The position numbers and the translations under genes are program-made. This document shows positions 1 to 64,000 of a stretch of 64,000 nt of DNA, piece by piece (the first letter of the stretch is position 1; the number at the start of each line of letters is the position of its first letter). The notes below the pieces were generated by a model. It ran no database searches. It was given only the letters and a program-made list of their open reading frames with translations, and had not been told where the DNA came from. Origin of the DNA: Candidatus Desulfofervidus auxilii (GTDB lineage Bacteria; Desulfobacterota; Desulfofervidia; Desulfofervidales; Desulfofervidaceae); assembly GCA_030262725.1 (NCBI GenBank), contig JAJSZS010000003.1, positions 64,001-128,000 of the forward strand, read 5' to 3'.

Positions 1-525
1 GATGCTGTAAAACTAGAGGGTGGAAAAGAAGTAGTTGACAAAATAAAAGCCATTGTAGATGCAGGTATTCCCGTTTTAGCCCATATTGGTCTTACACCAC
101 AAAGTCTTTCAAAACTAGGAGGTTATCGTGTTCAAGGTACAGATGTGGAATCAGCCATTCGTTTAATAGAAGATGCCTTAGCACTTGAAGAAGCAGGTGC
201 TTTTGGTGTTGTGCTTGAGTGTATTCCATATCAATTAGCTAAATTGATTACAGAAAAACTTTCTATTATTACTATTGGTATTGGAGCTGGACCTTATTGT
301 GATGGGCAGGTATTAGTTATTCACGATTTATTAGGGCTTTTTGAAAAATTTACACCAAAATTTGTTAAAGTTTATGCAAATCTTGCCCTTCAAATAAAAG
401 AAGCAATTATGAATTATAAGCAGGAGGTAGAAAAAGGTATTTTTCCAGATATAGAACATGCTTATAGTTTTTCTCAAGAAGTGTGGCAAGCACTTTTAAA
501 AGAAGTAGAGAAAAAAGATGTCTAA
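1..525 (+). CDS. panB: 3-methyl-2-oxobutanoate hydroxymethyltransferase (5' end outside window)
   Basis: This cytosolic enzyme adds a hydroxymethyl group from methylene-tetrahydrofolate to 2-oxoisovalerate, giving ketopantoate for coenzyme A synthesis. The reading frame is open from base 1, so the gene begins before the window; the GTG at 145 is internal. The visible part includes the family segments PVLAHIGLTPQS, then GAFGVVLECIP with a conserved Glu, then ITIGIGAGPYCDGQVLV, which close the TIM barrel. The C-terminus (about residue 140 onward of the visible part) is the usual helical tail. It overlaps the shikimate kinase start by 8 bases, so the two are probably translated together. Identity is secure; only the N-terminal third is missing. 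Confidence 0.95.
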   Translation, partial: DAVKLEGGKEVVDKIKAIVDAGIPVLAHIGLTPQSLSKLGGYRVQGTDVESAIRLIEDALALEEAGAFGVVLECIPYQLAKLITEKLSIITIGIGAGPYCDGQVLVIHDLLGLFEKFTPKFVKVYANLALQIKEAIMNYKQEVEKGIFPDIEHAYSFSQEVWQALLKEVEKKDV

Positions 526-1054
526 AAATATCATTCTTATTGGCTTTCGTGCTACTGGCAAAACAACGATTGGTAAACTTTTAGCTCAAAAATTAAATAA
601 ACCATTTATTGATACTGACATTTTAATTGAAAAAAGGGCTGGTAAGACAATTGCTGAGATTGTAAAAGAAGAAGGTTGGTCTGGTTTTAGAAAAAGAGAA
701 AAGATGATTATAAAAGAATTAGCTGAAAAAGAAGATATTGTTTTGGCTTTGGGAGGAGGGGCAATATTAGATGCAGAGAATGTAGAATGTCTTAAAAAAA
801 ATGGAATTTTTATTTGGCTTAAGGCTAAACCAGAGACCATTTTAAAACGTTTGTATCAAGATAAAAAAACCACTTCACAAAGACCAAGCCTTACTGGTAA
901 ATCACTTGATGCAGAAATAAATCAAATTTTAAAAGAGCGATTGCCCATTTATGAAAATATAGCCGATATATCTATTGATACTGATAAAATGTTGCCTGAA
1001 GAAATTATTAAAATCATAATGGAGGAAAGATGGCAAAAGCAAAAGTTTTATTAG
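518..1054 (+). CDS. aroK: Shikimate kinase
   Basis: Phosphorylates shikimate at the 3-hydroxyl with ATP in the chorismate pathway. The 178-residue protein has the normal family size. A P-loop GFRATGKTT lies at residues 9-17, DTD at 32-34 binds Mg and shikimate, and a GGG run at about 79-81 is the shikimate-binding glycines; an Arg-rich lid follows (QRPSLTG near 121). The Met start overlaps panB by 8 bases. The 3' end contains the ribosome-binding site of the next gene (GGAGG at 1021) and overlaps it by 25 bases. This points to a panB-aroK-regulator transcript. aroK and aroL cannot be told apart from sequence alone. Confidence 0.93.
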   Translation: MSKNIILIGFRATGKTTIGKLLAQKLNKPFIDTDILIEKRAGKTIAEIVKEEGWSGFRKREKMIIKELAEKEDIVLALGGGAILDAENVECLKKNGIFIWLKAKPETILKRLYQDKKTTSQRPSLTGKSLDAEINQILKERLPIYENIADISIDTDKMLPEEIIKIIMEERWQKQKFY

Positions 1055-2490
1055 TAGATGATAGCCCTTTTGTTTTAGCTATGCTTTCTGCACTGCTTCA
1101 ATCTGAAGGCTATGAAGTTATTACAGCTCAAGATGGGTTGACAGCTATTGAGCTTACCTATACTGAAAATCCAGATATTATATTGTTAGATGTCATGATG
1201 CCCAAAATGAATGGTTATCAAGTGGCAAGATTATTAAAATTTGAAGAACAAACAAAACATATTCCTATTATTATTTTCACATCAAAAGATAAGCCAATAG
1301 ACCGTTTTTGGGGATTGCAAACAGGGGCAGATGCTTATTTAGTTAAAGAAGAAGAACATGATAAGCTTTTAAAAACAATAGAATTACTTTTGAAAAAAAG
1401 ACCAACTATTTCTCATACAGGGATTTCTCTTGAAAGACCTAGTTATTTAGATATTTTAATTAAAACAAATGATCTTTTGGATCGTAAGCTTTATGAGGCT
1501 ACTATTATTAATCGTATTACTGAATTGGGAAAGAAAATCCCTGAAATTTCAGCTGCTGTAAAAGGAGTATTTAAACATGTTGAAGAGCTATTACCTTATG
1601 AAATAGCAGCCCTTTTTTTGGCTGAACGAGAGAAAAGCCGTTTTTTTATTTTAACAAAAAGTAAAATTTCTGAAGAAATGGTTCAAAAGATAAGTAAACA
1701 CTGTAAAGATTTTCTTGAAAAAGAAAAGGATATGGATTTTCCTGATCCAGAAATTACTGTATTTGAATCAGGTTCAGAAGAAATAAAAGATTCTCAAAAT
1801 ACTTATTTTGCTCTCTTTTCTTCAGAGGGAGGTATTTATACTTTATTTTTCTTTTATGGTGAAGCAGTAGCAAAATTAGGACAGAGTGAAAAGGAAATCT
1901 TAAATCTTATTCTTGAACATGCCTCTATTATTCTTGAAAATGCTTATCTTTATGAAAAAATAAGGCTTAAATCTATAACTGATGAACTTACAGGTCTTTA
2001 TAATCGGCGTTATTTTTTAGAAAGATTAGAAGCAGAATGGGAAAGGGCAAAGCGATATAAAAGACCTATTTCTCTTTTGCTTTTAGATATAGATTATTTC
2101 AAAAAAATAAATGATACTTATGGACACTTAGCTGGTGATAGAGTGCTAAGAACATTAGGAAAAATTGTTTCTCAACATATGAGGAGGTCTGAAATTGCTG
2201 GTAGATATGGTGGGGAGGAATTTGCTATTTTAGCTCCTGAAACAGATGCAGAAAGTGCAGTAAAATTGGGAGAAAGATTGAGGAAAACAATAGAGAATTA
2301 TTCATTTCCAATAAATGGATATATAAATTTAACAATAAGTATAGGTGTGGCTGATGCTATTGGGGTAAATAGTGTAACTGAATTTATTCAAAGGGCAGAT
2401 AACGCTCTTTATCAGGCAAAAGAGGCTGGTAGAAATCGGGTAGTAAAATGGGAAGAGGATAAAAATGCTAAGTCATTTCAGCAGACTTAA
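1030..2490 (+). CDS. Response regulator with GGDEF (diguanylate cyclase) output
   Basis: A predicted cytosolic c-di-GMP synthase controlled by phosphorylation. Residues 1-125 form a receiver domain with acidic pair D10-D11, phospho-acceptor D54 and the T/K pair near 100-120. Residues about 150-310 look like a GAF-type sensor segment, less certain. Residues about 315-480 form the GGDEF domain with the active-site loop GGEEF at 394-398. The product-inhibition site upstream of the loop reads RRSE, that is RxxE instead of RxxD, so feedback inhibition may be weak or absent. No partner kinase is adjacent. It starts inside aroK with a good GGAGG, and its 3' end overlaps the convergent ABC ATPase gene by 23 bases. 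Confidence 0.9.
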   Translation: MAKAKVLLVDDSPFVLAMLSALLQSEGYEVITAQDGLTAIELTYTENPDIILLDVMMPKMNGYQVARLLKFEEQTKHIPIIIFTSKDKPIDRFWGLQTGADAYLVKEEEHDKLLKTIELLLKKRPTISHTGISLERPSYLDILIKTNDLLDRKLYEATIINRITELGKKIPEISAAVKGVFKHVEELLPYEIAALFLAEREKSRFFILTKSKISEEMVQKISKHCKDFLEKEKDMDFPDPEITVFESGSEEIKDSQNTYFALFSSEGGIYTLFFFYGEAVAKLGQSEKEILNLILEHASIILENAYLYEKIRLKSITDELTGLYNRRYFLERLEAEWERAKRYKRPISLLLLDIDYFKKINDTYGHLAGDRVLRTLGKIVSQHMRRSEIAGRYGGEEFAILAPETDAESAVKLGERLRKTIENYSFPINGYINLTISIGVADAIGVNSVTEFIQRADNALYQAKEAGRNRVVKWEEDKNAKSFQQT

Positions 2491-3565
2491 ATATATAAAT
2501 CTTTTTGGGATCTATAAAAAGTCTAATTTTTTCTCCCTTTTTAAATCCTTTATCTTCTGTTAATTTTACAAGCAATTTATTTTCCCCAATTTTAAAATGT
2601 AAAATTATTTCTGTTCCTAAATGCTCAATATGTTTTATCTCTTCTTCAAAACTATTTTCTATTTTTTCTTCCACAATTTTTATATCTTCTGGTCTAATTC
2701 CCAAAATAATTTCCTTCTCTTTTAATTCTTTTTTATCAATGTAGATTTTAAATTTATTTTTATCTATTAAAGTATAAAAATTCCCTGATTCTTCAAATAT
2801 TTCTGTTTTTATCAAATTCATAGGAGGTGTTCCCATAAAACTGGCAACAAATATATTAGCTGGTTTTTTATATACCTCTAAAGGTTTTCCAATTTGTTGT
2901 ATTTTTCCTTTTTTAAGAATAGCCAAACGGTCACCAAGAGTCATTGCTTCTGTTTGATCATGTGTAACATAAATTGTTGTTATACCAAGTTTTTGTTGTA
3001 AATTTTTTAATTCTTCTCTCATTTTTATTCTTAATTGGGCATCAAGATTAGAAAGTGGTTCATCTAAAAGGAATAAAGAAGGATGTCTTACAAGTGCCCT
3101 AGCTATGGCTACCCTCTGTCTTTGTCCACCACTTAATTCCTTTGGTTTTGCTTCTAAAAGATCATCAATTGCAAGCATTTTTGCCATTTCTATAACCTTT
3201 TCTTTTATTATTTTTTTTGAAATTTTGGCTATTTTCAAAGGAAAGGCAATATTATCATATACATTTAAATGTGGATAAAGGGCATAGGATTGGAATACCA
3301 TAGAGACATTTCTTTCTTTTGAAGAGAGGAAGATTCTTTTTTCAGTAGAACAAACAAGTTTTTCTCCAAACCATATTTCACCTTTAGTTGGTTTTTCTAA
3401 GCCTGCTAAAACATTTAACAAAGTTGATTTACCACATCCACTTGGTCCAAGTATAACAAAAAATTCTCCCTTTTTTATTTCAAGATTAATATTATTTAAG
3501 GCTATAATTTTTTTACGAATTGTTTTAAATTCCTTACTTAATTCTTTAATTTTTATAAAAATCAT
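2468..3565 (-). CDS. Sugar ABC transporter ATPase (MalK/UgpC type)
   Basis: The energy-coupling subunit of a CUT1-family importer for oligosaccharides or polyol phosphates. The 365-residue protein has Walker A GPSGCGKST at 40-48, a Q-loop in VFQSYALYPH, the ABC signature LSGGQRQRVA near 143-152, Walker B LFLLDEPLSNLD and the switch His in YVTHDQ. A C-terminal TOBE/OB region of about 120 residues is typical for MalK/UgpC and can bind sugar-uptake regulators. It is the last gene of the operon and overlaps the upstream permease gene by 4 bases. The 3' end overlaps the GGDEF gene convergently. The substrate cannot be read from the sequence. Confidence 0.92.
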   Translation of the reverse strand: MIFIKIKELSKEFKTIRKKIIALNNINLEIKKGEFFVILGPSGCGKSTLLNVLAGLEKPTKGEIWFGEKLVCSTEKRIFLSSKERNVSMVFQSYALYPHLNVYDNIAFPLKIAKISKKIIKEKVIEMAKMLAIDDLLEAKPKELSGGQRQRVAIARALVRHPSLFLLDEPLSNLDAQLRIKMREELKNLQQKLGITTIYVTHDQTEAMTLGDRLAILKKGKIQQIGKPLEVYKKPANIFVASFMGTPPMNLIKTEIFEESGNFYTLIDKNKFKIYIDKKELKEKEIILGIRPEDIKIVEEKIENSFEEEIKHIEHLGTEIILHFKIGENKLLVKLTEDKGFKKGEKIRLFIDPKKIYIFKSAEMT

Positions 3566-4389
3566 TCTTTAACTGCCCCTCCTGTTAATCCCTGAATGAT
3601 ATATTTTTGAAAAAATAGAGCAATTAATATTACGGGAATTGAAGAAATAACTGAAGCAGCCATAATATAACCCCAAGGTATTTCACCATGAAGTCCTTCA
3701 AAAAGTGCAATACCTACTGGAATTGTCCTTGCTCTGTAATCTGTTGTTAACATAAGAGCAAAAAGAAATTCATTAAAGGAAAATATAAAAAGAAGTAAAA
3801 TTGTTGCTAAAAGTCCTGGCAAAATAATAGGTAAAATGATTTTAAAAAGTATCTGTAATCGATTTGCCCCATCAATTAGAGCAGCTTTATCAATTTCATC
3901 TGGAATTTGCGAAAAATAACTTAAAAGCATCCATAAACCTAAAGGAAGACACCAGGCAATATATGGAAAAATTAAAGCATTATATGTGTTTATCAATCCA
4001 ATATCACTCATAAATTCATAAAGATAGCCTATGATGCTAATTTGAGGGAGCATTGATAGAGCAAGTACAGATAAAATAATAAAAATCTTTCCTGGAAAAT
4101 TTAATCTTGATATGGCATAAGCAGCAAGAGCAGCAATGATTGTACTAAATATTGCTGTAATGCTAGAAACAATTAAACTATTTTTTAGATAATCAAGGAA
4201 ATGTAAATTTTTTACTTTTAAAATATCTAAATAATTTTTTATTGTAAGGACAAAATTTCCATTTATTAAAAAATCAGGAGACTTGCTTAAAGAAATAACA
4301 ATCATCCAACAGACAGGCATCAAGCAAAAGATTAAAAGAAAAAATAATCCAAAGTATAATATAATTTTTTTTAATCTTTCTTCTTTCAT
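3562..4389 (-). CDS. Sugar ABC transporter permease (MalG/UgpE type)
   Basis: One of the two inner-membrane channel subunits of the importer. At 275 residues with about six hydrophobic segments it matches the MalG class. The cytoplasmic coupling helix EAA-like motif is seen as DKAALIDGANRLQILFKI around residues 165-185, where the ATPase docks. It starts with ATG four bases before the end of the upstream permease gene (ATGA overlap) and itself overlaps the ATPase start. This gives tight translational coupling and therefore likely equal subunit amounts. Confidence 0.92.
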   Translation of the reverse strand: MKEERLKKIILYFGLFFLLIFCLMPVCWMIVISLSKSPDFLINGNFVLTIKNYLDILKVKNLHFLDYLKNSLIVSSITAIFSTIIAALAAYAISRLNFPGKIFIILSVLALSMLPQISIIGYLYEFMSDIGLINTYNALIFPYIAWCLPLGLWMLLSYFSQIPDEIDKAALIDGANRLQILFKIILPIILPGLLATILLLFIFSFNEFLFALMLTTDYRARTIPVGIALFEGLHGEIPWGYIMAASVISSIPVILIALFFQKYIIQGLTGGAVKE

Positions 4390-5237
4390 AATATTGCTTT
4401 AAATTTACCTATTTTTATGTAAAAAATAGCAATAAAAAATGCTATAAAAAACAAAATAACAGATATAGTTGCACCATAACTAAAATCACCAAGTAAAAAA
4501 TATTTATAGGCATAGATTGAGAGAGATGTTGTTGTACCAGCAGGTCCCCCACCTGTAATGACATAAATAATATCAAATATTCTAAGGGCATCTATAGTCC
4601 TAAAAAGTAAGGCAACAATAATAATTGGTTTAAGTAAAGGTATTGTTATTTTAAAGAATCTCTGAAAGAAATTTGTACCGTCAATCTTTGCTTGTTTATA
4701 CAAATCTTCTGGAATAGCTTGTAGACCTGCTAGGATAATAATAGTAACAAAAGGGGTGGTTCTCCAGACATCTGCTAATAAAAGTGAAAAAAATGCTCCT
4801 GAAGGACTGCCAAACCAATTTATAGAAAAATGAAATATTTTTTCTAATAAAAAATTGGCAAGTCCATAATCATAACGATAAATCAATTGCCAGATTCTAG
4901 CACTAATTACACTTGGAATGACCCAAGGGAGAAGAATAATTCCTCTTATAATGCCCTTTTTTTCATTTATCACAAGAGCAAAAATTATTCCTAAAATCAT
5001 TTCAATTGCTACAGAAAAAACGGTAAATAAGGTTGTAAAATACAAGGATTGTAAAAATTGAGGGTCTTTAAAAAGTCTAATATAATTCTCAATTCCAAGA
5101 AATTTTTTAGGCAAAAAAGATACATCTCTCCAAAAACTTATCCAGAATGTTCCAATGAGCGGAAGCAACATAAATATTGAGATAAAGATAATAAGAGGTG
5201 AGATAAAAGAAAAAGCTTCTTTGCTCTCTTTATTCAT
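4386..5237 (-). CDS. Sugar ABC transporter permease (MalF/UgpA type)
   Basis: The second inner-membrane channel subunit. From the ATG at 5237 it is 283 residues with about six membrane spans and the EAA-like coupling motif KQAKIDGTNFFQRFFKI near residues 190-205. An in-frame TTG at 5252 would add five residues. I prefer the ATG because AAAAGG sits 7 bases before it and it overlaps the stop of the binding-protein gene by only 8 bases. The N-terminus lacks the extra periplasmic loop of E. coli MalF, so it is closer to UgpA/LacF-like members. Confidence 0.9.
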   Translation of the reverse strand: MNKESKEAFSFISPLIIFISIFMLLPLIGTFWISFWRDVSFLPKKFLGIENYIRLFKDPQFLQSLYFTTLFTVFSVAIEMILGIIFALVINEKKGIIRGIILLPWVIPSVISARIWQLIYRYDYGLANFLLEKIFHFSINWFGSPSGAFFSLLLADVWRTTPFVTIIILAGLQAIPEDLYKQAKIDGTNFFQRFFKITIPLLKPIIIVALLFRTIDALRIFDIIYVITGGGPAGTTTSLSIYAYKYFLLGDFSYGATISVILFFIAFFIAIFYIKIGKFKAIL

Positions 5238-6477
5238 GATAAGCCTTTTCAATCTTTTTTATTTCTTTTTCAGCTCGTTCTAAAGCTTTTTCTGGCTTTA
5301 TATTTTTTGATATAGCTGCATTTATATATTTTTGTAATATTTCAGAAATTTGAGTGTAATAGGGAATGTTTGGTCTAGCAACTGCATGCATAAGAGCTTT
5401 TTTCAATATTTTAATATGTGGCATCTTTTCTTTTATTTCAGGATCATCATAAATATCCTTTCTAGCGGGATTCCAACCCAAATCTAATGCAAGTCTTTTT
5501 TGGATATTATAAGAAAGTATAAAATTTAAAAGTTTCCATGCATCTTCTTTTCTATCAGAATATCTTGATATTCCAATATGCCATCCTCCAAGAGCAGTTG
5601 CATGTTTTTTAAACTTTGGCAAAATTGTAATCCCTATTTTCCCTTTTAAAGAAGAATTATTATGAAGTTTCCATGCATATGGCCAATTTCTTTCAAATAA
5701 GGCATTGCCTTTTTCAAAATATATTCTTGTTTCCTCTTCTTTCATTTCTGTATATGTATTTGGAGGTGAAATTTTGTGTTTATGGATTAAATCCTTCATA
5801 AATTGCAATGCTTCAATATTTTCTTTAATAGCAAGTGTAATATTTTTATTCAAAATTTTTCCTCCATTTGAAGCAATAAATTCAATAAAATTACAAATCA
5901 AACCTTCATATTGTGCTCCTTGCCATACAAAACCATAAAAATATGGATTCTTTTTTCTTTCTTCTTTTTGTATCTTTTTTGCGTATTTTAAAAGTTCTTT
6001 CCAAGTTTTGGGTATAGAAAGATTGTATTTTTTAAGTAAATCTTTTCTGAAATAAAGAAGACCACAATCCACATAAACTGGTAAAGCAATGATTTTTCCT
6101 TTATAAACATCTACTTGATTGACTATCTGAATAAATAAATTATTTATATCAAAATTATCCTGTTTGATGTAAGAATCCAAAGGCAAAAGCCAACCAGAGG
6201 CAGCAAACTGGGCGACCCATGCTACATCCATGAGAAAGACATCAGGATCTTTTTTCTTTGCCTTTAATGGTATTACTAAACCTTGTCTACGTAGGTCTGT
6301 ATCGCTAGGTTGTCTTAACAATTTAACATCAATCTGGTTTTTATTTTCAAAATCTTTTATAAGTTTTTCCCAATATTCTACTTCATTAGGAGCACCTCCT
6401 ACTGCAAAGGTTAAAATAGCTTCTTTTTTGCTGCATCCTAAAAGAAATAAGAGAAAAAGAAAATAGAAAAATTTCAT
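5230..6477 (-). CDS. Sugar ABC transporter substrate-binding lipoprotein
   Basis: Captures the transported solute outside the inner membrane. The N-terminus is a lipoprotein signal: a run of Phe/Leu then LLGC with Cys15 as the lipidation site, followed by SKK. The rest (415 residues) fits the family 1 solute-binding fold, with VFLMDVAWVAQFA near 80-95 and GGWHIGISRYSDRK near 297-310. It starts three bases after the small membrane-protein gene ends and has no clear Shine-Dalgarno, so it may rely on coupling to that gene. Resemblance is to glycerol-3-phosphate or trehalose/maltose binding proteins; the ligand is unknown. Confidence 0.9.
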   Translation of the reverse strand: MKFFYFLFLLFLLGCSKKEAILTFAVGGAPNEVEYWEKLIKDFENKNQIDVKLLRQPSDTDLRRQGLVIPLKAKKKDPDVFLMDVAWVAQFAASGWLLPLDSYIKQDNFDINNLFIQIVNQVDVYKGKIIALPVYVDCGLLYFRKDLLKKYNLSIPKTWKELLKYAKKIQKEERKKNPYFYGFVWQGAQYEGLICNFIEFIASNGGKILNKNITLAIKENIEALQFMKDLIHKHKISPPNTYTEMKEEETRIYFEKGNALFERNWPYAWKLHNNSSLKGKIGITILPKFKKHATALGGWHIGISRYSDRKEDAWKLLNFILSYNIQKRLALDLGWNPARKDIYDDPEIKEKMPHIKILKKALMHAVARPNIPYYTQISEILQKYINAAISKNIKPEKALERAEKEIKKIEKAYHE

Positions 6478-6480
6478 AAA

Positions 6481-6702
6481 TTATTTTCTAAAAATCAAAT
6501 TAAGGATAATGGTTAAAACAAGACTTAAAATTATGCATGTGACTAAAGGGAAATAAAAGGTGAAGTTTTTTCTTTGAATTATGATATCTCCAGGTAATCT
6601 GCCTAAATAAGGAATTTTTGGAGCAAATATAAGGATAAGACCAAAGATAATAATGATAATACCAGTAAAGATTAAAAATTTACCCATTGTTTGCAAAGGC
6701 AT
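6481..6702 (-). CDS. Small DUF2905-type membrane protein
   Basis: A 73-residue inner-membrane protein with two hydrophobic helices (about residues 7-27 and 48-69) separated by a basic loop with LGRLPGDI. This loop pattern is typical of the DUF2905 family, whose function is not known. A GGAGGA sits 8 bases before the chosen ATG. It lies between queH and the sugar-binding lipoprotein with almost no spacing, so it is co-transcribed with them, but the context gives no clear role. Confidence 0.8.
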   Translation of the reverse strand: MPLQTMGKFLIFTGIIIIIFGLILIFAPKIPYLGRLPGDIIIQRKNFTFYFPLVTCIILSLVLTIILNLIFRK

Positions 6703-6704
6703 GG

Positions 6705-7253
6705 CTATTCCTCCATTAATTTTTTAGCAAATCTTTCTTTCTCACTATAAATACAACCACAATATGATTGCCGATACATATTTAATGATTTAGATATTTC
6801 TATACCTTCTTTCCAGCCTTCTCTAAAGTCCTCATAATAAAATTTAGTATTATATTTTTTAGCTAAACTTTCAGCAATTTCACAAATTAGCTCATGATTT
6901 TGAAACTTGCTATAAAGCAAAGTGGTTGTAAAGGCATCAAATTTGCCATGTTTGGCAATTTGAGCAGTGGCTTCCAATCTTTTAAAATAACAAAATTTAC
7001 AACGGATTCCAAAGCTTTCACGAAATGCTATGCTTCTTAAAAATTCTTCCAATTCATATCTATCGCGCCAAATCATCCTTAAATTTATCTTTTGGGCATA
7101 GTCCTTTAGTGTTTCAAGCCTTTTTTTATATTCAGTAAAAGGATGAATATTTGGATTATACCAAAAACCAAATACTTCAATATTTTTTTCTCTTAAAGAT
7201 TTAATAGGATAAATTGCACATGGTGCACAGCAAATGTGAAGTAATATACGCAT
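6705..7253 (-). CDS. queH: Epoxyqueuosine reductase QueH (DUF208)
   Basis: Converts epoxyqueuosine to queuosine in tRNA anticodons, the last step of queuosine synthesis. It is the cobalamin-independent, iron-sulfur-dependent alternative to QueG. The 182-residue protein opens with HICCAPC, giving Cys8, Cys9 and Cys12. It has IRCKFCYFKRLE in the middle and YCGCIYSEKER near the C-terminus, the cysteine set expected for the family. The start is only one base after the HAD gene stop, with no strong ribosome-binding site. No other queuosine genes are nearby. Confidence 0.92.
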   Translation of the reverse strand: MRILLHICCAPCAIYPIKSLREKNIEVFGFWYNPNIHPFTEYKKRLETLKDYAQKINLRMIWRDRYELEEFLRSIAFRESFGIRCKFCYFKRLEATAQIAKHGKFDAFTTTLLYSKFQNHELICEIAESLAKKYNTKFYYEDFREGWKEGIEISKSLNMYRQSYCGCIYSEKERFAKKLMEE

Positions 7254-7254
7254 G

Positions 7255-7866
7255 TTATTTTACAATTTTCAAAAGTTCTAAAAAATTATCTATATAAAAA
7301 TCCGAATTAAGCCCTTTATTTTTATAGGCAACAAATATTACTTTAGCTCTTTTTGCCATTTCTGCATCTATATCTCCATCTCCTACATAAATCATTTCTT
7401 CAGGTTTAATAGAAAAATATGTCATAATTTTATAAAGTGCTTCAGGATGAGGTTTTACCTGTTTTACATCTAAGGCAGAGATAATGATGTCAAAATAATT
7501 ACTCAGTTTATATGTATCTAAAAGCTGATAAACTGTATTAGCACGGCTTGTTGCCATACCAATTTTAAAAGATTTTTTAAATAAAGCAAGTACTTCTTTC
7601 ACATTTGGTTCTAGTTTAAGATATGGAATAAATTGGCTGTAATCTATTTTTTTCCTCAAAATATGAGCTTTTTTACGTAAAATTGGGTCAGGAATTAAAT
7701 AATCAATTACCTCATATACTGTATGAGTATGGGCATAATAGAGCTGTTCTTCTGTCATAGGTGGCAGTTCTAATATTTTAAGTATAGTGTCATAATATGC
7801 CCTATTAGCTTCCTTTGAATCAAATATTACTCCGTCACAATCAAAGACAATGGCTTTTAATTTCAT
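7255..7866 (-). CDS. HAD-family phosphatase (phosphoglycolate phosphatase-like)
   Basis: A cytosolic phosphohydrolase of the haloacid dehalogenase superfamily. Motif I FDCDGVIFDS places the nucleophile Asp at residue 9 and the acid/base Asp at 11. Motif II is a Thr/Ser in GMATSRA near 103-109. Motif III Lys lies in VKPHPEA near 138, and motif IV GDGDIDAEMA lies near 162-171. A helical cap spans roughly residues 15-80. The length (203) and cap suit the Gph/PGMB type; the substrate is not predictable. The ATG overlaps the stop of a tiny upstream reading frame as ATGA. Confidence 0.85.
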   Translation of the reverse strand: MKLKAIVFDCDGVIFDSKEANRAYYDTILKILELPPMTEEQLYYAHTHTVYEVIDYLIPDPILRKKAHILRKKIDYSQFIPYLKLEPNVKEVLALFKKSFKIGMATSRANTVYQLLDTYKLSNYFDIIISALDVKQVKPHPEALYKIMTYFSIKPEEMIYVGDGDIDAEMAKRAKVIFVAYKNKGLNSDFYIDNFLELLKIVK

Positions 7867-7961
7867 GGATTGGAAATTATCTTTCCTTTTTCATAAAGTT
7901 TTGGTTGTGAAAAGGCTATCTCTGTCCAAAATAAAAGGAATGCAAAAATTAAGTATCGCAT
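7863..7961 (-). CDS. Possible 32-residue secreted peptide upstream of the HAD gene
   Basis: A short frame starting at ATG 7961 encodes a peptide with a signal-like N-terminus (MRYLIFAFLLFW) and a polar tail (SQPKLYEKGKIISNP). It ends in TGA overlapping the HAD start codon. AGGTGA lies about 11 bases before this ATG. A competing ATG at 7969 in another frame has better spacing to the same AGGTGA. The coupled stop-start is the best argument that something is translated here. There are no homologues I recognise, so this is tentative. Confidence 0.25.
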   Translation of the reverse strand: MRYLIFAFLLFWTEIAFSQPKLYEKGKIISNP

Positions 7962-8058
7962 AATTCATTAAATCACCTTTCTATTACAAAAGCAAGTGGA
8001 TATAAAAACCCAAATCCGTGTTTGTCTCTCTATGGGTTCATTAATACCATAACTAAAC

Positions 8059-8098
8059 ACTTTTTTGTCACTTTTTTGTCACTGTCTTCTGTTATAAA
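8059..8098 (+). promoter_or_regulatory. Tandem ACTTTTTTGTC repeat and extended -10 before the metallopeptidase gene
   Basis: An 11-base unit ACTTTTTTGTC is repeated twice without a gap (8059-8069, 8070-8080). Nine bases later comes TGT-TATAAA (8090-8098), a good extended -10. The rest of the 323-base gap (7867-8189) holds the small frame above, a distant AACCCA/TGGGTT repeat near 8010-8036 and, just before 8190, a strong AGGAGG. A similar TTTTTTGTC plus TGTTAAAAG arrangement precedes the trypsin-like protease gene at 38.8 kb. Confidence 0.5.
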
Positions 8099-8189
8099 GA
8101 ATGTAATTTACCAAAAAGGGGAGTGAGCTTACTTTAGAAAACACTAGCTAATTCTTAAATAAAAATAAGAAAAAAAGGAGGTATGAACT

Positions 8190-9680
8190 ATGGGAGAGAA
8201 AATTATCAAATTGGAGCGCCTTGCGAAAAAAGGAATGAAGATGTCCATCCGGATCCCGGATATTCAAACCTGGCTGAAAATGACCAAAGCAGACCCAGCC
8301 ATTCCCCGATCCTTCCGGCAGCTTCGTCGTCTTGAGCGATTAATCTTTCGTGTCAGAAGGCGTAAACCAGTACGTCCGATGAGACCTATCGGGCGTATCC
8401 GCGGTGTTGTCATCGGTTTGTTTGAGGAGTGTGGAGAAAGTCTCTATTATCGTTTTTTTGCTGGCTTGGGCAACCCGTTCCTAACTGCAACCCAGAGAGC
8501 TATAATTGAGGCTGACATCGACGCCGATACGCCGGACCTCGAACAGAGCATTGAGACAGACCATTTCATCTTACGGTGGACAAACCAGAGCCCACTCGCT
8601 TCTGATAACATCGCCGACCAGACTATCATAGAGGAAACCGGCGAATATCTTGAGACTGCCTGGGAGCGATACAACACCGTCTTTGGAAAAGCACCCTATG
8701 TTCCAGCTGGCAACGCTAAGATTGAAGTAAACTTCTACTACCTCGGGTCAGGAACCTATGGGGTAGCCAGTCCACCTGATGGCCCTATTGTTTTTAACTC
8801 GCACTACTGGGTCAACGAACCAGGAATTCGTCAACCCGTTTCTGCACATGAACTCTTCCACAAGCTTCAGTATGCCTTTGGCTACCGGACCAAGCATATA
8901 CCCAGTGGCAGCTATAAATGGTTTTCCGAAGGAACTGCCTCATGGGCTGAGGTTTTTATCTGGCAGCGCGTCAGAGGAGCCTACAAAGTGGAGGGTTTGT
9001 TCACTAACCCGGACCTTAACCTGTATTCCGCCAGTTATAGGGCACTGCCATTCTGGATATTCCTTGAAACCAGGCTGCAAGACACACCAGATGACAATGC
9101 GTTAGTTTCTTTTTTTCAGAAATATGAGGCTATTGATGTGGCAGAGCCACATCCTGAAAGGATCGCACTGTCTGAAGTGGTTGAGGAGGACTGGCCACCA
9201 AACAACGTATACCGTCAGCTTGACAATTTCTTTGCTCTGTTTTCACGTGAGCGGCGGCTTGGGACATGGCGTCAGACTCCAGCAGGCGGTCAACCCTACG
9301 CGACGATTCTTGATCCCGATGGCAACAACATTGTTCCGGAGCTCTCGGTTACAGAGGTTTTTCTGGGAATGGGAGATAGTTACTCCAGCGCAGGAGCAGT
9401 TTCCCAATTTGGCTCAGACTATTACCGTTTCATCTTTGAAGATGACACAGATGGAGAAACATTTAATGTCTCGGTAACGGGTGTACCGGGCGGTAACTAC
9501 TCATATTATATCATCTGGGAAAAGAATGGCACGTTTAAAAGAGCGGTTTTTCCGTTTGCGGTAACCGGAAACTATGGTTTCTCCGAGACAATTAATTTAA
9601 GAACTGCTGACAGCCTGATGTTGATTATCTCCGGTCGAGGCACAGGCGGCACCTATACTATTAATGCCTCGGTGAGCTGA
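8190..9680 (+). CDS. Putative zinc metallopeptidase, GC-rich and probably acquired
   Basis: A 496-residue protein with the zinc motif HELFH at 220-224 (preceded by SA) and KWFSEGTASW at 243-252, whose Glu247 is a likely third ligand. This is a gluzincin-like arrangement seen in the MXAN_6640-type putative metalloproteases, a recalled family resemblance. Residues 1-85 are very basic and Arg/Pro-rich with no signal peptide. Residues about 385-496 are a beta-rich C-terminal domain like pre-peptidase C-terminal modules. Base composition differs from the neighbours (29 of 60 G+C in line 8701, against 20 of 60 in line 13201), and codons such as CGG, CCG and GCC are common. The start is supported by AGGAGG 16 bases upstream and a second ATG-proximal context. 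The substrate and export route are unknown. Confidence 0.75.
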   Translation: MGEKIIKLERLAKKGMKMSIRIPDIQTWLKMTKADPAIPRSFRQLRRLERLIFRVRRRKPVRPMRPIGRIRGVVIGLFEECGESLYYRFFAGLGNPFLTATQRAIIEADIDADTPDLEQSIETDHFILRWTNQSPLASDNIADQTIIEETGEYLETAWERYNTVFGKAPYVPAGNAKIEVNFYYLGSGTYGVASPPDGPIVFNSHYWVNEPGIRQPVSAHELFHKLQYAFGYRTKHIPSGSYKWFSEGTASWAEVFIWQRVRGAYKVEGLFTNPDLNLYSASYRALPFWIFLETRLQDTPDDNALVSFFQKYEAIDVAEPHPERIALSEVVEEDWPPNNVYRQLDNFFALFSRERRLGTWRQTPAGGQPYATILDPDGNNIVPELSVTEVFLGMGDSYSSAGAVSQFGSDYYRFIFEDDTDGETFNVSVTGVPGGNYSYYIIWEKNGTFKRAVFPFAVTGNYGFSETINLRTADSLMLIISGRGTGGTYTINASVS

Positions 9681-9863
9681 ACGGCTGAATCAGCCAGGAT
9701 ATTGCCCCAACTACCGCTGAATGCAACTAAATGGACATAAGCTCGATAGGCAAAATGGTTGCCTAACATGGAGCTGGCAACCTTGCTATGCTTTGATCCT
9801 AAGGTTTAGAATTAAGGTCAGAATTTTTATGTTTAAGAGGTTTTAAATGGAAGTAAAAAAAGA
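9681..9863. other. Non-coding tail of the GC-rich segment with hairpins
   Basis: I see no gene here. It holds a 13-base palindrome GGCTGAATCAGCC (9683-9695) and a hairpin with arms TAGGCAA (9747-9753) and TTGCCTA (9759-9765) around a 5-base loop. No T-run follows either, so a Rho-independent terminator is not convincing. The GC-rich composition persists to about 9790 and then drops. The acquired segment therefore probably ends there, just before the IS3 remnant. Confidence 0.5.
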
Positions 9864-9977
9864 TTAAGGAATAAGGAACTTTTTAAGTTTGAAATTTTCT
9901 TCTTCAAGGACTTTGAGGTGTTTAGCTTCTGAAGAAGAAAGACCTTTATATTTTTTGTTTCCAATTGTAGTGCTCAT
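9864..9977 (-). pseudogene. IS3-family OrfA transposase remnant
   Basis: A 37-residue frame contains KYKGLSSSEAKHLKVLEEEN followed by FKLKKFL. This is the recognisable end of the helix-turn-helix/leucine-zipper region of IS3-family OrfA proteins (typical form: YGGLEVSEAKRLKELEEENRRLKK). The DNA-binding domain, the rest of OrfA and all of OrfB are missing, and no terminal inverted repeats are visible. It is therefore a decayed fragment. It sits directly beside the GC-rich metallopeptidase segment, which fits insertion by mobile DNA. Confidence 0.75.
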
Positions 9978-10006
9978 ATAGATAAAGCGGTTAAGAGGCA
10001 GTCTAA

Positions 10007-11113
10007 TTAATCATATGCTTTCCCTAATAGATGTTTGTTCCCAATCTTTACCCTTTTTATACCTACACCTTTTGCTGCTTCCAAACATCGCATTGCATGG
10101 GTATAAGAAGTAGTAGGTAGATCTTTTAAGACAAAAGTAGGATAAAAAGCCAATAAAGAATAAGGAATATCTGGGTTAAGCTTGGCAATAAAGCTAGCAA
10201 TTTCTTTTACCTCTTCCACATCCACATACCCTGGGACAAGTAATGTGCTGGCAATGAGAAATGGTGGCTCAGGCCGTTTTTTTATTAAGCTTGCTAACCA
10301 TTTAAAGTTTTCTAGCGTTTGTTTATTAGATACACCACAAAGCGTAAGATGGATTTCTTCATGCCAGGCCTTTAAGTCAAATTTAATACAGCCACCTGAT
10401 TTTAAAGAAATTTCCGCCATCTGTTTTAAAATTTTAGGATTTACTGCTCCATTTGTCTCAAAGCATATTCTTAAAATAGGTGCATTTTTGCGTTTTAAAA
10501 TTGTTTTTGAGACAGCAAGGGCATGAATAATCTGTGGTGTGGGATCACCACCAAAATAACAAACACAACTTACATTTCTTTTCAAAGCAGCTTCTGCCAA
10601 TTCTTCTACTGTTACCCAATGTGGATATTTAAATCCTTCTTTATAAGACCAGTTTTGACAATAAAGACAGTTAAAATTACAAGCCTGATAAAATACTGCT
10701 AGATTATAATATCCGAATTCAGGCCCATTTGTATAAGCATATTTAGGATAACCTATGCCTGTACCACCAGGACATACCCAATCAGCTACACAATTTGTAG
10801 GTAATGGATCATAATAAAATCGAAGATTACCTTTAACAGTCCCACCAATAATTTTATTATCCACATTTTTCCTTATTCCACAAAAACCTACTTCTCCTAA
10901 TTTTATCTTACATTCATTAATGCATAGATGACACTTTATACCTTTTTCTTTTGGTACATAGGTAGGCAATCCAAAAGGTAAACGACTACGAGCATGAAGA
11001 TTAAAAATTTCTGTTTTTAAATCATTCCAATACTTTCTCAAACATTCATAACAATAACCTATTGTATTAGAAATGGTTATTGCCTCTTTTCCACAATGTC
11101 GACACTGCCCCAT
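10007..11113 (-). CDS. Radical SAM protein, pyruvate-formate-lyase-activase-like (AmmeMemoRadiSam-related)
   Basis: A cytosolic 4Fe-4S enzyme that makes a 5'-deoxyadenosyl radical from S-adenosylmethionine; the target is unknown. The cluster motif CNFNCLYC supplies Cys145, Cys149 and Cys152. YFGGDPTPQ near 196-204 is the SAM-binding GGE-like segment. The N-terminus carries CRHC (4-7) and CYEC (21-24), a zinc-ribbon pattern, then a second Cys group (61, 64, 68, 78) usual in COG1180/COG1313 proteins. At 368 residues it is full length. It stands alone, divergent from the tRNA-tuf operon. It has no Shine-Dalgarno, and a perfect TATAAT lies six bases before the ATG, so it may be leaderless. Confidence 0.85.
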   Translation of the reverse strand: MGQCRHCGKEAITISNTIGYCYECLRKYWNDLKTEIFNLHARSRLPFGLPTYVPKEKGIKCHLCINECKIKLGEVGFCGIRKNVDNKIIGGTVKGNLRFYYDPLPTNCVADWVCPGGTGIGYPKYAYTNGPEFGYYNLAVFYQACNFNCLYCQNWSYKEGFKYPHWVTVEELAEAALKRNVSCVCYFGGDPTPQIIHALAVSKTILKRKNAPILRICFETNGAVNPKILKQMAEISLKSGGCIKFDLKAWHEEIHLTLCGVSNKQTLENFKWLASLIKKRPEPPFLIASTLLVPGYVDVEEVKEIASFIAKLNPDIPYSLLAFYPTFVLKDLPTTSYTHAMRCLEAAKGVGIKRVKIGNKHLLGKAYD

Positions 11114-11119
11114 AGGATT

Positions 11120-11125
11120 ATTATA
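11120..11125 (-). promoter_or_regulatory. -10 box implying a leaderless radical SAM transcript
   Basis: On the minus strand TATAAT is followed by AATCCT and then the ATG at 11113, so the expected +1 is the A of the start codon. A weak -35 (TTTATT) lies 17 bases further upstream. Confidence 0.6.
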
Positions 11126-11130
11126 AATGG

Positions 11131-11159
11131 TTGACGAAAAAAAATAAATGTGATAGAAA
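11131..11159 (+). promoter_or_regulatory. Candidate promoter of the tRNA-tuf-ribosomal operon
   Basis: TTGACG (11131-11136), a 17-base spacer and TAGAAA (11154-11159) lie about 50 bases before the first tRNA. The -35 is strong and the -10 weak (4 of 6). It overlaps the divergent radical SAM promoter region. Confidence 0.5.
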
Positions 11160-11208
11160 TTTGTGGTTATTGCATTTCTAAAAATTATGAGTTAAATAAT
11201 AAAAAAGG

Positions 11209-11284
11209 GCTGGCGTAGCTCAATTGGCAGAGCGGCTGATTTGTAATCAGCAGGTTGTGGGTTCAAGTCCCTCCGCCAGCTCCA
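11209..11284 (+). tRNA. tRNA-Thr(TGT)
   Basis: A 76-base cloverleaf with encoded CCA. Acceptor GCTGGCG pairs with CGCCAGC. The anticodon loop TT-TGT-AA is closed by GCTGA/TCAGC, and the T arm contains GGTTCAAGT. It is first of four tRNAs in front of tuf. Confidence 0.97.
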
Positions 11285-11295
11285 GAGAAAGTTAT

Positions 11296-11380
11296 GGAGG
11301 GGTTCCCGAGTGGCCAAAGGGGACGGGCTGTAAACCCGTTGGCTCTGCCTTCGGAGGTTCGAATCCTCCCCCCTCCACCA
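11296..11380 (+). tRNA. tRNA-Tyr(GTA)
   Basis: An 85-base tRNA with encoded CCA and the long variable arm expected for bacterial tRNA-Tyr. Acceptor GGAGGGG pairs with CCCCTCC. The anticodon loop CT-GTA-AA is closed by ACGGG/CCCGT, and the T arm contains GGTTCGAAT. Confidence 0.97.
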
Positions 11381-11383
11381 GGA

Positions 11384-11460
11384 GCGGGAGTAGCTCAGCT
11401 GGTTAGAGCATCAGCCTTCCAAGCTGAGGGTCGCGGGTTCGAATCCCGTCTCCCGCTCCA
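11384..11460 (+). tRNA. tRNA-Gly(TCC)
   Basis: A 77-base cloverleaf with encoded CCA. Acceptor GCGGGAG pairs with CTCCCGC. The anticodon loop CT-TCC-AA is closed by TCAGC/GCTGA. It lies three bases after tRNA-Tyr. Confidence 0.97.
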
Positions 11461-11466
11461 ATAGAT

Positions 11467-11542
11467 GCCCACGTAGCTCAGGAGGTGGAGCACTTCCTTG
11501 GTAAGGAAGAGGTCACCGGTTCGAGTCCGGTCGTGGGCTCCA
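11467..11542 (+). tRNA. tRNA-Thr(GGT)
   Basis: A 76-base cloverleaf with encoded CCA. Acceptor GCCCACG pairs with CGTGGGC. The anticodon loop TT-GGT-AA is closed by CTTCC/GGAAG. The order Thr-Tyr-Gly-Thr-tuf matches the thrU-tyrU-glyT-thrT-tufB block known from E. coli. Confidence 0.97.
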
Positions 11543-11572
11543 TTTATTTTTTAATTTTGAGGAGGAAACGGG

Positions 11573-12772
11573 ATGGCGAAACAGAAGTTTGAAAGGAAAA
11601 AGCCACATGTGAATGTGGGTACAATTGGGCATATAGATCATGGAAAAACAACCTTAACAGCAGCAATGACACTGGTTTTAGAAAAAGCAGGCCTGGCAAA
11701 ATATATCCCATTTGAAGAAATAGATAAAGCACCTGAAGAAAAAGAAAGAGGTATTACAATCGCTATAGCACATGTGGAATATGAAACAGAAAAAAGACAT
11801 TATGCCCACATAGATTGCCCAGGCCATGCAGACTATATCAAAAATATGATTACAGGCGCAGCTCAAATGGATGGTGCAATCCTTTTAGTGGCTGCAGATG
11901 ATGGACCAATGCCACAAACACGTGAACATATTTTATTAGCAAGACAAGTAGGTGTACCCTACATTGTTGTCTTCATCAATAAAATAGATATGGTGGAAGA
12001 TGAAGAATTAATAGAATTAGTAGAACTTGAAACAAGAGAATTACTCACTAAATATGGATTCCCTGGTGATGAAGTGCCAGTAATAAAAGGCAGTGCCCTA
12101 AAGTCCTTAGAATGTGGATGTGGTAAAAGAGAGTGTAAATGGTGTGGGGCTGTATGGGAATTGCTTGATGCAATAGATGAATTTATACCTCAACCAGTAA
12201 GACCACTTGATAAACCATTCTTAATGCCAATAGAAGATGTTTTTAGCATAAGCGGCAGAGGAACTGTAGTAACTGGTAGAGTAGAAAGGGGTATAATTAG
12301 ACCAGGTGATGAAGTGGAAATCGTAGGATTAGGACCAACTCGAAAAACAGTAGCTACAAGCATTGAAATGTTTAGAAAAGTATTGGATGAAGGAAGAGCT
12401 GGTGATAATATAGGTGTGCTTTTGCGTGGAATAGGAAAAGATGAAGTAGAACGTGGTATGGTATTGGCAGCACCTGGCACTATTACACCACATATACGCT
12501 TTAAATCAGAAGTATATGTGCTAACAAAAGAAGAAGGTGGCAGACATACACCATTTTTTAGCGGATATAGACCACAATTTTATTTCCGTACAACAGATGT
12601 AACAGGAGTAGTAAATCTGCCAGAAGGTATTGAAATGGTAATGCCTGGAGATAATGTAAATTTAGAAGTAAGCCTACTTGAACCAATTGCAATGGAGGAA
12701 GGATTGCGCTTTGCTATAAGAGAAGGTGGACGTACCGTAGGTGCAGGAGTAGTAACTAAGATATTGGAGTAG
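11573..12772 (+). CDS. tuf: Elongation factor Tu with a Cys-rich insertion
   Basis: Brings aminoacyl-tRNA to the ribosome using GTP. The 399-residue protein has G1 GHIDHGKTT (19-27), effector GITI (60-63), G3 DCPGH (81-85) and G4 NKID (136-139). Domains 2 and 3 are complete, ending [13 protein letters not shown]. Between G5 (SALK) and the end of the G domain is an extra cysteine group: C181, C183, C188 and C191 (CxCx4CxxC), a likely metal-binding knuckle that I recall in other Desulfobacterota EF-Tu proteins. It follows the tRNA cluster after 30 bases with GAGGAGG before the ATG. It leads straight into rpsJ, so no separate str operon is present here. Confidence 0.98.
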
Positions 12773-12781
12773 AGCTAAACT

Positions 12782-13093
12782 ATGATTGAAAATCAAAGGA
12801 TACGTATAAAATTAAAAGCATTTGATCATAGATTATTGGATCAAGCTGTTATGCAAATTGTAGAAACAGCAAAGAGAACTGGGGCTAAAGTAGTAGGTCC
12901 TATTCCTTTGCCAACAAAGATCAGTCGTTGGACTGTATTGAGATCTCCACATATAGATAAAAAATCACGAGAGCAGTTTGAAATAAGGACACATAAACGG
13001 TTAATCGATATTGTAGAACCCACTCATCAAACAATTGATGCTTTGATGAATTTAGAATTAGCATCTGGAGTAGATGTAGAAATCAAATTATAA
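12782..13093 (+). CDS. rpsJ: 30S ribosomal protein S10
   Basis: Binds 16S rRNA in the 30S head and is also the NusE antitermination factor. The 103 residues match the family length, with [14 protein letters not shown] at the N-terminus and [10 protein letters not shown] near residues 68-77. It begins 9 bases after tuf and opens the S10 block (S10-L3-L4-L23-L2-S19-L22-S3-L16-L29-S17). The upstream tuf in place of a separate promoter suggests read-through from the tRNA-tuf promoter. Confidence 0.98.
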
Positions 13094-13103
13094 GAGGTAA
13101 ATA

Positions 13104-13736
13104 ATGATAGGTGGTATATTAGGAAAAAAGATAGGAATGACTCGTGTTTTTACTAAAGATGGTCAAGTAGTGCCTGTAACAGTATTACAAGCAGGCCCAT
13201 GTACTGTTGTTCAAAAGAAAACAATAGAAAAGGATGGTTATACTGCTGTTCAACTTGGTTTTTTAGAAAAGAAAAAAAAGCGAGTATCAAAACCACTTTT
13301 AGGACATTTTGCTAAAGCAGGTACTCCCTGCTTTTATTATTTACGTGAAATTAGAGTAGAAGATGTAAGTGATATTAAAGTAGGTCAAAGGGTAACAGTG
13401 GAAGAATTCCAACCTGGTGATTTAGTAAATATTACTGGAACTAGTAAAGGAAGGGGATTTGCTGGTGTTATTAAAAGACATGGTTTTAAAAGAGGACCAG
13501 AAACACATGGTAGCAGAAATCAACGTGGTCCAAAATCTATTGGATGTTGCGAGTTTCCAGGCAGAGTTATTAAAGGTAAGAGAATGCCTGGTCATATGGG
13601 AAATGTACGTGTAACTATTAAGAACTTAGAGATTATTGATGTTCGTCCTGAACACAATTTGCTTTTAGTAAAAGGAGCTGTGCCAGGTAGTCGTAATAGT
13701 CTAGTAATTATTAAGAAAGTGGGGGCAAAGAGTTAA
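13104..13736 (+). CDS. rplC: 50S ribosomal protein L3
   Basis: An early-assembly 23S rRNA-binding protein whose extended loop reaches towards the peptidyl-transferase centre. The 210 residues begin [14 protein letters not shown] and contain the signature [15 protein letters not shown] followed by a Gly/His/Arg-rich loop (about 115-150). The start has GAGG 8 bases upstream. It is 10 bases after rpsJ. Confidence 0.98.
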
Positions 13737-13737
13737 G

Positions 13738-14361
13738 ATGCCAGAAGTACCTCTTTATAATCAGCAAGGACAGGAGATAGGAAAAATTGAATTGGCGGAA
13801 AATATATTTAATGTACCAATAAAACCATATTTGATTTATGAAGTAGTAAAATGGCAGCTTGCATGTCGTAGAGCTGGTACTGCTTCTACAAAAACAAGAG
13901 GTGAAGTAAGAGGTGGAGGGAGAAAACCTTGGCGTCAAAAAGGTACTGGCAGAGCAAGACAAGGCAGTATTCGTGCACCTCATTGGGTAGGAGGAGGAGT
14001 AGTATTTGGCCCTAAACCTAGAGATTATTCTTATTGTTTACCTAAAAAAGTAAGGAGACAAGCATTAAAAATTGCACTTACTTCAAAACTTAAAAGCAAT
14101 TACTTAAAAGTTGTAGATAATATTGTTTTAGAGGAAATTAAAACAAAAAAATTTTTAGAAATAATGCGTAATTTAAATATTGACGGTGCACTGATTGTTA
14201 CTAATGGAAAGGAAGAAGCTCTTAAATTAGCTTCACGTAATGTAAAGGCATTTTTAGTATTACCAGTAGAAGGGTTAAATGTTTATGATATTTTACGTTA
14301 TAAACACCTTGTACTTTTGCAAAATGCTATACCTAAAATTGAGGAGCGGTTAAACAAATGA
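13738..14361 (+). CDS. rplD: 50S ribosomal protein L4
   Basis: Binds 23S rRNA and lines the exit tunnel; in E. coli L4 also represses its own operon. The 207-residue protein contains the tunnel loop [20 protein letters not shown] near residues 58-78 and a globular C-terminal half. It starts one base after rplC stops, so translation is coupled. I did not see an E. coli-type S10 leader that would support L4 autoregulation here. Confidence 0.98.
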
Positions 14362-14648
14362 AGGATATTTATCAAATAATAAAAAGACCAATAATTACTG
14401 AAAAAAGTACTACTATGAAAGAAACAATGAATAAGGTGGCGTTTGAAGTAGACCCAAGGGCAAATAAACATGAAATAAAAGAGGCAGTTGAAAAACTTTT
14501 TAATGTAAAAGTATTAAAAGTACACACTATTAAAATAAAAGGAAAAAAGAAAAGACTTGGTCGTTGGGAGGGAAAGAAAAAAGATATAAAAAAAGCAATT
14601 GTTACTTTACGACCTGGTGATCGAATAGAATTTTTTGAAGGAGTTTAA
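14358..14648 (+). CDS. rplW: 50S ribosomal protein L23
   Basis: Sits at the tunnel exit and docks trigger factor and SRP. The 96 residues show [12 protein letters not shown] at 7-18, the basic loop [22 protein letters not shown] and the closing ATVTLRPGD-like strand. The ATG overlaps the rplD stop by 4 bases. Confidence 0.98.
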
Positions 14649-14651
14649 AAT

Positions 14652-15473
14652 ATGCCTATTCGTAAGTGTAAACCTACTTCTCCTGGAAGGCGTTTTCAAA
14701 CATATTCGACATTTGAAGAAATTACAAAGACTGAACCAGAAAAAAGTCTAGTTGTACCTTTAAAAAGACATGCTGGTCGAAATGTCTACGGTCGTATTAC
14801 ATGCAGACATAAGGGAGGTGGTCATAAGAGGCTTTATCGCATTATTGATTTTAAAAGGGATAAAGATGGTATACCAGCTAAAGTAGCAGCTATAGAATAT
14901 GACCCTAACCGTTCAGCAAGAATTGCCTTGCTTCATTATGCAGATGGAGAAAAAAGATATATTTTAGCACCAGTTGGTTTATCTGTAGGTGATACGGTAA
15001 TTTCAGGAGAAAATGTAGATATAAAACCTGGCAATTGTTTACCTTTAAAAAATATTCCTGTAGGTACAATTGTCCATAATGTAGAATTAAGACCAGGAAA
15101 GGGAGGACAAATTGCTAGAAGCGCAGGTGCTTATGCACAAATACTTGCTAAAGAGGAACCTTATGCCCATTTACGTTTACCTTCTGGTGAAGTAAGACTT
15201 ATACGACTTGAATGTCGAGCTACAATCGGCCAAGTTGGTAATCTTGATCATATGCATATAAATATTGGTAAGGCAGGACGTTCACGTTGGTTGGGAATTA
15301 GACCTACTGTAAGAGGAGTAGCTATGAATCCTGTTGATCATCCTTTAGGTGGAGGTGAAGGCAGATCTTCTGGTGGAAGGCATCCTTGTACACCATGGGG
15401 TAAACCGACAAAAGGTTATAAAACTAGAGGGAAAAAACCTAGTGATAAATATATTATTAAAAGAAGAAAATAG
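14652..15473 (+). CDS. rplB: 50S ribosomal protein L2
   Basis: A primary 23S rRNA-binding protein important for subunit association and the peptidyl-transferase centre. The 273-residue length is typical. The conserved C-terminal segment [20 protein letters not shown] (about 217-236) contains the invariant His, and [19 protein letters not shown] lies near residue 42-60. It is three bases after rplW. Confidence 0.98.
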
Positions 15474-15483
15474 GAGGATTTAG

Positions 15484-15771
15484 TTGGGACGCTCAAAGAA
15501 AAAAGGGCCATATGTTGACCCAAAGTTGTTAAAAAAAGTGTTAAAATTAAAAGAAAGTGGAGAAAAAAAGGTTATTAAAACTTGGTCTAGACGTTCAACA
15601 ATTATTCCCGAATTTGTTGGATTTACTTTTGCTGTCCATAATGGACGAAAATTCATACCTGTTTATGTTACAGAGAATATGGTAGGGCATAAATTAGGAG
15701 AGTTTGCTCCTACGCGTGTATTTTATGGCCATGCTGGTGATAAAAAAGGTAGAGTAAAGGGGAAAAAGTAA
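15484..15771 (+). CDS. rpsS: 30S ribosomal protein S19
   Basis: Binds the 30S head near the A-site finger. The 95 residues start [18 protein letters not shown] and contain [20 protein letters not shown]. It uses a TTG start, justified by AGGAGG 8 bases upstream and by the family N-terminus beginning right there. The stop overlaps the next ATG (TAATG). Confidence 0.97.
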
Positions 15772-16106
15772 TGGAGGCAAAAGCAGTTGCAAGATATGTA
15801 AGGATTGCACCGCGTAAAGTAAGATTAGTAATAGATTTAGTGAGGGGGAAAAAAGTAGATGAGGCTTTGGCTATCTTGCAATTTACACCAAAAAGGGCAT
15901 CGCGTGTAGTAATGAAGTTAATTAAATCAGCAGTAGCTAATGCTGAACAGAATCCAGATGTTGATATAGATAATTTATACATAAAACGCATTTATGCTGA
16001 TGAAGGCCCAACATTAAAAAGGATTAGACCAAGAGCATTTGGGCGAGCTTATTTAATTAGAAAAAGAACTAGCCATATTACTGTAATTCTGGATGAATTG
16101 ACTTAA
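15771..16106 (+). CDS. rplV: 50S ribosomal protein L22
   Basis: Binds all domains of 23S rRNA; its beta-hairpin lines the exit tunnel. The 111 residues include [20 protein letters not shown] (near 7-26) and the hairpin tip [15 protein letters not shown] (near 80-94). It overlaps rpsS by one base. Confidence 0.98.
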
Positions 16107-16117
16107 GGAGGAATGCC

Positions 16118-16762
16118 TTGGGACAAAAAGTACATCCAATAGGATTTAGATTAGGTATCACAAAAACTTGGGATTCTAGATGGTATGCAGAAAAAGAATT
16201 TCCAAAGTTTGTAGTTGAAGACAAAAAAATTAGAGATTTTATTAAAAAACAACTTTATCATGCTGGTATTTCAAAAATAGAAATTGAGCGTGCAGCTAAT
16301 AGGGTAAGAATAAGGATCCATACTGCTCGACCAGGAATTGTTATTGGAAAGAAAGGAGTAGAGATAGAAAAATTAAGAAGAGAATTAGAGAAACATATAA
16401 AAAGAGAAAGTTTAATAGATATTGTTGAAGTAAAAAGACCAGAACTTGACGCACAATTAGTAGCAGAAAACATTGCTTTACAACTAGAAAGACGTGTAGC
16501 ATTTAGACGTGCAATGAAAAGAGCAGTAGCAACGAGTTTAAAATTCGGTGCTCAAGGTATTAAAGTGGAATGTTCTGGACGACTTGGTGGTGCAGAAATG
16601 GCTAGAACAGAGTGGTATCGTGAAGGTAGAGTACCTTTACATACATTAAGAGCAGATATAGACTATGGATTTGCTGAAGCTTATACAATTTATGGTGTGA
16701 TTGGTGTAAAAGTTTGGATATTTAAGGGTGAAATAATTGAGAGAAAACCTATATCTACATAA
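16118..16762 (+). CDS. rpsC: 30S ribosomal protein S3
   Basis: Part of the mRNA entry channel and helicase activity of the 30S subunit. The 214 residues carry the family start [13 protein letters not shown], a KH domain with [18 protein letters not shown] near 70-87 and the C-terminal [20 protein letters not shown] segment. The start is TTG, with AAGGAGG 7-8 bases upstream. Confidence 0.97.
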
Positions 16763-16774
16763 TGGGAGAAGAAA

Positions 16775-17197
16775 ATGTTAGCACCAAAAAAAGTAAAATA
16801 TAGAAAGCAACAAAAAGGCAGATTAAGAGGAATAGCTACACGAGGTAATACTTTGGCATTTGGTGACTTTGGACTTAAGGCTTTAGGACGTTGTTGGTTA
16901 ACTGCACAACAAATAGAAGCAGCACGTGTAGCTATTACACGTCATTTAAAAAAAGGAGGAAAAATTTGGATTAGAGTATTTCCAGATAAACCTATTACTA
17001 GAAAACCAGCAGAAACAAGAATGGGTTCAGGTAAAGGTTCACCTGAAGGTTGGGTAGCAGTCATAAAACCTGGTCGTATACTTTATGAAATAAAAGGAGT
17101 ACCAGAAGATATTGCTATAGAGGCATTACGTTTGGCATCACATAAATTACCTATACCGACAAAGATTGTTGTACGGAGTGCATTGTATGCGGGCTAG
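16775..17197 (+). CDS. rplP: 50S ribosomal protein L16
   Basis: Organises 23S rRNA near the A-site tRNA. The 140-residue protein has [15 protein letters not shown] at its start and [20 protein letters not shown] near 77-97. Its 3' end overlaps the start of rpmC by 11 bases in another frame. Confidence 0.98.
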
Positions 17198-17375
17198 TGA
17201 ATGGCGTAAATTTAGTAAAGAAGAACTTCAAATAAAATTAAATGAGCTTAGGGAAGAGCTTTTTAAATTACGTCTTCAACATAGTACTGGTCAACTAGAG
17301 AATGTGAAGAGGATTTCAGCAGTAAAAAAGGATATTGCAAGGATATTAACAATTTTGAATGAACAGGAGAGATAA
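17187..17375 (+). CDS. rpmC: 50S ribosomal protein L29
   Basis: A small helical-hairpin protein at the tunnel exit next to L23. From the ATG at 17187 it is 62 residues, beginning [14 protein letters not shown], which is the family N-terminus. A longer frame from 17166 would add seven residues (MLYGVHC) unlike L29. [13 protein letters not shown] carries the conserved core. Confidence 0.97.
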
Positions 17376-17380
17376 AACCT

Positions 17381-17635
17381 ATGGGAAGAGGGATAAAGAA
17401 AACATTTGAAGGTATTGTTGTGAGTGATAAAATGGATAAAACTGTAGTGGTAATGGTAGAAAGATTAATAAAACATCCAAGAACAGCAAAATATATTCGC
17501 CGACGGAAAAAATTTATGGCTCATGATGAAAGAAATGAATGTAAAATAGGAGACAAAGTGCAAATAATTGAATCTAGACCTATTAGCAGACATAAGCATT
17601 GGAGAGTTTTAAAAATTTTAGAAAAAGCGAAATAG
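17381..17635 (+). CDS. rpsQ: 30S ribosomal protein S17
   Basis: An OB-fold 16S rRNA-binding protein. The 84 residues contain FEGIVVSDKMDKTVVVMVER (about 9-28), the RRRKKFMAHDERNECKIGD loop and ESRPISRHKHWRV near the end. It starts 5 bases after rpmC with GGAGA upstream. Confidence 0.98.
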   Translation: MGRGIKKTFEGIVVSDKMDKTVVVMVERLIKHPRTAKYIRRRKKFMAHDERNECKIGDKVQIIESRPISRHKHWRVLKILEKAK

Positions 17636-17644
17636 GAGCAAGCC

Positions 17645-18013
17645 ATGATTCAGGTACAGACAAAACTAGAAGTAGCTGATAATTCTGGAGCAAAAAAAGT
17701 GGCTTGTATTGGTATTATTGGAGGTTCAGGGAAAAAATATGCTGAGGTTGGTGATACAATAGTTGTTTCAGTAAAAGATGCTTTACCTGATTCAAAGGTA
17801 GAAAAAGGAACAGTTTTACGAGCCGTAGTGGTTAGAACAAAAAAAGAAGTAGGACGTCCAGATGGCACATATGTGCGTTTTGATGATAATGCAGTTGTTT
17901 TAATAAATCAATTTGGAGATCCAATTGGTACACGTATATTTGGTCCTGTAGCAAGAGAATTAAGGGCAAAAAATTTTATGAAAATTATTTCTTTAGCACC
18001 TGAGGTAGTGTAA
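17645..18013 (+). CDS. rplN: 50S ribosomal protein L14
   Basis: A beta-barrel protein at the subunit interface and the binding site of silencing factor RsfS. The 122 residues begin [20 protein letters not shown] and contain the signature [21 protein letters not shown]. The stop overlaps the rplX ATG by one base. Confidence 0.98.
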
Positions 18014-18345
18014 TGGCACGTATAAAGTTACATGTTAAAAAGAATGATAAAGTAATGGTTATTGCAGGAAAAGAAAAGGGTAAAATTGGGCGTGTATTAC
18101 GTGTTTTTCCAAAAACACAACGAGTTATTGTAGAAAAAGTAAATATTGTTAAACGCCATACTCCTCCAAGCCCTACAACAGGTCAAGGGGGGATTATTGA
18201 AAAAGAAGCTCCAATTCATGTTTCAAATGTTATGATTATGTGTGATAAATGTATGAATCCAACAAGGGTGGGTAGAAAAATTTTAGAAGATGGAAGGAAA
18301 GTAAGATATTGTAAAAAATGTGGAGAATTGATTGATAAAATTTGA
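18013..18345 (+). CDS. rplX: 50S ribosomal protein L24
   Basis: An assembly-initiator protein for the 50S subunit. The KOW motif ([19 protein letters not shown]) is at about residues 12-30. The C-terminus has a zinc-ribbon-like CDKC...CKKC pair (about 77-104), present in many bacterial L24 proteins. Length is 110 residues. Confidence 0.98.
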
Positions 18346-18353
18346 GGTTAGAT

Positions 18354-18896
18354 ATGAAGGCGAGGTTGCAGGAATATTACGAAAAGGAAGTAGTGCCGCA
18401 GTTGATCAAGGAATTTGGTTATAAAAATCCTATGCAAGTACCTAAATTGGAAAAGATTGTTATTAATATGGGTTTGGGGGAAGCAACACAAAATATAAAA
18501 ATTTTAGATTCTGCTGTGGAAGAATTAGCTCTTATTACAGGACAGCGCCCTGTTATTTGCAGGGCAAAGAAATCTATTGCTGCTTTTAAATTGCGGGCAG
18601 GAATGCCTATTGGATGTAAAGTGACTTTGCGCAGAACAAAAATGTATGATTTCTTTGATAAATTGGTTCATTTTGCCCTTCCAAGAGTAAGGGATTTTAA
18701 AGGTGTTTCAGACAAATCTTTTGATGGAAGAGGTAATTATACTTTAGGTATTCGAGAACAAATTGTTTTTCCTGAAATAGATTATGATAAAATAGATAAA
18801 ATTAAAGGAATGAATATTACTTTTGTTACAACAGCAAAGACTGATGAAGAAGCAAAAGCTCTTTTAGAAAAATTAGGGCTACCTTTTAGGAGATAA
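18354..18896 (+). CDS. rplE: 50S ribosomal protein L5
   Basis: Binds 5S rRNA and contacts P-site tRNA. From the ATG at 18354 the protein is 180 residues and starts [24 protein letters not shown] at 18342 is in frame, but GAGG sits just before the ATG, so I chose the ATG. It contains [11 protein letters not shown] and [20 protein letters not shown]. Confidence 0.96.
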
Positions 18897-18898
18897 AT

Positions 18899-19084
18899 AT
18901 GGCTAGGAAGGCACTTATGATAAAAGCACAAAAACCTCAAAAATTTAAAGTAAGAAAATATAATAGATGCCCATTATGTGGACGGGCTAGGGCTTTTTTA
19001 AGAAAATTTGGTGTGTGTCGTATATGTTTTCGTAATTTAGCTTTAAAGGGTGAAATCCCTGGAATAAGGAAAGCAAGTTGGTAA
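18899..19084 (+). CDS. rpsN: 30S ribosomal protein S14, zinc (type Z) form
   Basis: A 61-residue 30S head protein. It has CPLCGR and CRICFR, giving the four cysteines of the zinc-containing form rather than the longer Cys-free form. It begins two bases after rpl[13 protein letters not shown] at the start is typical. Confidence 0.98.
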
Positions 19085-19096
19085 AGAGGGGGAATC

Positions 19097-19498
19097 ATGT
19101 CTGGTATTACGGATCCCATTGCTGATATGTTAACTCGTATAAGGAATGCTACAAAGGCTCATAAAACAGAAGTAGAAATTCCAGCTTCAAAGATGAAATT
19201 AAATATTGCTCGTATTCTTAAAGAAGAAGGTTTCATTCAACAATATAAATTGATTAAGGATGGTAAACAAGGAATTATAAAAATTACTTTAAAATATGAT
19301 GAAAATAAAAAAAGTGTAATTAGTGGACTTAAGCGAGTAAGTAAACCTGGAAGACGTATTTATGTTAAAAAAGATAAACTTCCTTATGTATTAAATGGAT
19401 TAGGAATCGCCATTATTTCTACATCTAAAGGTGTAATGACTGATAAAGAAGCAAGAAAATTAGGTATTGGTGGTGAGTGGCTCTGTTCAATATGGTAG
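19097..19498 (+). CDS. rpsH: 30S ribosomal protein S8
   Basis: Binds the central domain of 16S rRNA; in E. coli it represses the spc operon. The 133 residues start with [13 protein letters not shown] and end with [20 protein letters not shown]. The good GGGGG sequence is just before the ATG. Confidence 0.98.
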
Positions 19499-19508
19499 GA
19501 GGTTATGT

Positions 19509-20045
19509 ATGTCCAGAATAGGGAAAAAACCAATAGTTATTCCTGAAAATGTTAAGGTAATTATTAATAATGGAGAAATACAAGTAAAGGGGCCAAAAGG
19601 AGAGCTTAAAAGAAATATAGTGCCTGGTATTAAAGTGGAAAAAGAAGGTAATGTTTTAAAAGTAATGAGAGAAAATGATACAAAAAAACTAAAAGCACTG
19701 CATGGATTAATGAGACAGCTTATTGCTAATATGGTTGTGGGTGTAACTGAAGGTTTTAAAAAAACATTAGTAGTTGAAGGCTTAGGATACAAGGCTGATT
19801 TAAAAGGAAAAAAACTTATTTTATCTTTAGGTTTTTCTCATCCTGTAGAATATGAACCTCCATCAGATATAAAGCTTGCAGTAGATGGAAATAAAATTAT
19901 TGTAGAAGGTATAGACAAAGAGCAGGTAGGACAAGTAGCAGCTATTATTCGCCGTTTTAAACCACCTGAACCATATAAAGGTAAAGGAATCCGATATATA
20001 GACGAACAAGTGCGACGGAAGGCAGGGAAGACAGGAGGAAAATAA
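19509..20045 (+). CDS. rplF: 50S ribosomal protein L6
   Basis: A two-domain protein near the sarcin-ricin loop and factor site. From ATG 19509 it is 178 residues and begins MSRIGKKPIVIPENV, the family start. A longer frame from 19467 overlaps rpsH with unrelated sequence. AGGAGG at 19497 precedes the ATG. The signature PPEPYKGKGIRY is near 152-163. Confidence 0.97.
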   Translation: MSRIGKKPIVIPENVKVIINNGEIQVKGPKGELKRNIVPGIKVEKEGNVLKVMRENDTKKLKALHGLMRQLIANMVVGVTEGFKKTLVVEGLGYKADLKGKKLILSLGFSHPVEYEPPSDIKLAVDGNKIIVEGIDKEQVGQVAAIIRRFKPPEPYKGKGIRYIDEQVRRKAGKTGGK

Positions 20046-20414
20046 ATGACGCCAAAAGAAAAACGGCTTGCTAGATTGCGGCGTAAGCGACGTATACGTA
20101 AAAAGATTTTTGGCACATCAGAAAGACCTAGACTTTGTGTTTATAGAAGTTTAAAGCATATGTATGCTCAAATAATAGATGATACTAAAGGTATAACTTT
20201 AGTTGCTGCTTCTACCCTTGATCCTGAAATAAGGGATAAAGTAAAAGAATTAAAAGGAAAAATTGCAAAGGCAGAAGTTGTTGGAAAATTAATTGCAAAA
20301 AGAGCATTAGAAAAAGGGATAAAAAAAGTAGTTTTTGACCGTAATGGCTTTCTTTATCACGGACGAGTTAAGGCTGTAGCAGAAGGTGCAAGGGAAGGTG
20401 GATTAGATTTTTAA
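20046..20414 (+). CDS. rplR: 50S ribosomal protein L18
   Basis: Carries 5S rRNA into the 50S subunit with L5. The 122 residues have a basic N-terminus and the conserved [19 protein letters not shown] segment (about 28-46), ending [12 protein letters not shown]. The start directly follows the rplF stop, with AGGAGG inside rplF. Confidence 0.98.
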
Positions 20415-20424
20415 AGGAGGGAAA

Positions 20425-20922
20425 ATGGTTTTAGAGGAAGAAAAAGATGTTAAAACTGAATTAATAGATAAAGTTGTCAGTATTAGACGAGTAACCAAAG
20501 TTGTGAAAGGTGGAAAACGTTTTAAATTTAGTGCGTTGGTTGTAGTAGGAGATGGTGCTGGAATGGTAGGATATGGATTAGGAAAAGCACAGGAAGTGCC
20601 AGATGCAATTAGAAAGGCTTTAGAAAAGGCAAAAAAGAGTATGATAAAAGTACCACTTAGAGGTTCAACCATTCCTCATGAAGCTTTAGCTAAATTTGGA
20701 GCAGCAAAGGTAGTATTAAAACCAGCTTCAAAAGGTACAGGTATAAAGGCAGGTGGGGCTGTAAGAGCAATTATGGAAGCAGTTGGTGTAAAAGATGTGT
20801 TAACAAAGTGTATAGGTTCAAGAAATCCACATAATGTAGTTAAGGCAGTAATAAAGGCTTTTCAAGAAATGAAAAGTCCAGAAGAGGTAGCTAAAAGAAA
20901 GGGAATCAAAGAGGCTGCATGA
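20425..20922 (+). CDS. rpsE: 30S ribosomal protein S5
   Basis: Contributes to decoding fidelity and the mRNA entry site. Residues 18-80 form the dsRBD-like half with [20 protein letters not shown], and residues 95-150 the second half with [20 protein letters not shown]. Length is 165. AAAGGAGGG precedes the ATG. The stop overlaps rpmD as TGATG-type coupling. Confidence 0.98.
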
Positions 20923-21098
20923 TGGGAACTATTAAAGTAAAGTTGATAAAAAGTAAAAATGGATGGTCTAAAAAACAAAAGGCAACCCTTAAAAGTTTAC
21001 GCTTAACTAAATTAAATAAAGTAGTTGAATTACCTGATAAACCTCAAATAAGAGGGATGATTAGAAAGGTATCTCATCTTGTTCAGGTAATTGAATAG
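20922..21098 (+). CDS. rpmD: 50S ribosomal protein L30
   Basis: A 58-residue 50S protein. It starts at ATG 20922, overlapping the last base of rpsE. It reads [20 protein letters not shown] and then [20 protein letters not shown], with the typical VSHLVQVIE end. Position between S5 and L15 confirms the call. Confidence 0.97.
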
Positions 21099-21107
21099 GG
21101 GGAAATA

Positions 21108-21551
21108 ATGATTTCTTTAAGTCAATTAAAGCCACCTCAGGGTGCTATAAAAAAGAAAAAAAGATTAGGGCGTGGAGATAGCTCTGGTCATGGTAATACC
21201 TCTGGTCGTGGACAAAAAGGACAAAAGGCAAGGAGTGGCAATGTACCACCATATTTTGAAGGTGGACAGATGCCACTTTATAGACGCTTACCTAAACGTG
21301 GATTCAAAAACATTTTTAAAGAAGAATATGAAATTGTAAATATCAGGGATCTTGTTAAAAAATTTAAAGAAAATGAGGAAGTTACACCTGAAAGGCTTTT
21401 AGAAGTAGGTTTGGTGAAAAAGAAAAAGTTAAAAGTAAAAATCTTAGGAGATGGTGAGATTAATTTTCCTTTAATAATAAAAGTACATAAAATAAGCAAA
21501 CAGGCAAGGGAAAAAATAGAAGCTGCAGGAGGAAAGATAGAGGTAATTTAG
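21108..21551 (+). CDS. rplO: 50S ribosomal protein L15
   Basis: A late-assembly 23S rRNA-binding protein. The 147 residues carry the Gly-rich N-terminal tail [20 protein letters not shown] near 20-39, then [17 protein letters not shown]. The C-terminal half is a small folded domain ending [10 protein letters not shown]. It directly abuts secY. Confidence 0.98.
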
Positions 21552-22859
21552 GTGATTCAAGGTTTTCAAAATATTCCTAAAATTCCAGAATTAAAGAGAC
21601 GGATTGGTTTTACTATTTTAATGTTAGCAGTTTATCGTCTAGGTGTTCATATTCCTACCCCAGGTGTAGATACAGCAGCACTTACAGCTTTTTTTATGAA
21701 AACACGAGGAACTCTCTTTGGCATGATAGATATGTTTTCAGGTGGTGCACTAAGGCGTCTCTCTATCTTTGCACTTGGTATTATGCCATATATAAGTGCT
21801 GCCATTATTTTTGAATTATTAACTGCTGTAGTTCCTTATTTAGAAAATTTAAAAAAAGAAGGTGAATTAGGAAGACGAAAAATCATACAATATACACGTT
21901 ATGCTACAGTTGGTTTAAGCCTATTTCAAGGTTTTTTAATTTCAATGGGATTAGAAAATATGGTAATTGGCGATGTACCAGTAGTACCTCATCCAGGTTG
22001 GGGATTTAGATTGCTTACTATGATAACACTTGCTTCAGGAACAGTTTTTTTGATGTGGTTAGGAGAACAAATTACAGAAAAAGGTATAGGGAATGGAATT
22101 TCTCTTATTATTTTTGCAGGTATTGTAGCAGATATGCCACCAGCAACAATAAATACTTTTAGATTATTACGTACAGGTGAAATGAGTGTTTTTCAATTTA
22201 TATTTCTTATTTTTCTTATGATAGCTACAGTAGCTTTTATTGTCTTTATGGAAAGAGCACAACGTCGAATTCCTATTCAATATGCCAGACGAGTGGTAGG
22301 AAGACGTATTTATGGTGGTCAAAGTACTCATTTACCATTGAGACTTAATACATCAGGTGTAATACCTCCTATTTTTGCTTCTTCTATACTTATGTTTCCT
22401 GCAACAATTGCTCAGTTTTTAAAAATACCTGTCATAGAAAAAGTAAGTCACTTATTTGGTTGGGGTACTCCTCTTTATCTTATTCTTTATGTAATTTTAA
22501 TTATTTTCTTTTGTTATTTTTATACAGCTATCATTTTTAATCCTGAAGATGTTGCTGATAATATGCGAAAATATGGAGGTTATATTCCAGGAATAAGACC
22601 TGGTAAAAGAACAGCAGATTATATTGACAAAGTCCTTACCCGCTTAACATTTGTTGGTGCTCTTTATGTATCATTGGTATGTGTTTTACCTACTATTTTG
22701 ATTAAAAAATTTCATGTACCATTTTATTTTGGAGGAACAGCCTTATTAATTGTTATTGGAGTAGGAATTGAGACAATTGCTCAAATTGAAACTCATTTAA
22801 TTGCTAGATATTATGAAGGATTTTTAAAGAAAAGCAAATTTAAAGGGGTTAGATATTAA
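21552..22859 (+). CDS. secY: Preprotein translocase subunit SecY
   Basis: The central inner-membrane channel for Sec export, needed here for T2SS substrates, lipoproteins and membrane proteins. The 435-residue protein has about ten hydrophobic helices. It shows IPTPGVD and MFSGGALRRLSIFALGIMPY in the first quarter, and NPEDVADNMRKYGGYIPGIR and PFYFGGTALLIVIGVGIETI in the last third. It starts with GTG immediately after the rplO stop. This is the usual place for secY in the spc block. Confidence 0.98.
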   Translation: MIQGFQNIPKIPELKRRIGFTILMLAVYRLGVHIPTPGVDTAALTAFFMKTRGTLFGMIDMFSGGALRRLSIFALGIMPYISAAIIFELLTAVVPYLENLKKEGELGRRKIIQYTRYATVGLSLFQGFLISMGLENMVIGDVPVVPHPGWGFRLLTMITLASGTVFLMWLGEQITEKGIGNGISLIIFAGIVADMPPATINTFRLLRTGEMSVFQFIFLIFLMIATVAFIVFMERAQRRIPIQYARRVVGRRIYGGQSTHLPLRLNTSGVIPPIFASSILMFPATIAQFLKIPVIEKVSHLFGWGTPLYLILYVILIIFFCYFYTAIIFNPEDVADNMRKYGGYIPGIRPGKRTADYIDKVLTRLTFVGALYVSLVCVLPTILIKKFHVPFYFGGTALLIVIGVGIETIAQIETHLIARYYEGFLKKSKFKGVRY

Positions 22860-23524
<665 letters not shown>

Positions 23525-23525
<1 letters not shown>

Positions 23526-24274
23526 TGATCATTTTGAAAGCTCCTTGGGAAATTGAGAAAATGCGACGAAGTAATGCAATTGTAGCTGAAATTTTGGCTA
23601 TTTTAAAAGAAGCAGTAAAACCAGGAATTACAACAATGGAATTAAATGAATTGGCAGAAGAACTCTGTATAAAAAAAGGAGCACGACCTGCTTTTAAAGG
23701 TTATCGCAATTACCCTTATAGCCTTTGTGTTTCTATTAATGAAGAAGTTGTACATGGTTTACCGTCAAAAAAACGTTATTTACAAGAAGGAGATATTGTT
23801 AGTTTAGATTTTGGTGTATTTTACGATGGCTATTATGGGGATGCAGCCATTACTGTACCTGTGGGAAAAATTTCTGCTAATGCAAAACGCTTATTAGAAG
23901 TCACAGAAAATGCCCTTTATAAAGGAATTGAACAAGCAAGAGAAGGGCGGCGGGTTTTGGACATTTCAGCAGCTATTCAAACTTATGTAGAATCACATGG
24001 TTATTCTGTTGTTAGACAATTTGTTGGTCATGGGATTGGTCGTTCATTACATGAAGACCCTCAAGTGCCAAATTTTGGTAAACCTGGAAAGGGGGCAAAA
24101 TTAAAGGTAGGGATGGTTTTAGCAATTGAACCTATGGTAAATGAAGGTACATATGAAGTTGAAATTTTGCCAGATGGTTGGACAGCAGTAACTAAAGATC
24201 GTAAATTGTCTGCCCATTTTGAACATACTGTAGCTATTACAAAAAATGGACCAGAAATTTTATCTAAAATATAA
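23525..24274 (+). CDS. map: Methionine aminopeptidase, type I
   Basis: Removes the initiator Met from nascent proteins; dimetal enzyme. The 249 residues contain NEEVVHGLPS (His about 79), the metal ligands D-F-G in SLDFGVFYDGYYGDAA, GHGIGRSLHEDP near 168-179 and IEPMVNEG. The length without an N-terminal extension is the short type Ia form. It is coupled to adk by a one-base overlap. Confidence 0.97.
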
Positions 24275-24280
24275 GTAAAT

Positions 24281-24499
24281 ATGCCAAAAGAAGAACCAAT
24301 TGAAGTAGAAGGAAAAGTTATAGAAGCCCTACCCAACGCAATGTTTAGGGTAGAGCTAGATAATGGTCATAAAGTATTGGCACATGTGGCAGGAAAGTTG
24401 CGTGTGCATTTTATTAAAATTCTGCCTGGTGATAGAGTAAAAGTAGAACTTTCTCCCTATGACTTGACGCGAGGCAGAATAGTTTATAGGATTAAATAG
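24281..24499 (+). CDS. infA: Translation initiation factor IF-1
   Basis: Binds the 30S A site during initiation. The 72-residue OB-fold protein reads [20 protein letters not shown] and then [20 protein letters not shown]. The spacing and place after map match the usual spc/alpha border. The Shine-Dalgarno is poor. Confidence 0.97.
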
Positions 24500-24527
24500 C
24501 AAAAATTGCGCCAAAAGGATATAAAAG

Positions 24528-24641
24528 ATGAAGGTAAGGTCCTCGGTAAAAAAAATGTGTAAAAAGTGTAAGGTTATTAAAAGAAAAGGGATAATTAGAA
24601 TAATTTGTGAAAATCCAAAACATAAACAAAGACAGGGATAA
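24528..24641 (+). CDS. rpmJ: 50S ribosomal protein L36
   Basis: A 37-residue zinc-ribbon protein. Ligands Cys11, Cys14, Cys27 and His32 are all present, so this is the zinc-binding form. It starts [14 protein letters not shown] and ends [15 protein letters not shown] precedes the ATG. Confidence 0.97.
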
Positions 24642-24652
24642 GGAGGCAGATA

Positions 24653-25036
24653 GTGGCAAGGATTGCTGGAGTGGAAATGCCTAAAGGGAAAAGGATTGAA
24701 ATTGCTTTAACTTATATCTTTGGAATCGGGCGCAGTTCTTCTCAAAAAATATTACAAAAAGCAGGGGTGGATTTTGATAAAAAAGTAGAAGAGCTTACTG
24801 ATGAAGAATTGACTAAAATTAGAGAAATTATTGATAAAGAATATAAAGTTGAAGGTGATTTAAAAAGAGAAATAGCAGCAAATATTAAAAGGTTAATAGA
24901 TATAGGATGTTATCGAGGAATGAGACATGTTAGAGGGCTTCCTGTTCGTGGACAACGCACCCGTTCAAATGCGCGAACAAGAAAGGGACCACGTGGTTCT
25001 GTTTTAGGTAAGAGAAAGAGGAAAGAAAAATCGTAA
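24653..25036 (+). CDS. rpsM: 30S ribosomal protein S13
   Basis: A 30S head protein bridging to the 50S subunit. The 127 residues begin [20 protein letters not shown] and contain [20 protein letters not shown] near 88-107. It starts with GTG, supported by AAGGAGG 8 bases before it. Confidence 0.98.
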
Positions 25037-25047
25037 GGAGTCAATAA

Positions 25048-25437
25048 ATGGCAAGAAAAAGGGTTAGAGCAAGGAAAAAAGAAAAAAAGATTGTTGAAGA
25101 AGGAATTGCTCATATTCAAGCTACCTTTAATAATACTATTGTCACTATTACTGATAAACAAGGAAATACTATTGTCTGGTCAAGTGCTGGAGTAAAAGGG
25201 TTTAAAGGTTCAAGAAAAGGAACACCTTTTGCTGCTCAAGTAGCAGCTGAAGATGCAGCTAAAAAGGCAATAGAACATGGTATGAAAAGAGTAGAAGTTT
25301 ATGTTAAAGGGCCTGGAGCTGGAAGAGAACCTGCTATCAGAGCCATTCAAGCAGCAGGTCTAAAAATAACCTTAATTAAGGATGTAACACCCATTCCTCA
25401 TAATGGGTGTCGTCCACCAAAAAGAAGAAGGGTTTAA
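25048..25437 (+). CDS. rpsK: 30S ribosomal protein S11
   Basis: A 30S platform protein near the mRNA exit. The 129 residues include [20 protein letters not shown] (18-37) and the C-terminal signature [18 protein letters not shown]. The N-terminus is strongly basic. Confidence 0.98.
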
Positions 25438-25459
25438 TTAATTTAATAGGAGGTTAGCT

Positions 25460-26086
25460 TTGGCTAGATACACAGGGCCTGTTTGTCGTTTATGTCGTCG
25501 GGAGGGAGTAAAATTATTTCTTAAAGGTGAAAGATGTTATACAGATAAGTGTGCTTTAGAAAGACGTCCATATCCACCAGGACAGCATGGACAAATGAGG
25601 ATAAAAAAGACAGATTATGGTATACTTTTAAGAGAAAAGCAAAAATTGAAGAGAATTTATGGAGTTCTTGAAAAACAATTTCATCGTTATTTTGAGGAAG
25701 CTGTTAGACTTAAAGGTGTTACAGGTGAAAATCTATTAATGTTATTAGAAAGAAGATTAGATAATGTTGTTTATCGCATGGGATTTGCTAACTCAAGACG
25801 CCAGGCAAGACAACTTGTAAGACATGGTCATGTCTTAGTCAATGATGAAAAGGTAGACATTCCTTCTTATTTAGTGGAAGTAGGAGACATTATAAAAATT
25901 CGTGAAAAAAGCAAAGATATTCCTTTTATTAAAGAAGCATTAGAAGCTGTTGCAAGGAGAGGTGTTCCTTCTTGGTTAGAAGTGGATAAAGAACGTTTAG
26001 AAGGTAGGGTTAAAGCTTTACCTACTCGTGATGAAATTGCTATTCCTGTTCAAGAACAACTCATTATAGAATTCTATTCTAAATAA
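25460..26086 (+). CDS. rpsD: 30S ribosomal protein S4, zinc form
   Basis: A primary 16S rRNA-binding and fidelity protein. Residues 9-31 contain C9, C12, C26 and C31, the zinc-binding version. The S4 RNA-binding domain follows with [20 protein letters not shown] near 95-114 and the GHVLVN strand. Length is 208. It starts with TTG, with TAGGAGG 8 bases upstream. Confidence 0.97.
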
Positions 26087-26105
26087 ATTTAAAAGAGGGT
26101 GTACC

Positions 26106-27131
26106 ATGGAAAAAACTGGGTGGATAGGTTTGATTAAACCTAATAAAGTAGAAAAAGATGAAAAAACTTATTCCCCTTATTATGGCAAATTTGCCTATGA
26201 ACCTTTAGAGAAGGGATATGGCATTACTTTAGGTAATGCATTGAGAAGGGTTTTACTTTCTTCTATTCAAGGTGCTGCTATTACTTCAGTAAGAATAGAA
26301 GGAATTTATCATGAATTCTCAACAATTCCTGGCGTGTTAGAAGATGTTACAGAGATTATTTTAAATTTAAAACAAGTAAGATTAAAACTTCATGATACAC
26401 CACCTCGTATCATCCGGATTGAAAAAGAAGGTATAGGAGAAGTAAAGGCAAAGGATATTATCACAGATGGCACAGTAGAAGTCATTAACCCTGAACAACA
26501 TATTGCTACTCTTACTTCAGAAACAAAACTTTCTATGGAAATGGTAGTAAAATTAGGTAAAGGTTATGTACCTGCAGAAAGAAATAAAGAAGAAGGACAA
26601 CCAATAGGAACTATTCCAATTGATGCAATTTTTTCTCCTATAAAAAAGGTAAACTTTACTGTTCGTAGTGCTCGTGTAGGACGGATGACTGATTATGATA
26701 AATTAATTTTGGAAGTATGGACAGATGGAACTGTTACTCCAGAAGAGGCTGTTTCACAAGCAGCTAGAATATTAAGAGAGCAACTGGAAATATTCTTATT
26801 GCCTGAAGAAAAAGAAGCACATATTCCACCTCCTGAACCAGAAACAAAAGAAGAGGAAACTCATCCAGAAATACTCTATCGCACGATTGATGAGCTTGAT
26901 CTTTCTGTAAGGGCATTAAATTGTTTAAAAAATGCCAATATTAAATTAATAGGAGAATTAGTCCAGAAAACAGAAGATGAATTGTTGAAGACAAAGAATT
27001 TTGGTCGTAAATCACTAAATGAAATAAAAACACTTCTTCAACAAATGGGTTTAACTTTAGGAATGAAGTTAGAAAATTTTCCTGATCCACAAATGCTTGA
27101 AAAAATAAAAGGAGAACATCATGAGGCATAG
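26106..27131 (+). CDS. rpoA: RNA polymerase alpha subunit
   Basis: Nucleates RNA polymerase assembly. The N-terminal domain (about 1-235) contains [20 protein letters not shown] near 33-52. After an acidic/Pro-rich linker (about 236-262) the C-terminal domain (about 265-325) has [21 protein letters not shown]-type and GRKSLNEIK segments that contact UP elements and activators. Length is 341. Its last 11 bases overlap rplQ. Confidence 0.98.
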
Positions 27132-27489
27132 GAAAGTAGGAAGAAAATTAAGCCGCGTAGCTAGCCATCGCTGGGCTATGTTAAGAAATATGGTTACCTC
27201 TTTGTTTCAACATGAAAGGATTGAGACAACAGAAGCTAAAGCTAAGGAATTAAGAAAATTGGCAGAAAAAATGATTACTCTGGCAAAAAGAGGAGATCTT
27301 CATGCCAGGCGTCAGGTATTAGAAGTAGTAAGAGATAAAAAAATAGTAAAAAGATTATTTGATGAAATAGCAACAAGATATAGAGAAGTTAATGGAGGAT
27401 ATACACGTATTATAAAACTTGGTATAAGACGAGGTGATGGAGCTCCTACTGCTCTTATAGAATTAGTTAAAAAAGCAGAAACTAAGTGA
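27121..27489 (+). CDS. rplQ: 50S ribosomal protein L17
   Basis: Last gene of the alpha block. The 122 residues start [20 protein letters not shown], the invariant family N-terminus, and include [20 protein letters not shown] near 26-45. The start lies within rpoA after a GGAGA. A new promoter begins 34 bases after its stop. Confidence 0.98.
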
Positions 27490-27522
27490 AACTTTTAAAA
27501 ATATCTTATATCCAGTAATTCC

Positions 27523-27551
27523 TTGACTTATAAGGAGGCAGAAACTATAAT
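27523..27551 (+). promoter_or_regulatory. Strong sigma-70-type promoter of rpsU-yqeY
   Basis: TTGACT (27523-27528), an exact 17-base spacer and a perfect TATAAT (27546-27551) precede rpsU by about 38 bases. It is the best-matching housekeeping promoter I found in the window. AGGAGG follows at 27577, just before the rpsU ATG. Confidence 0.8.
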
Positions 27552-27589
27552 GCCTTTAGAAAATTTGAATGAGAGAGGAGGGAAGTTAG

Positions 27590-27799
27590 ATGGCAGGTGT
27601 GAGGGTAGAGCCAGATGAGCCCTTTGAGTTAGCTCTTAAGCGCTTCAAGAAGGAAGTAGAAAAGGAAGGCATTCTTTCAGAATTAAAAAAAAGGCAGTTT
27701 TATGAAAAACCTAGTGTGCGTAGGAAAAAGAAAGCAATGGCTGCTCGTAAAAGATTGATGAAGCGCTTAAAGCGCCTAGGGCTTTTACAAAAAGATTAG
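27590..27799 (+). CDS. rpsU: 30S ribosomal protein S21
   Basis: A 69-residue, very basic 30S protein that helps the start-site interaction of mRNA. It contains [20 protein letters not shown] near 9-28 and the [19 protein letters not shown] tail. It has its own strong promoter and is followed 10 bases later by yqeY. This is the front of the usual macromolecular-synthesis operon, but dnaG and rpoD do not follow here. Confidence 0.97.
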
Positions 27800-27809
27800 A
27801 GGTCTAAAA

Positions 27810-28259
27810 ATGCCACTTTATGAAGACATTGATGCACATCTTAAAGAAGCTATGAAAGCAAAGAACACAATAGCTTTAAATGCTTTACGTAGCTTACGCA
27901 CTGTTATTAAAAATAGAGAGATAGAGCTACGACGTAAACTTGAAGATAGTGAAATCATTCAACTTGTTGCCAAACAAATTAAACAAAGGGAAGAGGCGAT
28001 TGCCTTATATAAAAAAGGTGATCGCCCTGACTTAGTTGAAAAAGAAGAAAAAGAAATAGAAGTACTTAAACAATTTATGCCACCGCCAATTTCTAAAGAA
28101 GAACTTTTAGAGACACTCAAATCTATTATTGCCGAAGTAGGTGCTACTGGGCCTCAGGATATGGGAAAGGTTATGAAGGTAGCTATGAGACGTCTTGCTG
28201 GACGTGCAGATGGAAAAGTAGTAAGTGAGAAAGTTAAAGAATTGTTAAGCCAAATTTAA
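27810..28259 (+). CDS. yqeY: GatB/YqeY domain protein
   Basis: A 149-residue helical protein related to the tRNA-binding tail of GatB. It has LNALRSLRTVIKNREIELRR near 24-43 and KQFMPPPISKEEL in the middle, ending in a small three-helix domain (MGKVMKVAMRRLAGRADGK). Its exact role is not established; tRNA or amidotransferase interaction is presumed. It ends 4 bases inside the convergent PAP2-type gene. Confidence 0.92.
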   Translation: MPLYEDIDAHLKEAMKAKNTIALNALRSLRTVIKNREIELRRKLEDSEIIQLVAKQIKQREEAIALYKKGDRPDLVEKEEKEIEVLKQFMPPPISKEELLETLKSIIAEVGATGPQDMGKVMKVAMRRLAGRADGKVVSEKVKELLSQI

Positions 28260-29257
28260 TTTTTTACTAAGCTGTACATCAAATAAACAATAAGAGCACC
28301 AGCAATATCATCAATTAAATAGTGATAACCCAAAATCAAACTACCTATTATAATAAGCCAAAGAAACAAAAAGGAAATTATAACAACCCATTTTTTGCAA
28401 AAGTCTCGGGCTAATAAAAATATTTGTAAAGCATAACCTACATGGAAGCTAGGAAATGCAGCAATAGGTATAATAGCTTTACCTTTAAGTAGATTAAATG
28501 CCTCTATACCTTCTTTAAGAAATAATGTTTGTTGTTCAAGACAATAGTTATGATAATGCCAACTTATAAGTCCTGAAGGCAAATAATTAAAATAATTTTT
28601 ATCAACATAAATTGGAGAAATAGCTGGGAAAAGATAATGTAATATACTTCCTAACATAAGGCTAAGACCATACACACCAAATAGTCTTTTTTTAAAAGTT
28701 TCATTCGAGGAAATTAGTCCTAAAAGGAAAAGCCAATGGGCAAATGCCCAACCAGGAACATAAACAATATCTAAAAAGCGATATAACCAAGTTGGTAAAG
28801 AGGAAAAAATAGGATGTACTAAAATCCAAAAACCTTTTTCCCATTTCCATAAGGGTACATGATGATTATAGATACTTCCGTAAACTTTAAGGGTGAAATA
28901 AATTTGAATAACAAATAAAAATGGAATTACCCATTTAAACCAATTGACAAGAATATTAACTTTCCATTTATGTGGAAGGAAATAATATAATTTCTCCTTA
29001 AAGAAGGATTCTAAGATTAACAACATACTAATAATAATTAATGACCATTTAAACCAATGGCTTCGTAAAATAAATTTAAATAAATAACCTCGAAAATTCA
29101 TGTATAAATAATATTGTCCTAGAAGGGTATTTTGACTTATTTCAAATAGAGCAAAGAAAAAATTAAAAAGAAGATATAAATAAAATACACATAAAACAGG
29201 TTCTTTAAACCAATCATCTAATTGAAAATAGCCTTCAAATGATTTTACCTTCTCCAT
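28256..29257 (-). CDS. PAP2-superfamily membrane enzyme (inositol phosphotransferase-like)
   Basis: A 333-residue multi-pass membrane protein. The C-terminal third carries PAP2-type catalytic segments: FPSFHVGYA near residues 268-276 (active His) and GYHYLIDDIAGA near 313-324. About eight hydrophobic segments, including a longer N-terminal half, make it resemble the Aur1/IPT branch (lipid phosphotransferases) rather than a short phosphatase. It starts 23 bases inside the end of the polymerase gene, so the two are co-transcribed. The lipid substrate is unknown. Confidence 0.75.
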   Translation of the reverse strand: MEKVKSFEGYFQLDDWFKEPVLCVFYLYLLFNFFFALFEISQNTLLGQYYLYMNFRGYLFKFILRSHWFKWSLIIISMLLILESFFKEKLYYFLPHKWKVNILVNWFKWVIPFLFVIQIYFTLKVYGSIYNHHVPLWKWEKGFWILVHPIFSSLPTWLYRFLDIVYVPGWAFAHWLFLLGLISSNETFKKRLFGVYGLSLMLGSILHYLFPAISPIYVDKNYFNYLPSGLISWHYHNYCLEQQTLFLKEGIEAFNLLKGKAIIPIAAFPSFHVGYALQIFLLARDFCKKWVVIISFLFLWLIIIGSLILGYHYLIDDIAGALIVYLMYSLVKN

Positions 29258-31667
29258 ATATATTAAAATCTGTTTCTCTTACCCCTAAAACTTGAAGTAC
29301 TCTTAAAGCAGCAGGTATTATTTGATGATATATATAATAATCGCTATCTATTTGTTCTAAAGATGCAAACTCTACTGGTTCTGCTCTTTCTGAAATAGAA
29401 CCAGCTCCTTTTGTAATGACAAACATTATAAGCATTCCCTCTCCTACTTCTCCGCCTCTTTCCTTTATCTTTCTTGCTGCCATTACATGTGGCCCAATTT
29501 GCTTATAACTTTCAAGTGGTTTAGTTAATTCTTCATAAATAATTAAATCTCTTAATAAAATTTCTTTCCCCTTTACCTTTGCCACTATCTCTTTAACATA
29601 ATCTTTTGCCTTCTCCACATCTTTTTCCTTTAAAACAAACTCAAGCACTTTTCTTTGTACTTCCTTTGCCAAATTGCACCAATCCCTTCTTACTGTCTCA
29701 AGTCCTCTAATTAAAAGCTCTCCTTTTTTATCAACTAAAGCATACCTTTTTTTAGCTGTTCCTGGTGCTGCCCCTTTTGGAATAAAAATACCTCTTTCAT
29801 AATAGCCTTGAAGATCAAGCTCCAAAATACCTGGAAATTTTTTATTGATATAATCTAAAAAACTTTCAGTAACTTTCTCTATATCACCATTTTTTGTCTT
29901 TAAAAATAAAGAGTCAGTATCTGCGTAAATTACTGTAAATCCTTTATTTTCTGCCTCTTTAATAGCCTGCTTTATCCAATATCTGCCAAAAGCTGTACAA
30001 CTCTCAGCACATTCTTTTGAATACCATTTTGAACCCGCAAAACCAAAATATCCATAAGTAGCATTAGCAATGATTTTTAAAGCATATTGTCTATTGTCAA
30101 AAACTCTATATTCTAAAGAAGATTTGTCCATTTCTTTCAATTTCTTTTTCAATTCAATTCTTTTCTTAATCAATTCCTTTACTACACTTGGAACAAAACC
30201 TTCTTTTTTGTTACAGAACCAATAATTTAATTCTGGCACTTTATGACCATCTTCTTTACAACACTCACAATTAAAAGTTTCAGGAGAAATATTAAAACTC
30301 ACAATCAAACTTGGATAAAGTGATCTAAAATCTAAAACAGATATATTTTCATGAATCCCAGGAATAGGTTCTTTAACAAAACCACCTACATAACTTACAC
30401 GCTTTCTTTTCAAAATTTCTTCAAACTTTGGTTGATTTGGTATAATCTCATTTTTTTCATCAGCCTTTCGAGATAAATACCATTCTACAAGTTGTCCATA
30501 AGTCATCCTTGAAATATCAAAGATAATTTGACCCACTATTCTTGAAATTTCAAATGCCTGAGGTAAAAGAATTTCAGCCAATCTATATGTAAGTTCTGAA
30601 TCTTTGAGACAATATTCTGCTAATTTAGTTAAATTTTTCCCTTTATGCCAAGCCTCTAACATTTCTTGATAATCAATTTCAATTTTTTTATCTCCCAAAA
30701 TTTCACTTGAAACTGCATCAAGTGTTAAAACTTCTGTTTGGAGACCTGGTGATAAAATATTGTTGATGAAATTAAAGATATCAATATGAACTATACCATT
30801 TAATCTAGCTGAACTAATCCTAGCCCTTCTAGTAAATTTAGTTTCTGTTTTATCTCTTGAAATAACTAATTTTACTTTATTAATTTGACATCTTTCATTT
30901 AAAACTTGAAAATCAAAGGAATCACCATAATATGTCACAATAATATCTGGATTATATGTATTAAAAGTTTTTACTATTTCTTGTAAAAGTTCCTTTTCAT
31001 CTTTAACCAAATAAACCCATTTTGGATAATCAGCCCTTTGATCAGTCAAAACCTTTTTAAAATCTTTTCCATAAAATGAAGCCATCACTATTTTCTTTTT
31101 TCCTGCAATTTCAACAGTTTCAATATCAAAGGCCAAAATATTAAGTTGAGGGATAAAAATGTCCTCTAAAATATTTATTTTTTTTGCATTTAAAGCTAAA
31201 TCTACATTATAATTTGTATTTATCTTCTCCCCCTCTATCTCAAGCCAGCAATTTCCATCAATTCGATTAGATATTAAGAATCTACGATAAAAATTTATTG
31301 CATATTCATACTCTTCAATAACAGAGCCACTTCCTCCCCTTTTTGCTTCTAATACCTTAATAAAATCTCTAATCTTTTGAGTATCTTGAGGTCTAAAACA
31401 GATAATCTTTAAAAATTTCTTAAATTCACCATTTAATTTTTTCTTTACTTCCTCAATATTTTTAATCTTTGCTTTTTTTCCTTTTAAAATTTTTTCTATC
31501 TCATCTTTTGCTTTTTTAACATCACTTGGTAAAACATAAAAATAAGGATCACTTTGAGCAAAAACAACTGCATTTTTACCTTCCTCTGTCTTCCCCCAAA
31601 GCCTTATCCTTGCTGTATCCTTTACAGTAATATAATCTGTGTCTAATAGAAAAAACTTCACTTTCAT
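29235..31667 (-). CDS. Family B DNA polymerase, archaeal type
   Basis: A replicative-type DNA polymerase with proofreading. From the ATG it is 810 residues. The exonuclease motifs are complete: FDIETVE (about 180), TYYGDSFDFQVL (about 246) and YCLKDSE (about 352). The polymerase motifs are DFRSLYPS (about 446-453), the Lys-containing helix ending IIANATYGYFG (about 533-543) and YADTDS (about 581-586). A Cys cluster near 467-485 (NCECC...WFC) is typical of archaeal PolB. An in-frame TTG at 31673 would add two residues. It lacks a Shine-Dalgarno; TATAAA lies 10 bases before the ATG. Bacterial Pol II is also family B, but the motifs here look more archaeal to me. Confidence 0.85.
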   Translation of the reverse strand: MKVKFFLLDTDYITVKDTARIRLWGKTEEGKNAVVFAQSDPYFYVLPSDVKKAKDEIEKILKGKKAKIKNIEEVKKKLNGEFKKFLKIICFRPQDTQKIRDFIKVLEAKRGGSGSVIEEYEYAINFYRRFLISNRIDGNCWLEIEGEKINTNYNVDLALNAKKINILEDIFIPQLNILAFDIETVEIAGKKKIVMASFYGKDFKKVLTDQRADYPKWVYLVKDEKELLQEIVKTFNTYNPDIIVTYYGDSFDFQVLNERCQINKVKLVISRDKTETKFTRRARISSARLNGIVHIDIFNFINNILSPGLQTEVLTLDAVSSEILGDKKIEIDYQEMLEAWHKGKNLTKLAEYCLKDSELTYRLAEILLPQAFEISRIVGQIIFDISRMTYGQLVEWYLSRKADEKNEIIPNQPKFEEILKRKRVSYVGGFVKEPIPGIHENISVLDFRSLYPSLIVSFNISPETFNCECCKEDGHKVPELNYWFCNKKEGFVPSVVKELIKKRIELKKKLKEMDKSSLEYRVFDNRQYALKIIANATYGYFGFAGSKWYSKECAESCTAFGRYWIKQAIKEAENKGFTVIYADTDSLFLKTKNGDIEKVTESFLDYINKKFPGILELDLQGYYERGIFIPKGAAPGTAKKRYALVDKKGELLIRGLETVRRDWCNLAKEVQRKVLEFVLKEKDVEKAKDYVKEIVAKVKGKEILLRDLIIYEELTKPLESYKQIGPHVMAARKIKERGGEVGEGMLIMFVITKGAGSISERAEPVEFASLEQIDSDYYIYHQIIPAALRVLQVLGVRETDFNIYGEGKII

Positions 31668-31677
31668 AATCAAAAAA

Positions 31678-31706
31678 TTTATAATCCCTTTGACTTATTT
31701 TGTAAA
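31678..31706 (-). promoter_or_regulatory. Promoter of the family B polymerase gene, nearly leaderless
   Basis: On the minus strand TTTACA (31706-31701), a 17-base spacer and TATAAA (31683-31678) are followed after 10 bases by the ATG at 31667. The expected start gives a 3-4 base leader with no Shine-Dalgarno. Confidence 0.65.
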
Positions 31707-31720
31707 TATTTTAATATAAA
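31690..31720 (+). promoter_or_regulatory. Divergent promoter of the flavin reductase gene
   Basis: TTGACT (31690-31695) is followed by TAATAT (31712-31717, spacer 16) or TATAAA (31715-31720, spacer 19). It overlaps the polymerase promoter on the other strand, so the two promoters probably compete. Confidence 0.55.
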
Positions 31721-31738
31721 ACAAAAAGGAGGACAAAA

Positions 31739-33500
<1,762 letters not shown>

Positions 33501-33506
33501 TCAATG

Positions 33507-33535
33507 TTGCCAATTTTGATAGAAGTTGGTAAAGA
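33507..33535 (+). promoter_or_regulatory. Candidate promoter of the HD-ddl operon
   Basis: TTGCCA (33507-33512), a 17-base spacer and TAAAGA (33530-33535) lie 7 bases before the ATG at 33543. The -10 is weak. If real, the transcript is leaderless. Confidence 0.4.
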
Positions 33536-33542
33536 AAATTCT

Positions 33543-34079
33543 ATGATTAAAATACCATCTCCAGTAGAGTGTCTTAATTTGTTAAAAAAATATGGAACGT
33601 ATCCACATATTATTGCCCATTCAAAACAAGTTGCTAAAATCGCTTTATTCTTAGCACATTCACTCAAAGATGTAGGAATTGATTTAAATTTATCTTTAAT
33701 TGAGGCTGGTGCCCTTTTACATGATATTGCTAAGACTTATAGCCTCAAACATCCTAATATAAATCATGCAGAAAAAGGTGCAGAATGGATAACTGCTTTA
33801 GGTTATCCAGAAGTAGCAGAAATTATAAGGTGGCATATAGAATTACCAAATGAATTAAAAATAGAAGAAAGAACAATTGTAAATTATTCAGATAAGCGTG
33901 TAAAACATCAAACTATTGTTTCACTTGAAGAAAGATTTGAAGATTTAATAAAACGGTATGGGAAAGATGAAAAAAGCAGACAAAGGATTGAGGAATTTTA
34001 CAATCGTACAAAGGCACTTGAAAAAATAATTTTTTCTCATTTACCATTTGGACCAGAATTTATCAAAACATTGGAGTAA
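33543..34079 (+). CDS. HD-domain phosphohydrolase
   Basis: A 178-residue metal-dependent phosphohydrolase of the HDIG type. His26 (HIIAHSKQV), His60-Asp61 (GALLHDIAKT) and later His78 and His103 fit the HD metal site. The frame extends back to 33504, but the ATG at 33543 gives MIKIPSPVECLNLL, where homologous proteins usually start. The C-terminus is helical. It leads an operon with ddl; the substrate (nucleotide or otherwise) is not predictable. Confidence 0.8.
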   Translation: MIKIPSPVECLNLLKKYGTYPHIIAHSKQVAKIALFLAHSLKDVGIDLNLSLIEAGALLHDIAKTYSLKHPNINHAEKGAEWITALGYPEVAEIIRWHIELPNELKIEERTIVNYSDKRVKHQTIVSLEERFEDLIKRYGKDEKSRQRIEEFYNRTKALEKIIFSHLPFGPEFIKTLE

Positions 34080-34082
34080 GAA

Positions 34083-35027
34083 ATGAAAAAATTAACAATA
34101 GCATTACTCTGTGGAGGCAAATCAAACGAAAGAGAAATTTCTTTAAAAAGTTGTACACAAGTTAAAAATGCACTACCAAAAGAAAAATATGAAGTCATTA
34201 TTTATGACCCAGCTACTGACATTCCTAAGCTTGTACAAGATGCTTCTAAAATTGATGTTGCTTTAATAATGCTTCATGGACGTTATGGAGAAGATGGTAC
34301 AATCCAAGGTTTGCTAGACCTTTTAGGTATCCCTTATCAGTGTTCTGGTGTCTTAGCAAGTGCTTTAGCAATGAATAAAATTATGGCAAAAAGGATATTT
34401 CGCTCAGTTGGTTTAAAAGTACCAAGAGATATTGTTATATCTCATTATGAAAAATATGATCTTAATTATATTATTGATATGCTTGGACTTCCACTTATAG
34501 TAAAACCTTCGGATGGAGGATCAAGTATTGCATTAAGCCTTGTTGAAAATAAAGAGGAATTAAATTCAGCTATTGAAATTGCCTTTAAAGAGAGTGAAAC
34601 TATCCTAATAGAAGAATATGTTAAAGGAAGAGAAATTACTGGTGGTGTTTTGGGAAATAAAGAATTATTAGCATTACCTATTGTTGAAATTATTCCACAA
34701 GGAAAACATACTTTTTTTGATTATGAGGCAAAATATGTACCTGGTGTTACAAAAGAAATCTGTCCTGCTTTATTGCCACCCCATCTCACTGAAAAGGCAA
34801 AAAAATGTGCTATTACTGCTCATAAAGCTTTAGGATGTAAAGGTTATAGTCGCACAGATATGATTTTAAAGGATGAAGATATTTATGTGCTTGAAATAAA
34901 TACTATTCCTGGTATGACTGAAACTAGCCTTTTTCCTCTAGCTGCTAAAAAATTAGGAATATCTTTCACACAACTTTTAGAAAAATTAATAAATTTAGCG
35001 TTAGAAAGTGCCTATGAAAAGAGATAA
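34083..35027 (+). CDS. ddl: D-alanine--D-alanine ligase
   Basis: Makes the D-Ala-D-Ala dipeptide for peptidoglycan. The 314-residue ATP-grasp enzyme has CGGKSNEREISLKS near 10-23, the substrate helix HGRYGEDGTIQGLLDLLGIP near 62-81, the ATP-grasp lysine region PLIVKPSDGGSS, and DMILKDEDIYVLEINTIPGM near the end with metal ligands. It is three bases after the HD gene. It overlaps the next frame by 14 bases. Confidence 0.95.
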   Translation: MKKLTIALLCGGKSNEREISLKSCTQVKNALPKEKYEVIIYDPATDIPKLVQDASKIDVALIMLHGRYGEDGTIQGLLDLLGIPYQCSGVLASALAMNKIMAKRIFRSVGLKVPRDIVISHYEKYDLNYIIDMLGLPLIVKPSDGGSSIALSLVENKEELNSAIEIAFKESETILIEEYVKGREITGGVLGNKELLALPIVEIIPQGKHTFFDYEAKYVPGVTKEICPALLPPHLTEKAKKCAITAHKALGCKGYSRTDMILKDEDIYVLEINTIPGMTETSLFPLAAKKLGISFTQLLEKLINLALESAYEKR

Positions 35028-35775
35028 GGAAATAAAACTGCTTAAAATGACTATTAATTTTTATCACGAACTTTTTTATAAACAAAAAAAAGAAGAATTG
35101 TCTCCACAATGGGAAGCTTTAGCAAAATGGGATATTGAACAATTAGAAATAAAAAAATTTAAAATTGGTTATTGTCCAGAAACAGACGAATTTGTTAAAC
35201 ATTATGCTGAAATTTTAAATACTTATCCAGCTATTACAGAAACTTTATGTAATTTAGGATTTATTAAAAAAGAAAACAATAATATAAAAGATGCATTAAG
35301 AGGACATTTTCTGTTTCCTTGTTATGATGAAAAGGGGGAGCTATTAAATTTAGCAGTTTATCATCAAAAAACAGGTTGGAAACTACTCTATCCTTATGAT
35401 CCTCTTGGTATATTTGGGCTTTGGCAAGTAAGTTATGAATTAACAGACTATGGACTTGCCTTTCTTTTACCAGACATAATAAGTTTTTTTGCTTTTAAAA
35501 AACTGCTCTATCCTACTGGTGTTAATCCTTGTCTTGCATGTTTAAAAGGGATAAATGCCCCTCTTTGGGAAAAATTAGAATCTCTTGGAGTAGGTCAAGT
35601 ATTAGTTATTGGTCAGGAAGTACCTAAAGAACTTAATACTTATATGGAAGTATTAGTCTTCCCAGATAAAGGTAATAGTCTTGCTAATTTAAAAGCCACT
35701 TTGCCACATTTGGCTAATCAACGCTTTCGTCGTTTAATTGAAGTAGGATTAGAAGTAATGAAAATAAAGGAGTAA
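35014..35775 (+). CDS. Degenerate DnaG-like (primase core/Toprim) protein
   Basis: From ATG 35014 this is 253 residues. The N-terminal half resembles the DnaG catalytic-core N-domain: a FYHELFYKQKKE helix, an IKKFKIGYCPE segment, then RGHFLFPCYDEKGELLN matching the FRNRIIFPIYDxxG signature. The C-terminal half has a Toprim-like order of strands but lacks an evident catalytic Glu and DxD. The CHC2 zinc finger and helicase-binding domain are absent. It is therefore probably not an active primase and could be a structural or regulatory relative. The operon position between ddl and an unknown gene gives no role. Confidence 0.5.
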   Translation: MKRDKEIKLLKMTINFYHELFYKQKKEELSPQWEALAKWDIEQLEIKKFKIGYCPETDEFVKHYAEILNTYPAITETLCNLGFIKKENNNIKDALRGHFLFPCYDEKGELLNLAVYHQKTGWKLLYPYDPLGIFGLWQVSYELTDYGLAFLLPDIISFFAFKKLLYPTGVNPCLACLKGINAPLWEKLESLGVGQVLVIGQEVPKELNTYMEVLVFPDKGNSLANLKATLPHLANQRFRRLIEVGLEVMKIKE

Positions 35776-35778
35776 ATC

Positions 35779-36111
35779 ATGCGTCAGTTATTATTTGATG
35801 AAATAAGTGCAGTAGATATTAAAAAAATTAACAATTATCTTAAAAAACAAGCTGAATCAACACCCTTACACAATGTTTATTGGGTACATTTGCCAGAAGA
35901 CCTATGGGATGATATCCAGAAAGAGCATAAAAATTGCCAACCTTATTATTTTGCAGTAGAAGTAGGACAAAATTATATTCGTGTAGAATTATTAATTCGT
36001 AGCCGACAACGTCTCCATTGCAAATGTATAAAGTATGCTAATGAATCTCAACGTGCATTTATTTTAACATTTGTAGATAAACTAATAGAAACTTTAAAAA
36101 TACGTACATGA
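35779..36111 (+). CDS. Conserved-looking hypothetical protein, 110 residues
   Basis: I do not recognise this gene. It starts 3 bases after the DnaG-like gene and overlaps the PAP2 gene by 4 bases, so it belongs to the operon. The protein is soluble, acidic/basic mixed. It has a long N-terminal helix (DIKKINNYLKKQAES), HNVYWVHLPEDLWDDIQKEH in the middle, two likely beta strands (YYFAVEVGQNYIRVELLIRS) and a C-terminal helix. There are no obvious catalytic residues; the fold looks alpha-beta. Confidence 0.7.
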   Translation: MRQLLFDEISAVDIKKINNYLKKQAESTPLHNVYWVHLPEDLWDDIQKEHKNCQPYYFAVEVGQNYIRVELLIRSRQRLHCKCIKYANESQRAFILTFVDKLIETLKIRT

Positions 36112-36641
36112 ATAATTTAATTTTTTTAGATAAATTTATTCTTCTTTCACTAAATAAACTTGCTCATCCTATTTTAGATATTTTCTTTTTATTTATCAGT
36201 TACTTAGGAGAATTTTGGATATTAACTATCCTTACTGCAATAGGGCTTTTATCTTATAGATGGAATATTTTTAAACATCATTGGCCTTGGTTAATGCTTG
36301 CTATGCTTTTAAGTCTCATAATGGTTTTAATTATTAAAGACTTAACAATGCGACCCCGTCCTCAATTAACTATTGCTGACATTCGAACTTTAAAGCCATT
36401 ACCAAAAACATATGCATTTCCTTCAGCTCATACACAGACAGCTTTTTCTGCTGCCACTTATCTATGTCTTCTTTTTAGAAAAAAAATATTAATTTTTATC
36501 TTTTTAGGGCTAGCATTTTTGGTAGGAATAGCAAGAATTTATATTGGCGTTCATTATCCTTCTGATGTATTAGTTGGTGCTTTTATTGGCAGTGGTTTTA
36601 GTATTATAATATGGAAATTGCGGAAGTTTAAAGAGCACTAA
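36108..36641 (+). CDS. PAP2 family phosphatase
   Basis: A 177-residue inner-membrane phosphatase with about five hydrophobic helices. It carries the three acid-phosphatase motifs: KDLTMRPRP (near 78-86), FPSAHTQTAF (near 104-113) and GVHYPSDVLVGAFIG (near 147-161). The likely substrates are undecaprenyl pyrophosphate or phosphatidylglycerol phosphate; with ddl in the operon, an envelope role is reasonable. The 3' end overlaps the convergent 69-residue gene by 14 bases. Confidence 0.88.
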   Translation: MNNLIFLDKFILLSLNKLAHPILDIFFLFISYLGEFWILTILTAIGLLSYRWNIFKHHWPWLMLAMLLSLIMVLIIKDLTMRPRPQLTIADIRTLKPLPKTYAFPSAHTQTAFSAATYLCLLFRKKILIFIFLGLAFLVGIARIYIGVHYPSDVLVGAFIGSGFSIIIWKLRKFKEH

Positions 36642-36837
36642 TTTCTCCAATTTCTTCTATTTCCACATTAATACCCTCAACCTTATTAGGGATTAATTTT
36701 TCTATCTCTGTTGTTTTCTCTTTTACATAAACTTTAATACAAGACACACCATCTTTAGTTTTGCCAATACCTACACCTACCACTCCATCTATTGCCATAA
36801 ATTTAGATTCATATTTATTTTTTATTTCCTCAATCAT
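36628..36837 (-). CDS. Stand-alone copy of the protease N-terminal domain, 69 residues
   Basis: A small soluble protein whose core DGVVGVGIGKTKDG...CIKVYVKEK...LIPNKVEGINVEIEEIGEISA aligns with residues 26-85 of the trypsin-like protease two genes upstream (NVVGVGIGFK...CIKVYVEKK...IIPAEYEGIPLDVEEVGKIEA). The fold and role are unknown to me. Such a domain could act as prodomain, inhibitor or targeting module. AGGTG precedes the ATG. It is the last gene of the minus-strand cassette, separated from the middle gene by a stem-loop. Confidence 0.75.
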   Translation of the reverse strand: MIEEIKNKYESKFMAIDGVVGVGIGKTKDGVSCIKVYVKEKTTEIEKLIPNKVEGINVEIEEIGEISAL

Positions 36838-36855
36838 CTTTTCACCTTATAAGAA

Positions 36856-36900
36856 GGATTGGCTTAATTTTAAAAAATCAAAACCAATCCCTCTTTTTTA
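36856..36900 (+). terminator. Stem-loop with T-run inside the protease cassette
   Basis: GGATTGG (36856-36862) and CCAATCC (36884-36890) form a 7-bp stem with a 21-base AT loop. CTCTTTTTT follows on the plus strand. It would work best for plus-strand transcripts coming from the PAP2 operon. On the minus strand it is an intercistronic hairpin that could protect or attenuate the cassette mRNA. Confidence 0.4.
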
Positions 36901-36901
36901 T

Positions 36902-37849
36902 TTATCTTATTGCTATCATAGACGCACTGATAAAATCAGACCCTGTAAATGATAATTTTCCCCATGCATTTCTCCCTTCTGACTCAACACGAAGCTTTGT
37001 TGTAACTGTTATAATTACCCATTTATTTGGACCTACAGTTAAAGGATTTGCTTCAATAGTTGTATAACGATCAATACGTCCTCTTTCATTAATATTATCA
37101 TTAGACCTATTTTTTATATTAATCCATTTAGCACCTACCCAATAATTTTGATATACATTAATACCTATATCTAGTTTAATTTTAGCCCATCTATGATTCC
37201 ACCATTTATCATTGGAATATATTCCATAATAACCATGAATACTGACCCATGCCCTTGGTCTTACAACTTCATAACCAGTAGGCCAATAAGCAAAATAAAG
37301 TGTATTATAAACAGTCACATCATTATCATCAGTATACCCCAATAGTCCATCCCCTTTTGCATATACCCATGGATGCATTCTATTGCTTGAAATTGCATAT
37401 TTTGGACATGAATACCCACCATTTGTTATACCTCCTTCATTATGTTTATGTATGCTTCCACAACAATAATAAGGACTAGCACTGCCCCACCAATGGCTTT
37501 GAATACCCAACTCTACATTTGCCATAATGGAACTTATGCCTAATGCTTGCATATTCTGCAGCTGTTCTATTTCATTAATTAGCACTTCATCTGGTGTGCC
37601 TTCTAACTTTTCTGTCTCTTCTAAAGCTTTTATTGAAATTTTTTCTACTTCTTCATTTGTTTTTTCTAAAGTTTCTTTAGAAATATTCAAATTTTTAAGA
37701 AACTCAATCATTTCTTCTTCTTTTAGCCTACCCATCTCTATTTCACGAGCAATTGCTGCTTCCTTAATTGCATATTCTGCATCTGCTTCCCTTTTTATCT
37801 CAGCTTCAAGCATTTCTATTTCTTTTTTTAACAATTCCATATTAAACAT
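36902..37849 (-). CDS. Unknown two-part protein: coiled coil plus beta-rich domain
   Basis: I do not recognise this 315-residue protein. Residues 1-105 are strongly charged and helical (many Glu/Lys heptad-like repeats). Residues 105-120 form a short less polar link (QALGISSIMANVELG). Residues 120-315 are rich in Trp, Tyr, Asn and Gly, with CCGSIHKHNEGG and NGGYSCP cysteines and alternating patterns typical of beta strands, ending FTGSDFISASMIAIR. No signal peptide or membrane helix is evident. AAAGGAGG precedes the ATG. It lies 11 bases after the protease gene and before the stand-alone domain gene, so it may be the protease's substrate or partner (inference). Confidence 0.75.
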   Translation of the reverse strand: MFNMELLKKEIEMLEAEIKREADAEYAIKEAAIAREIEMGRLKEEEMIEFLKNLNISKETLEKTNEEVEKISIKALEETEKLEGTPDEVLINEIEQLQNMQALGISSIMANVELGIQSHWWGSASPYYCCGSIHKHNEGGITNGGYSCPKYAISSNRMHPWVYAKGDGLLGYTDDNDVTVYNTLYFAYWPTGYEVVRPRAWVSIHGYYGIYSNDKWWNHRWAKIKLDIGINVYQNYWVGAKWINIKNRSNDNINERGRIDRYTTIEANPLTVGPNKWVIITVTTKLRVESEGRNAWGKLSFTGSDFISASMIAIR

Positions 37850-37860
37850 TTTTTCCTCCT

Positions 37861-38778
37861 TTAATTTTTAATAAGCTTAATCCTTAAAGCCATTAAAACA
37901 TTCTGAATCTTATTATGAACAGTTACGCGAGATGAACCTGCAAATAAAAGACCAACCACCCTCCCGTCCGTATCTAATAAAATAGAGCCTGAATCCCCAC
38001 CTGCTGACATATTAGTCGTGAGAATTTGGTCTCTAAAATAGGCAATTCTACCTCCTCCATAATTAACAACTATACTGACATCAGTCCCAATAACCTTTCC
38101 GATTGTTGTTTGAGTAGTCCTTCCGCTTTTTTTAACACTCATACCTAAAGCAACCTCAGCACATCCATTTGGTATACCAATATTAATAATATCTGCTCTT
38201 ACCATCCTTATTTCAATTGGTTTGGCAATAGCAGCATCCACTAAATTGTATCTATCTCTATCTCCAAAATTTATACGTACAAATCTTCTTAGATTGGCAA
38301 TTAAATCATTAGGAAGACTCCCCCCATCATACCGACCAGGCTGTAAAATAGGATCTCCAATTCTAGCTATATTTGAATTAGCAAGAACATGATTGTTACT
38401 TAAGATATAAATTTCAGAACAACAAACATCTTTTACCAAACAACCAAATGTTCCTGCTGTGATGCGATAATGCCCTATACTATATCCAGGTCTAGCAGGT
38501 CTTAGTCTTGTTTTAAAGACCTGTGCCTCTATTTTACCAACTTCTTCTACATCAAGGGGGATCCCTTCATATTCAGCAGGAATAATAGCCTCTGCTGCTA
38601 GTTCTGCTTGTGGTAATTTCTTCTCTACATAAACTTTAATACAAATTTCTTCAGTAATTTGACCTCCTACTGTTTTAAATCCAATACCAACACCTACTAC
38701 ATTTGGAAATAAAAATACCTCTTCCTCAGCAGCTTCACGCACCATAGCCATTTTTAACAAATTTTCTTTTTCTACCAT
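37861..38778 (-). CDS. Trypsin-like serine protease with N-terminal VVGVGIG domain
   Basis: A 305-residue protein with two parts. Residues 20-85 form a small domain (NVVGVGIGFK, CIKVYVEKK, IPAEYEGIP). Residues 105-300 are a chymotrypsin-fold protease with the triad His130 (LSNNHVLA), Asp181 (NLVDAAIAK) and Ser263 (AGGDSGSIL). There is no signal peptide, so activity is probably cytosolic unless exported another way. AAAGGAGG precedes the ATG. It heads a three-gene minus-strand cassette. In known bacterial proteins of this build the N-domain function is not established; prodomain-like control is an inference. Confidence 0.85.
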   Translation of the reverse strand: MVEKENLLKMAMVREAAEEEVFLFPNVVGVGIGFKTVGGQITEEICIKVYVEKKLPQAELAAEAIIPAEYEGIPLDVEEVGKIEAQVFKTRLRPARPGYSIGHYRITAGTFGCLVKDVCCSEIYILSNNHVLANSNIARIGDPILQPGRYDGGSLPNDLIANLRRFVRINFGDRDRYNLVDAAIAKPIEIRMVRADIINIGIPNGCAEVALGMSVKKSGRTTQTTIGKVIGTDVSIVVNYGGGRIAYFRDQILTTNMSAGGDSGSILLDTDGRVVGLLFAGSSRVTVHNKIQNVLMALRIKLIKN

Positions 38779-38809
38779 TTTTAACCTCCTTTAAAAATAA
38801 AAAAAATGT

Positions 38810-38830
38810 TTACAAAAACTTCCTTTTCAT
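38810..38830 (-). promoter_or_regulatory. Possible leader ORF (MKRKFL) with perfect Shine-Dalgarno
   Basis: On the minus strand AAAGGAGGTGAT, fully complementary to a bacterial 16S 3' end, is followed by ATG and a six-codon frame ending in TAA. The protease ATG with its own AGGAGG lies 31 bases further on. Further upstream the minus strand shows TTTTTTGTCCCC then TGT-TAAAAG (about 38878-38854), like the promoter at 8.06-8.1 kb. Confidence 0.35.
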
Positions 38831-38909
38831 TTATCACCTCCTTTCCAATTCTCTTTTAACATAAAAAGGGGACAAAAAAGGAACAAAATATTTTTTATTT
38901 TTGCACCCC

Positions 38910-38937
38910 TTGACATTCTTTTTTAATCATGTAAAGA
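38910..38937 (+). promoter_or_regulatory. Candidate promoter of the branched-polyamine operon
   Basis: A perfect TTGACA (38910-38915) precedes a weak -10 (TAAAGA, 38932-38937, spacer 16). A GAGAGGAGG ribosome-binding site follows at about 38965, just before the TTG start at 38981. Confidence 0.4.
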
Positions 38938-38980
38938 TGACGCTCGCTATGATTTATGATCGAAGAGAGAGGAGGCGAGA

Positions 38981-40018
38981 TTGGCCAAGGCAAGGGTTAG
39001 GCATTTGGCATTGCGAATTTTATTAGCCAAGCCCTTGAGCTATTGGCAACTCCTCAAGCAAATAGATGTTGATATACCCACTACTCAAAAGGTTTTAAAA
39101 GAACTTCTTGAAGAAGGTTTATTAGAATATCAAAATAATCTTTTTTCAGTTACTCCCAAAGGAAAAGAAGAAGCAAAAATTTTGGGTCTTTCCCCTTTTG
39201 TCTCAATTAGATGTCCTACATGTCAAGGTAAAGGTATTACATTTTCTTCATTTCAAGAATTATTAGAATTTTTTCAAGAATTAATTGTTGGACGTCCAAA
39301 AGCTATTTCTGAATATGACCAAGGATATGTAACACCTGCTGATACAGTTGCACGTGTATTATTTATGTATCAATTAGGAGATATAGAAGGAAAACAAATC
39401 TTTTTATTAGGTGATGATGACCTTACTTCTCTTGCTTTATTAGCATCTGGTTGGCCAAAGGAAGTAACAGTATTAGAAATAGATGAAAGAATTTTAAAAT
39501 TTCTTGAAAAGAAAGCTGCTTCAAAAGGTTGGACTAATTTAAACATCTTTCATTATGATGCTCGTTATCCTATCCCTGAAGAATTAAGACAAAAATTTGA
39601 TGTCTTTTTAACTGATCCAGTAGAAACAGTTGGTGGACTACGTTTATTTCTTTCTCGCTGTGTTGAAGCATTAAAAGGAGAAGGGGGAGTTGGCTATTTT
39701 GGCTTAACCCATCTTGAAGCTTCTCGCAGAAAATGGTGGCAAGTGCAAAGAGATATTTTAGATATGGGATTTACAATCACTGATATTCTTCGTAATTTTC
39801 ACACTTATCTTTTAGAAAGAGATGATATATTGAATTTAGAATTACGGGTAGCTAAAGAAGCGCCAGTAGAAGTAAAAAGACCAGAAATAGATTTTTATAC
39901 CTCTAATCTCTTTCGAATTTATGCTGCAGAATTACCCAGACCATTAGTAAAAGGCAAAGTAGATTGGGAAAGAGAACTTTATTATGATGAGGAGGCCTAT
40001 GTAACCTGTCCTTATTAA
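38981..40018 (+). CDS. bpsA: Branched-chain polyamine synthase (N4-bis(aminopropyl)spermidine synthase)
   Basis: Transfers aminopropyl groups onto spermidine nitrogen to give branched polyamines, known mainly from thermophilic bacteria and archaea. The 345-residue protein has an N-terminal winged-helix segment (about 1-65), CPTCQGKG at about 78-85, and a Rossmann core with IFLLGDDDLTSLALLASG near 138-155, VLEIDERIL and the acidic DPVETVGG active-site loop near 211-218. It starts with TTG behind GGAGG. SpeD and SpeE, which supply its co-substrate and acceptor, follow directly. Confidence 0.9.
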   Translation: MAKARVRHLALRILLAKPLSYWQLLKQIDVDIPTTQKVLKELLEEGLLEYQNNLFSVTPKGKEEAKILGLSPFVSIRCPTCQGKGITFSSFQELLEFFQELIVGRPKAISEYDQGYVTPADTVARVLFMYQLGDIEGKQIFLLGDDDLTSLALLASGWPKEVTVLEIDERILKFLEKKAASKGWTNLNIFHYDARYPIPEELRQKFDVFLTDPVETVGGLRLFLSRCVEALKGEGGVGYFGLTHLEASRRKWWQVQRDILDMGFTITDILRNFHTYLLERDDILNLELRVAKEAPVEVKRPEIDFYTSNLFRIYAAELPRPLVKGKVDWERELYYDEEAYVTCPY

Positions 40019-40041
40019 AAAATAATTAATAGGGGGGTGAA

Positions 40042-40389
40042 ATGGCATGTGCGGGGAAGCATTTGATATTAGAATTATGGGGATGTAAGGGAGAAGTACT
40101 TGATTCTGAAAAATTAATAAAAGAAATGCTTGAAAAGGGAGTTAAAACCTGTGGAGCTAGAGTGATAGAAATAAAAACACATAAGTTTAATCCGCAAGGG
40201 TTAAGTGCAGTTGCTCTTCTTAATGAATCTTATATGAGTATTCACTCTTGGCCTGAAATAGGTTATGCAGCAATTGACATTTATACCTGTGCTCCGTATC
40301 TAAATCCAGAAAAGGTGGTAGAAGTGATTAAATCGTACTTAAAGCCTCAAAAAATGCATCTGCTCAATTTTCATAGAGGTATAGATTAG
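40042..40389 (+). CDS. speD: S-adenosylmethionine decarboxylase proenzyme
   Basis: Makes decarboxylated SAM, the aminopropyl donor for SpeE and BpsA. The 115-residue prokaryotic class 1B proenzyme self-cleaves. The cleavage site is E62-S63 in LLNESYMSIHSWPE, where Ser63 becomes the pyruvoyl group. Cys78-type residues are replaced by CAPYLNP further on. GGGGGG lies just before the ATG. It is 23 bases after bpsA. Confidence 0.94.
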   Translation: MACAGKHLILELWGCKGEVLDSEKLIKEMLEKGVKTCGARVIEIKTHKFNPQGLSAVALLNESYMSIHSWPEIGYAAIDIYTCAPYLNPEKVVEVIKSYLKPQKMHLLNFHRGID

Positions 40390-40392
40390 TAG

Positions 40393-41247
40393 ATGGGAAA
40401 GAAAAAACCCTTTTTCTGGTTTTATGAAGATGTAGATGGATTACAGTTAGGATTGCCAGTAGAAAATGTTTTATATCATGGACGATCTCGTTATCAGGAG
40501 ATTTATGTATTAAAAGCAAAAGGGGTGGGAAGGGTTTTGGTACTAGATGGTTGTATTCAATTAACAGAAAAAGATGAATTTATTTATCATGAATTGATCG
40601 TTCATCCTATTCTATTTACTCATCCTTGTCCAAGACAGGTATTAGTAATTGGTGGAGGAGATGGTGGGAGTGTTCGTGAAATACTTAAACACTCTACAGT
40701 AGAACATATTGATTTAGTAGAAATAGATGCGGAAGTTATTGAAGTTGCTCAAAGATACCTTCCACGTATAAGTAAAGGATTAAAGGATAAACGAGTAAGC
40801 ATTCATATTGCCAATGGTATTGAATATGTAAAAAATACTAATCAAAAATATGATGTGGTTATTATTGACTCTACTGACCCAATAGGTTTAGCAAAAGCAC
40901 TTTATGAGAAAGAATTTCATCTAAATTTAAAACAAACTTTAGCTTCTGATGGTCTTATGGTACTTCAAACTCAATGTCCATATTACCAAGAAAAAGCACT
41001 AAAACAACTACATCAATGTCTAAAAGAAATCTATCCAATTGTTCGGATTTATGTTTATACTATGCCTACTTATCCAGGAGCATTATGGAGCTTTACATGT
41101 GGTAGTTTAAAATATGACCCTTTAGCTGTAGACGAAAAAACTATCCAAAACCGTTGGCAAGGCATGAAAACACGTTATTATAATCCTAAAGTTCATTTAG
41201 GGGTATTTCTTGTATTACCCCAATTTATGTTAGAGGAGGTAACATGA
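40393..41247 (+). CDS. speE: Spermidine synthase
   Basis: Adds aminopropyl groups to putrescine or related amines. The 284-residue protein has an N-terminal beta domain, then VLVIGGGDGGSVREILKH near 86-103, the decarboxy-SAM site VEIDAEVIEVA near 117-127, and the catalytic DSTDPIG near 160-166. It is 3 bases after speD and overlaps the NFU gene by 4 bases. In an operon with bpsA it probably supplies spermidine as acceptor. Confidence 0.94.
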   Translation: MGKKKPFFWFYEDVDGLQLGLPVENVLYHGRSRYQEIYVLKAKGVGRVLVLDGCIQLTEKDEFIYHELIVHPILFTHPCPRQVLVIGGGDGGSVREILKHSTVEHIDLVEIDAEVIEVAQRYLPRISKGLKDKRVSIHIANGIEYVKNTNQKYDVVIIDSTDPIGLAKALYEKEFHLNLKQTLASDGLMVLQTQCPYYQEKALKQLHQCLKEIYPIVRIYVYTMPTYPGALWSFTCGSLKYDPLAVDEKTIQNRWQGMKTRYYNPKVHLGVFLVLPQFMLEEVT

Positions 41248-41471
41248 GTAAATTAAAAGAGAAGGTTCAAATGGTCATAGACCGCATCAGACCTTATCTA
41301 CAGGCTGATGGTGGGGATATAGAATTGGTAGATGTTGTTGATGATGTTGTTAAAGTAAGATTAAAAGGTGCATGTGTTGGTTGTCCAATGGCTCAACTTA
41401 CTTTAAAAAAAGGTGTAGAAGCTTATATAAAAAAAGAATTACCTGAAATAAAAGCAGTAGAATCAGTATAA
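41244..41471 (+). CDS. NFU-type iron-sulfur scaffold (NifU C-terminal domain)
   Basis: A 75-residue protein consisting only of the NFU domain. It has RPYLQADGGDIELVDV near 16-31 and CVGCPMAQLTLKKGVE near 42-57, whose CxxC binds a transient 4Fe-4S cluster. It serves radical SAM, sulfur-metabolism and electron-transfer enzymes generally. It is translationally coupled to speE by a 4-base overlap, but no polyamine link is known to me. Confidence 0.92.
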   Translation: MSKLKEKVQMVIDRIRPYLQADGGDIELVDVVDDVVKVRLKGACVGCPMAQLTLKKGVEAYIKKELPEIKAVESV

Positions 41472-41519
41472 AATTCATGTTGTTTTTCATAAAGGATTTA
41501 TTTTATTTATCATTTGCAG

Positions 41520-41525
41520 TAAAAT
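41520..41525 (+). promoter_or_regulatory. -10 box implying a leaderless M48 protease transcript
   Basis: TAAAAT is followed by ATTTTT and then ATG at 41532. The expected +1 is the A of the start codon. No Shine-Dalgarno is present. A weak -35 (TTTATT) lies at 41497, 17 bases upstream, the same hexamer as before the radical SAM gene. Confidence 0.55.
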
Positions 41526-41531
41526 ATTTTT

Positions 41532-42884
41532 ATGAAAAAGTATGGAATATTTTTTCTTATTTTTTTCCTTTTATGGCCACAAACAGCTTTCCCTCTTACC
41601 ATTGATCAAGAAAAAGAAATGGGTAGAAAATTCTTCATTGAAGTTAAGCGTCAATTACCCATTATATCTGATCCTGTGCTCAATCGTTATTACAATGAGC
41701 TTGGTCAATATTTAGTAAATCATTTAGAAGAGAGACATTTTAATTATCATTTTTATTTAATTGATAATCCTACTTTAAATGCTTTTTCTGGACCAGCAGG
41801 ATATGTTTTTATGTATAGAGGACTTTTTCTTATTTTTGATACAGAAGATGAACTTGCAGCTGTTACAGCACATGAAATTGCTCATGTAAAATGTCGGCAT
41901 ATTGCTAAAAGATTAACACGAGGAAAAAAAATTGGGTTAGCTACTTTGGTAGCAATACTTGCTGGAGCTTTACTTGCTAGTGAAGGGGAAGCAACTAGTG
42001 CTATTACTACTACTTCTATGGCAGCAAGTATGGCTATTTCTTTGAAATATAGTCGTCAAGATGAAGAAGAGGCAGATAGACATGGTTTAGATTTGCTTTT
42101 AAAGGCAGGTTATGAAGGAAAAGCTATGGTAAGTGCTTTTAGAAAGCTTGCACGCTTTAGTCTAGAAAGCCCTGGAAGGATACCTGCTTATTTAAAAACA
42201 CACCCAGATATAGGCATTAGAATAGTTTACATATCCAATACTTTAAAGCATCTTGCTCATAAAAGTATAGCTATACAACGCCCACGTTTTCATCTCATGC
42301 AGGCAAGATTACGTGCCCTTTATACTGATAAAGAAGCAGCTAAAAATTTTTTTAAACAAAAATTATGTGGAAATAAAAAAGAACCTTCAAATTATTATGG
42401 ACTTGCTTTATGTCTTATGCAGGAAAGAAATTGGCAGAAAGCTGTTGAATATTTAAAAAAAGCTTTAAAATTAGAGCCAAATGAAACTTTATTCTTACGT
42501 GAACTTGGTATTTGTTATACTGAAATAGGAAAATTTAAAGAAGCAATTGATTCTTTAAAGAAAGTACCTATTGATTTAGAAGTAGCCTTTCATTTAGGAC
42601 GGGCTTATAAAGAATTAGGAAAAAAAGAAGAAGCTATAAAAATATGGAATAAAACGATAGAAATGTTTTCAAAAAAAGAAATTTTAAATATATCATATCT
42701 TTCACGTTTATATTATGCTTTAGCACAGTGTTATGCAGAAAATAAACAAATGGATTGGGCACATTATTATCTTGGCTGTTATTTTGAATCAAAAGCAAAA
42801 TCAAAACAGGCTCACTATCATTATAATAAGGCTTTGACTTTAACCCATGATAAAAAATTAAAAACAAAGATTAAAAAGAAATGA
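41532..42884 (+). CDS. M48 family metalloprotease with TPR repeats (BepA-like)
   Basis: A periplasmic zinc protease likely involved in outer-membrane protein quality control. Residues 1-21 are a Sec signal (FFLIFFLLWPQTAFP). The zinc site is HEIAH at 114-118, with EEEADRHGLDLL near 177-188 giving the third ligand. About residues 265-450 hold three to five TPR helical pairs (YYGLALCLMQERNWQKAVEY and repeats). The layout matches BepA, which helps LPS-transport and T2SS secretin assembly in E. coli. T2SS genes follow, so a related job is possible. Confidence 0.87.
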   Translation: MKKYGIFFLIFFLLWPQTAFPLTIDQEKEMGRKFFIEVKRQLPIISDPVLNRYYNELGQYLVNHLEERHFNYHFYLIDNPTLNAFSGPAGYVFMYRGLFLIFDTEDELAAVTAHEIAHVKCRHIAKRLTRGKKIGLATLVAILAGALLASEGEATSAITTTSMAASMAISLKYSRQDEEEADRHGLDLLLKAGYEGKAMVSAFRKLARFSLESPGRIPAYLKTHPDIGIRIVYISNTLKHLAHKSIAIQRPRFHLMQARLRALYTDKEAAKNFFKQKLCGNKKEPSNYYGLALCLMQERNWQKAVEYLKKALKLEPNETLFLRELGICYTEIGKFKEAIDSLKKVPIDLEVAFHLGRAYKELGKKEEAIKIWNKTIEMFSKKEILNISYLSRLYYALAQCYAENKQMDWAHYYLGCYFESKAKSKQAHYHYNKALTLTHDKKLKTKIKKK

Positions 42885-43720
42885 TTCTTTCTTTTTATCA
42901 AATGGTAAAAGGTGATGTGTCTTTTCGTCTACCTCAAGGTATGTTTTCACCAGAGCAAATATCTCTTATGAAACAAGCAAAGTGTATTATTTTGCCACCT
43001 ATTTGTAGAAGTGTACATTATTGGTTTTGCAAAAAATTTGCTCCAGTTTTCCCATGCATGGATACTCGTTTTCATTTTCCAGGAAAAGTAGGACATATCT
43101 TTTTATTTGAATTAGCAGGTATACCTTATCCACCAACAAAAGTATATCATGGTTTAGAGGAATTTAAGAAAAGGCAGGCAGAAGGAGAAAAGTTATTTGA
43201 ATATCCATTTGTTGTTAAATGGAGTAAAGGGGGAGGAGGGGTTTTTGTACATTTAGTGAAAAATGAGAAAGAATTGTTTTATATATTGGAGCAGTTTCGA
43301 GGATATGAAAAAAAGGGACCTTCTTTTATTATTCAACCCTATATTGAGCATGATCATTGTGATTTAAGAGTAGTAGTTATAGGCAATCGTTTTTTAACTT
43401 ATTGGCGTTGTCAACAAACACCAGGTGAATTTAGAAGCAATGTAAGCAGGGGAGCTAAAATATTTTATAATTTAAATCCAAAGCTTGAGCAAAAGGCAAT
43501 TTCTCTTACAAAAAAACTTTGCCAAAAAACAGGTATTAATTTAGCTGCTATGGATATTATGTTTTCTAAAGATAAAAAACCGTTTTTTTTAGAAATTAAT
43601 TATGGTTTTGGTGTCCATGGTCTTGGAGGATTTCAGCGTTATAAAGAAATTTTAAATGAAGAAGTAAAGACATGGATTAATTCTGTTTTAAAAAATAATG
43701 ACAAAAAAAGTGTTATTTGA
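42881..43720 (+). CDS. ATP-grasp (RimK-like) ligase
   Basis: A 279-residue ATP-grasp enzyme of unclear specificity. The visible core is YPFVVKWSKGGGGVFVHLV near 107-125 (ATP lysine and glycine loop), QPYIEHDHCDLRVVVIGN near 147-164, and NLAAMDIMFSKDKKPFFLEI near 221-240 with the metal-binding acidic residues. An N-terminal pre-ATP domain of about 90 residues carries several cysteines. It overlaps the M48 gene stop by 4 bases. Relatives ligate amino acids to proteins or peptides. Confidence 0.75.
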   Translation: MILSFYQMVKGDVSFRLPQGMFSPEQISLMKQAKCIILPPICRSVHYWFCKKFAPVFPCMDTRFHFPGKVGHIFLFELAGIPYPPTKVYHGLEEFKKRQAEGEKLFEYPFVVKWSKGGGGVFVHLVKNEKELFYILEQFRGYEKKGPSFIIQPYIEHDHCDLRVVVIGNRFLTYWRCQQTPGEFRSNVSRGAKIFYNLNPKLEQKAISLTKKLCQKTGINLAAMDIMFSKDKKPFFLEINYGFGVHGLGGFQRYKEILNEEVKTWINSVLKNNDKKSVI

Positions 43721-43726
43721 TATATT
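43698..43726 (+). promoter_or_regulatory. Promoter of gspC-gspG, leaderless
   Basis: ATGACA (43698-43703), a 17-base spacer and TATATT (43721-43726) are followed by six bases and the ATG at 43733. The expected +1 is the A of the start codon. No Shine-Dalgarno is present. Confidence 0.6.
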
Positions 43727-43732
43727 TTGGTC

Positions 43733-44134
43733 ATGAAATATTTAAAATTATTTTTCCTTTTTATTTTCTTAACAGCTCAAGGAGAGGCTTTTGATATTAT
43801 TTATCAAAAGAATCTTTTTAGTGAAAAAAGAAGTTTTGAAGAAGGTGAAATGAACAAACAGTTGCCTATGATTCCAAACATGGAGAAAAAGGTCAGTTTA
43901 CTTGGGGTAATAGTTATAGATGATTTTAAAAAAGCAATTATTAAAATTAATGTACCTAGAAAAGGGAAAAAGGTATTTAGTGTAACTGTTGGAGAAAAAT
44001 TAGGTAATATGTGGATAAAAGATATTAAAAAAGATTCTCTTATTCTTGTTCAGGGAGATCAAGAGTATGTTATTCCGCTAATCAAATCTCCCCAAAAAGA
44101 TAAATTATATAAAAATAAAAAGGAGAAAAAATAA
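43733..44134 (+). CDS. gspC: Short GspC-like type II secretion protein
   Basis: A 133-residue protein with a signal/anchor (about 3-18, LKLFFLFIFLTAQGEA). It is followed by the IIYQKNLFSEKR segment typical of GspC/PilP homology regions and a small beta domain (VSLLGVIVIDDFKKAIIKI) that would contact the secretin. It lacks the PDZ domain of classical GspC (about 270-300 residues), so it is a short form. The frame has a TTG at 43727; I chose the ATG. It is coupled to gspG by a one-base overlap (TAATG). Confidence 0.65.
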   Translation: MKYLKLFFLFIFLTAQGEAFDIIYQKNLFSEKRSFEEGEMNKQLPMIPNMEKKVSLLGVIVIDDFKKAIIKINVPRKGKKVFSVTVGEKLGNMWIKDIKKDSLILVQGDQEYVIPLIKSPQKDKLYKNKKEKK

Positions 44135-44544
44135 TGTCAAAAAAAGAAAAAGGATTTACCCTTATAGAACTTCTTATTGTAATGATTATTCTTGGATTGC
44201 TTGCTGCGCTTGTTGGTCCTACTTTGTTTAAAAAAGTAGAAAAATCAAAACAACAAGCAGCAAAAACACAAATAGAATTATTTGGTGCAGCCTTAGATGC
44301 ATTCCGTTTAGATGTAGGCAGGTATCCAACAACAGAAGAAGGCTTAGAAGCATTAGTAACTAATCCAGGTATAGAAAAATGGGATGGGCCTTATTTGAAA
44401 AAAAAGATACCATTAGATCCATGGGGACATCCTTATGTATACAAGTGCCCAGGAGAACATGGAGAGTATGATTTATATTCATTAGGTGCTGATGGACAAA
44501 TAGGTGGGGAAGGTAAAAATAAAGATATTGTAAGCTGGGAATAA
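44134..44544 (+). CDS. gspG: Major T2SS pseudopilin GspG
   Basis: The main subunit of the type II secretion pseudopilus. The prepilin site is KEKG-FTLIELLIVMIILGLLAA, with cleavage after Gly7 and Glu5 of the mature form present. The C-terminal half has RYPTTEEGLEALV and DPWGHPYVYKCPGEHGEYD, with the calcium-binding loop DLYSLGADGQIGGEG. Length is 136. It is on the opposite strand to the rest of the T2SS set and ends exactly where convergent gspD ends. Confidence 0.95.
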   Translation: MSKKEKGFTLIELLIVMIILGLLAALVGPTLFKKVEKSKQQAAKTQIELFGAALDAFRLDVGRYPTTEEGLEALVTNPGIEKWDGPYLKKKIPLDPWGHPYVYKCPGEHGEYDLYSLGADGQIGGEGKNKDIVSWE

Positions 44545-46542
44545 TTAATAAGAACCTTTTTCTAATACATCTTTTAAGTGTTTTATTTTATTTAAAAATT
44601 CTTGACCAATAGTCATTTTTGGTTTTTCTGGTACTACATGAGGAGTAATAGCAACAATTAATTCAGTCCTTTCTTCTGTTTTTTCCCAAGAACCAAAGAG
44701 AAAACCAATTAAAGGGATATCTTTTAACAGCGGAATACCTTTTTTTACTTTATTTACCTTTGTCTGAATAAGACCGCCAATTACTACTGTCTGACCATCC
44801 TTGGCAACAAGTTTTGTCTTTACTGACCTCTCTATAAATGCAGGTGTAGTAAGACCAGCATATGTTTCTCTAGATACATCAGTATATTCCTGTGTAACAT
44901 CAAGTCGAACAAGACCACCAGAGCTTATTCTTGGTGTGACTTTTAATATAATTCCATAAGTCTGATATTGTACACTTTGAACAATCTGACCAGCTGCTTC
45001 AACTGTTGTTAGTGTCTGTGTTAAAGTAGGTACCTTTCCACCTACTGTAATTTCTGCTTCCTGTTGATCAGTAGCTAATACAGTAGGAGAAGAAAGAATC
45101 CTTACCTTTGTTTTTGTAGAAAGGGCAGTAAGTAACGATGTTATACTTTGAGAAAGGGTAGCATAATAAATGGAAAGCCCTTTTTGTGCTGCCTCTCCTA
45201 AAGCAGCTTCTGGATTAAAAGTATAACCAAAATCTTGTATAGCGCTGATGCGACCTGTTTCAATCCCGCGATTCTTTAAATACCATTCAACTCCATAAGT
45301 TATTTCTCCTTTAAGTGTTACTTCAGCCACCACTACATCAATCAAAACCTGTCTTGGCAAAATATCTAATTGTTTTATTGCCTTTTCAATAGTTTGATAA
45401 TCCTGAGGATTAGCAAGAATAACTAAAGCATTATTAACTTCATCAGCAATAATCTTTACTCTACCTGTTAAAACACCACTTATTTCACCTTTCATTAAAG
45501 GAACCTTAGCTTCTACAATTTTTTTCTTTTTAGATTCTGGTCTCACACCAGTTTCATAAAGTTGATTTAGTATGTCAGCAATATCTTTTGCCTGTGCGTT
45601 TTTTATAAAACGTACATAAATTCTTTCTTCTTGAGTCACTTCAATACTGTCAAGAATCTTTATCCATCGTTTTACTTCATTAAGCAATTCTTGTGTAAGG
45701 GCTGCTACTAAAAGATAGTTTGTTTTTTCTAGAGGAATAATAACAATGCTTTCTTTAATTTTTGGATTATTTTTTAGGATACTTAAATCATTAAATATGG
45801 TTTTTATATTCTCTGCAATAATATTAGCATCTATATGTTTCAAAGGGATAGTTTCTATATAAATGTTACCTAAAAGAAAACTATCAATTGTTTGAAGAAT
45901 CTGTAATATTGTTTTTATATTTTCTTTTTCATCTGCTAATATAAGTCCTGAAATGGCAGGATTAACAATAATTGGAGCTTTTTGAGATAAGAATGGCTTA
46001 ATTGTATTTAAAGCAATTTTTGGCTCTATATATGAAAGTCGATAAATAAGTATTACTATGCCTTCTTTTTTGGGTATTGCTTGTTTGGTAATTGGTAAAC
46101 CTAATTGAGATGCCTTTTCTTTACGTACTACCAAAAAAACATTATTTTTTTCTATAAGCTCAATCCCATATAGTCTTAAAGCTTGACAAAGCAATGTAAG
46201 TAATGCTCCATTTGTATATTCACCTTGGACATACAAACTTAAACCAGGATTTAATCCAGGTTCAATAATATAGCTCTTTTTTAAATATTCACCCATAATT
46301 GTTCGTAATACTTCACTAAGAGGTGCTTGTTCAAAGTTTAATTCAATCTTACGAGATTGTTTATTTTTTTGTTTTAAATTTGGAGATGGGTTACCTATTT
46401 TCTTAAATTTTTTAATTATTTTTTGGGAATTTTTAGAAACAGATGGTTTTGAAACATGTTGAGGAACTAATTGCACTTCTGTTTGTGCATACACATTAAC
46501 ACTTAAAACAACTATAATTAACCATAATATAATTTTGTACAT
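44545..46542 (-). CDS. gspD: T2SS outer-membrane secretin GspD
   Basis: Forms the outer-membrane channel. The 665-residue precursor has a signal peptide (about 1-19, LWLIIVVLSVNVYA). It then has N0-N3 ring domains (about 65-400), including the N0 start IELNFEQAPLSEVLRTIMGE, and a secretin core (about 430-640) with PTVLATDQQEAEITVGGKVP and FIERSVKTKLVAKDGQTVVI and GLI. It is the last gene of the minus-strand T2SS operon. There is no separate pilotin gene visible. Confidence 0.95.
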   Translation of the reverse strand: MYKIILWLIIVVLSVNVYAQTEVQLVPQHVSKPSVSKNSQKIIKKFKKIGNPSPNLKQKNKQSRKIELNFEQAPLSEVLRTIMGEYLKKSYIIEPGLNPGLSLYVQGEYTNGALLTLLCQALRLYGIELIEKNNVFLVVRKEKASQLGLPITKQAIPKKEGIVILIYRLSYIEPKIALNTIKPFLSQKAPIIVNPAISGLILADEKENIKTILQILQTIDSFLLGNIYIETIPLKHIDANIIAENIKTIFNDLSILKNNPKIKESIVIIPLEKTNYLLVAALTQELLNEVKRWIKILDSIEVTQEERIYVRFIKNAQAKDIADILNQLYETGVRPESKKKKIVEAKVPLMKGEISGVLTGRVKIIADEVNNALVILANPQDYQTIEKAIKQLDILPRQVLIDVVVAEVTLKGEITYGVEWYLKNRGIETGRISAIQDFGYTFNPEAALGEAAQKGLSIYYATLSQSITSLLTALSTKTKVRILSSPTVLATDQQEAEITVGGKVPTLTQTLTTVEAAGQIVQSVQYQTYGIILKVTPRISSGGLVRLDVTQEYTDVSRETYAGLTTPAFIERSVKTKLVAKDGQTVVIGGLIQTKVNKVKKGIPLLKDIPLIGFLFGSWEKTEERTELIVAITPHVVPEKPKMTIGQEFLNKIKHLKDVLEKGSY

Positions 46543-47081
46543 ACTAATCTCACCCTTAAATCAAATTTTTGTCTATACCCAAATTTTGTAATACTAAGTT
46601 CACTTACATAAATACCCTTTACCTTTTCTATTTTAGAAAGTATTTCAGTTAATCCTTGAATATGAGTTCTTATTTCAAAGCGAATTTTTATTTCTTTAAA
46701 ACCTTCTCTTTTTTTCTCAGGCAAAATTTGATAATTTATTATTTCTAGTTTACCTTGCTCAACCAACGATTTTAAAAGCTGTTCAAGAGAGGCAGCAAGC
46801 TTATAAGACTCTTGCGGCTTTAGCCAAATTTCCTCTTTTTTTAATGCTTCAAGTTCTCTTTTAAGCTTTGGAAGTTTTTTCTGGTATAATTTAATTTTTG
46901 TTTTATATTTTTCAACTAATAAATTTTTTCTTTCTATTTCATTTTTTAAATTTTTAACTTCACTGCTTAATGGAGCTACATATATAAGGTGAAAAACAAC
47001 TAAAATGACTAAGACAAAAAGTGCAATAATCAATAAATACTTTTTTTCCTTTATTTTTAACTGTTTTTTCAATTGATTCAT
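46518..47081 (-). CDS. gspM: T2SS inner-membrane protein GspM-like
   Basis: A 187-residue bitopic protein. Residues about 17-35 are the membrane span (LLIIALFVLVILVVFHLIYV). A coiled-coil stretch follows (about 40-85), then a ferredoxin-like periplasmic domain (EIKIRFEIRTHIQGLTEILS). The place between GspL and GspD supports GspM. Sequence conservation in this family is low, so the name rests on topology and order. It overlaps gspD by 25 bases. Confidence 0.75.
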   Translation of the reverse strand: MNQLKKQLKIKEKKYLLIIALFVLVILVVFHLIYVAPLSSEVKNLKNEIERKNLLVEKYKTKIKLYQKKLPKLKRELEALKKEEIWLKPQESYKLAASLEQLLKSLVEQGKLEIINYQILPEKKREGFKEIKIRFEIRTHIQGLTEILSKIEKVKGIYVSELSITKFGYRQKFDLRVRLVCTKLYYG

Positions 47082-48310
47082 TTCAACTTTATACGAATAT
47101 GAAATCTTTCTTGATGACTCCTTGGATTCTTTCGCACAGGTGAAACAAGCTTTACTTCTTCAAAAGCAGGCACTTGTGTAAGCATCTCCATATAACTCAC
47201 CACTGATGCTGATTCACCTCTAATAATAAGCTCTTTTTCTTTTAACTTAAAATATGAAATCCAAGTATCATTAGGCGTAATTTCTGTTAATATTTTTAAA
47301 ACTTCTAGGGGAGAAACCACTTTCCCTTTTAAAGCATCTAATTTATTATATAAAGACTTGAGTGTTTCAATTTCCTTTTCTACTTTTTCAATAGGCTCCC
47401 ACTTTCTTTGCAGTTGTTTTACTTCTTGAGAAATAATTGTTAGTTTTTGATTTAAATGTTTTTTTTCTAAATGTAAAAAAACAGGGTATAAAAGATAGAA
47501 AATAATAATAATAACTATTGAAACATAAGCTAGAATAAATTTATCCATTTTTAATCGTACACCTTGTGGCCAACCATAGATTTCTGTCTTGTTTATTAAA
47601 TATGGAAGAAAATTTTCTAAAACTTTTTCTTTCAAATTGATTTTTTTAATCTTAAATTCTTTTAATAAATCATTAGTAGAATTACCAAGAAAAAAGACCT
47701 CTTTTATATTTAAAATTTCCAAATAACTCTTGAAATATGCAATATTTTCTCTCTCTACAATAAAAACATCCCGAAGTACACCATTTATATAAATAGATGC
47801 TTCATAACTATTTCCATTTAATGGGAAAAGAATAACACAAGTTGATTTTTGTATTAAATATGGATAAAAAAAAGCTAAAGGTACAGCACTTATTTGTAAA
47901 AAACCTTCAAATCCCTTTATTAAAGTCTGATATTGAAGTTTTGTTTGATAAAAAACAGGTAAAATAAATCTATCTTCTGCTTCAAAAGCTTCACCTAATA
48001 TAAAAAAAGTTTCTTCTCCTGTTGGAAAAATTTCTTCTAAATCATAATGGATAACTTTTAATAAATCTTCTCCTACACCTTTTGGATAAGATACTTGATG
48101 CATTTGGTATTTATCTCTTGTAAGCAGCCAAAGAACTGCAGTTTTTTTTCTTTCAATTCCCCTTATTTCAGGGTTATTTTCCTCATAAGTTTGAAATTGA
48201 TAAAGCATCCACTTATACCAACGTCTTTTTAAGATAGCCATCTCTAATCGGCCCTTATTTTCAAAAAAAACAATAAGATTTTTAGGACGTTTAGGATTTA
48301 TAGTATTCAT
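47078..48310 (-). CDS. gspL: T2SS inner-membrane protein GspL-like
   Basis: A 410-residue protein with a cytosolic actin-like/N-terminal domain (about 1-235) that would bind GspE. It has one membrane span (about 244-264, FILAYVSIVIIIIFYLLYPV) and a coiled-coil plus periplasmic ferredoxin-like domain (about 270-410, LTEITPNDTWISYFKLKEKE). The architecture and position are those of GspL or a PilM-N fusion. It overlaps gspK at the start and gspM at the end. Confidence 0.75.
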   Translation of the reverse strand: MNTINPKRPKNLIVFFENKGRLEMAILKRRWYKWMLYQFQTYEENNPEIRGIERKKTAVLWLLTRDKYQMHQVSYPKGVGEDLLKVIHYDLEEIFPTGEETFFILGEAFEAEDRFILPVFYQTKLQYQTLIKGFEGFLQISAVPLAFFYPYLIQKSTCVILFPLNGNSYEASIYINGVLRDVFIVERENIAYFKSYLEILNIKEVFFLGNSTNDLLKEFKIKKINLKEKVLENFLPYLINKTEIYGWPQGVRLKMDKFILAYVSIVIIIIFYLLYPVFLHLEKKHLNQKLTIISQEVKQLQRKWEPIEKVEKEIETLKSLYNKLDALKGKVVSPLEVLKILTEITPNDTWISYFKLKEKELIIRGESASVVSYMEMLTQVPAFEEVKLVSPVRKNPRSHQERFHIRIKLK

Positions 48311-49034
48311 TGCGATAAACTATCCGATGCCGACCATGCCCTAAGTAATAAGTAATAATTACAAAAAAGTGGTTTTTTATCTCACAGACAAATCGATAAT
48401 AATGACCCTTTACCATAATAGGTTCCTTTTCCTCTTTCTTAGGATACTTAACATTTTTTCCATAAACTGTCAAAAAATTGTAAAGACTCCAAAAAATTTC
48501 TGGTGTAATACCCTTTACAAAAAGCAATTCTTCTAAGGTTTTAAAAGCTGAATTGGCAGGTTTATATGGTGGAGAAAGAGAAAGATAATAATCCTCTTCA
48601 GCACCATAAGGGCGTGGGACATTATCAGCATCTCGATAATCTAATATACAATCAACTAATTCTTCTGCTTTTTCAGAAGGAAATCCAATTTTTTCTGTAA
48701 GAAAAGAAAAAAGTGTTTCAGCATCAACAAGATTAATATTTATTTTTTCTTCTTCATCTTCAACTCTAATCTTTGCCCTTTGATTATCAAATGAAAGCTC
48801 AATTTCCTGACCATTAGGCAAGATTCTTCTTTCATCATCTTCTGGTAAGGATAATCTAACTATTGCTTCTTGTATAAGACTGTATGCAGTAAAATAATCT
48901 TTTTTTGCTTCCAATATACGACTAGCTGTTTTTGCCTTTAGATGTACTTCACGTCCAAATTCCATCACAATAAAAGAAAGAAAAGCAATAACCCAGAGAA
49001 GAAAAATAAGAATTGAACCTTTTTGTTTTTTCAT
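48291..49034 (-). CDS. gspK: T2SS minor pseudopilin GspK
   Basis: The tip pseudopilin. The N-terminus KKQKGSILIFLLWVIAFLSF lacks the Glu5 of other pilins, as usual for GspK. The helical domain contains INLVDAETLFSFL and LVDCILDYRDADNVPRPYGAE (the GspK signature with calcium-binding acids). At 247 residues it is shorter than classical GspK. ATGA-type overlap with gspJ. Confidence 0.9.
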   Translation of the reverse strand: MKKQKGSILIFLLWVIAFLSFIVMEFGREVHLKAKTASRILEAKKDYFTAYSLIQEAIVRLSLPEDDERRILPNGQEIELSFDNQRAKIRVEDEEEKININLVDAETLFSFLTEKIGFPSEKAEELVDCILDYRDADNVPRPYGAEEDYYLSLSPPYKPANSAFKTLEELLFVKGITPEIFWSLYNFLTVYGKNVKYPKKEEKEPIMVKGHYYRFVCEIKNHFFVIITYYLGHGRHRIVYRNEYYKS

Positions 49035-49606
49035 CTTAAAGGAAATAAAAATTTATATATTTTTCCTTTTAAATTAGCTTCAATCTCTATTGCTTCAGGC
49101 AAATTATTCTTTTCCTTTGGCCAATTATTTTTCGCATCCCCACCTTCATAATAAACACAATGCCAAGTAAGAGGAATTTTTAATTTAATTGGTTTAGTAC
49201 TATCTAATGCTTTTAAAGATGTTTCTATTTTTTCTGCATAAGTAAATGGAATCTCACGATAAAAAATCTTCCCATTTTCTAGTTCATATTTAACTAATAC
49301 AGGAGCAGCCTTATTAGCTGTAAGCAATGAATAGTTAGTGACAAAACAAAATTTATCTTCTTCTCCTATAAAAAGCCCACGAGTATGAAAAATTTTAAAA
49401 GTTGAAATATATTTTAATTGTTTTTCCAAAAGATGTGTGATTTTAAAAAAATCAATCTCTTCTTCTTGACCTCCTATTCCTTTCCACCACATTCCAAGAG
49501 AAAACCTTAAAGCTAAAGCTAAAGTAAGAATTACAAGAGTAGAAAGGGACATAGCTAAAAGCAATTCTAATAGTGTAAATCCTTTATTAAAGCGCATTTG
49601 CTTCAA
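49031..49606 (-). CDS. gspJ: T2SS minor pseudopilin GspJ
   Basis: A 191-residue pseudopilin with cleavage site FNKG-FTLLELLLAMSLSTLV and hydrophobic helix to about residue 35. The C-terminal part is beta-rich and variable. Its position between GspI and GspK decides the name. It starts 20 bases inside gspI. Confidence 0.82.
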   Translation of the reverse strand: MKQMRFNKGFTLLELLLAMSLSTLVILTLALALRFSLGMWWKGIGGQEEEIDFFKITHLLEKQLKYISTFKIFHTRGLFIGEEDKFCFVTNYSLLTANKAAPVLVKYELENGKIFYREIPFTYAEKIETSLKALDSTKPIKLKIPLTWHCVYYEGGDAKNNWPKEKNNLPEAIEIEANLKGKIYKFLFPLR

Positions 49607-49931
49607 GAAAACAAAGACTTCTTTTATTTACTTTTACACAAACTTTATAAAGTAAAAAATCTTCATATTCTTCTATTCGTTGAATATTTACTTTATAATT
49701 TATATTTCCCCACTTTCCTGTACTTTCTCCTTCTTCTAACTTTTTTCCTTGAAATTGAATAGCAATTTGTTCCAAAACATAAATTTCTTTTAATGCTTTT
49801 AAAGCCCTATCTAAAAGTCGCAAATTCTGTCCTATTACACCCATAAGTACTGCTAAAACAGTAGCCATAATAAAAACCGCTACTACTACTTCTATAAGGG
49901 TAAAGCCTTTTTTCATCCTACTTCTTTCCAT
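49587..49931 (-). CDS. gspI: T2SS minor pseudopilin GspI
   Basis: A 114-residue pseudopilin with MKKG-FTLIEVVVAVFIMATV at its N-terminus and a short beta C-terminal half (WGNINYKVNIQRIEEYEDF). Size and place fit GspI. It overlaps both neighbours. Confidence 0.82.
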   Translation of the reverse strand: MERSRMKKGFTLIEVVVAVFIMATVLAVLMGVIGQNLRLLDRALKALKEIYVLEQIAIQFQGKKLEEGESTGKWGNINYKVNIQRIEEYEDFLLYKVCVKVNKRSLCFLEANAL

Positions 49932-50350
49932 CTAATAGCAGATGTTAAAGGATTGATATTAATAATATACTTTTTTCTACCATAAATAATTTCTATTTCT
50001 GCCTGATTAGCAGTACCATCAGGATAAAAATAAATATAATAGAGACCAGGAGTAATTTCTTTTAAACCACTAGCATAAATTTCAACATTTTCAGGGATAG
50101 AATAAACTTTTTCTGAAAGACCATATGTGCGATTGTGACCATCAATAAAAAAATAAATTGGTTTATTAAAAGAAATTGCATTAGTAGCTGCTAATGAAAT
50201 AGTATGTACAAATTGATGTAAAAATTTTTTCTGTTCCAATTTTAAAACAATACTAGAAAAGTGAGGTAAAGTAAATGTAAAAAGCAAAGAAATGATAAAA
50301 GTTACTACTAATATTTCAATTAGAGTAAATCCTTTAAAATTTGATTTCAT
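49913..50350 (-). CDS. gspH: T2SS minor pseudopilin GspH
   Basis: A 145-residue pseudopilin with FKG-FTLIEILVVTFIISLLF and a GspH/FimT-like beta domain (YIYFYPDGTANQAEIEIIYG near 107-126). The FYPDG segment is a common GspH feature. It overlaps gspF by 17 bases. Confidence 0.85.
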   Translation of the reverse strand: MKSNFKGFTLIEILVVTFIISLLFTFTLPHFSSIVLKLEQKKFLHQFVHTISLAATNAISFNKPIYFFIDGHNRTYGLSEKVYSIPENVEIYASGLKEITPGLYYIYFYPDGTANQAEIEIIYGRKKYIININPLTSAIRWKEVG

Positions 50351-51515
50351 TTATCCCTAAGATAGCAGAAAACATGCTAAAAATAATCAATCCAATTATA
50401 ATACCCATAATTACAATAACTGTTGGTTCTATTAAACTTAATCCTCTTTTAAGAAAACGCTGCATCTCATTTTCTAAACTTTTATTTACATTAAGAAATC
50501 CTCCACCTAGATCCCCAGTTTCTTCAGATACTGCTAAAATTGTGCTCATTTTAGGTGGAAATATTTCTTTTTTAAAATATAAGCTTATATTTTTCCCACT
50601 TCTTACTTCTTGTTTCAACTGAGTAATGTTTTTTTTCAAAATCTCATTTGTCATTACATCTTTTGCTATTTCAATTGCTTCTAAAATATCTACACCTGCA
50701 TGAAGTAGTATCCCCATTGTTCTTGTAAATTTTATCAATTCAATTTTTATTATAATTTCTCTTAAATATGGCACTTTTAACAACATCTCATGAATCCGAT
50801 AACGACTGTGTGGATGATTAGTCAAACGTTTTGAAATAAAAAAAAGGAGGATAAGAATAAAAGGGAAAATCCAACCATAATGATTTAAGAAATAACCTAA
50901 TTTTAAAAGAAATTTCATAAATATAGGAACTTCTTGATGCAATTCAGAAAAAATTTGAGAAAAGCGTGGTACAACATAGCCTAATAAGATAAAAATCGAG
51001 ATAATACCAATTGTAAGTAAAATGGATGGATAAATAGCTACTGAAATCAAATTTTCTTTAAGTTTTTGGCGTGCTTCTAAATAATCTCCTATTAATTTTA
51101 GCACTTGTGTTAAACTTCCTGTCATTTCTCCTACTCTTATCATTTGAATATAGAAGCGACCAAATACTGAATGATGTTGGCTTAAAGCCTCAGAAAAACT
51201 TTTTCCTGCCTTTACTGACTCAAGCAAATCAGCAATAAGATGTTTTATTTCAAGCTTTTCTGCTGAATTCATAAGCATTTCCAATGCTCGATCAAGAGAA
51301 AGACCACCCTCAAGTAAATCTTTTAAATCTATCGTAAAATCAATAATCTTTTGTGAACTAATGCGTATTTTTTTTCTCTTAGCAATGTAAATTTTTACTG
51401 GAATAAGCTGACGTTCTTTTAAACGGCGAATTGCTTCCTTTTCTTCTTTTGCTTCAATGAAACCTTTAACTAATTGACCAGAAATGGTCCTCGCTTGATA
51501 TTTAAAGGTAGCCAT
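50334..51515 (-). CDS. gspF: T2SS inner-membrane platform protein GspF
   Basis: The polytopic platform protein that links GspE to pseudopilus assembly. The 393-residue protein has two GspF domains (about 60-185 and 265-390), each followed by long hydrophobic helices. The N-terminus MATFKYQARTISGQLVKG is typical, and SEETGDLGGGFLNVNKSLE carries the conserved acidic site. It overlaps gspE by one base. Confidence 0.94.
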   Translation of the reverse strand: MATFKYQARTISGQLVKGFIEAKEEKEAIRRLKERQLIPVKIYIAKRKKIRISSQKIIDFTIDLKDLLEGGLSLDRALEMLMNSAEKLEIKHLIADLLESVKAGKSFSEALSQHHSVFGRFYIQMIRVGEMTGSLTQVLKLIGDYLEARQKLKENLISVAIYPSILLTIGIISIFILLGYVVPRFSQIFSELHQEVPIFMKFLLKLGYFLNHYGWIFPFILILLFFISKRLTNHPHSRYRIHEMLLKVPYLREIIIKIELIKFTRTMGILLHAGVDILEAIEIAKDVMTNEILKKNITQLKQEVRSGKNISLYFKKEIFPPKMSTILAVSEETGDLGGGFLNVNKSLENEMQRFLKRGLSLIEPTVIVIMGIIIGLIIFSMFSAILGINEIKF

Positions 51516-53203
51516 TATAATCTTGTGACTCTTAAAACCTCTTCTAGTGTAGTAATACCGCTAATAACTTTTTGTAAACCATCTACTGTCATTGTAGTCA
51601 TACCTTCAGCAATAGCCCTTTGACGAATAGTATCTGCATCTGCACCTTCAATGATAAGAGAACGAATCCTTTCACTTATCTCCATTACTTCAAAAATACC
51701 TATACGTCCTCTATAACCAGTATAAGCACACTCTTCACAGCCAACACTTCGATAAAGCACTAAATTTTTCCAATCAATCTGAGTTTGAAATTGAGGTGGA
51801 AAATAACTGATCATTCTTTTAACAAGAGCTTTTTCTGGTTCAAATGGTACTTTACAATGAGGGCAAAGCACCCTTACTAACCTTTGAGCAATTACTAAAA
51901 GAATTGAAGAAGAAATAAGATAAGGTTCTACTTGTAAATCTATTAATCTAGTAATTGCAGTAGGAGCATCATTTGTATGAAGAGTAGAAAAAACCAAATG
52001 TCCAGTGAGGGCAGATTGAATGGCAATCTCTGCTGTTTCGGTATCTCTAATCTCACCAATAAGCAGCACATCCGGATCCTGTCTTACAATAGAACGAAGT
52101 ACCTTAGCAAAATTTAAATCTAAATCATGCCTTACTTGAATTTGATTAATGCCTTCAATCTGATACTCAACAGGATCCTCTACAGTAATAATCTTTTTTT
52201 CAGGTGATTTAATCTCTTTTAAAATTGCATAAAGAGTAGTAGTCTTACCTGAACCTGTTGGGCCTGTAACAAGAATAATACCATGTGGATAATAAATTTT
52301 TTCCTGAAGAAGATTAAAATCTCTTAAATTTAAGCCAAGTGTATCTAATTTGAATTCACGACCTTCTGGATAAAGCAATCTTAAAACCACACTTTCTCCA
52401 AAAATAGTAGGCACTGTAGAAACACGAATATCTATTTCTTGTCCACCTAATCTAAGTTTAATTCTTCCATCTTGAGGTAAACGTCTTTCTGCAATATTCA
52501 TGCCTGCTATGAGTTTAATTCGAGAAATAATAGCTGGCTGCAATCTTTTTGGTGGAGCTTCTGCTTCATGAAGGATACCATCAATTCGATAACGTACTTT
52601 AAATTCTTTTTCAAAAGGTTCAAAGTGAATATCAGAAGCGCGCATTTCCACACCCCGTGTAATAATCATATTCACTAATCGCACAATTGGAGCTTCTAAA
52701 GCCATATCACGTAAGTTTTCTTCCTCCCATTCCCTAATCTCACTTTCTGCCTCTTCCATCGCCTCTTGAATCTCATTTTCATTCCCATAAAGTCTATCAA
52801 TAGCTTCTTGAATATCCTCTGATAATCCTAAATAAAATTTTACCTTTAAGGGCTGAAAATATTGTTTGAGATTAGTAATAAGTGAAAGATTAAAAGGATC
52901 AGAAATAGCTATTATTACTTCATCTCTTGTCCGTCTTATAGGCAAAATACAATGTCTTTTCAAAAAAGATACAGAAATTTCTTCCAAAATTAAAGGTTCT
53001 TTTGGATAATGCTTCCTTTCTAAAAAAGGAATATCAAAATATTTTGCTATCAATTCCATTAAACGTTTTTCTTCAATTCCTATATTTTTTAAAATTTTTG
53101 TGAGAGTTAATTTTGTCTCTTCTGTTTTAGCTAAAATTTTAGTCCTTTCCTCTGGTTTTATTCCCAATTGAGAAAATAAAAATTCACTAAATGACTCACT
53201 CAT
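51515..53203 (-). CDS. gspE: T2SS assembly ATPase GspE
   Basis: The hexameric cytosolic ATPase that drives pseudopilus extension. The 562 residues comprise an N-terminal N1E/MshEN-like region (about 1-150) and the core: Walker A GPTGSGKTTT near 310-319, Asp box ITVEDPVEYQIEGINQIQV, Walker B DPDVLLIGEIRDTETAEIA, His box TLHTNDA. A tetracysteine zinc element LCPHC...CEECAYTGYRG lies at about 455-505. It overlaps the DRTGG gene by 4 bases. Confidence 0.95.
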   Translation of the reverse strand: MSESFSEFLFSQLGIKPEERTKILAKTEETKLTLTKILKNIGIEEKRLMELIAKYFDIPFLERKHYPKEPLILEEISVSFLKRHCILPIRRTRDEVIIAISDPFNLSLITNLKQYFQPLKVKFYLGLSEDIQEAIDRLYGNENEIQEAMEEAESEIREWEEENLRDMALEAPIVRLVNMIITRGVEMRASDIHFEPFEKEFKVRYRIDGILHEAEAPPKRLQPAIISRIKLIAGMNIAERRLPQDGRIKLRLGGQEIDIRVSTVPTIFGESVVLRLLYPEGREFKLDTLGLNLRDFNLLQEKIYYPHGIILVTGPTGSGKTTTLYAILKEIKSPEKKIITVEDPVEYQIEGINQIQVRHDLDLNFAKVLRSIVRQDPDVLLIGEIRDTETAEIAIQSALTGHLVFSTLHTNDAPTAITRLIDLQVEPYLISSSILLVIAQRLVRVLCPHCKVPFEPEKALVKRMISYFPPQFQTQIDWKNLVLYRSVGCEECAYTGYRGRIGIFEVMEISERIRSLIIEGADADTIRQRAIAEGMTTMTVDGLQKVISGITTLEEVLRVTRL

Positions 53204-54261
53204 TCTAAAATCTGTTCTAATTGTTTAAAATTTAAATGTTTTTGCACAAGTGCCAATCCTCTTTCTACTTTCTCTTTCCCCTCTAAACTCAAACGAGCAG
53301 AAATATCTTGAACTTTCTTAGCTACTGTATAAGTGTCATCTCTTACAAGGACAATTGGCACATTTTTTTGATCTGCTTTAGAGAGAATAATCTCATTAGG
53401 AATAAAATTACCTGTAAGCACTAAACATTTTGCCCCTTCCTCAATCGCTACTAATTGAATATCTGCCCTATCTCCTCCTACAATTACAGCTGGGTCAATC
53501 GAACGGCGGATGTATTCAACAAACCTACTTACCTCCATACCACCAATTAGATAATTTTGAATAAATTTGTTAAGGCCTTCGTGCCCTGAAAGGATTTGTC
53601 CTCCTAACCTTTCGCTTAATTCAGCCACTGTTATAGCATTAAGAAGATTGTCATAAGGAATAAGCCCCAACACTAAAATACCTTTTTGCTCTAACCAAGG
53701 AACAATCAATTCTTCAATATCTCGTTTTTGCTCCTCCTTTACCCAGTTTAATATTATCCCACAAAGTTTATCTTTCAATGCCTTTTTTACTTCAGTAATA
53801 CCATCTAAAAATGGCTCTCCTATATATTTATTAACTAAGATAACTTTTGCATTTAATGTATTTATTACCTCAAGTCCAGAAATTCCTAAAAAACTTCCTA
53901 ACCATACTGTTTCTGCCCCACCAATTATAACTATATCCTTTCCAGTAGAAATGGTTTCAAATGCCTTTTTCACTTTTGACATCAATTCTTCTATCTCCCC
54001 CCGTAAAACCTTTACCGTCAATTCATAATCTAAAATAACAGGACATAAATATGATAAATCATCTTTAAGTCCCAAACTCTGATAAATGAAATAAGCAACT
54101 CTATCAGTAATAATATTGTTTTTTACCCGTAAAGGAACTTTGCCAAGCGGTTTAAAGTAGCCAAGTTTAAGCCCCTTTTCAAGAAAATACTTTCCTACTC
54201 CTAAGGTAATGAGTCCCTTACCTGAAAATGGGATAGTTGAACCAATATAAATTATCTTCAT
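53200..54261 (-). CDS. DRTGG/BioD-like P-loop protein (Pta N-terminal-like)
   Basis: A 353-residue protein similar to the regulatory N-terminal half of long phosphotransacetylases. Residues about 1-200 are a dethiobiotin-synthetase-like P-loop fold (YIGSTIPFSGKGLITLGVGK). Residues about 215-330 are a DRTGG domain (VIVGGDRADIQLVAIEEGAK then LVLTGNF). No phosphotransacetylase catalytic domain is attached. It lies 5 bases from the acyl-CoA synthetase, so a role in acetyl-CoA/acetate control is likely, but it is not itself a known catalyst. Confidence 0.75.
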   Translation of the reverse strand: MKIIYIGSTIPFSGKGLITLGVGKYFLEKGLKLGYFKPLGKVPLRVKNNIITDRVAYFIYQSLGLKDDLSYLCPVILDYELTVKVLRGEIEELMSKVKKAFETISTGKDIVIIGGAETVWLGSFLGISGLEVINTLNAKVILVNKYIGEPFLDGITEVKKALKDKLCGIILNWVKEEQKRDIEELIVPWLEQKGILVLGLIPYDNLLNAITVAELSERLGGQILSGHEGLNKFIQNYLIGGMEVSRFVEYIRRSIDPAVIVGGDRADIQLVAIEEGAKCLVLTGNFIPNEIILSKADQKNVPIVLVRDDTYTVAKKVQDISARLSLEGKEKVERGLALVQKHLNFKQLEQILE

Positions 54262-54265
54262 TTTT

Positions 54266-56362
54266 TTACTCCTTTTTTATAGTCAGCCGGGCATCAACAG
54301 CAATAGCGCCCTGGCCAGCTGATTTAACTAAAAAAGGATTAATTTCTATCTCAAGAATTTCTGGGAAATCAAGAGCAAGCTGAGAAAGGGCAAGTATACC
54401 ATTTACTAAGGCTGATATATCTGCTGGTGGCTCACCCCTCATTCCCCTTAACAAAGGATAGGCCTTAACTTCTCTTATCATCTCCATAGCTTCTCTTTTA
54501 TCTATAGGTGCTATTCGAAAGGTTACATCCTTTAATACCTCAACATAAATACCACCAAGTCCGAACATAAGCAAAGGACCAAATTGTGGGTCATGAGTAA
54601 ACCCAATAATGGTTTCCTTTGCCCCTTGGACCATTTCCTGCACAGATACACCATAAATTACTGCCTTTGGCTGCCTTTCTTTTACTTTCACCATCATTTC
54701 AGTAAAGGCTTCTTCCACTGCTTGAGGGGTTTCAAGATTTAAAATAACACCTCCAACATCTGTTTTATGAGAAATATCAGGGGAAACAATCTTTAATACT
54801 ACAGGAAAACCAATCTCTTTAGCAGATTTTACTGCTTCTTCTTTTGTTCTTGCTAATTTTGTTTTAGGTAGATTAAATCCATATGCTTTAAGTACTTCCT
54901 TCGCTTCAGTTTCTGTAAGATGAAATCTACCTTCTCTCTTTGCCATCTCCAAAAGATATTTTACACGACTACGGTCAGCCATAATTTGTGAATATTGAGG
55001 TAAGGGTTGTGAAAGCCAATGTTTTCTAAGCCACATTTTTTCTAAAGCACTTACTGCATCCTCTGGACAAAAATAATTAGGTATACCGTGTTTTTTTAAA
55101 AATTTTATCCCCTTTTCTACCTGATTTTTTCCCATAAAAGAGCAAAGAATGGGCTTAGTAGTATTTTTTGAATATGTCACAATAACTTTTGCTGTTTCTT
55201 TTACCTCTATTGTAGCAGTAGGTGTTAAAAGCACTAAAATTGCATCTACATTTTCATCTTCTACCAATATTTTTAAAGCCTTTTCATAACGATCAAAATG
55301 AGCATCTCCTAAAATATCTACTGGATTAAAAAAAGAAGCCATTGAAGGCAAAAAACTCCTCAATTTTTCTATAGTCTCTACTTTAAGTCTAGCTAATTGT
55401 AATGCAGACTGATCACAGGCATCAGCAGCCACAATCCCAGGCCCTCCAGAATTAGTGAGAATTGCTACTTTTGGCCCTTTTGGTAAAGGTTGTCGAACAA
55501 AAGCTAAAGCATAATTAAAAAGTTCATCAATTGTTTTAGCTCTGATAATACCACTTTGTTTAAAAGCAGCTTTATAAGCAGCTTCTGAACCTGCTAATGA
55601 ACCTGTATGAGAAGAAACTGCTTTAGCGCCAGCTGAAGTTACACCTGCCTTTATAAGAATGATAGGTTTTTTCTTTGATACTTCTGTAGCTACTTGAATA
55701 AAAGTATGTCCATTCTCTATACCTTCAAGATACCCTAAAATAACCTTTGTTTTTTCATCTTCTCCTAAAGCAATAAGCATATCTATTTCTGATATATCAG
55801 CTTTATTACCAAGGCTAATAAATTTTGAAAAACCTATTTTTTCTCCTAAAGTCCAATCTAATACTGCAATACACATAGCCCCTGATTGAGAGAAAAACCC
55901 AATTTCTCCCTTTTCTGGCATACCATTTGCGAAAGAGGCATTTAGACAGCTATAAGTATCTATTAATCCTAAACAATTTGGGCCAAGAACACGTACACAA
56001 TTCTCTTTTGCCAATCTTTTCAATTCTTCCTCAAGGCGTGCCCCTTCTGGGCCTGCTTCTTTAAAGCCAGCAGAAATTACTATAGCTGCAGGAATACCCT
56101 TTTCCCCACAGATTTTTATAGTCTCCAATACATCTGGTGGACGCACTGCAATAACAGCCAAATCTATCTTTTCAGGAACATCTATAAGACTTGGATAAAC
56201 TTTTAAACCAAGAATTTCAGAAACTTTTGGATTAATAGGAAAAATTTTTCCTTTAAAATTGTACTGCAATAAATTTTGAACAAGAATATGACCAATTTTG
56301 CCTTCATGAGCAGAAGCACCTACAACAGCTACTGATTTTGGTTGAAATAATTTTTCTAACAT
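54266..56362 (-). CDS. ADP-forming acyl-CoA synthetase (acetate--CoA ligase, fused alpha-beta)
   Basis: Interconverts acetyl-CoA (or another acyl-CoA), ADP and phosphate with acetate, CoA and ATP. From ATG 56362 it is 698 residues and begins MLEKLFQPKSVAVVGASAHE, the family start. An upstream extension to 56425 looks non-coding. The CoA-binding domain is about 1-130. The ligase-CoA region has the phospho-His loop VSSHTGSLAGSE near 260-271. The C-terminal ATP-grasp beta half is about 480-698 (PVVLKIVSPDISHKTDVGGV). No Shine-Dalgarno is present. It leads an operon with the DRTGG protein and T2SS genes. Confidence 0.88.
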   Translation of the reverse strand: MLEKLFQPKSVAVVGASAHEGKIGHILVQNLLQYNFKGKIFPINPKVSEILGLKVYPSLIDVPEKIDLAVIAVRPPDVLETIKICGEKGIPAAIVISAGFKEAGPEGARLEEELKRLAKENCVRVLGPNCLGLIDTYSCLNASFANGMPEKGEIGFFSQSGAMCIAVLDWTLGEKIGFSKFISLGNKADISEIDMLIALGEDEKTKVILGYLEGIENGHTFIQVATEVSKKKPIILIKAGVTSAGAKAVSSHTGSLAGSEAAYKAAFKQSGIIRAKTIDELFNYALAFVRQPLPKGPKVAILTNSGGPGIVAADACDQSALQLARLKVETIEKLRSFLPSMASFFNPVDILGDAHFDRYEKALKILVEDENVDAILVLLTPTATIEVKETAKVIVTYSKNTTKPILCSFMGKNQVEKGIKFLKKHGIPNYFCPEDAVSALEKMWLRKHWLSQPLPQYSQIMADRSRVKYLLEMAKREGRFHLTETEAKEVLKAYGFNLPKTKLARTKEEAVKSAKEIGFPVVLKIVSPDISHKTDVGGVILNLETPQAVEEAFTEMMVKVKERQPKAVIYGVSVQEMVQGAKETIIGFTHDPQFGPLLMFGLGGIYVEVLKDVTFRIAPIDKREAMEMIREVKAYPLLRGMRGEPPADISALVNGILALSQLALDFPEILEIEINPFLVKSAGQGAIAVDARLTIKKE

Positions 56363-56373
56363 AATTTTAAAAC

Positions 56374-56404
56374 ATTTTAACACAAAATTGTGTTGAAATG
56401 TCAA
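56374..56404 (-). promoter_or_regulatory. Promoter with palindromic operator before the acyl-CoA synthetase gene
   Basis: A perfect TTGACA (56404-56399) and a TAAAAT (56379-56374) are separated by 19 bases. Between them lies a 16-base palindrome, AACACAA (56379-56385), AA, TTGTGTT (56388-56394). A protein bound there would block RNA polymerase. The ATG follows 11 bases after the -10. Confidence 0.6.
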
Positions 56405-56455
56405 GTTAAAATAGCTGCCACACATCTAGTGAGGCAAAACTTTAACACTAAGACC

Positions 56456-56848
56456 TTATTTTTTCATAATCAATCTACTGACTATAACATCTAGTAAGGC
56501 AACAACTCCAATTACTTTCCTCCCTCTGGTTACAAAGATCCTTGCAATATTAAACTTTTCCATTAATTTCACAACGTGTTCCATCTCCATCTCCTCATCA
56601 ACACAGATTAATGGCTTTGATGCAATATCTTCTACCTTTACCTTATTTAAATCAAGATTTTTCTTTATAACCTTAAAGACCACATCCCTTACTGTAATAA
56701 CCCCATATACATCCCTTTCATCTTTTGGCCTTACAACTAAAGATCTGATCCTCTTATCAACCATCTTCTCTATAGCCTCATAAATATTTGCATCATGGTC
56801 TATATACTCTACCTTGTCAGTCATTATCTCTCCTACCTTCATATCCAC
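56456..56848 (-). CDS. Paired CBS-domain protein
   Basis: A 130-residue soluble protein made of two CBS motifs (about 1-65: VGEIMTDKVEYIDHDANIYE; about 68-130: VEDIASKPLICVDEEMEMEH). Pairs of CBS domains bind adenosyl ligands such as AMP, ATP or SAM and act as energy sensors. No effector domain is attached, so it may regulate a partner in trans. AAAGGAGGTGG precedes the ATG. Confidence 0.88.
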   Translation of the reverse strand: MDMKVGEIMTDKVEYIDHDANIYEAIEKMVDKRIRSLVVRPKDERDVYGVITVRDVVFKVIKKNLDLNKVKVEDIASKPLICVDEEMEMEHVVKLMEKFNIARIFVTRGRKVIGVVALLDVIVSRLIMKK

Positions 56849-56907
56849 CTCCTTTTATAAGTTTATAAAATTATAAATGCAATTATCATGCCTTTAATAT
56901 AAGACTA

Positions 56908-56924
56908 CTGGTATAAATTTTGCT
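56908..56924 (+). promoter_or_regulatory. Candidate promoter of the GAPDH gene (extended -10, or sigma-54-like)
   Basis: CTGGTATAAATTTTGCT can be read two ways. TGG-TATAAA (56909-56917) is an extended -10. Alternatively GG (56910-56911) and GC (56922-56923) are 10 bases apart as in sigma-54 sites, but TGGTAT departs from TGGCAC. I favour the extended -10. Confidence 0.45.
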
Positions 56925-56947
56925 AACTATAAAATATAAAAAGGGTC

Positions 56948-57955
56948 ATGAGTATAAAGGTAGCTATAAACGGATTTGGTAGGATTGGACGTTGCTTTTT
57001 AAGGAGGGCAATGGAATATAAGGATATAGAGGTGGTTGTTATAAATGACCTTATGGCAACCCCTGAGGCGGCAGCCTATTTATTTAAGTATGATTCTGTC
57101 TATCGCAAATACAAGGGTAGTGTTAGCTATGAAAATAATTCTCTAATTGTAGATGGAAAAAACATCACTATTACAAGGGAAAGAGACCCTGAAGTCCTCC
57201 CATGGAAAAGGTTGGATATCGATGTAGTAGTTGAATGTACAGGCTGTTTTACAGACAAGGAGGCAGCAGAAAGGCATCTTAAAGCAGGGGCAAAAAAGGT
57301 AATTATCAGTGCCCCTTCTAAAAACGCAGATGCAACTGTTGTATTGGGAGTAAATGAAGATATCTACAATCCAGAAAAACACAACATCATCTCTTTGGCC
57401 TCCTGCACTACAAATTCTCTAGCGCCTGTAGCTAAGGTGTTAAATGATTCATTCGGTATTGAAAGCTTAATTATAACTGCTATCCATGCCTATACAGCAG
57501 GGCAAGCCCTTGTTGACTCCTTTGGCAAAAGGCTTCGTCGGGCAAGGGCAGCTGGTGTTTCAATCATCCCTACTAGTACTGGAGCAACTATAGCCACTGA
57601 ACAAGTTTTGCCAGAGCTAAAAGGAAAGATGACAGGTCTGGCCATGAGGGTACCTATAATCTGTGGTTCTGTAACTGATATTGTAGCCATTCTTAGAAGG
57701 GAGGTAACAGCAGAGGAAATAAACAATACCCTAAGGATGTACTCAAAAGAAAGGATGAAGGGTATACTTGAAGTAACCGATGATAGAATAGTCTCTAGCG
57801 ACATAATAGGAAATTCACACTCTGCCATTGTAGATGCAGTCTCAACCATGGTATTGCAAAAAAGGGTTGTTAAGGTTCTATCATGGTATGACAATGAGTG
57901 GGCATATGCATGTAGACTGGTTGATTTTACAAAGTTAATAGGAAGGTTATTATAA
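56948..57955 (+). CDS. gap: Glyceraldehyde-3-phosphate dehydrogenase, type I
   Basis: Central glycolysis/gluconeogenesis enzyme. The 335 residues start with the NAD-binding VAINGFGRIGRCFLRR. Asp34 (VINDLMA) favours NAD. Catalytic Cys153 lies in SLASCTTNSLAPV, with the following conserved TAIHAYTAGQ and SVTDIVAILRR. WYDNEWAYACR is near the end. AAAAAGGGTC precedes the ATG. From here to the right edge the base composition is visibly higher in G+C than before. Confidence 0.96.
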   Translation: MSIKVAINGFGRIGRCFLRRAMEYKDIEVVVINDLMATPEAAAYLFKYDSVYRKYKGSVSYENNSLIVDGKNITITRERDPEVLPWKRLDIDVVVECTGCFTDKEAAERHLKAGAKKVIISAPSKNADATVVLGVNEDIYNPEKHNIISLASCTTNSLAPVAKVLNDSFGIESLIITAIHAYTAGQALVDSFGKRLRRARAAGVSIIPTSTGATIATEQVLPELKGKMTGLAMRVPIICGSVTDIVAILRREVTAEEINNTLRMYSKERMKGILEVTDDRIVSSDIIGNSHSAIVDAVSTMVLQKRVVKVLSWYDNEWAYACRLVDFTKLIGRLL

Positions 57956-57965
57956 GGAGTAAAAG

Positions 57966-58154
57966 ATGATTAACTCTCAAAAAGAAAAACAAATCAAGGA
58001 ATTTTATAGTCAGGCTACAAAATTGCTCGTAAACATGGGGATTTTAAAAAATGTAAACCCTAGCTGGACTGAATTATTGGAGGCCATAGAACATATGGCA
58101 GAATTGATAGACATCTATTCAGAGGAATACCACCCAGATGACATTACTGAATAA
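57966..58154 (+). CDS. Hypothetical 62-residue helical protein
   Basis: I do not recognise it. The sequence (KQIKEFYSQATKLLVNMG; NPSWTELLEAIEHMAELIDI; EEYHPDDITE) is acidic and predicted mostly helical, without cysteines or a membrane span. AAGGAGT precedes the ATG. It lies 10 bases after GAPDH, so it is likely co-transcribed with it, and it is convergent with the NtrC-type regulator gene. Confidence 0.6.
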   Translation: MINSQKEKQIKEFYSQATKLLVNMGILKNVNPSWTELLEAIEHMAELIDIYSEEYHPDDITE

Positions 58155-58162
58155 TTCATAGT

Positions 58163-59551
58163 TTAATCGCGAAATGAAGAAGATTTAAGATTGGCAATCT
58201 TCATTAGACGGTGAAGATACTGCCTCTTCACACCACATATCTTTGCGGCTTCAGAAACATTGCCTTTACATTGTCTTAAGACATAGCTTAAATATTGATG
58301 ATAGAAATCTACCAATATTTGGCGTTTTGCCTTTTTGAGTGGTATACTCCATATCTCTTCAGTAGAACTCTCAGATTGTAAAGAGGTCATGGGATCAATC
58401 TCTGATGCCTGGATGTATTCTCCCTGACAGATAATCACTGCTCTCTCAATCACATTTTGTAACTCCCTTATATTGCCCGGCCAATCTCTTGTCATTAATT
58501 TTGACATAGCAGCTTGCGAAAATCCCTTAATAGACTTCTTATTTGCTTTTGCATACTTTTCCAGAAAATAGTGTGCCAAAATAGGGATATCTTCTCTCCT
58601 CTCCCTTAATGGAGGCAAGTGGATACTAATCACATTAAGTCGATAATACAGATCTTCTCTAAATCTTCCCTGTTTTACTAGTTCTAACAAATTCCTATTT
58701 GTGGCGGCAATGATACGTGTATCTGCCCTCTTATTCTTTGTGCTACCAACGGGGCGAAATTCACCATCTTGTAAAAAACGCAAAAGCTTTGTTTGCATAA
58801 GTAGGTTTAAATCACTTACCTCATCCAGAAAGAGTGTCCCACCATTAGCCTCTTCTACTAGTCCAATTTTATCTCTAATTGCCCCAGAAAAGGCACCTCT
58901 TACGTGTCCAAAAAACTCACTCTCAATCAAGGTTTCAGGGATGGCACTACAGTTTACAGGGACAAATGGTTTATCACTGCGCAGACTATGACGGTGCAAG
59001 GCTCTGGCTACAAGCTCTTTACCAGTACCACTTTCCCCACTAATAACTACTGTAGCTGATGTCTTTGCCACTTGGAGGATGTATCTGTAAATGGATTGCA
59101 TAACCTTGCTTTTTCCTATAATAAAATCAACTTCCTTTTCCTTGGCCAATTCCTCTTTTAATGCCTTATTTTCCCTCTTTAACTTTTGCAAATCCATAGT
59201 CCTTTGGATAGTAAGAAGAATCTGCTCCGGTTTAAATGGTTTTGTAATAAAATCAATAGCCCCAATCTTCATGGCTTCTACAGCAGATTCTATTGTTCCG
59301 TAGGCAGTAATGATAATTACAGCAGTATCAGGCTCTATTTCCTTTATCTTCCTTAGAACCTCCATCCCACTCATACCTGGCATCTTCAAATCCAAAAGCA
59401 CTAGATCAAAGTAGGTATCTTGAATAAGCCTTATTGCCCTCTTTGGTTCAGGGGTAACTGTTACCTCATAATCTGTCTTGCCTTCAATAATCCTTTTTAG
59501 CAAGGAAAGCATGTCTATCTCATCATCTATAATCAAGATTTTACCTAACAT
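58163..59551 (-). CDS. NtrC-family response regulator (sigma-54 activator)
   Basis: A transcription activator for sigma-54 promoters. The receiver domain (1-120) has phospho-acceptor Asp54 (VLLDLKMPG) and Asp10-Glu11. The AAA+ domain (about 142-370) has Walker A GESGTGKE at 172-179 and the sigma-54 loop GAFSGA at 219-224, a Ser-for-Thr version of the common GAFTGA, plus Walker B GGTLFLDEVSDL. A Fis-type helix-turn-helix is at about 430-458 (GNVSEAAKICGVKRQYLHRL). It lies 4 bases after its sensor kinase gene, with which it forms a pair. Confidence 0.95.
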   Translation of the reverse strand: MLGKILIIDDEIDMLSLLKRIIEGKTDYEVTVTPEPKRAIRLIQDTYFDLVLLDLKMPGMSGMEVLRKIKEIEPDTAVIIITAYGTIESAVEAMKIGAIDFITKPFKPEQILLTIQRTMDLQKLKRENKALKEELAKEKEVDFIIGKSKVMQSIYRYILQVAKTSATVVISGESGTGKELVARALHRHSLRSDKPFVPVNCSAIPETLIESEFFGHVRGAFSGAIRDKIGLVEEANGGTLFLDEVSDLNLLMQTKLLRFLQDGEFRPVGSTKNKRADTRIIAATNRNLLELVKQGRFREDLYYRLNVISIHLPPLRERREDIPILAHYFLEKYAKANKKSIKGFSQAAMSKLMTRDWPGNIRELQNVIERAVIICQGEYIQASEIDPMTSLQSESSTEEIWSIPLKKAKRQILVDFYHQYLSYVLRQCKGNVSEAAKICGVKRQYLHRLMKIANLKSSSFRD

Positions 59552-59555
59552 CTCC

Positions 59556-61577
59556 TTATTCCTCAGCTATGGGTAAACTAACAATAAATGTTACTCCTTT
59601 CTTTTGATTTTTACAAATAATTGTCCCACCATATTTTTTTACAATCCCATAGCTAATGGAAAGACCAAGGCCTGTCCCTTTTTCTTTGGTAGTAAAAAAT
59701 GGGTCAAAAATCCTTTCTATTAATTCCTCTCTAATACCACAACCTGTATCCTGAAAGGATATCTCTACACACCTTGTATCTAGATTAAACTTTGTACTAA
59801 TAAAAAGTCTCCCTTTGCTGTCCATGGCATCCATAGCATTTGTAATAAGGTTCAAAAATACCTGTTGCAGTTCCTGTTCATCCCCCCTTACTAGCGGTAA
59901 ATTTTTGGCAAAGTCTGTGTGAAGTTCAATATTATTTACCTCTAATGTATGTTTGACAATGTTTAAAAGACCTTCCAAACTTTTATTTACATCTGCTATT
60001 TTATACCCATCATCCTTTGTCCGTGCAAAATTTAGTAAGTTTTCTACAATATTCTTACAGTGTAAGGCATGTTTTTCTATGGTCTTAAGGTCTTTATATG
60101 ACTGTGATTCTTTGGGTGTATTTTCCATAAGTAGATTACAAAAACCAATAATGATCCCCAGTGGATTATTGATTTCATGAGCAACCCCTGCAGCCAATGT
60201 ACCTATGGAAGCCAATTTTTCAGCATTTACCAATTGTTCCTCTGCCTGTTTAATCTCTGTGATATCCCTAGCAATACACAGAATCTCTTTAATATCTCCT
60301 AGATTAAGGGGCATAAACTTTGTATTTAACCAATATTTTTGACTATTTACCTCAATTGTATGTTCCATATTTACAGTTTGCCCACGGGAGAGTTGTTCTA
60401 GAACCCCTTTACTCTGCTGTTCTGACCAATGAAAAAGCATCCTAAAATCCATACCCAAAATTTCCTTATCTTTTGAGAAAAAGCTTAAAGTCGCCTTATT
60501 TGCAGAAATGAGTCTTCCATTTAAATCTAAGGTAAAGATCAAGTCATCTGCCCCCTCTATAAGGAGTCTGTATCTTTTTTCTGATTTTTTTAGAATTTCT
60601 GTTTTTCTGGCTACTTCTTCTTTTAATAGATTACTAAATCTTCTTTCAGAGATAAGCAAAAAAAGACCTACTAATAATAATGCAAAGATTACCGCACCCT
60701 GCAAAAAGAAGTGCCTAAGGTAAGCTCTATGGATAACAGCATTTACCTCCTGTTCTGGGGCACAAACAGCTACAGACCATATAGTTGATGTATAAGGTAG
60801 GTGTATAGGCGTATAGGCAACAAGTTTATTAAAGTATTTTTTTGTTTCTCCATGCCATAGGGAAGCATATTCTCCTGTACCTTCTTCTCCATTAAGCATC
60901 TTTTTCTGTAGTATATCTATCTTTTTAAAGGGAAAATATGGAGCTTCCTCATGCCTTGCCTTAAATGCATTCTTTCCTACAAATTTCTTGATAGGGTGAA
61001 AGATAAAATATCCATTTTGATCAATTACCCATGCATAGCCGGTCTTGCCAGAACGAATCTTATCTACATGGCCCTTTACCAATTTGTAGACATCTACCAA
61101 AAAGACTGCTATTTTATCTTCAGTTAAAGGACAAGCCAAAACCAAAATTTGATTTTTCTTTAGTGTCAAAAAATGCAAAAAGGGACCAGTTAGTCTTTTT
61201 TTCTGAAACAAAGAGGAAAGGTTCTTGATTAAGTCTCTTCCTGCACTTATCAATGTCTTACCATTTATATCTACTATCCCCACACTATCTATACCTTTTT
61301 CTTTTACACGTTCATAGACCCCCTCTAACAATGTTTTAGAAATAGGCATACCCTGTTGAACAATATATCTAATAGATATCAATTCCTGCATAGCATAATT
61401 TAGGCTATTCTCTATCTCATGCGCTGCTTGACGGGCCAAAATGAGTTGCTGTCCATTAAACTGCTCACTTACAATCCTCTTTAAATCCCTTGCAGAATAC
61501 AGACCAAAAAAGAATGCAATTATAAGAACCACACAAATACACAAACCAACAATAACCAAGAAGCCTTTTCTACGCAT
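59556..61577 (-). CDS. Membrane sensor histidine kinase (Cache-PAS-HisKA)
   Basis: The likely partner of the adjacent NtrC-type regulator. Membrane spans at about 7-26 and 292-310 enclose a periplasmic Cache-like sensor (about 30-290, with SGKTGYAWVIDQNGYFIFHP). A PAS domain follows (about 333-445, YRLLIEGADDLIFTLDLNGR). The dimerisation helix has the phospho-acceptor His467 (GVAHEINNPLG), and the ATPase domain has NLITNAMDAMD, DTGCGI and GTGLGLSIS. No Shine-Dalgarno is present; TAAAAT lies 7 bases before the ATG. Confidence 0.93.
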   Translation of the reverse strand: MRRKGFLVIVGLCICVVLIIAFFFGLYSARDLKRIVSEQFNGQQLILARQAAHEIENSLNYAMQELISIRYIVQQGMPISKTLLEGVYERVKEKGIDSVGIVDINGKTLISAGRDLIKNLSSLFQKKRLTGPFLHFLTLKKNQILVLACPLTEDKIAVFLVDVYKLVKGHVDKIRSGKTGYAWVIDQNGYFIFHPIKKFVGKNAFKARHEEAPYFPFKKIDILQKKMLNGEEGTGEYASLWHGETKKYFNKLVAYTPIHLPYTSTIWSVAVCAPEQEVNAVIHRAYLRHFFLQGAVIFALLLVGLFLLISERRFSNLLKEEVARKTEILKKSEKRYRLLIEGADDLIFTLDLNGRLISANKATLSFFSKDKEILGMDFRMLFHWSEQQSKGVLEQLSRGQTVNMEHTIEVNSQKYWLNTKFMPLNLGDIKEILCIARDITEIKQAEEQLVNAEKLASIGTLAAGVAHEINNPLGIIIGFCNLLMENTPKESQSYKDLKTIEKHALHCKNIVENLLNFARTKDDGYKIADVNKSLEGLLNIVKHTLEVNNIELHTDFAKNLPLVRGDEQELQQVFLNLITNAMDAMDSKGRLFISTKFNLDTRCVEISFQDTGCGIREELIERIFDPFFTTKEKGTGLGLSISYGIVKKYGGTIICKNQKKGVTFIVSLPIAEE

Positions 61578-61584
61578 TATAATT

Positions 61585-61590
61585 ATTTTA
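61585..61590 (-). promoter_or_regulatory. -10 box implying a leaderless sensor-kinase transcript
   Basis: On the minus strand TAAAAT is followed by AATTATA and then ATG at 61577. A partial -35 (TTTAGA) is 16 bases further upstream. Confidence 0.5.
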
Positions 61591-61657
61591 ACACAAATTA
61601 GTTTGGTCTAAAAGCTTTGCGTTTTTTCTCTATTTAATTCAAAAAATGTGCTAACAA

Positions 61658-61671
61658 AAAAGTGACATTGG
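61658..61671 (-). other. Copy of the TGTCACTTTTTTGT element
   Basis: The 14-base minus-strand sequence TGTCACTTTTTTGT is identical to part of the tandem repeat before the metallopeptidase gene (8067-8080). It lies in the kinase/permease intergenic region. Function is unknown; it may be chance in AT-rich DNA. Confidence 0.3.
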
Positions 61672-61752
61672 TAAATTTTTTAATTTTGCAATGATAAAAT
61701 TATCTCCCAGAACAATCTTGGACTTTGGGTTTACCTTTAGTCTTGTCTCCTT

Positions 61753-61785
61753 TTTGTAGACACTTAACAAAGGTGTGTCCACAAA
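61753..61785. promoter_or_regulatory. Inverted repeat: likely upstream activator site
   Basis: Arms TTTGTAGACAC (61753-61763) and GTGTCCACAAA (61775-61785) match with one mismatch around an 11-base spacer. It lies about 75-105 bases before the inferred sigma-54 transcript start, the distance usual for NtrC-type activator sites. Confidence 0.7.
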
Positions 61786-61832
61786 TGTTTGACGTCTGTC
61801 TATTGATTTGGTGTATTCTTATAACTTTTTAA

Positions 61833-61848
61833 TTGGCACACTTTTTGA
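61833..61848 (+). promoter_or_regulatory. Sigma-54 promoter of the permease-sat operon
   Basis: TTGGCAC (61833-61839), five bases and TTGA (61845-61848) match the -24/-12 consensus with TTGA for TTGC. The GG-to-G spacing is correct at 10 bases. The inferred start is near 61859, leaving about 25 bases before the ATG with AGGAGG at 61869. Confidence 0.75.
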
Positions 61849-61883
61849 GTAAGTTCAAAAAGAAAAACAGGAGGAAATGTCAG

Positions 61884-62849
61884 ATGATTAAGAAAGGATT
61901 TTTGATATTTCTGATTCTAATTTTTAGTGCAGTCACAGCCTATGCAGCAGAGGTAGCACAACAAACAACAGGAATGAATCCAGTATTGTTTTTCTTTATA
62001 TTCCTTATTGTGTGCATAATCATAGGCATCTTCGCTGTGCTGGCAGGCGTTGGTGGGGGCGTTATATTCACACCAGTTATGATGGGATTTACCCCTATAG
62101 ATTCATTTATTGTCAGGGCTACAGGGCTTTTTGTAGCCATGTCAGGTGCACTTGTAGCAGCAAGGCCATTTTTGAGAAGGGGTATTGCCAATATAAAGAT
62201 CTTGTTTTGGTCAGCAGCACCTTATGCAGTTTGTTGTGTCATTGGTGCTCTGCTTGCAGGGTATGTGAAGGCTACCATGGGCATAAAGGGTGAGGCATTT
62301 GTCAGAGGTGCACTAGGTCTTCTTGTAATTGGGATAGGTCTTCTATTTATATTTGCAGGAAAGAGAATAGAGTATCCAGAAGTAAAGAATGTGGACAGCT
62401 TTACAGAAAGGATTGGACTTGCCATGGCCTATTGGGAAGAGTCACTAAAAACTGTAGTGGACTATAAGGTGAAAAATTCTCATATTGCACTTCTTCTCTT
62501 CTGTGGTACTGGTCTAATCTCTGGTTTTTTTGGACTTGGTGCAGGCTGGGCCATGGTTCCTGTATTTAATCTGGTAATGCTTGCACCACTAAAGGTAGCC
62601 GCTACATGCAGCAAGGTATTGATTGGAATAGGAGATACAGCAGCTATCTGGCCATATATTATGGGTGGGGGTATATTTCCACTCTTTGCTGTACCATGCA
62701 TGATTGGTCTTATAGTTGGCACCCTTATAGGGGCAAAGATTATGCTTAAGGTAAAGGCTGGATTTGTTAGGTGGATAATCATAGTAATCATGTTCTTTGC
62801 AGGCATAAGGTTGATATTAAAAGCCATAAAATTATGGGGTATGGCATAG
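61884..62849 (+). CDS. TauE/SafE-family permease, likely sulfate or sulfite transporter
   Basis: A multi-pass inner-membrane protein of 321 residues. It starts at ATG 61884 (MIKKGFLIFLILIFSAVTAY); the frame extends to a TTG at 61833, but that lies in the promoter. About eight to nine hydrophobic segments include the family-typical LAGVGGGVIFTPVMM near 51-65 and SGFFGLGAGWAMVPVFNL near 214-231, two pseudo-symmetric Gly-rich repeats. Its operon with sat makes sulfate import the best guess; the sequence alone does not settle sulfate against sulfite or taurine-derived ions. Confidence 0.85.
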   Translation: MIKKGFLIFLILIFSAVTAYAAEVAQQTTGMNPVLFFFIFLIVCIIIGIFAVLAGVGGGVIFTPVMMGFTPIDSFIVRATGLFVAMSGALVAARPFLRRGIANIKILFWSAAPYAVCCVIGALLAGYVKATMGIKGEAFVRGALGLLVIGIGLLFIFAGKRIEYPEVKNVDSFTERIGLAMAYWEESLKTVVDYKVKNSHIALLLFCGTGLISGFFGLGAGWAMVPVFNLVMLAPLKVAATCSKVLIGIGDTAAIWPYIMGGGIFPLFAVPCMIGLIVGTLIGAKIMLKVKAGFVRWIIIVIMFFAGIRLILKAIKLWGMA

Positions 62850-62859
62850 GAGGTGGATT

Positions 62860-63291
62860 ATGGAAGAGAGACCAAAACCACCATTAGCAGGCATTGTCTA
62901 TGGGGACTTTGCTTACTGGATAGCCATTGCTGGAATGATAATTGGTATCATTGGGATAGTCCTTTATCTTGGAGGGATACACCAATTTATAAATGCAAAA
63001 TTCCTCTTGTCACAGCTTTGGTCAGGCAAGACCGCCCCTGAGATATGGAAGATGGCTACTGGAAAGATGGTCCATGGGCATTGGTATCTGCATAAACTCT
63101 CATATAGTGATGCAATCGCCATGCTTGGTGTAGGTATATGCTGTCTTTCAGCGGTTTTTGGAATGTGGGCAGCTTGCATAACAATGCTTACTAGTAAAGG
63201 GAAAATAGGGACTTTATTTTTCATTTTAGCAGCAACGGTTACAGTGATATTGACATTAAGTGCCTTGGGAATAATTTCACTTCGTCATTAG
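62860..63291 (+). CDS. Small three-span membrane protein of the sat operon
   Basis: A 143-residue protein with hydrophobic segments at about 18-42, 85-107 and 116-139. A soluble stretch between the first two carries HQFINAKFLLSQLWSGKTAP and GHWYLHKLSYSDA. I do not know a named family for certain; small membrane proteins of this kind (for example DUF1634 types) accompany TauE/SafE permeases. AGGAGG precedes the ATG and the gene is 10 bases after the permease, so it may be an accessory subunit. Confidence 0.7.
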   Translation: MEERPKPPLAGIVYGDFAYWIAIAGMIIGIIGIVLYLGGIHQFINAKFLLSQLWSGKTAPEIWKMATGKMVHGHWYLHKLSYSDAIAMLGVGICCLSAVFGMWAACITMLTSKGKIGTLFFILAATVTVILTLSALGIISLRH

Positions 63292-63300
63292 GAGGATAAG

Positions 63301-63504
63301 ATGGAAGAAAAAAAACAAAAAATAATAGATTTTTTGAAGAGTATTGGAGGAAAAGGAGTGGCTACCCAAGCAGAGATTGCTAAAGGTACTGGGATAGACA
63401 GACGCATTGTCATGAAATTAATAAAGGAACTAGAAAAGGAAGGGAAGGTAACCAGTGGGGGCAGGGCGGCTGGTGTAGGAGGATATAAACTGGTTGACTC
63501 ATAG
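63301..63504 (+). CDS. Small winged-helix protein, DsrD-like in form
   Basis: A 67-residue protein with an N-terminal helix (MEEKKQKIIDFLKSIGG), helix-turn-helix (QAEIAKGTGIDRRIVMKLIK) and a beta wing (KVTSGGRAAGVGGYKLVDS). Size and the opening pattern recall DsrD, the small winged-helix protein of sulfate reducers that stimulates DsrAB; this is a recalled likeness, not an alignment. Alternatives are a DNA-binding regulator of the operon. AGGAGG precedes the ATG, and it is 41 bases before sat. Confidence 0.7.
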   Translation: MEEKKQKIIDFLKSIGGKGVATQAEIAKGTGIDRRIVMKLIKELEKEGKVTSGGRAAGVGGYKLVDS

Positions 63505-63545
63505 AAAATGAGATTTTTTTAAAAAAATAATTGAGGAGGTATACA

Positions 63546-64000
63546 ATGCTAAAGATTGAAAGACCTTTGCCTCATGGGGGAAGGCTAGTAGAAAGGGTTG
63601 TAAGAAATCCTGAGCTGGCAAAAAAGATGGCAAAAGGTTGTCCGGTTTATGATATTAAGCCCACGCTTCACTTTGAGACAGGTGTGCCTGTAAGAAATGT
63701 CTATAGGGAAATAATGTCTATATGCTATGGATTTTTTAGCCCTGTTGAGGGGTCTATGACACAGGCAGAGGTTGAGAGGATATTAAAGGAAAGGAGGCTT
63801 CTGAATGATTGGGTATTCCCTTATCCATTGGTCTTTGACATCAGTGAAGAGGACTACAAAAAGCTGGGTGTAACATCAGGGGATAGGGTGCTCCTTAGGC
63901 TTAAAGGAGAGCCCTTTGCCGTACTTGATGTTGAAGAGGTATGGAGGATTGATAACCCAGAAGAACTTGCCCATAAAACATTTGGTACACCTGAAGATAA
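63546..64000 (+). CDS. sat: Sulfate adenylyltransferase (ATP sulfurylase), 3' end outside window
   Basis: Activates sulfate with ATP to APS, the first step of dissimilatory sulfate reduction. The first 151 residues are visible. The open frame runs to the window edge. It shows PHGGRLVERVVRNPELAKKM, then DIKPTLHFETGVPVRNVYRE, and FFSPVEGSMTQAEVERIL, all family-typical of the N-terminal PUA-like domain; VFDISEED follows. The active-site motifs lie beyond the edge. TGAGGAGG precedes the ATG. It is the fourth gene of the sigma-54-type operon. Confidence 0.95.
   Translation, partial: MLKIERPLPHGGRLVERVVRNPELAKKMAKGCPVYDIKPTLHFETGVPVRNVYREIMSICYGFFSPVEGSMTQAEVERILKERRLLNDWVFPYPLVFDISEEDYKKLGVTSGDRVLLRLKGEPFAVLDVEEVWRIDNPEELAHKTFGTPED

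Follow-up and report, generated by a model that had tools for sequence, protein, structure and literature searches.

A candidate sigma-54-dependent two-component switch for a second permease and ATP sulfurylase operon in Candidatus Desulfofervidus auxilii

During our analysis of the thermophilic sulfate reducer Candidatus Desulfofervidus auxilii we encountered genes for a sensor kinase and an NtrC-type response regulator that are divergent from an operon-like cluster in which a permease gene is followed by a second copy of sat, encoding ATP sulfurylase. We consider it reasonably probable that the two proteins form a two-component system dedicated to switching on a second, inducible operon for the uptake and activation of a sulfur oxyanion, most likely sulfate. 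The window, the whole stretch of 64,000 nucleotides that was analysed, comprises positions 64001-128000 of contig C3 in an assembly (G000) of 2,268,002 bp. A preliminary description had proposed that the pair switches on sulfate import and sat; a sigma-54 promoter, an enhancer-like repeat and the pairing of kinase and regulator with such operons in other genomes speak for the switch, but the permease is a TauE/TSUP-family protein with sulfate as a putative substrate.

The regulator (58163..59551) and the kinase (59556..61577) are encoded on the reverse strand. On the forward strand, the gene for the 321-aa TauE/TSUP-family permease (61884..62849; Pfam PF01925, 117.4 bits versus a gathering score of 32.6; ATG checked) is followed by that for a 143-aa membrane protein (62860..63291), which accompanies the TauE permease, since its gene is located 3' of close TauE homologs in 17 of the 17 loci examined and also in HotSeep-1 (G001, likewise Ca. 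Desulfofervidus auxilii). Next is a gene for a 67-aa winged-helix protein (63301..63504; Pfam HTH_24), which was absent from the preliminary account of the operon and has a 95% identical homolog directly 5' of sat in genome G005. The sat gene (63546..64000, continuing to C3:128910 beyond the window) scores above cut-off for NCBIfam sopT/PRK04149. The genes from permease to sat are co-directional, the winged-helix gene is flanked by gaps of 9 and 41 bases, and a scan of the region between permease and sat found no near-consensus sigma-70 promoter; sat may be co-transcribed with the permease. Past the window, sat is followed by genes encoding a DUF6955 protein, a 181-aa protein, a 406-aa outer-membrane-like protein and a TauE remnant. 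The 181-aa protein (L004:11373-11918) is internally shortened relative to its counterpart of 358 aa in HotSeep-1, and the last TauE-like gene (L004:13140-13550), also internally shortened (273 aa in HotSeep-1), looks decayed. The 406-aa protein gave no match to PDB sequences; in both HotSeep-1 and G004 its gene is provided with a TGGCATG-N4-TTGCC element of its own (L055:11490 and L092:1378), and for this reason it probably belongs to the sigma-54 set.

Pfam analysis bears out the divergent Cache-PAS kinase and NtrC-type regulator of the preliminary description, and the sigma-54 loop GAFSGA is indeed present at residue 219 of the latter. Response_reg and Sigma54_activat score above cut-off in the regulator; HTH_8 gave no score, and the C-terminal Fis-type HTH (ending ...GVKRQYLHRLMK) was recognised by alignment with homologs, in which it is kept. 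The protein scores below every NCBIfam equivalog cut-off shown, and a search of plasmids returned no match to it. GAFSGA is a T-to-S variant of GAFTGA that is common to all close orthologs, whereas homologs of 52-57% identity have FTGA. Coupling of this loop to the TTGA variant of the -12 element (see below) was considered and rejected, as G001 and the Desulfonauticus MAG (G059) combine FSGA with TTGC, and G089 and G051 combine FTGA with TTGA. The kinase has a dCache-PAS-HisKA-HATPase architecture, and its adjacency to the regulator is kept in orthologous loci (51-94% identity). A search of PDB sequences with an alignment of the kinase gave matches to the PAS domain and kinase core only, with none to the Cache domain, and an AlphaFold model of the sensor built from two sequences (pLDDT 55.6) was too poor for a structure search.

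The -24/-12 element TTGGCACACTTTTTGA (61833..61848, forward strand) was found as described, with TTGGCAC at 61833-61839 and TTGA at 61845-61848 separated by N5, and the permease ATG at 61884 lies 35 bases past it. Its -24 consensus and spacing match sigma-54, but the -12 dinucleotide is GA where the consensus is GC, a variant that recurs in relatives. TTGGCACN5TTGA occurs once in the whole 2.27-Mb genome (0 for a reversed-pattern control), canonical -24/-12 elements match 26 times genome-wide versus 0 in the control, and a single rpoN gene is present (C12:46671). A further candidate sigma-54 element, TTAGCACATTTTTTGA (61639..61654, reverse strand), faces the kinase gene and lines up with TTGGCACATCTCTTGA, which occupies the corresponding position in G005; it is weaker than the consensus, with TTGGCACN5TTGA before the kinase gene in G005, and autoregulation of the kinase gene through it is possible. 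The GAPDH and CBS promoters also scored as sigma-54-like but, by eye, are a better fit to extended -10 sigma-70 promoters and were rejected.

Upstream of the element lies the inverted repeat TTTGTAGACAC-N11-GTGTCCACAAA (61753..61785), the proposed enhancer (UAS), in which 10 of 11 positions are paired, the single mismatch being that noted in the preliminary description. The repeat alone is weak evidence, because 30% of dinucleotide shuffles of the same AT-rich intergenic region hold one of equal length and quality (any spacer of 0-25 bp); about five distinct repeats of this kind with at least 4 G/C per arm occur in the 64 kb. Neither repeat nor promoter is decisive alone, and the case for both is their conservation across genomes. 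The pattern TTTGNNGACA-N13-TGTCNNCAAA is found exactly at only 2 places in 8 genomes, here and at G005:C28:11909, in both cases in the corresponding position of an operon of the same type and at a similar distance from TTGGCACACTTTTTGA (47 bp here and 48 bp in G005). The conservation on which the earlier proposal depended is observed for both elements in this one relative, with matching geometry. Between these two loci 8/10 bases are kept in each arm and 2/13 in the spacer, and one arm position differs on both arms, thereby preserving the symmetry. The enhancer sequence is not recognisably alike in HotSeep-1, G059, G003 and G004; among nine promoters the best common word was GTGACA (6/9), which is marginal against shuffles (p about 0.03), and shared five-letter words were not significant against shuffles.

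In G005 the repeat and promoter are followed by a different TSUP permease and a 236-aa partner, and then by the winged-helix gene and sat (94%). The sat gene is cut by the contig end, and regulator and sat are on separate contigs. DNA identity across the block is 92-94%, whereas MetG is only 68% identical, so the block has been transferred horizontally or mis-binned and does not provide a deep comparison. The kinase-regulator-GAPDH block (window 56948-61577) is 94.1% identical at the DNA level to L093 over 4.7 kb, the other genome belonging to another family. The permease and partner genes of G005 form a 2-kb pair repeated in tandem with 99.95% identity (L094:5915-10029), the second copy being located between the sigma-54 promoter and the winged-helix-sat genes; this represents either a recent duplication or an assembly effect.

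Orthologs of the regulator (63-97% identity) are present in six genomes, namely all four family relatives, G005 and the Desulfonauticus MAG; the regulator contig of G002 is too short to show its neighbours. In HotSeep-1, G003, G004 and G059 the kinase-regulator orthologs adjoin genes for ATP sulfurylase and/or a TSUP permease, mostly with sigma-54 promoters. In HotSeep-1 the permease and its partner are grouped with the kinase and regulator; TTGGCATGAGTTTTGCC precedes the permease gene, and sat lies elsewhere, none being found near this locus. G003 and G004 carry TTGGCACAGAATTTGA (TTGGCACN5TTGA) 5' of an operon with Usp and sat-like genes adjoining the orthologous kinase-regulator genes, and in G059 sat, DUF6955, TauE and the 143-aa protein have the same orientation as kinase and regulator, TTGGCATACATATTGCC preceding the sat gene. 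The only close sat of this MAG (L008:3902-5760, 86%) has an apparent sigma-54 promoter, and no TTGACA-type promoter was seen upstream.

For more distant regulator homologs (50-57%) in other Desulfobacterota, 12-13 of the 18 loci examined include a TSUP gene at a distance of up to about 8 kb, most with no sat found near; the common partner is therefore the permease, and it seems from these arrangements that sat was added to the kinase-regulator-permease set in some lineages. TTGGCAY-N5-TTGA precedes the TSUP permeases adjoining regulator homologs of 55-57% identity in G089 and G051. Among close TSUP422-type targets it was present before two of six, with no recognisable element before the other four. 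A third TauE-type permease (49%) lies beside its own kinase and two regulators at L053:14774-16339 (G000:C8) and L056:8586-10157 (HotSeep-1); the element TTGGCATAnAAyTTGTA and an upstream near-palindrome TTATGTAACATAA are kept in both genomes, and this locus is apparently a separate sigma-54 permease switch.

The main copy of sat (C2:135353-136708) is 88% identical to that of the window and has a near-consensus sigma-70 promoter. By eye, TTGACA-N17-TATAAT-like promoters precede the housekeeping sat genes of G000 (C2), HotSeep-1, G003 and G004, and in HotSeep-1 and G009 the counterparts of the second TauE copy (C8), like that copy itself, are preceded by TTGACA-N17-TATTAA/G. Judging from these sequences, there are probably a constitutive set of sat and permease and an inducible one. 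The direct phosphorelay control of sat envisaged in the preliminary description would concern the second copy and not the main one. The accompanying view of sat as generally constitutive in sulfate reducers was too strong: in D. vulgaris the gene is repressed by Rex (Christensen et al., as cited in PMC11451228).

Could the -24/-12 match be fortuitous and the operon be transcribed from a sigma-70 promoter? The -12 GA would allow this, as would the AT richness of the region and its several weak matches to sigma-70 promoters, but these matches are only modestly in excess of shuffles (29 versus 20.8) and none upstream of the permease or of sat is near consensus, whereas the 16-mer is unique in the genome, identical in G005 and present as the same variant in G003 and G004, and we regard such a coincidence as very improbable. 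Alternatively, the 67-aa winged-helix protein might use the repeat as its operator to repress or tune the operon, with the two-component regulator acting elsewhere or at other sites. The position of the winged-helix gene directly 5' of sat in both genomes carrying the repeat is consistent with such a role, but the location of the repeat, some 75-107 bp before the predicted start, is typical of an enhancer and unusual for a repressor, its arms are spaced apart like two-site enhancers, and in HotSeep-1, G003 and G059 sigma-54 promoters occur at the corresponding loci with no winged-helix gene detected nearby; we think this arrangement unlikely.

As for the substrate, the switch may serve another sulfur compound (sulfite, thiosulfate or a sulfonate) or an organic acid, which the permease would move in or out, sat being present for a linked reason. 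TauE/TSUP substrates are poorly known (PMC5840216), and PMC4641369 describes their substrate specificity as being without data. The prevalence of TSUP genes without a nearby sat among the regulator homologs also fits this interpretation, as does a gene of G003 that follows the regulator, has its own sigma-54 element and, by our reading of the sequence, resembles acetyl-CoA synthetase. Set against this is the linkage of ATP sulfurylase in G000, G003, G004 and G059, and in G005 via the shared promoter, which involves two different types of sat. We regard a substrate of this kind as possible but somewhat doubtful.

In the two-component switch that we favour, the repeat at 61753-61785 would serve as an enhancer to which the phosphorylated regulator binds, making contact by looping with sigma-54 polymerase at 61833-61848, and transcription would begin near 61859. 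The transcript would encode the TauE/TSUP permease, its 143-aa partner, the winged-helix protein, ATP sulfurylase, the DUF6955 protein and probably the 406-aa outer-membrane-like protein. The separate sat (C2) and permease (C8) with their sigma-70 promoters would supply an always-on baseline, which the extra set would join when sulfate is limiting or demand is high. Sulfate reducers reserve strong sulfate accumulation for times of scarcity, a behaviour that implies high-affinity uptake under regulation (PMC5840216); sulfate limitation is our preferred guess for the signal because the physiology calls for such uptake. We put forward only tentatively the fuller scheme in which the pair is the regulator of inducible high-affinity uptake and activation of sulfate that the physiology leads one to expect. 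In this scheme a membrane sensor, on detecting low sulfate, would supplement the constitutive copies with another permease and another ATP sulfurylase, and the control cassette would have passed from family to family and been combined anew with different permeases.

Within the literature searched, which was limited in extent, we found no regulator of high-affinity sulfate uptake in sulfate reducers and no account of sat being controlled by a two-component regulator of the sigma-54 type. The conserved module of kinase, regulator and promoter, with its permease and spare ATP sulfurylase, is a concrete candidate for such a regulator of uptake, in a family that includes a partner bacterium of archaea that oxidise methane, and its candidate binding site and promoter are delimited to the single base. 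We take DVU1295 to be the sat gene of D. vulgaris. Neither DVU1295 nor the term "adenylyl" occurs in the main texts of PMC4641369 and PMC3333781, which report sigma-54 and two-component control of nine TSUP and PSE transporter operons in this species, including binding of the EBPs DVU0110 and DVUA0057 before the TSUP operon DVU0132-0133. Control of TSUP permeases by such systems is thus already known (PMC4641369), and the D. vulgaris operons likewise combine an NtrC-type regulator, a sigma-54 promoter and a TSUP permease target in a sulfate reducer; they differ from the present locus, in which an ATP sulfurylase gene is part of the apparent operon and the kinase and regulator genes adjoin it. 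The Rex system, too, acts on the transcription of sat in a sulfate reducer, but Rex is a one-component NADH-responsive repressor, in contrast to the proposed membrane-sensor phosphorelay activating a second sat copy. Activators of the NtrC/ZraR/AtoC type whose target operons are divergent share the domain layout and the enhancer upstream of a -24/-12 promoter, whereas here the loop is GAFSGA instead of GAFTGA, the -12 element is TTGA instead of TTGC, and the proposed target is sulfur uptake and activation. What looks new is the inclusion of sat within such a regulon, the pairing of constitutive and inducible sets, and the retention of the control cassette where the permease has been swapped.
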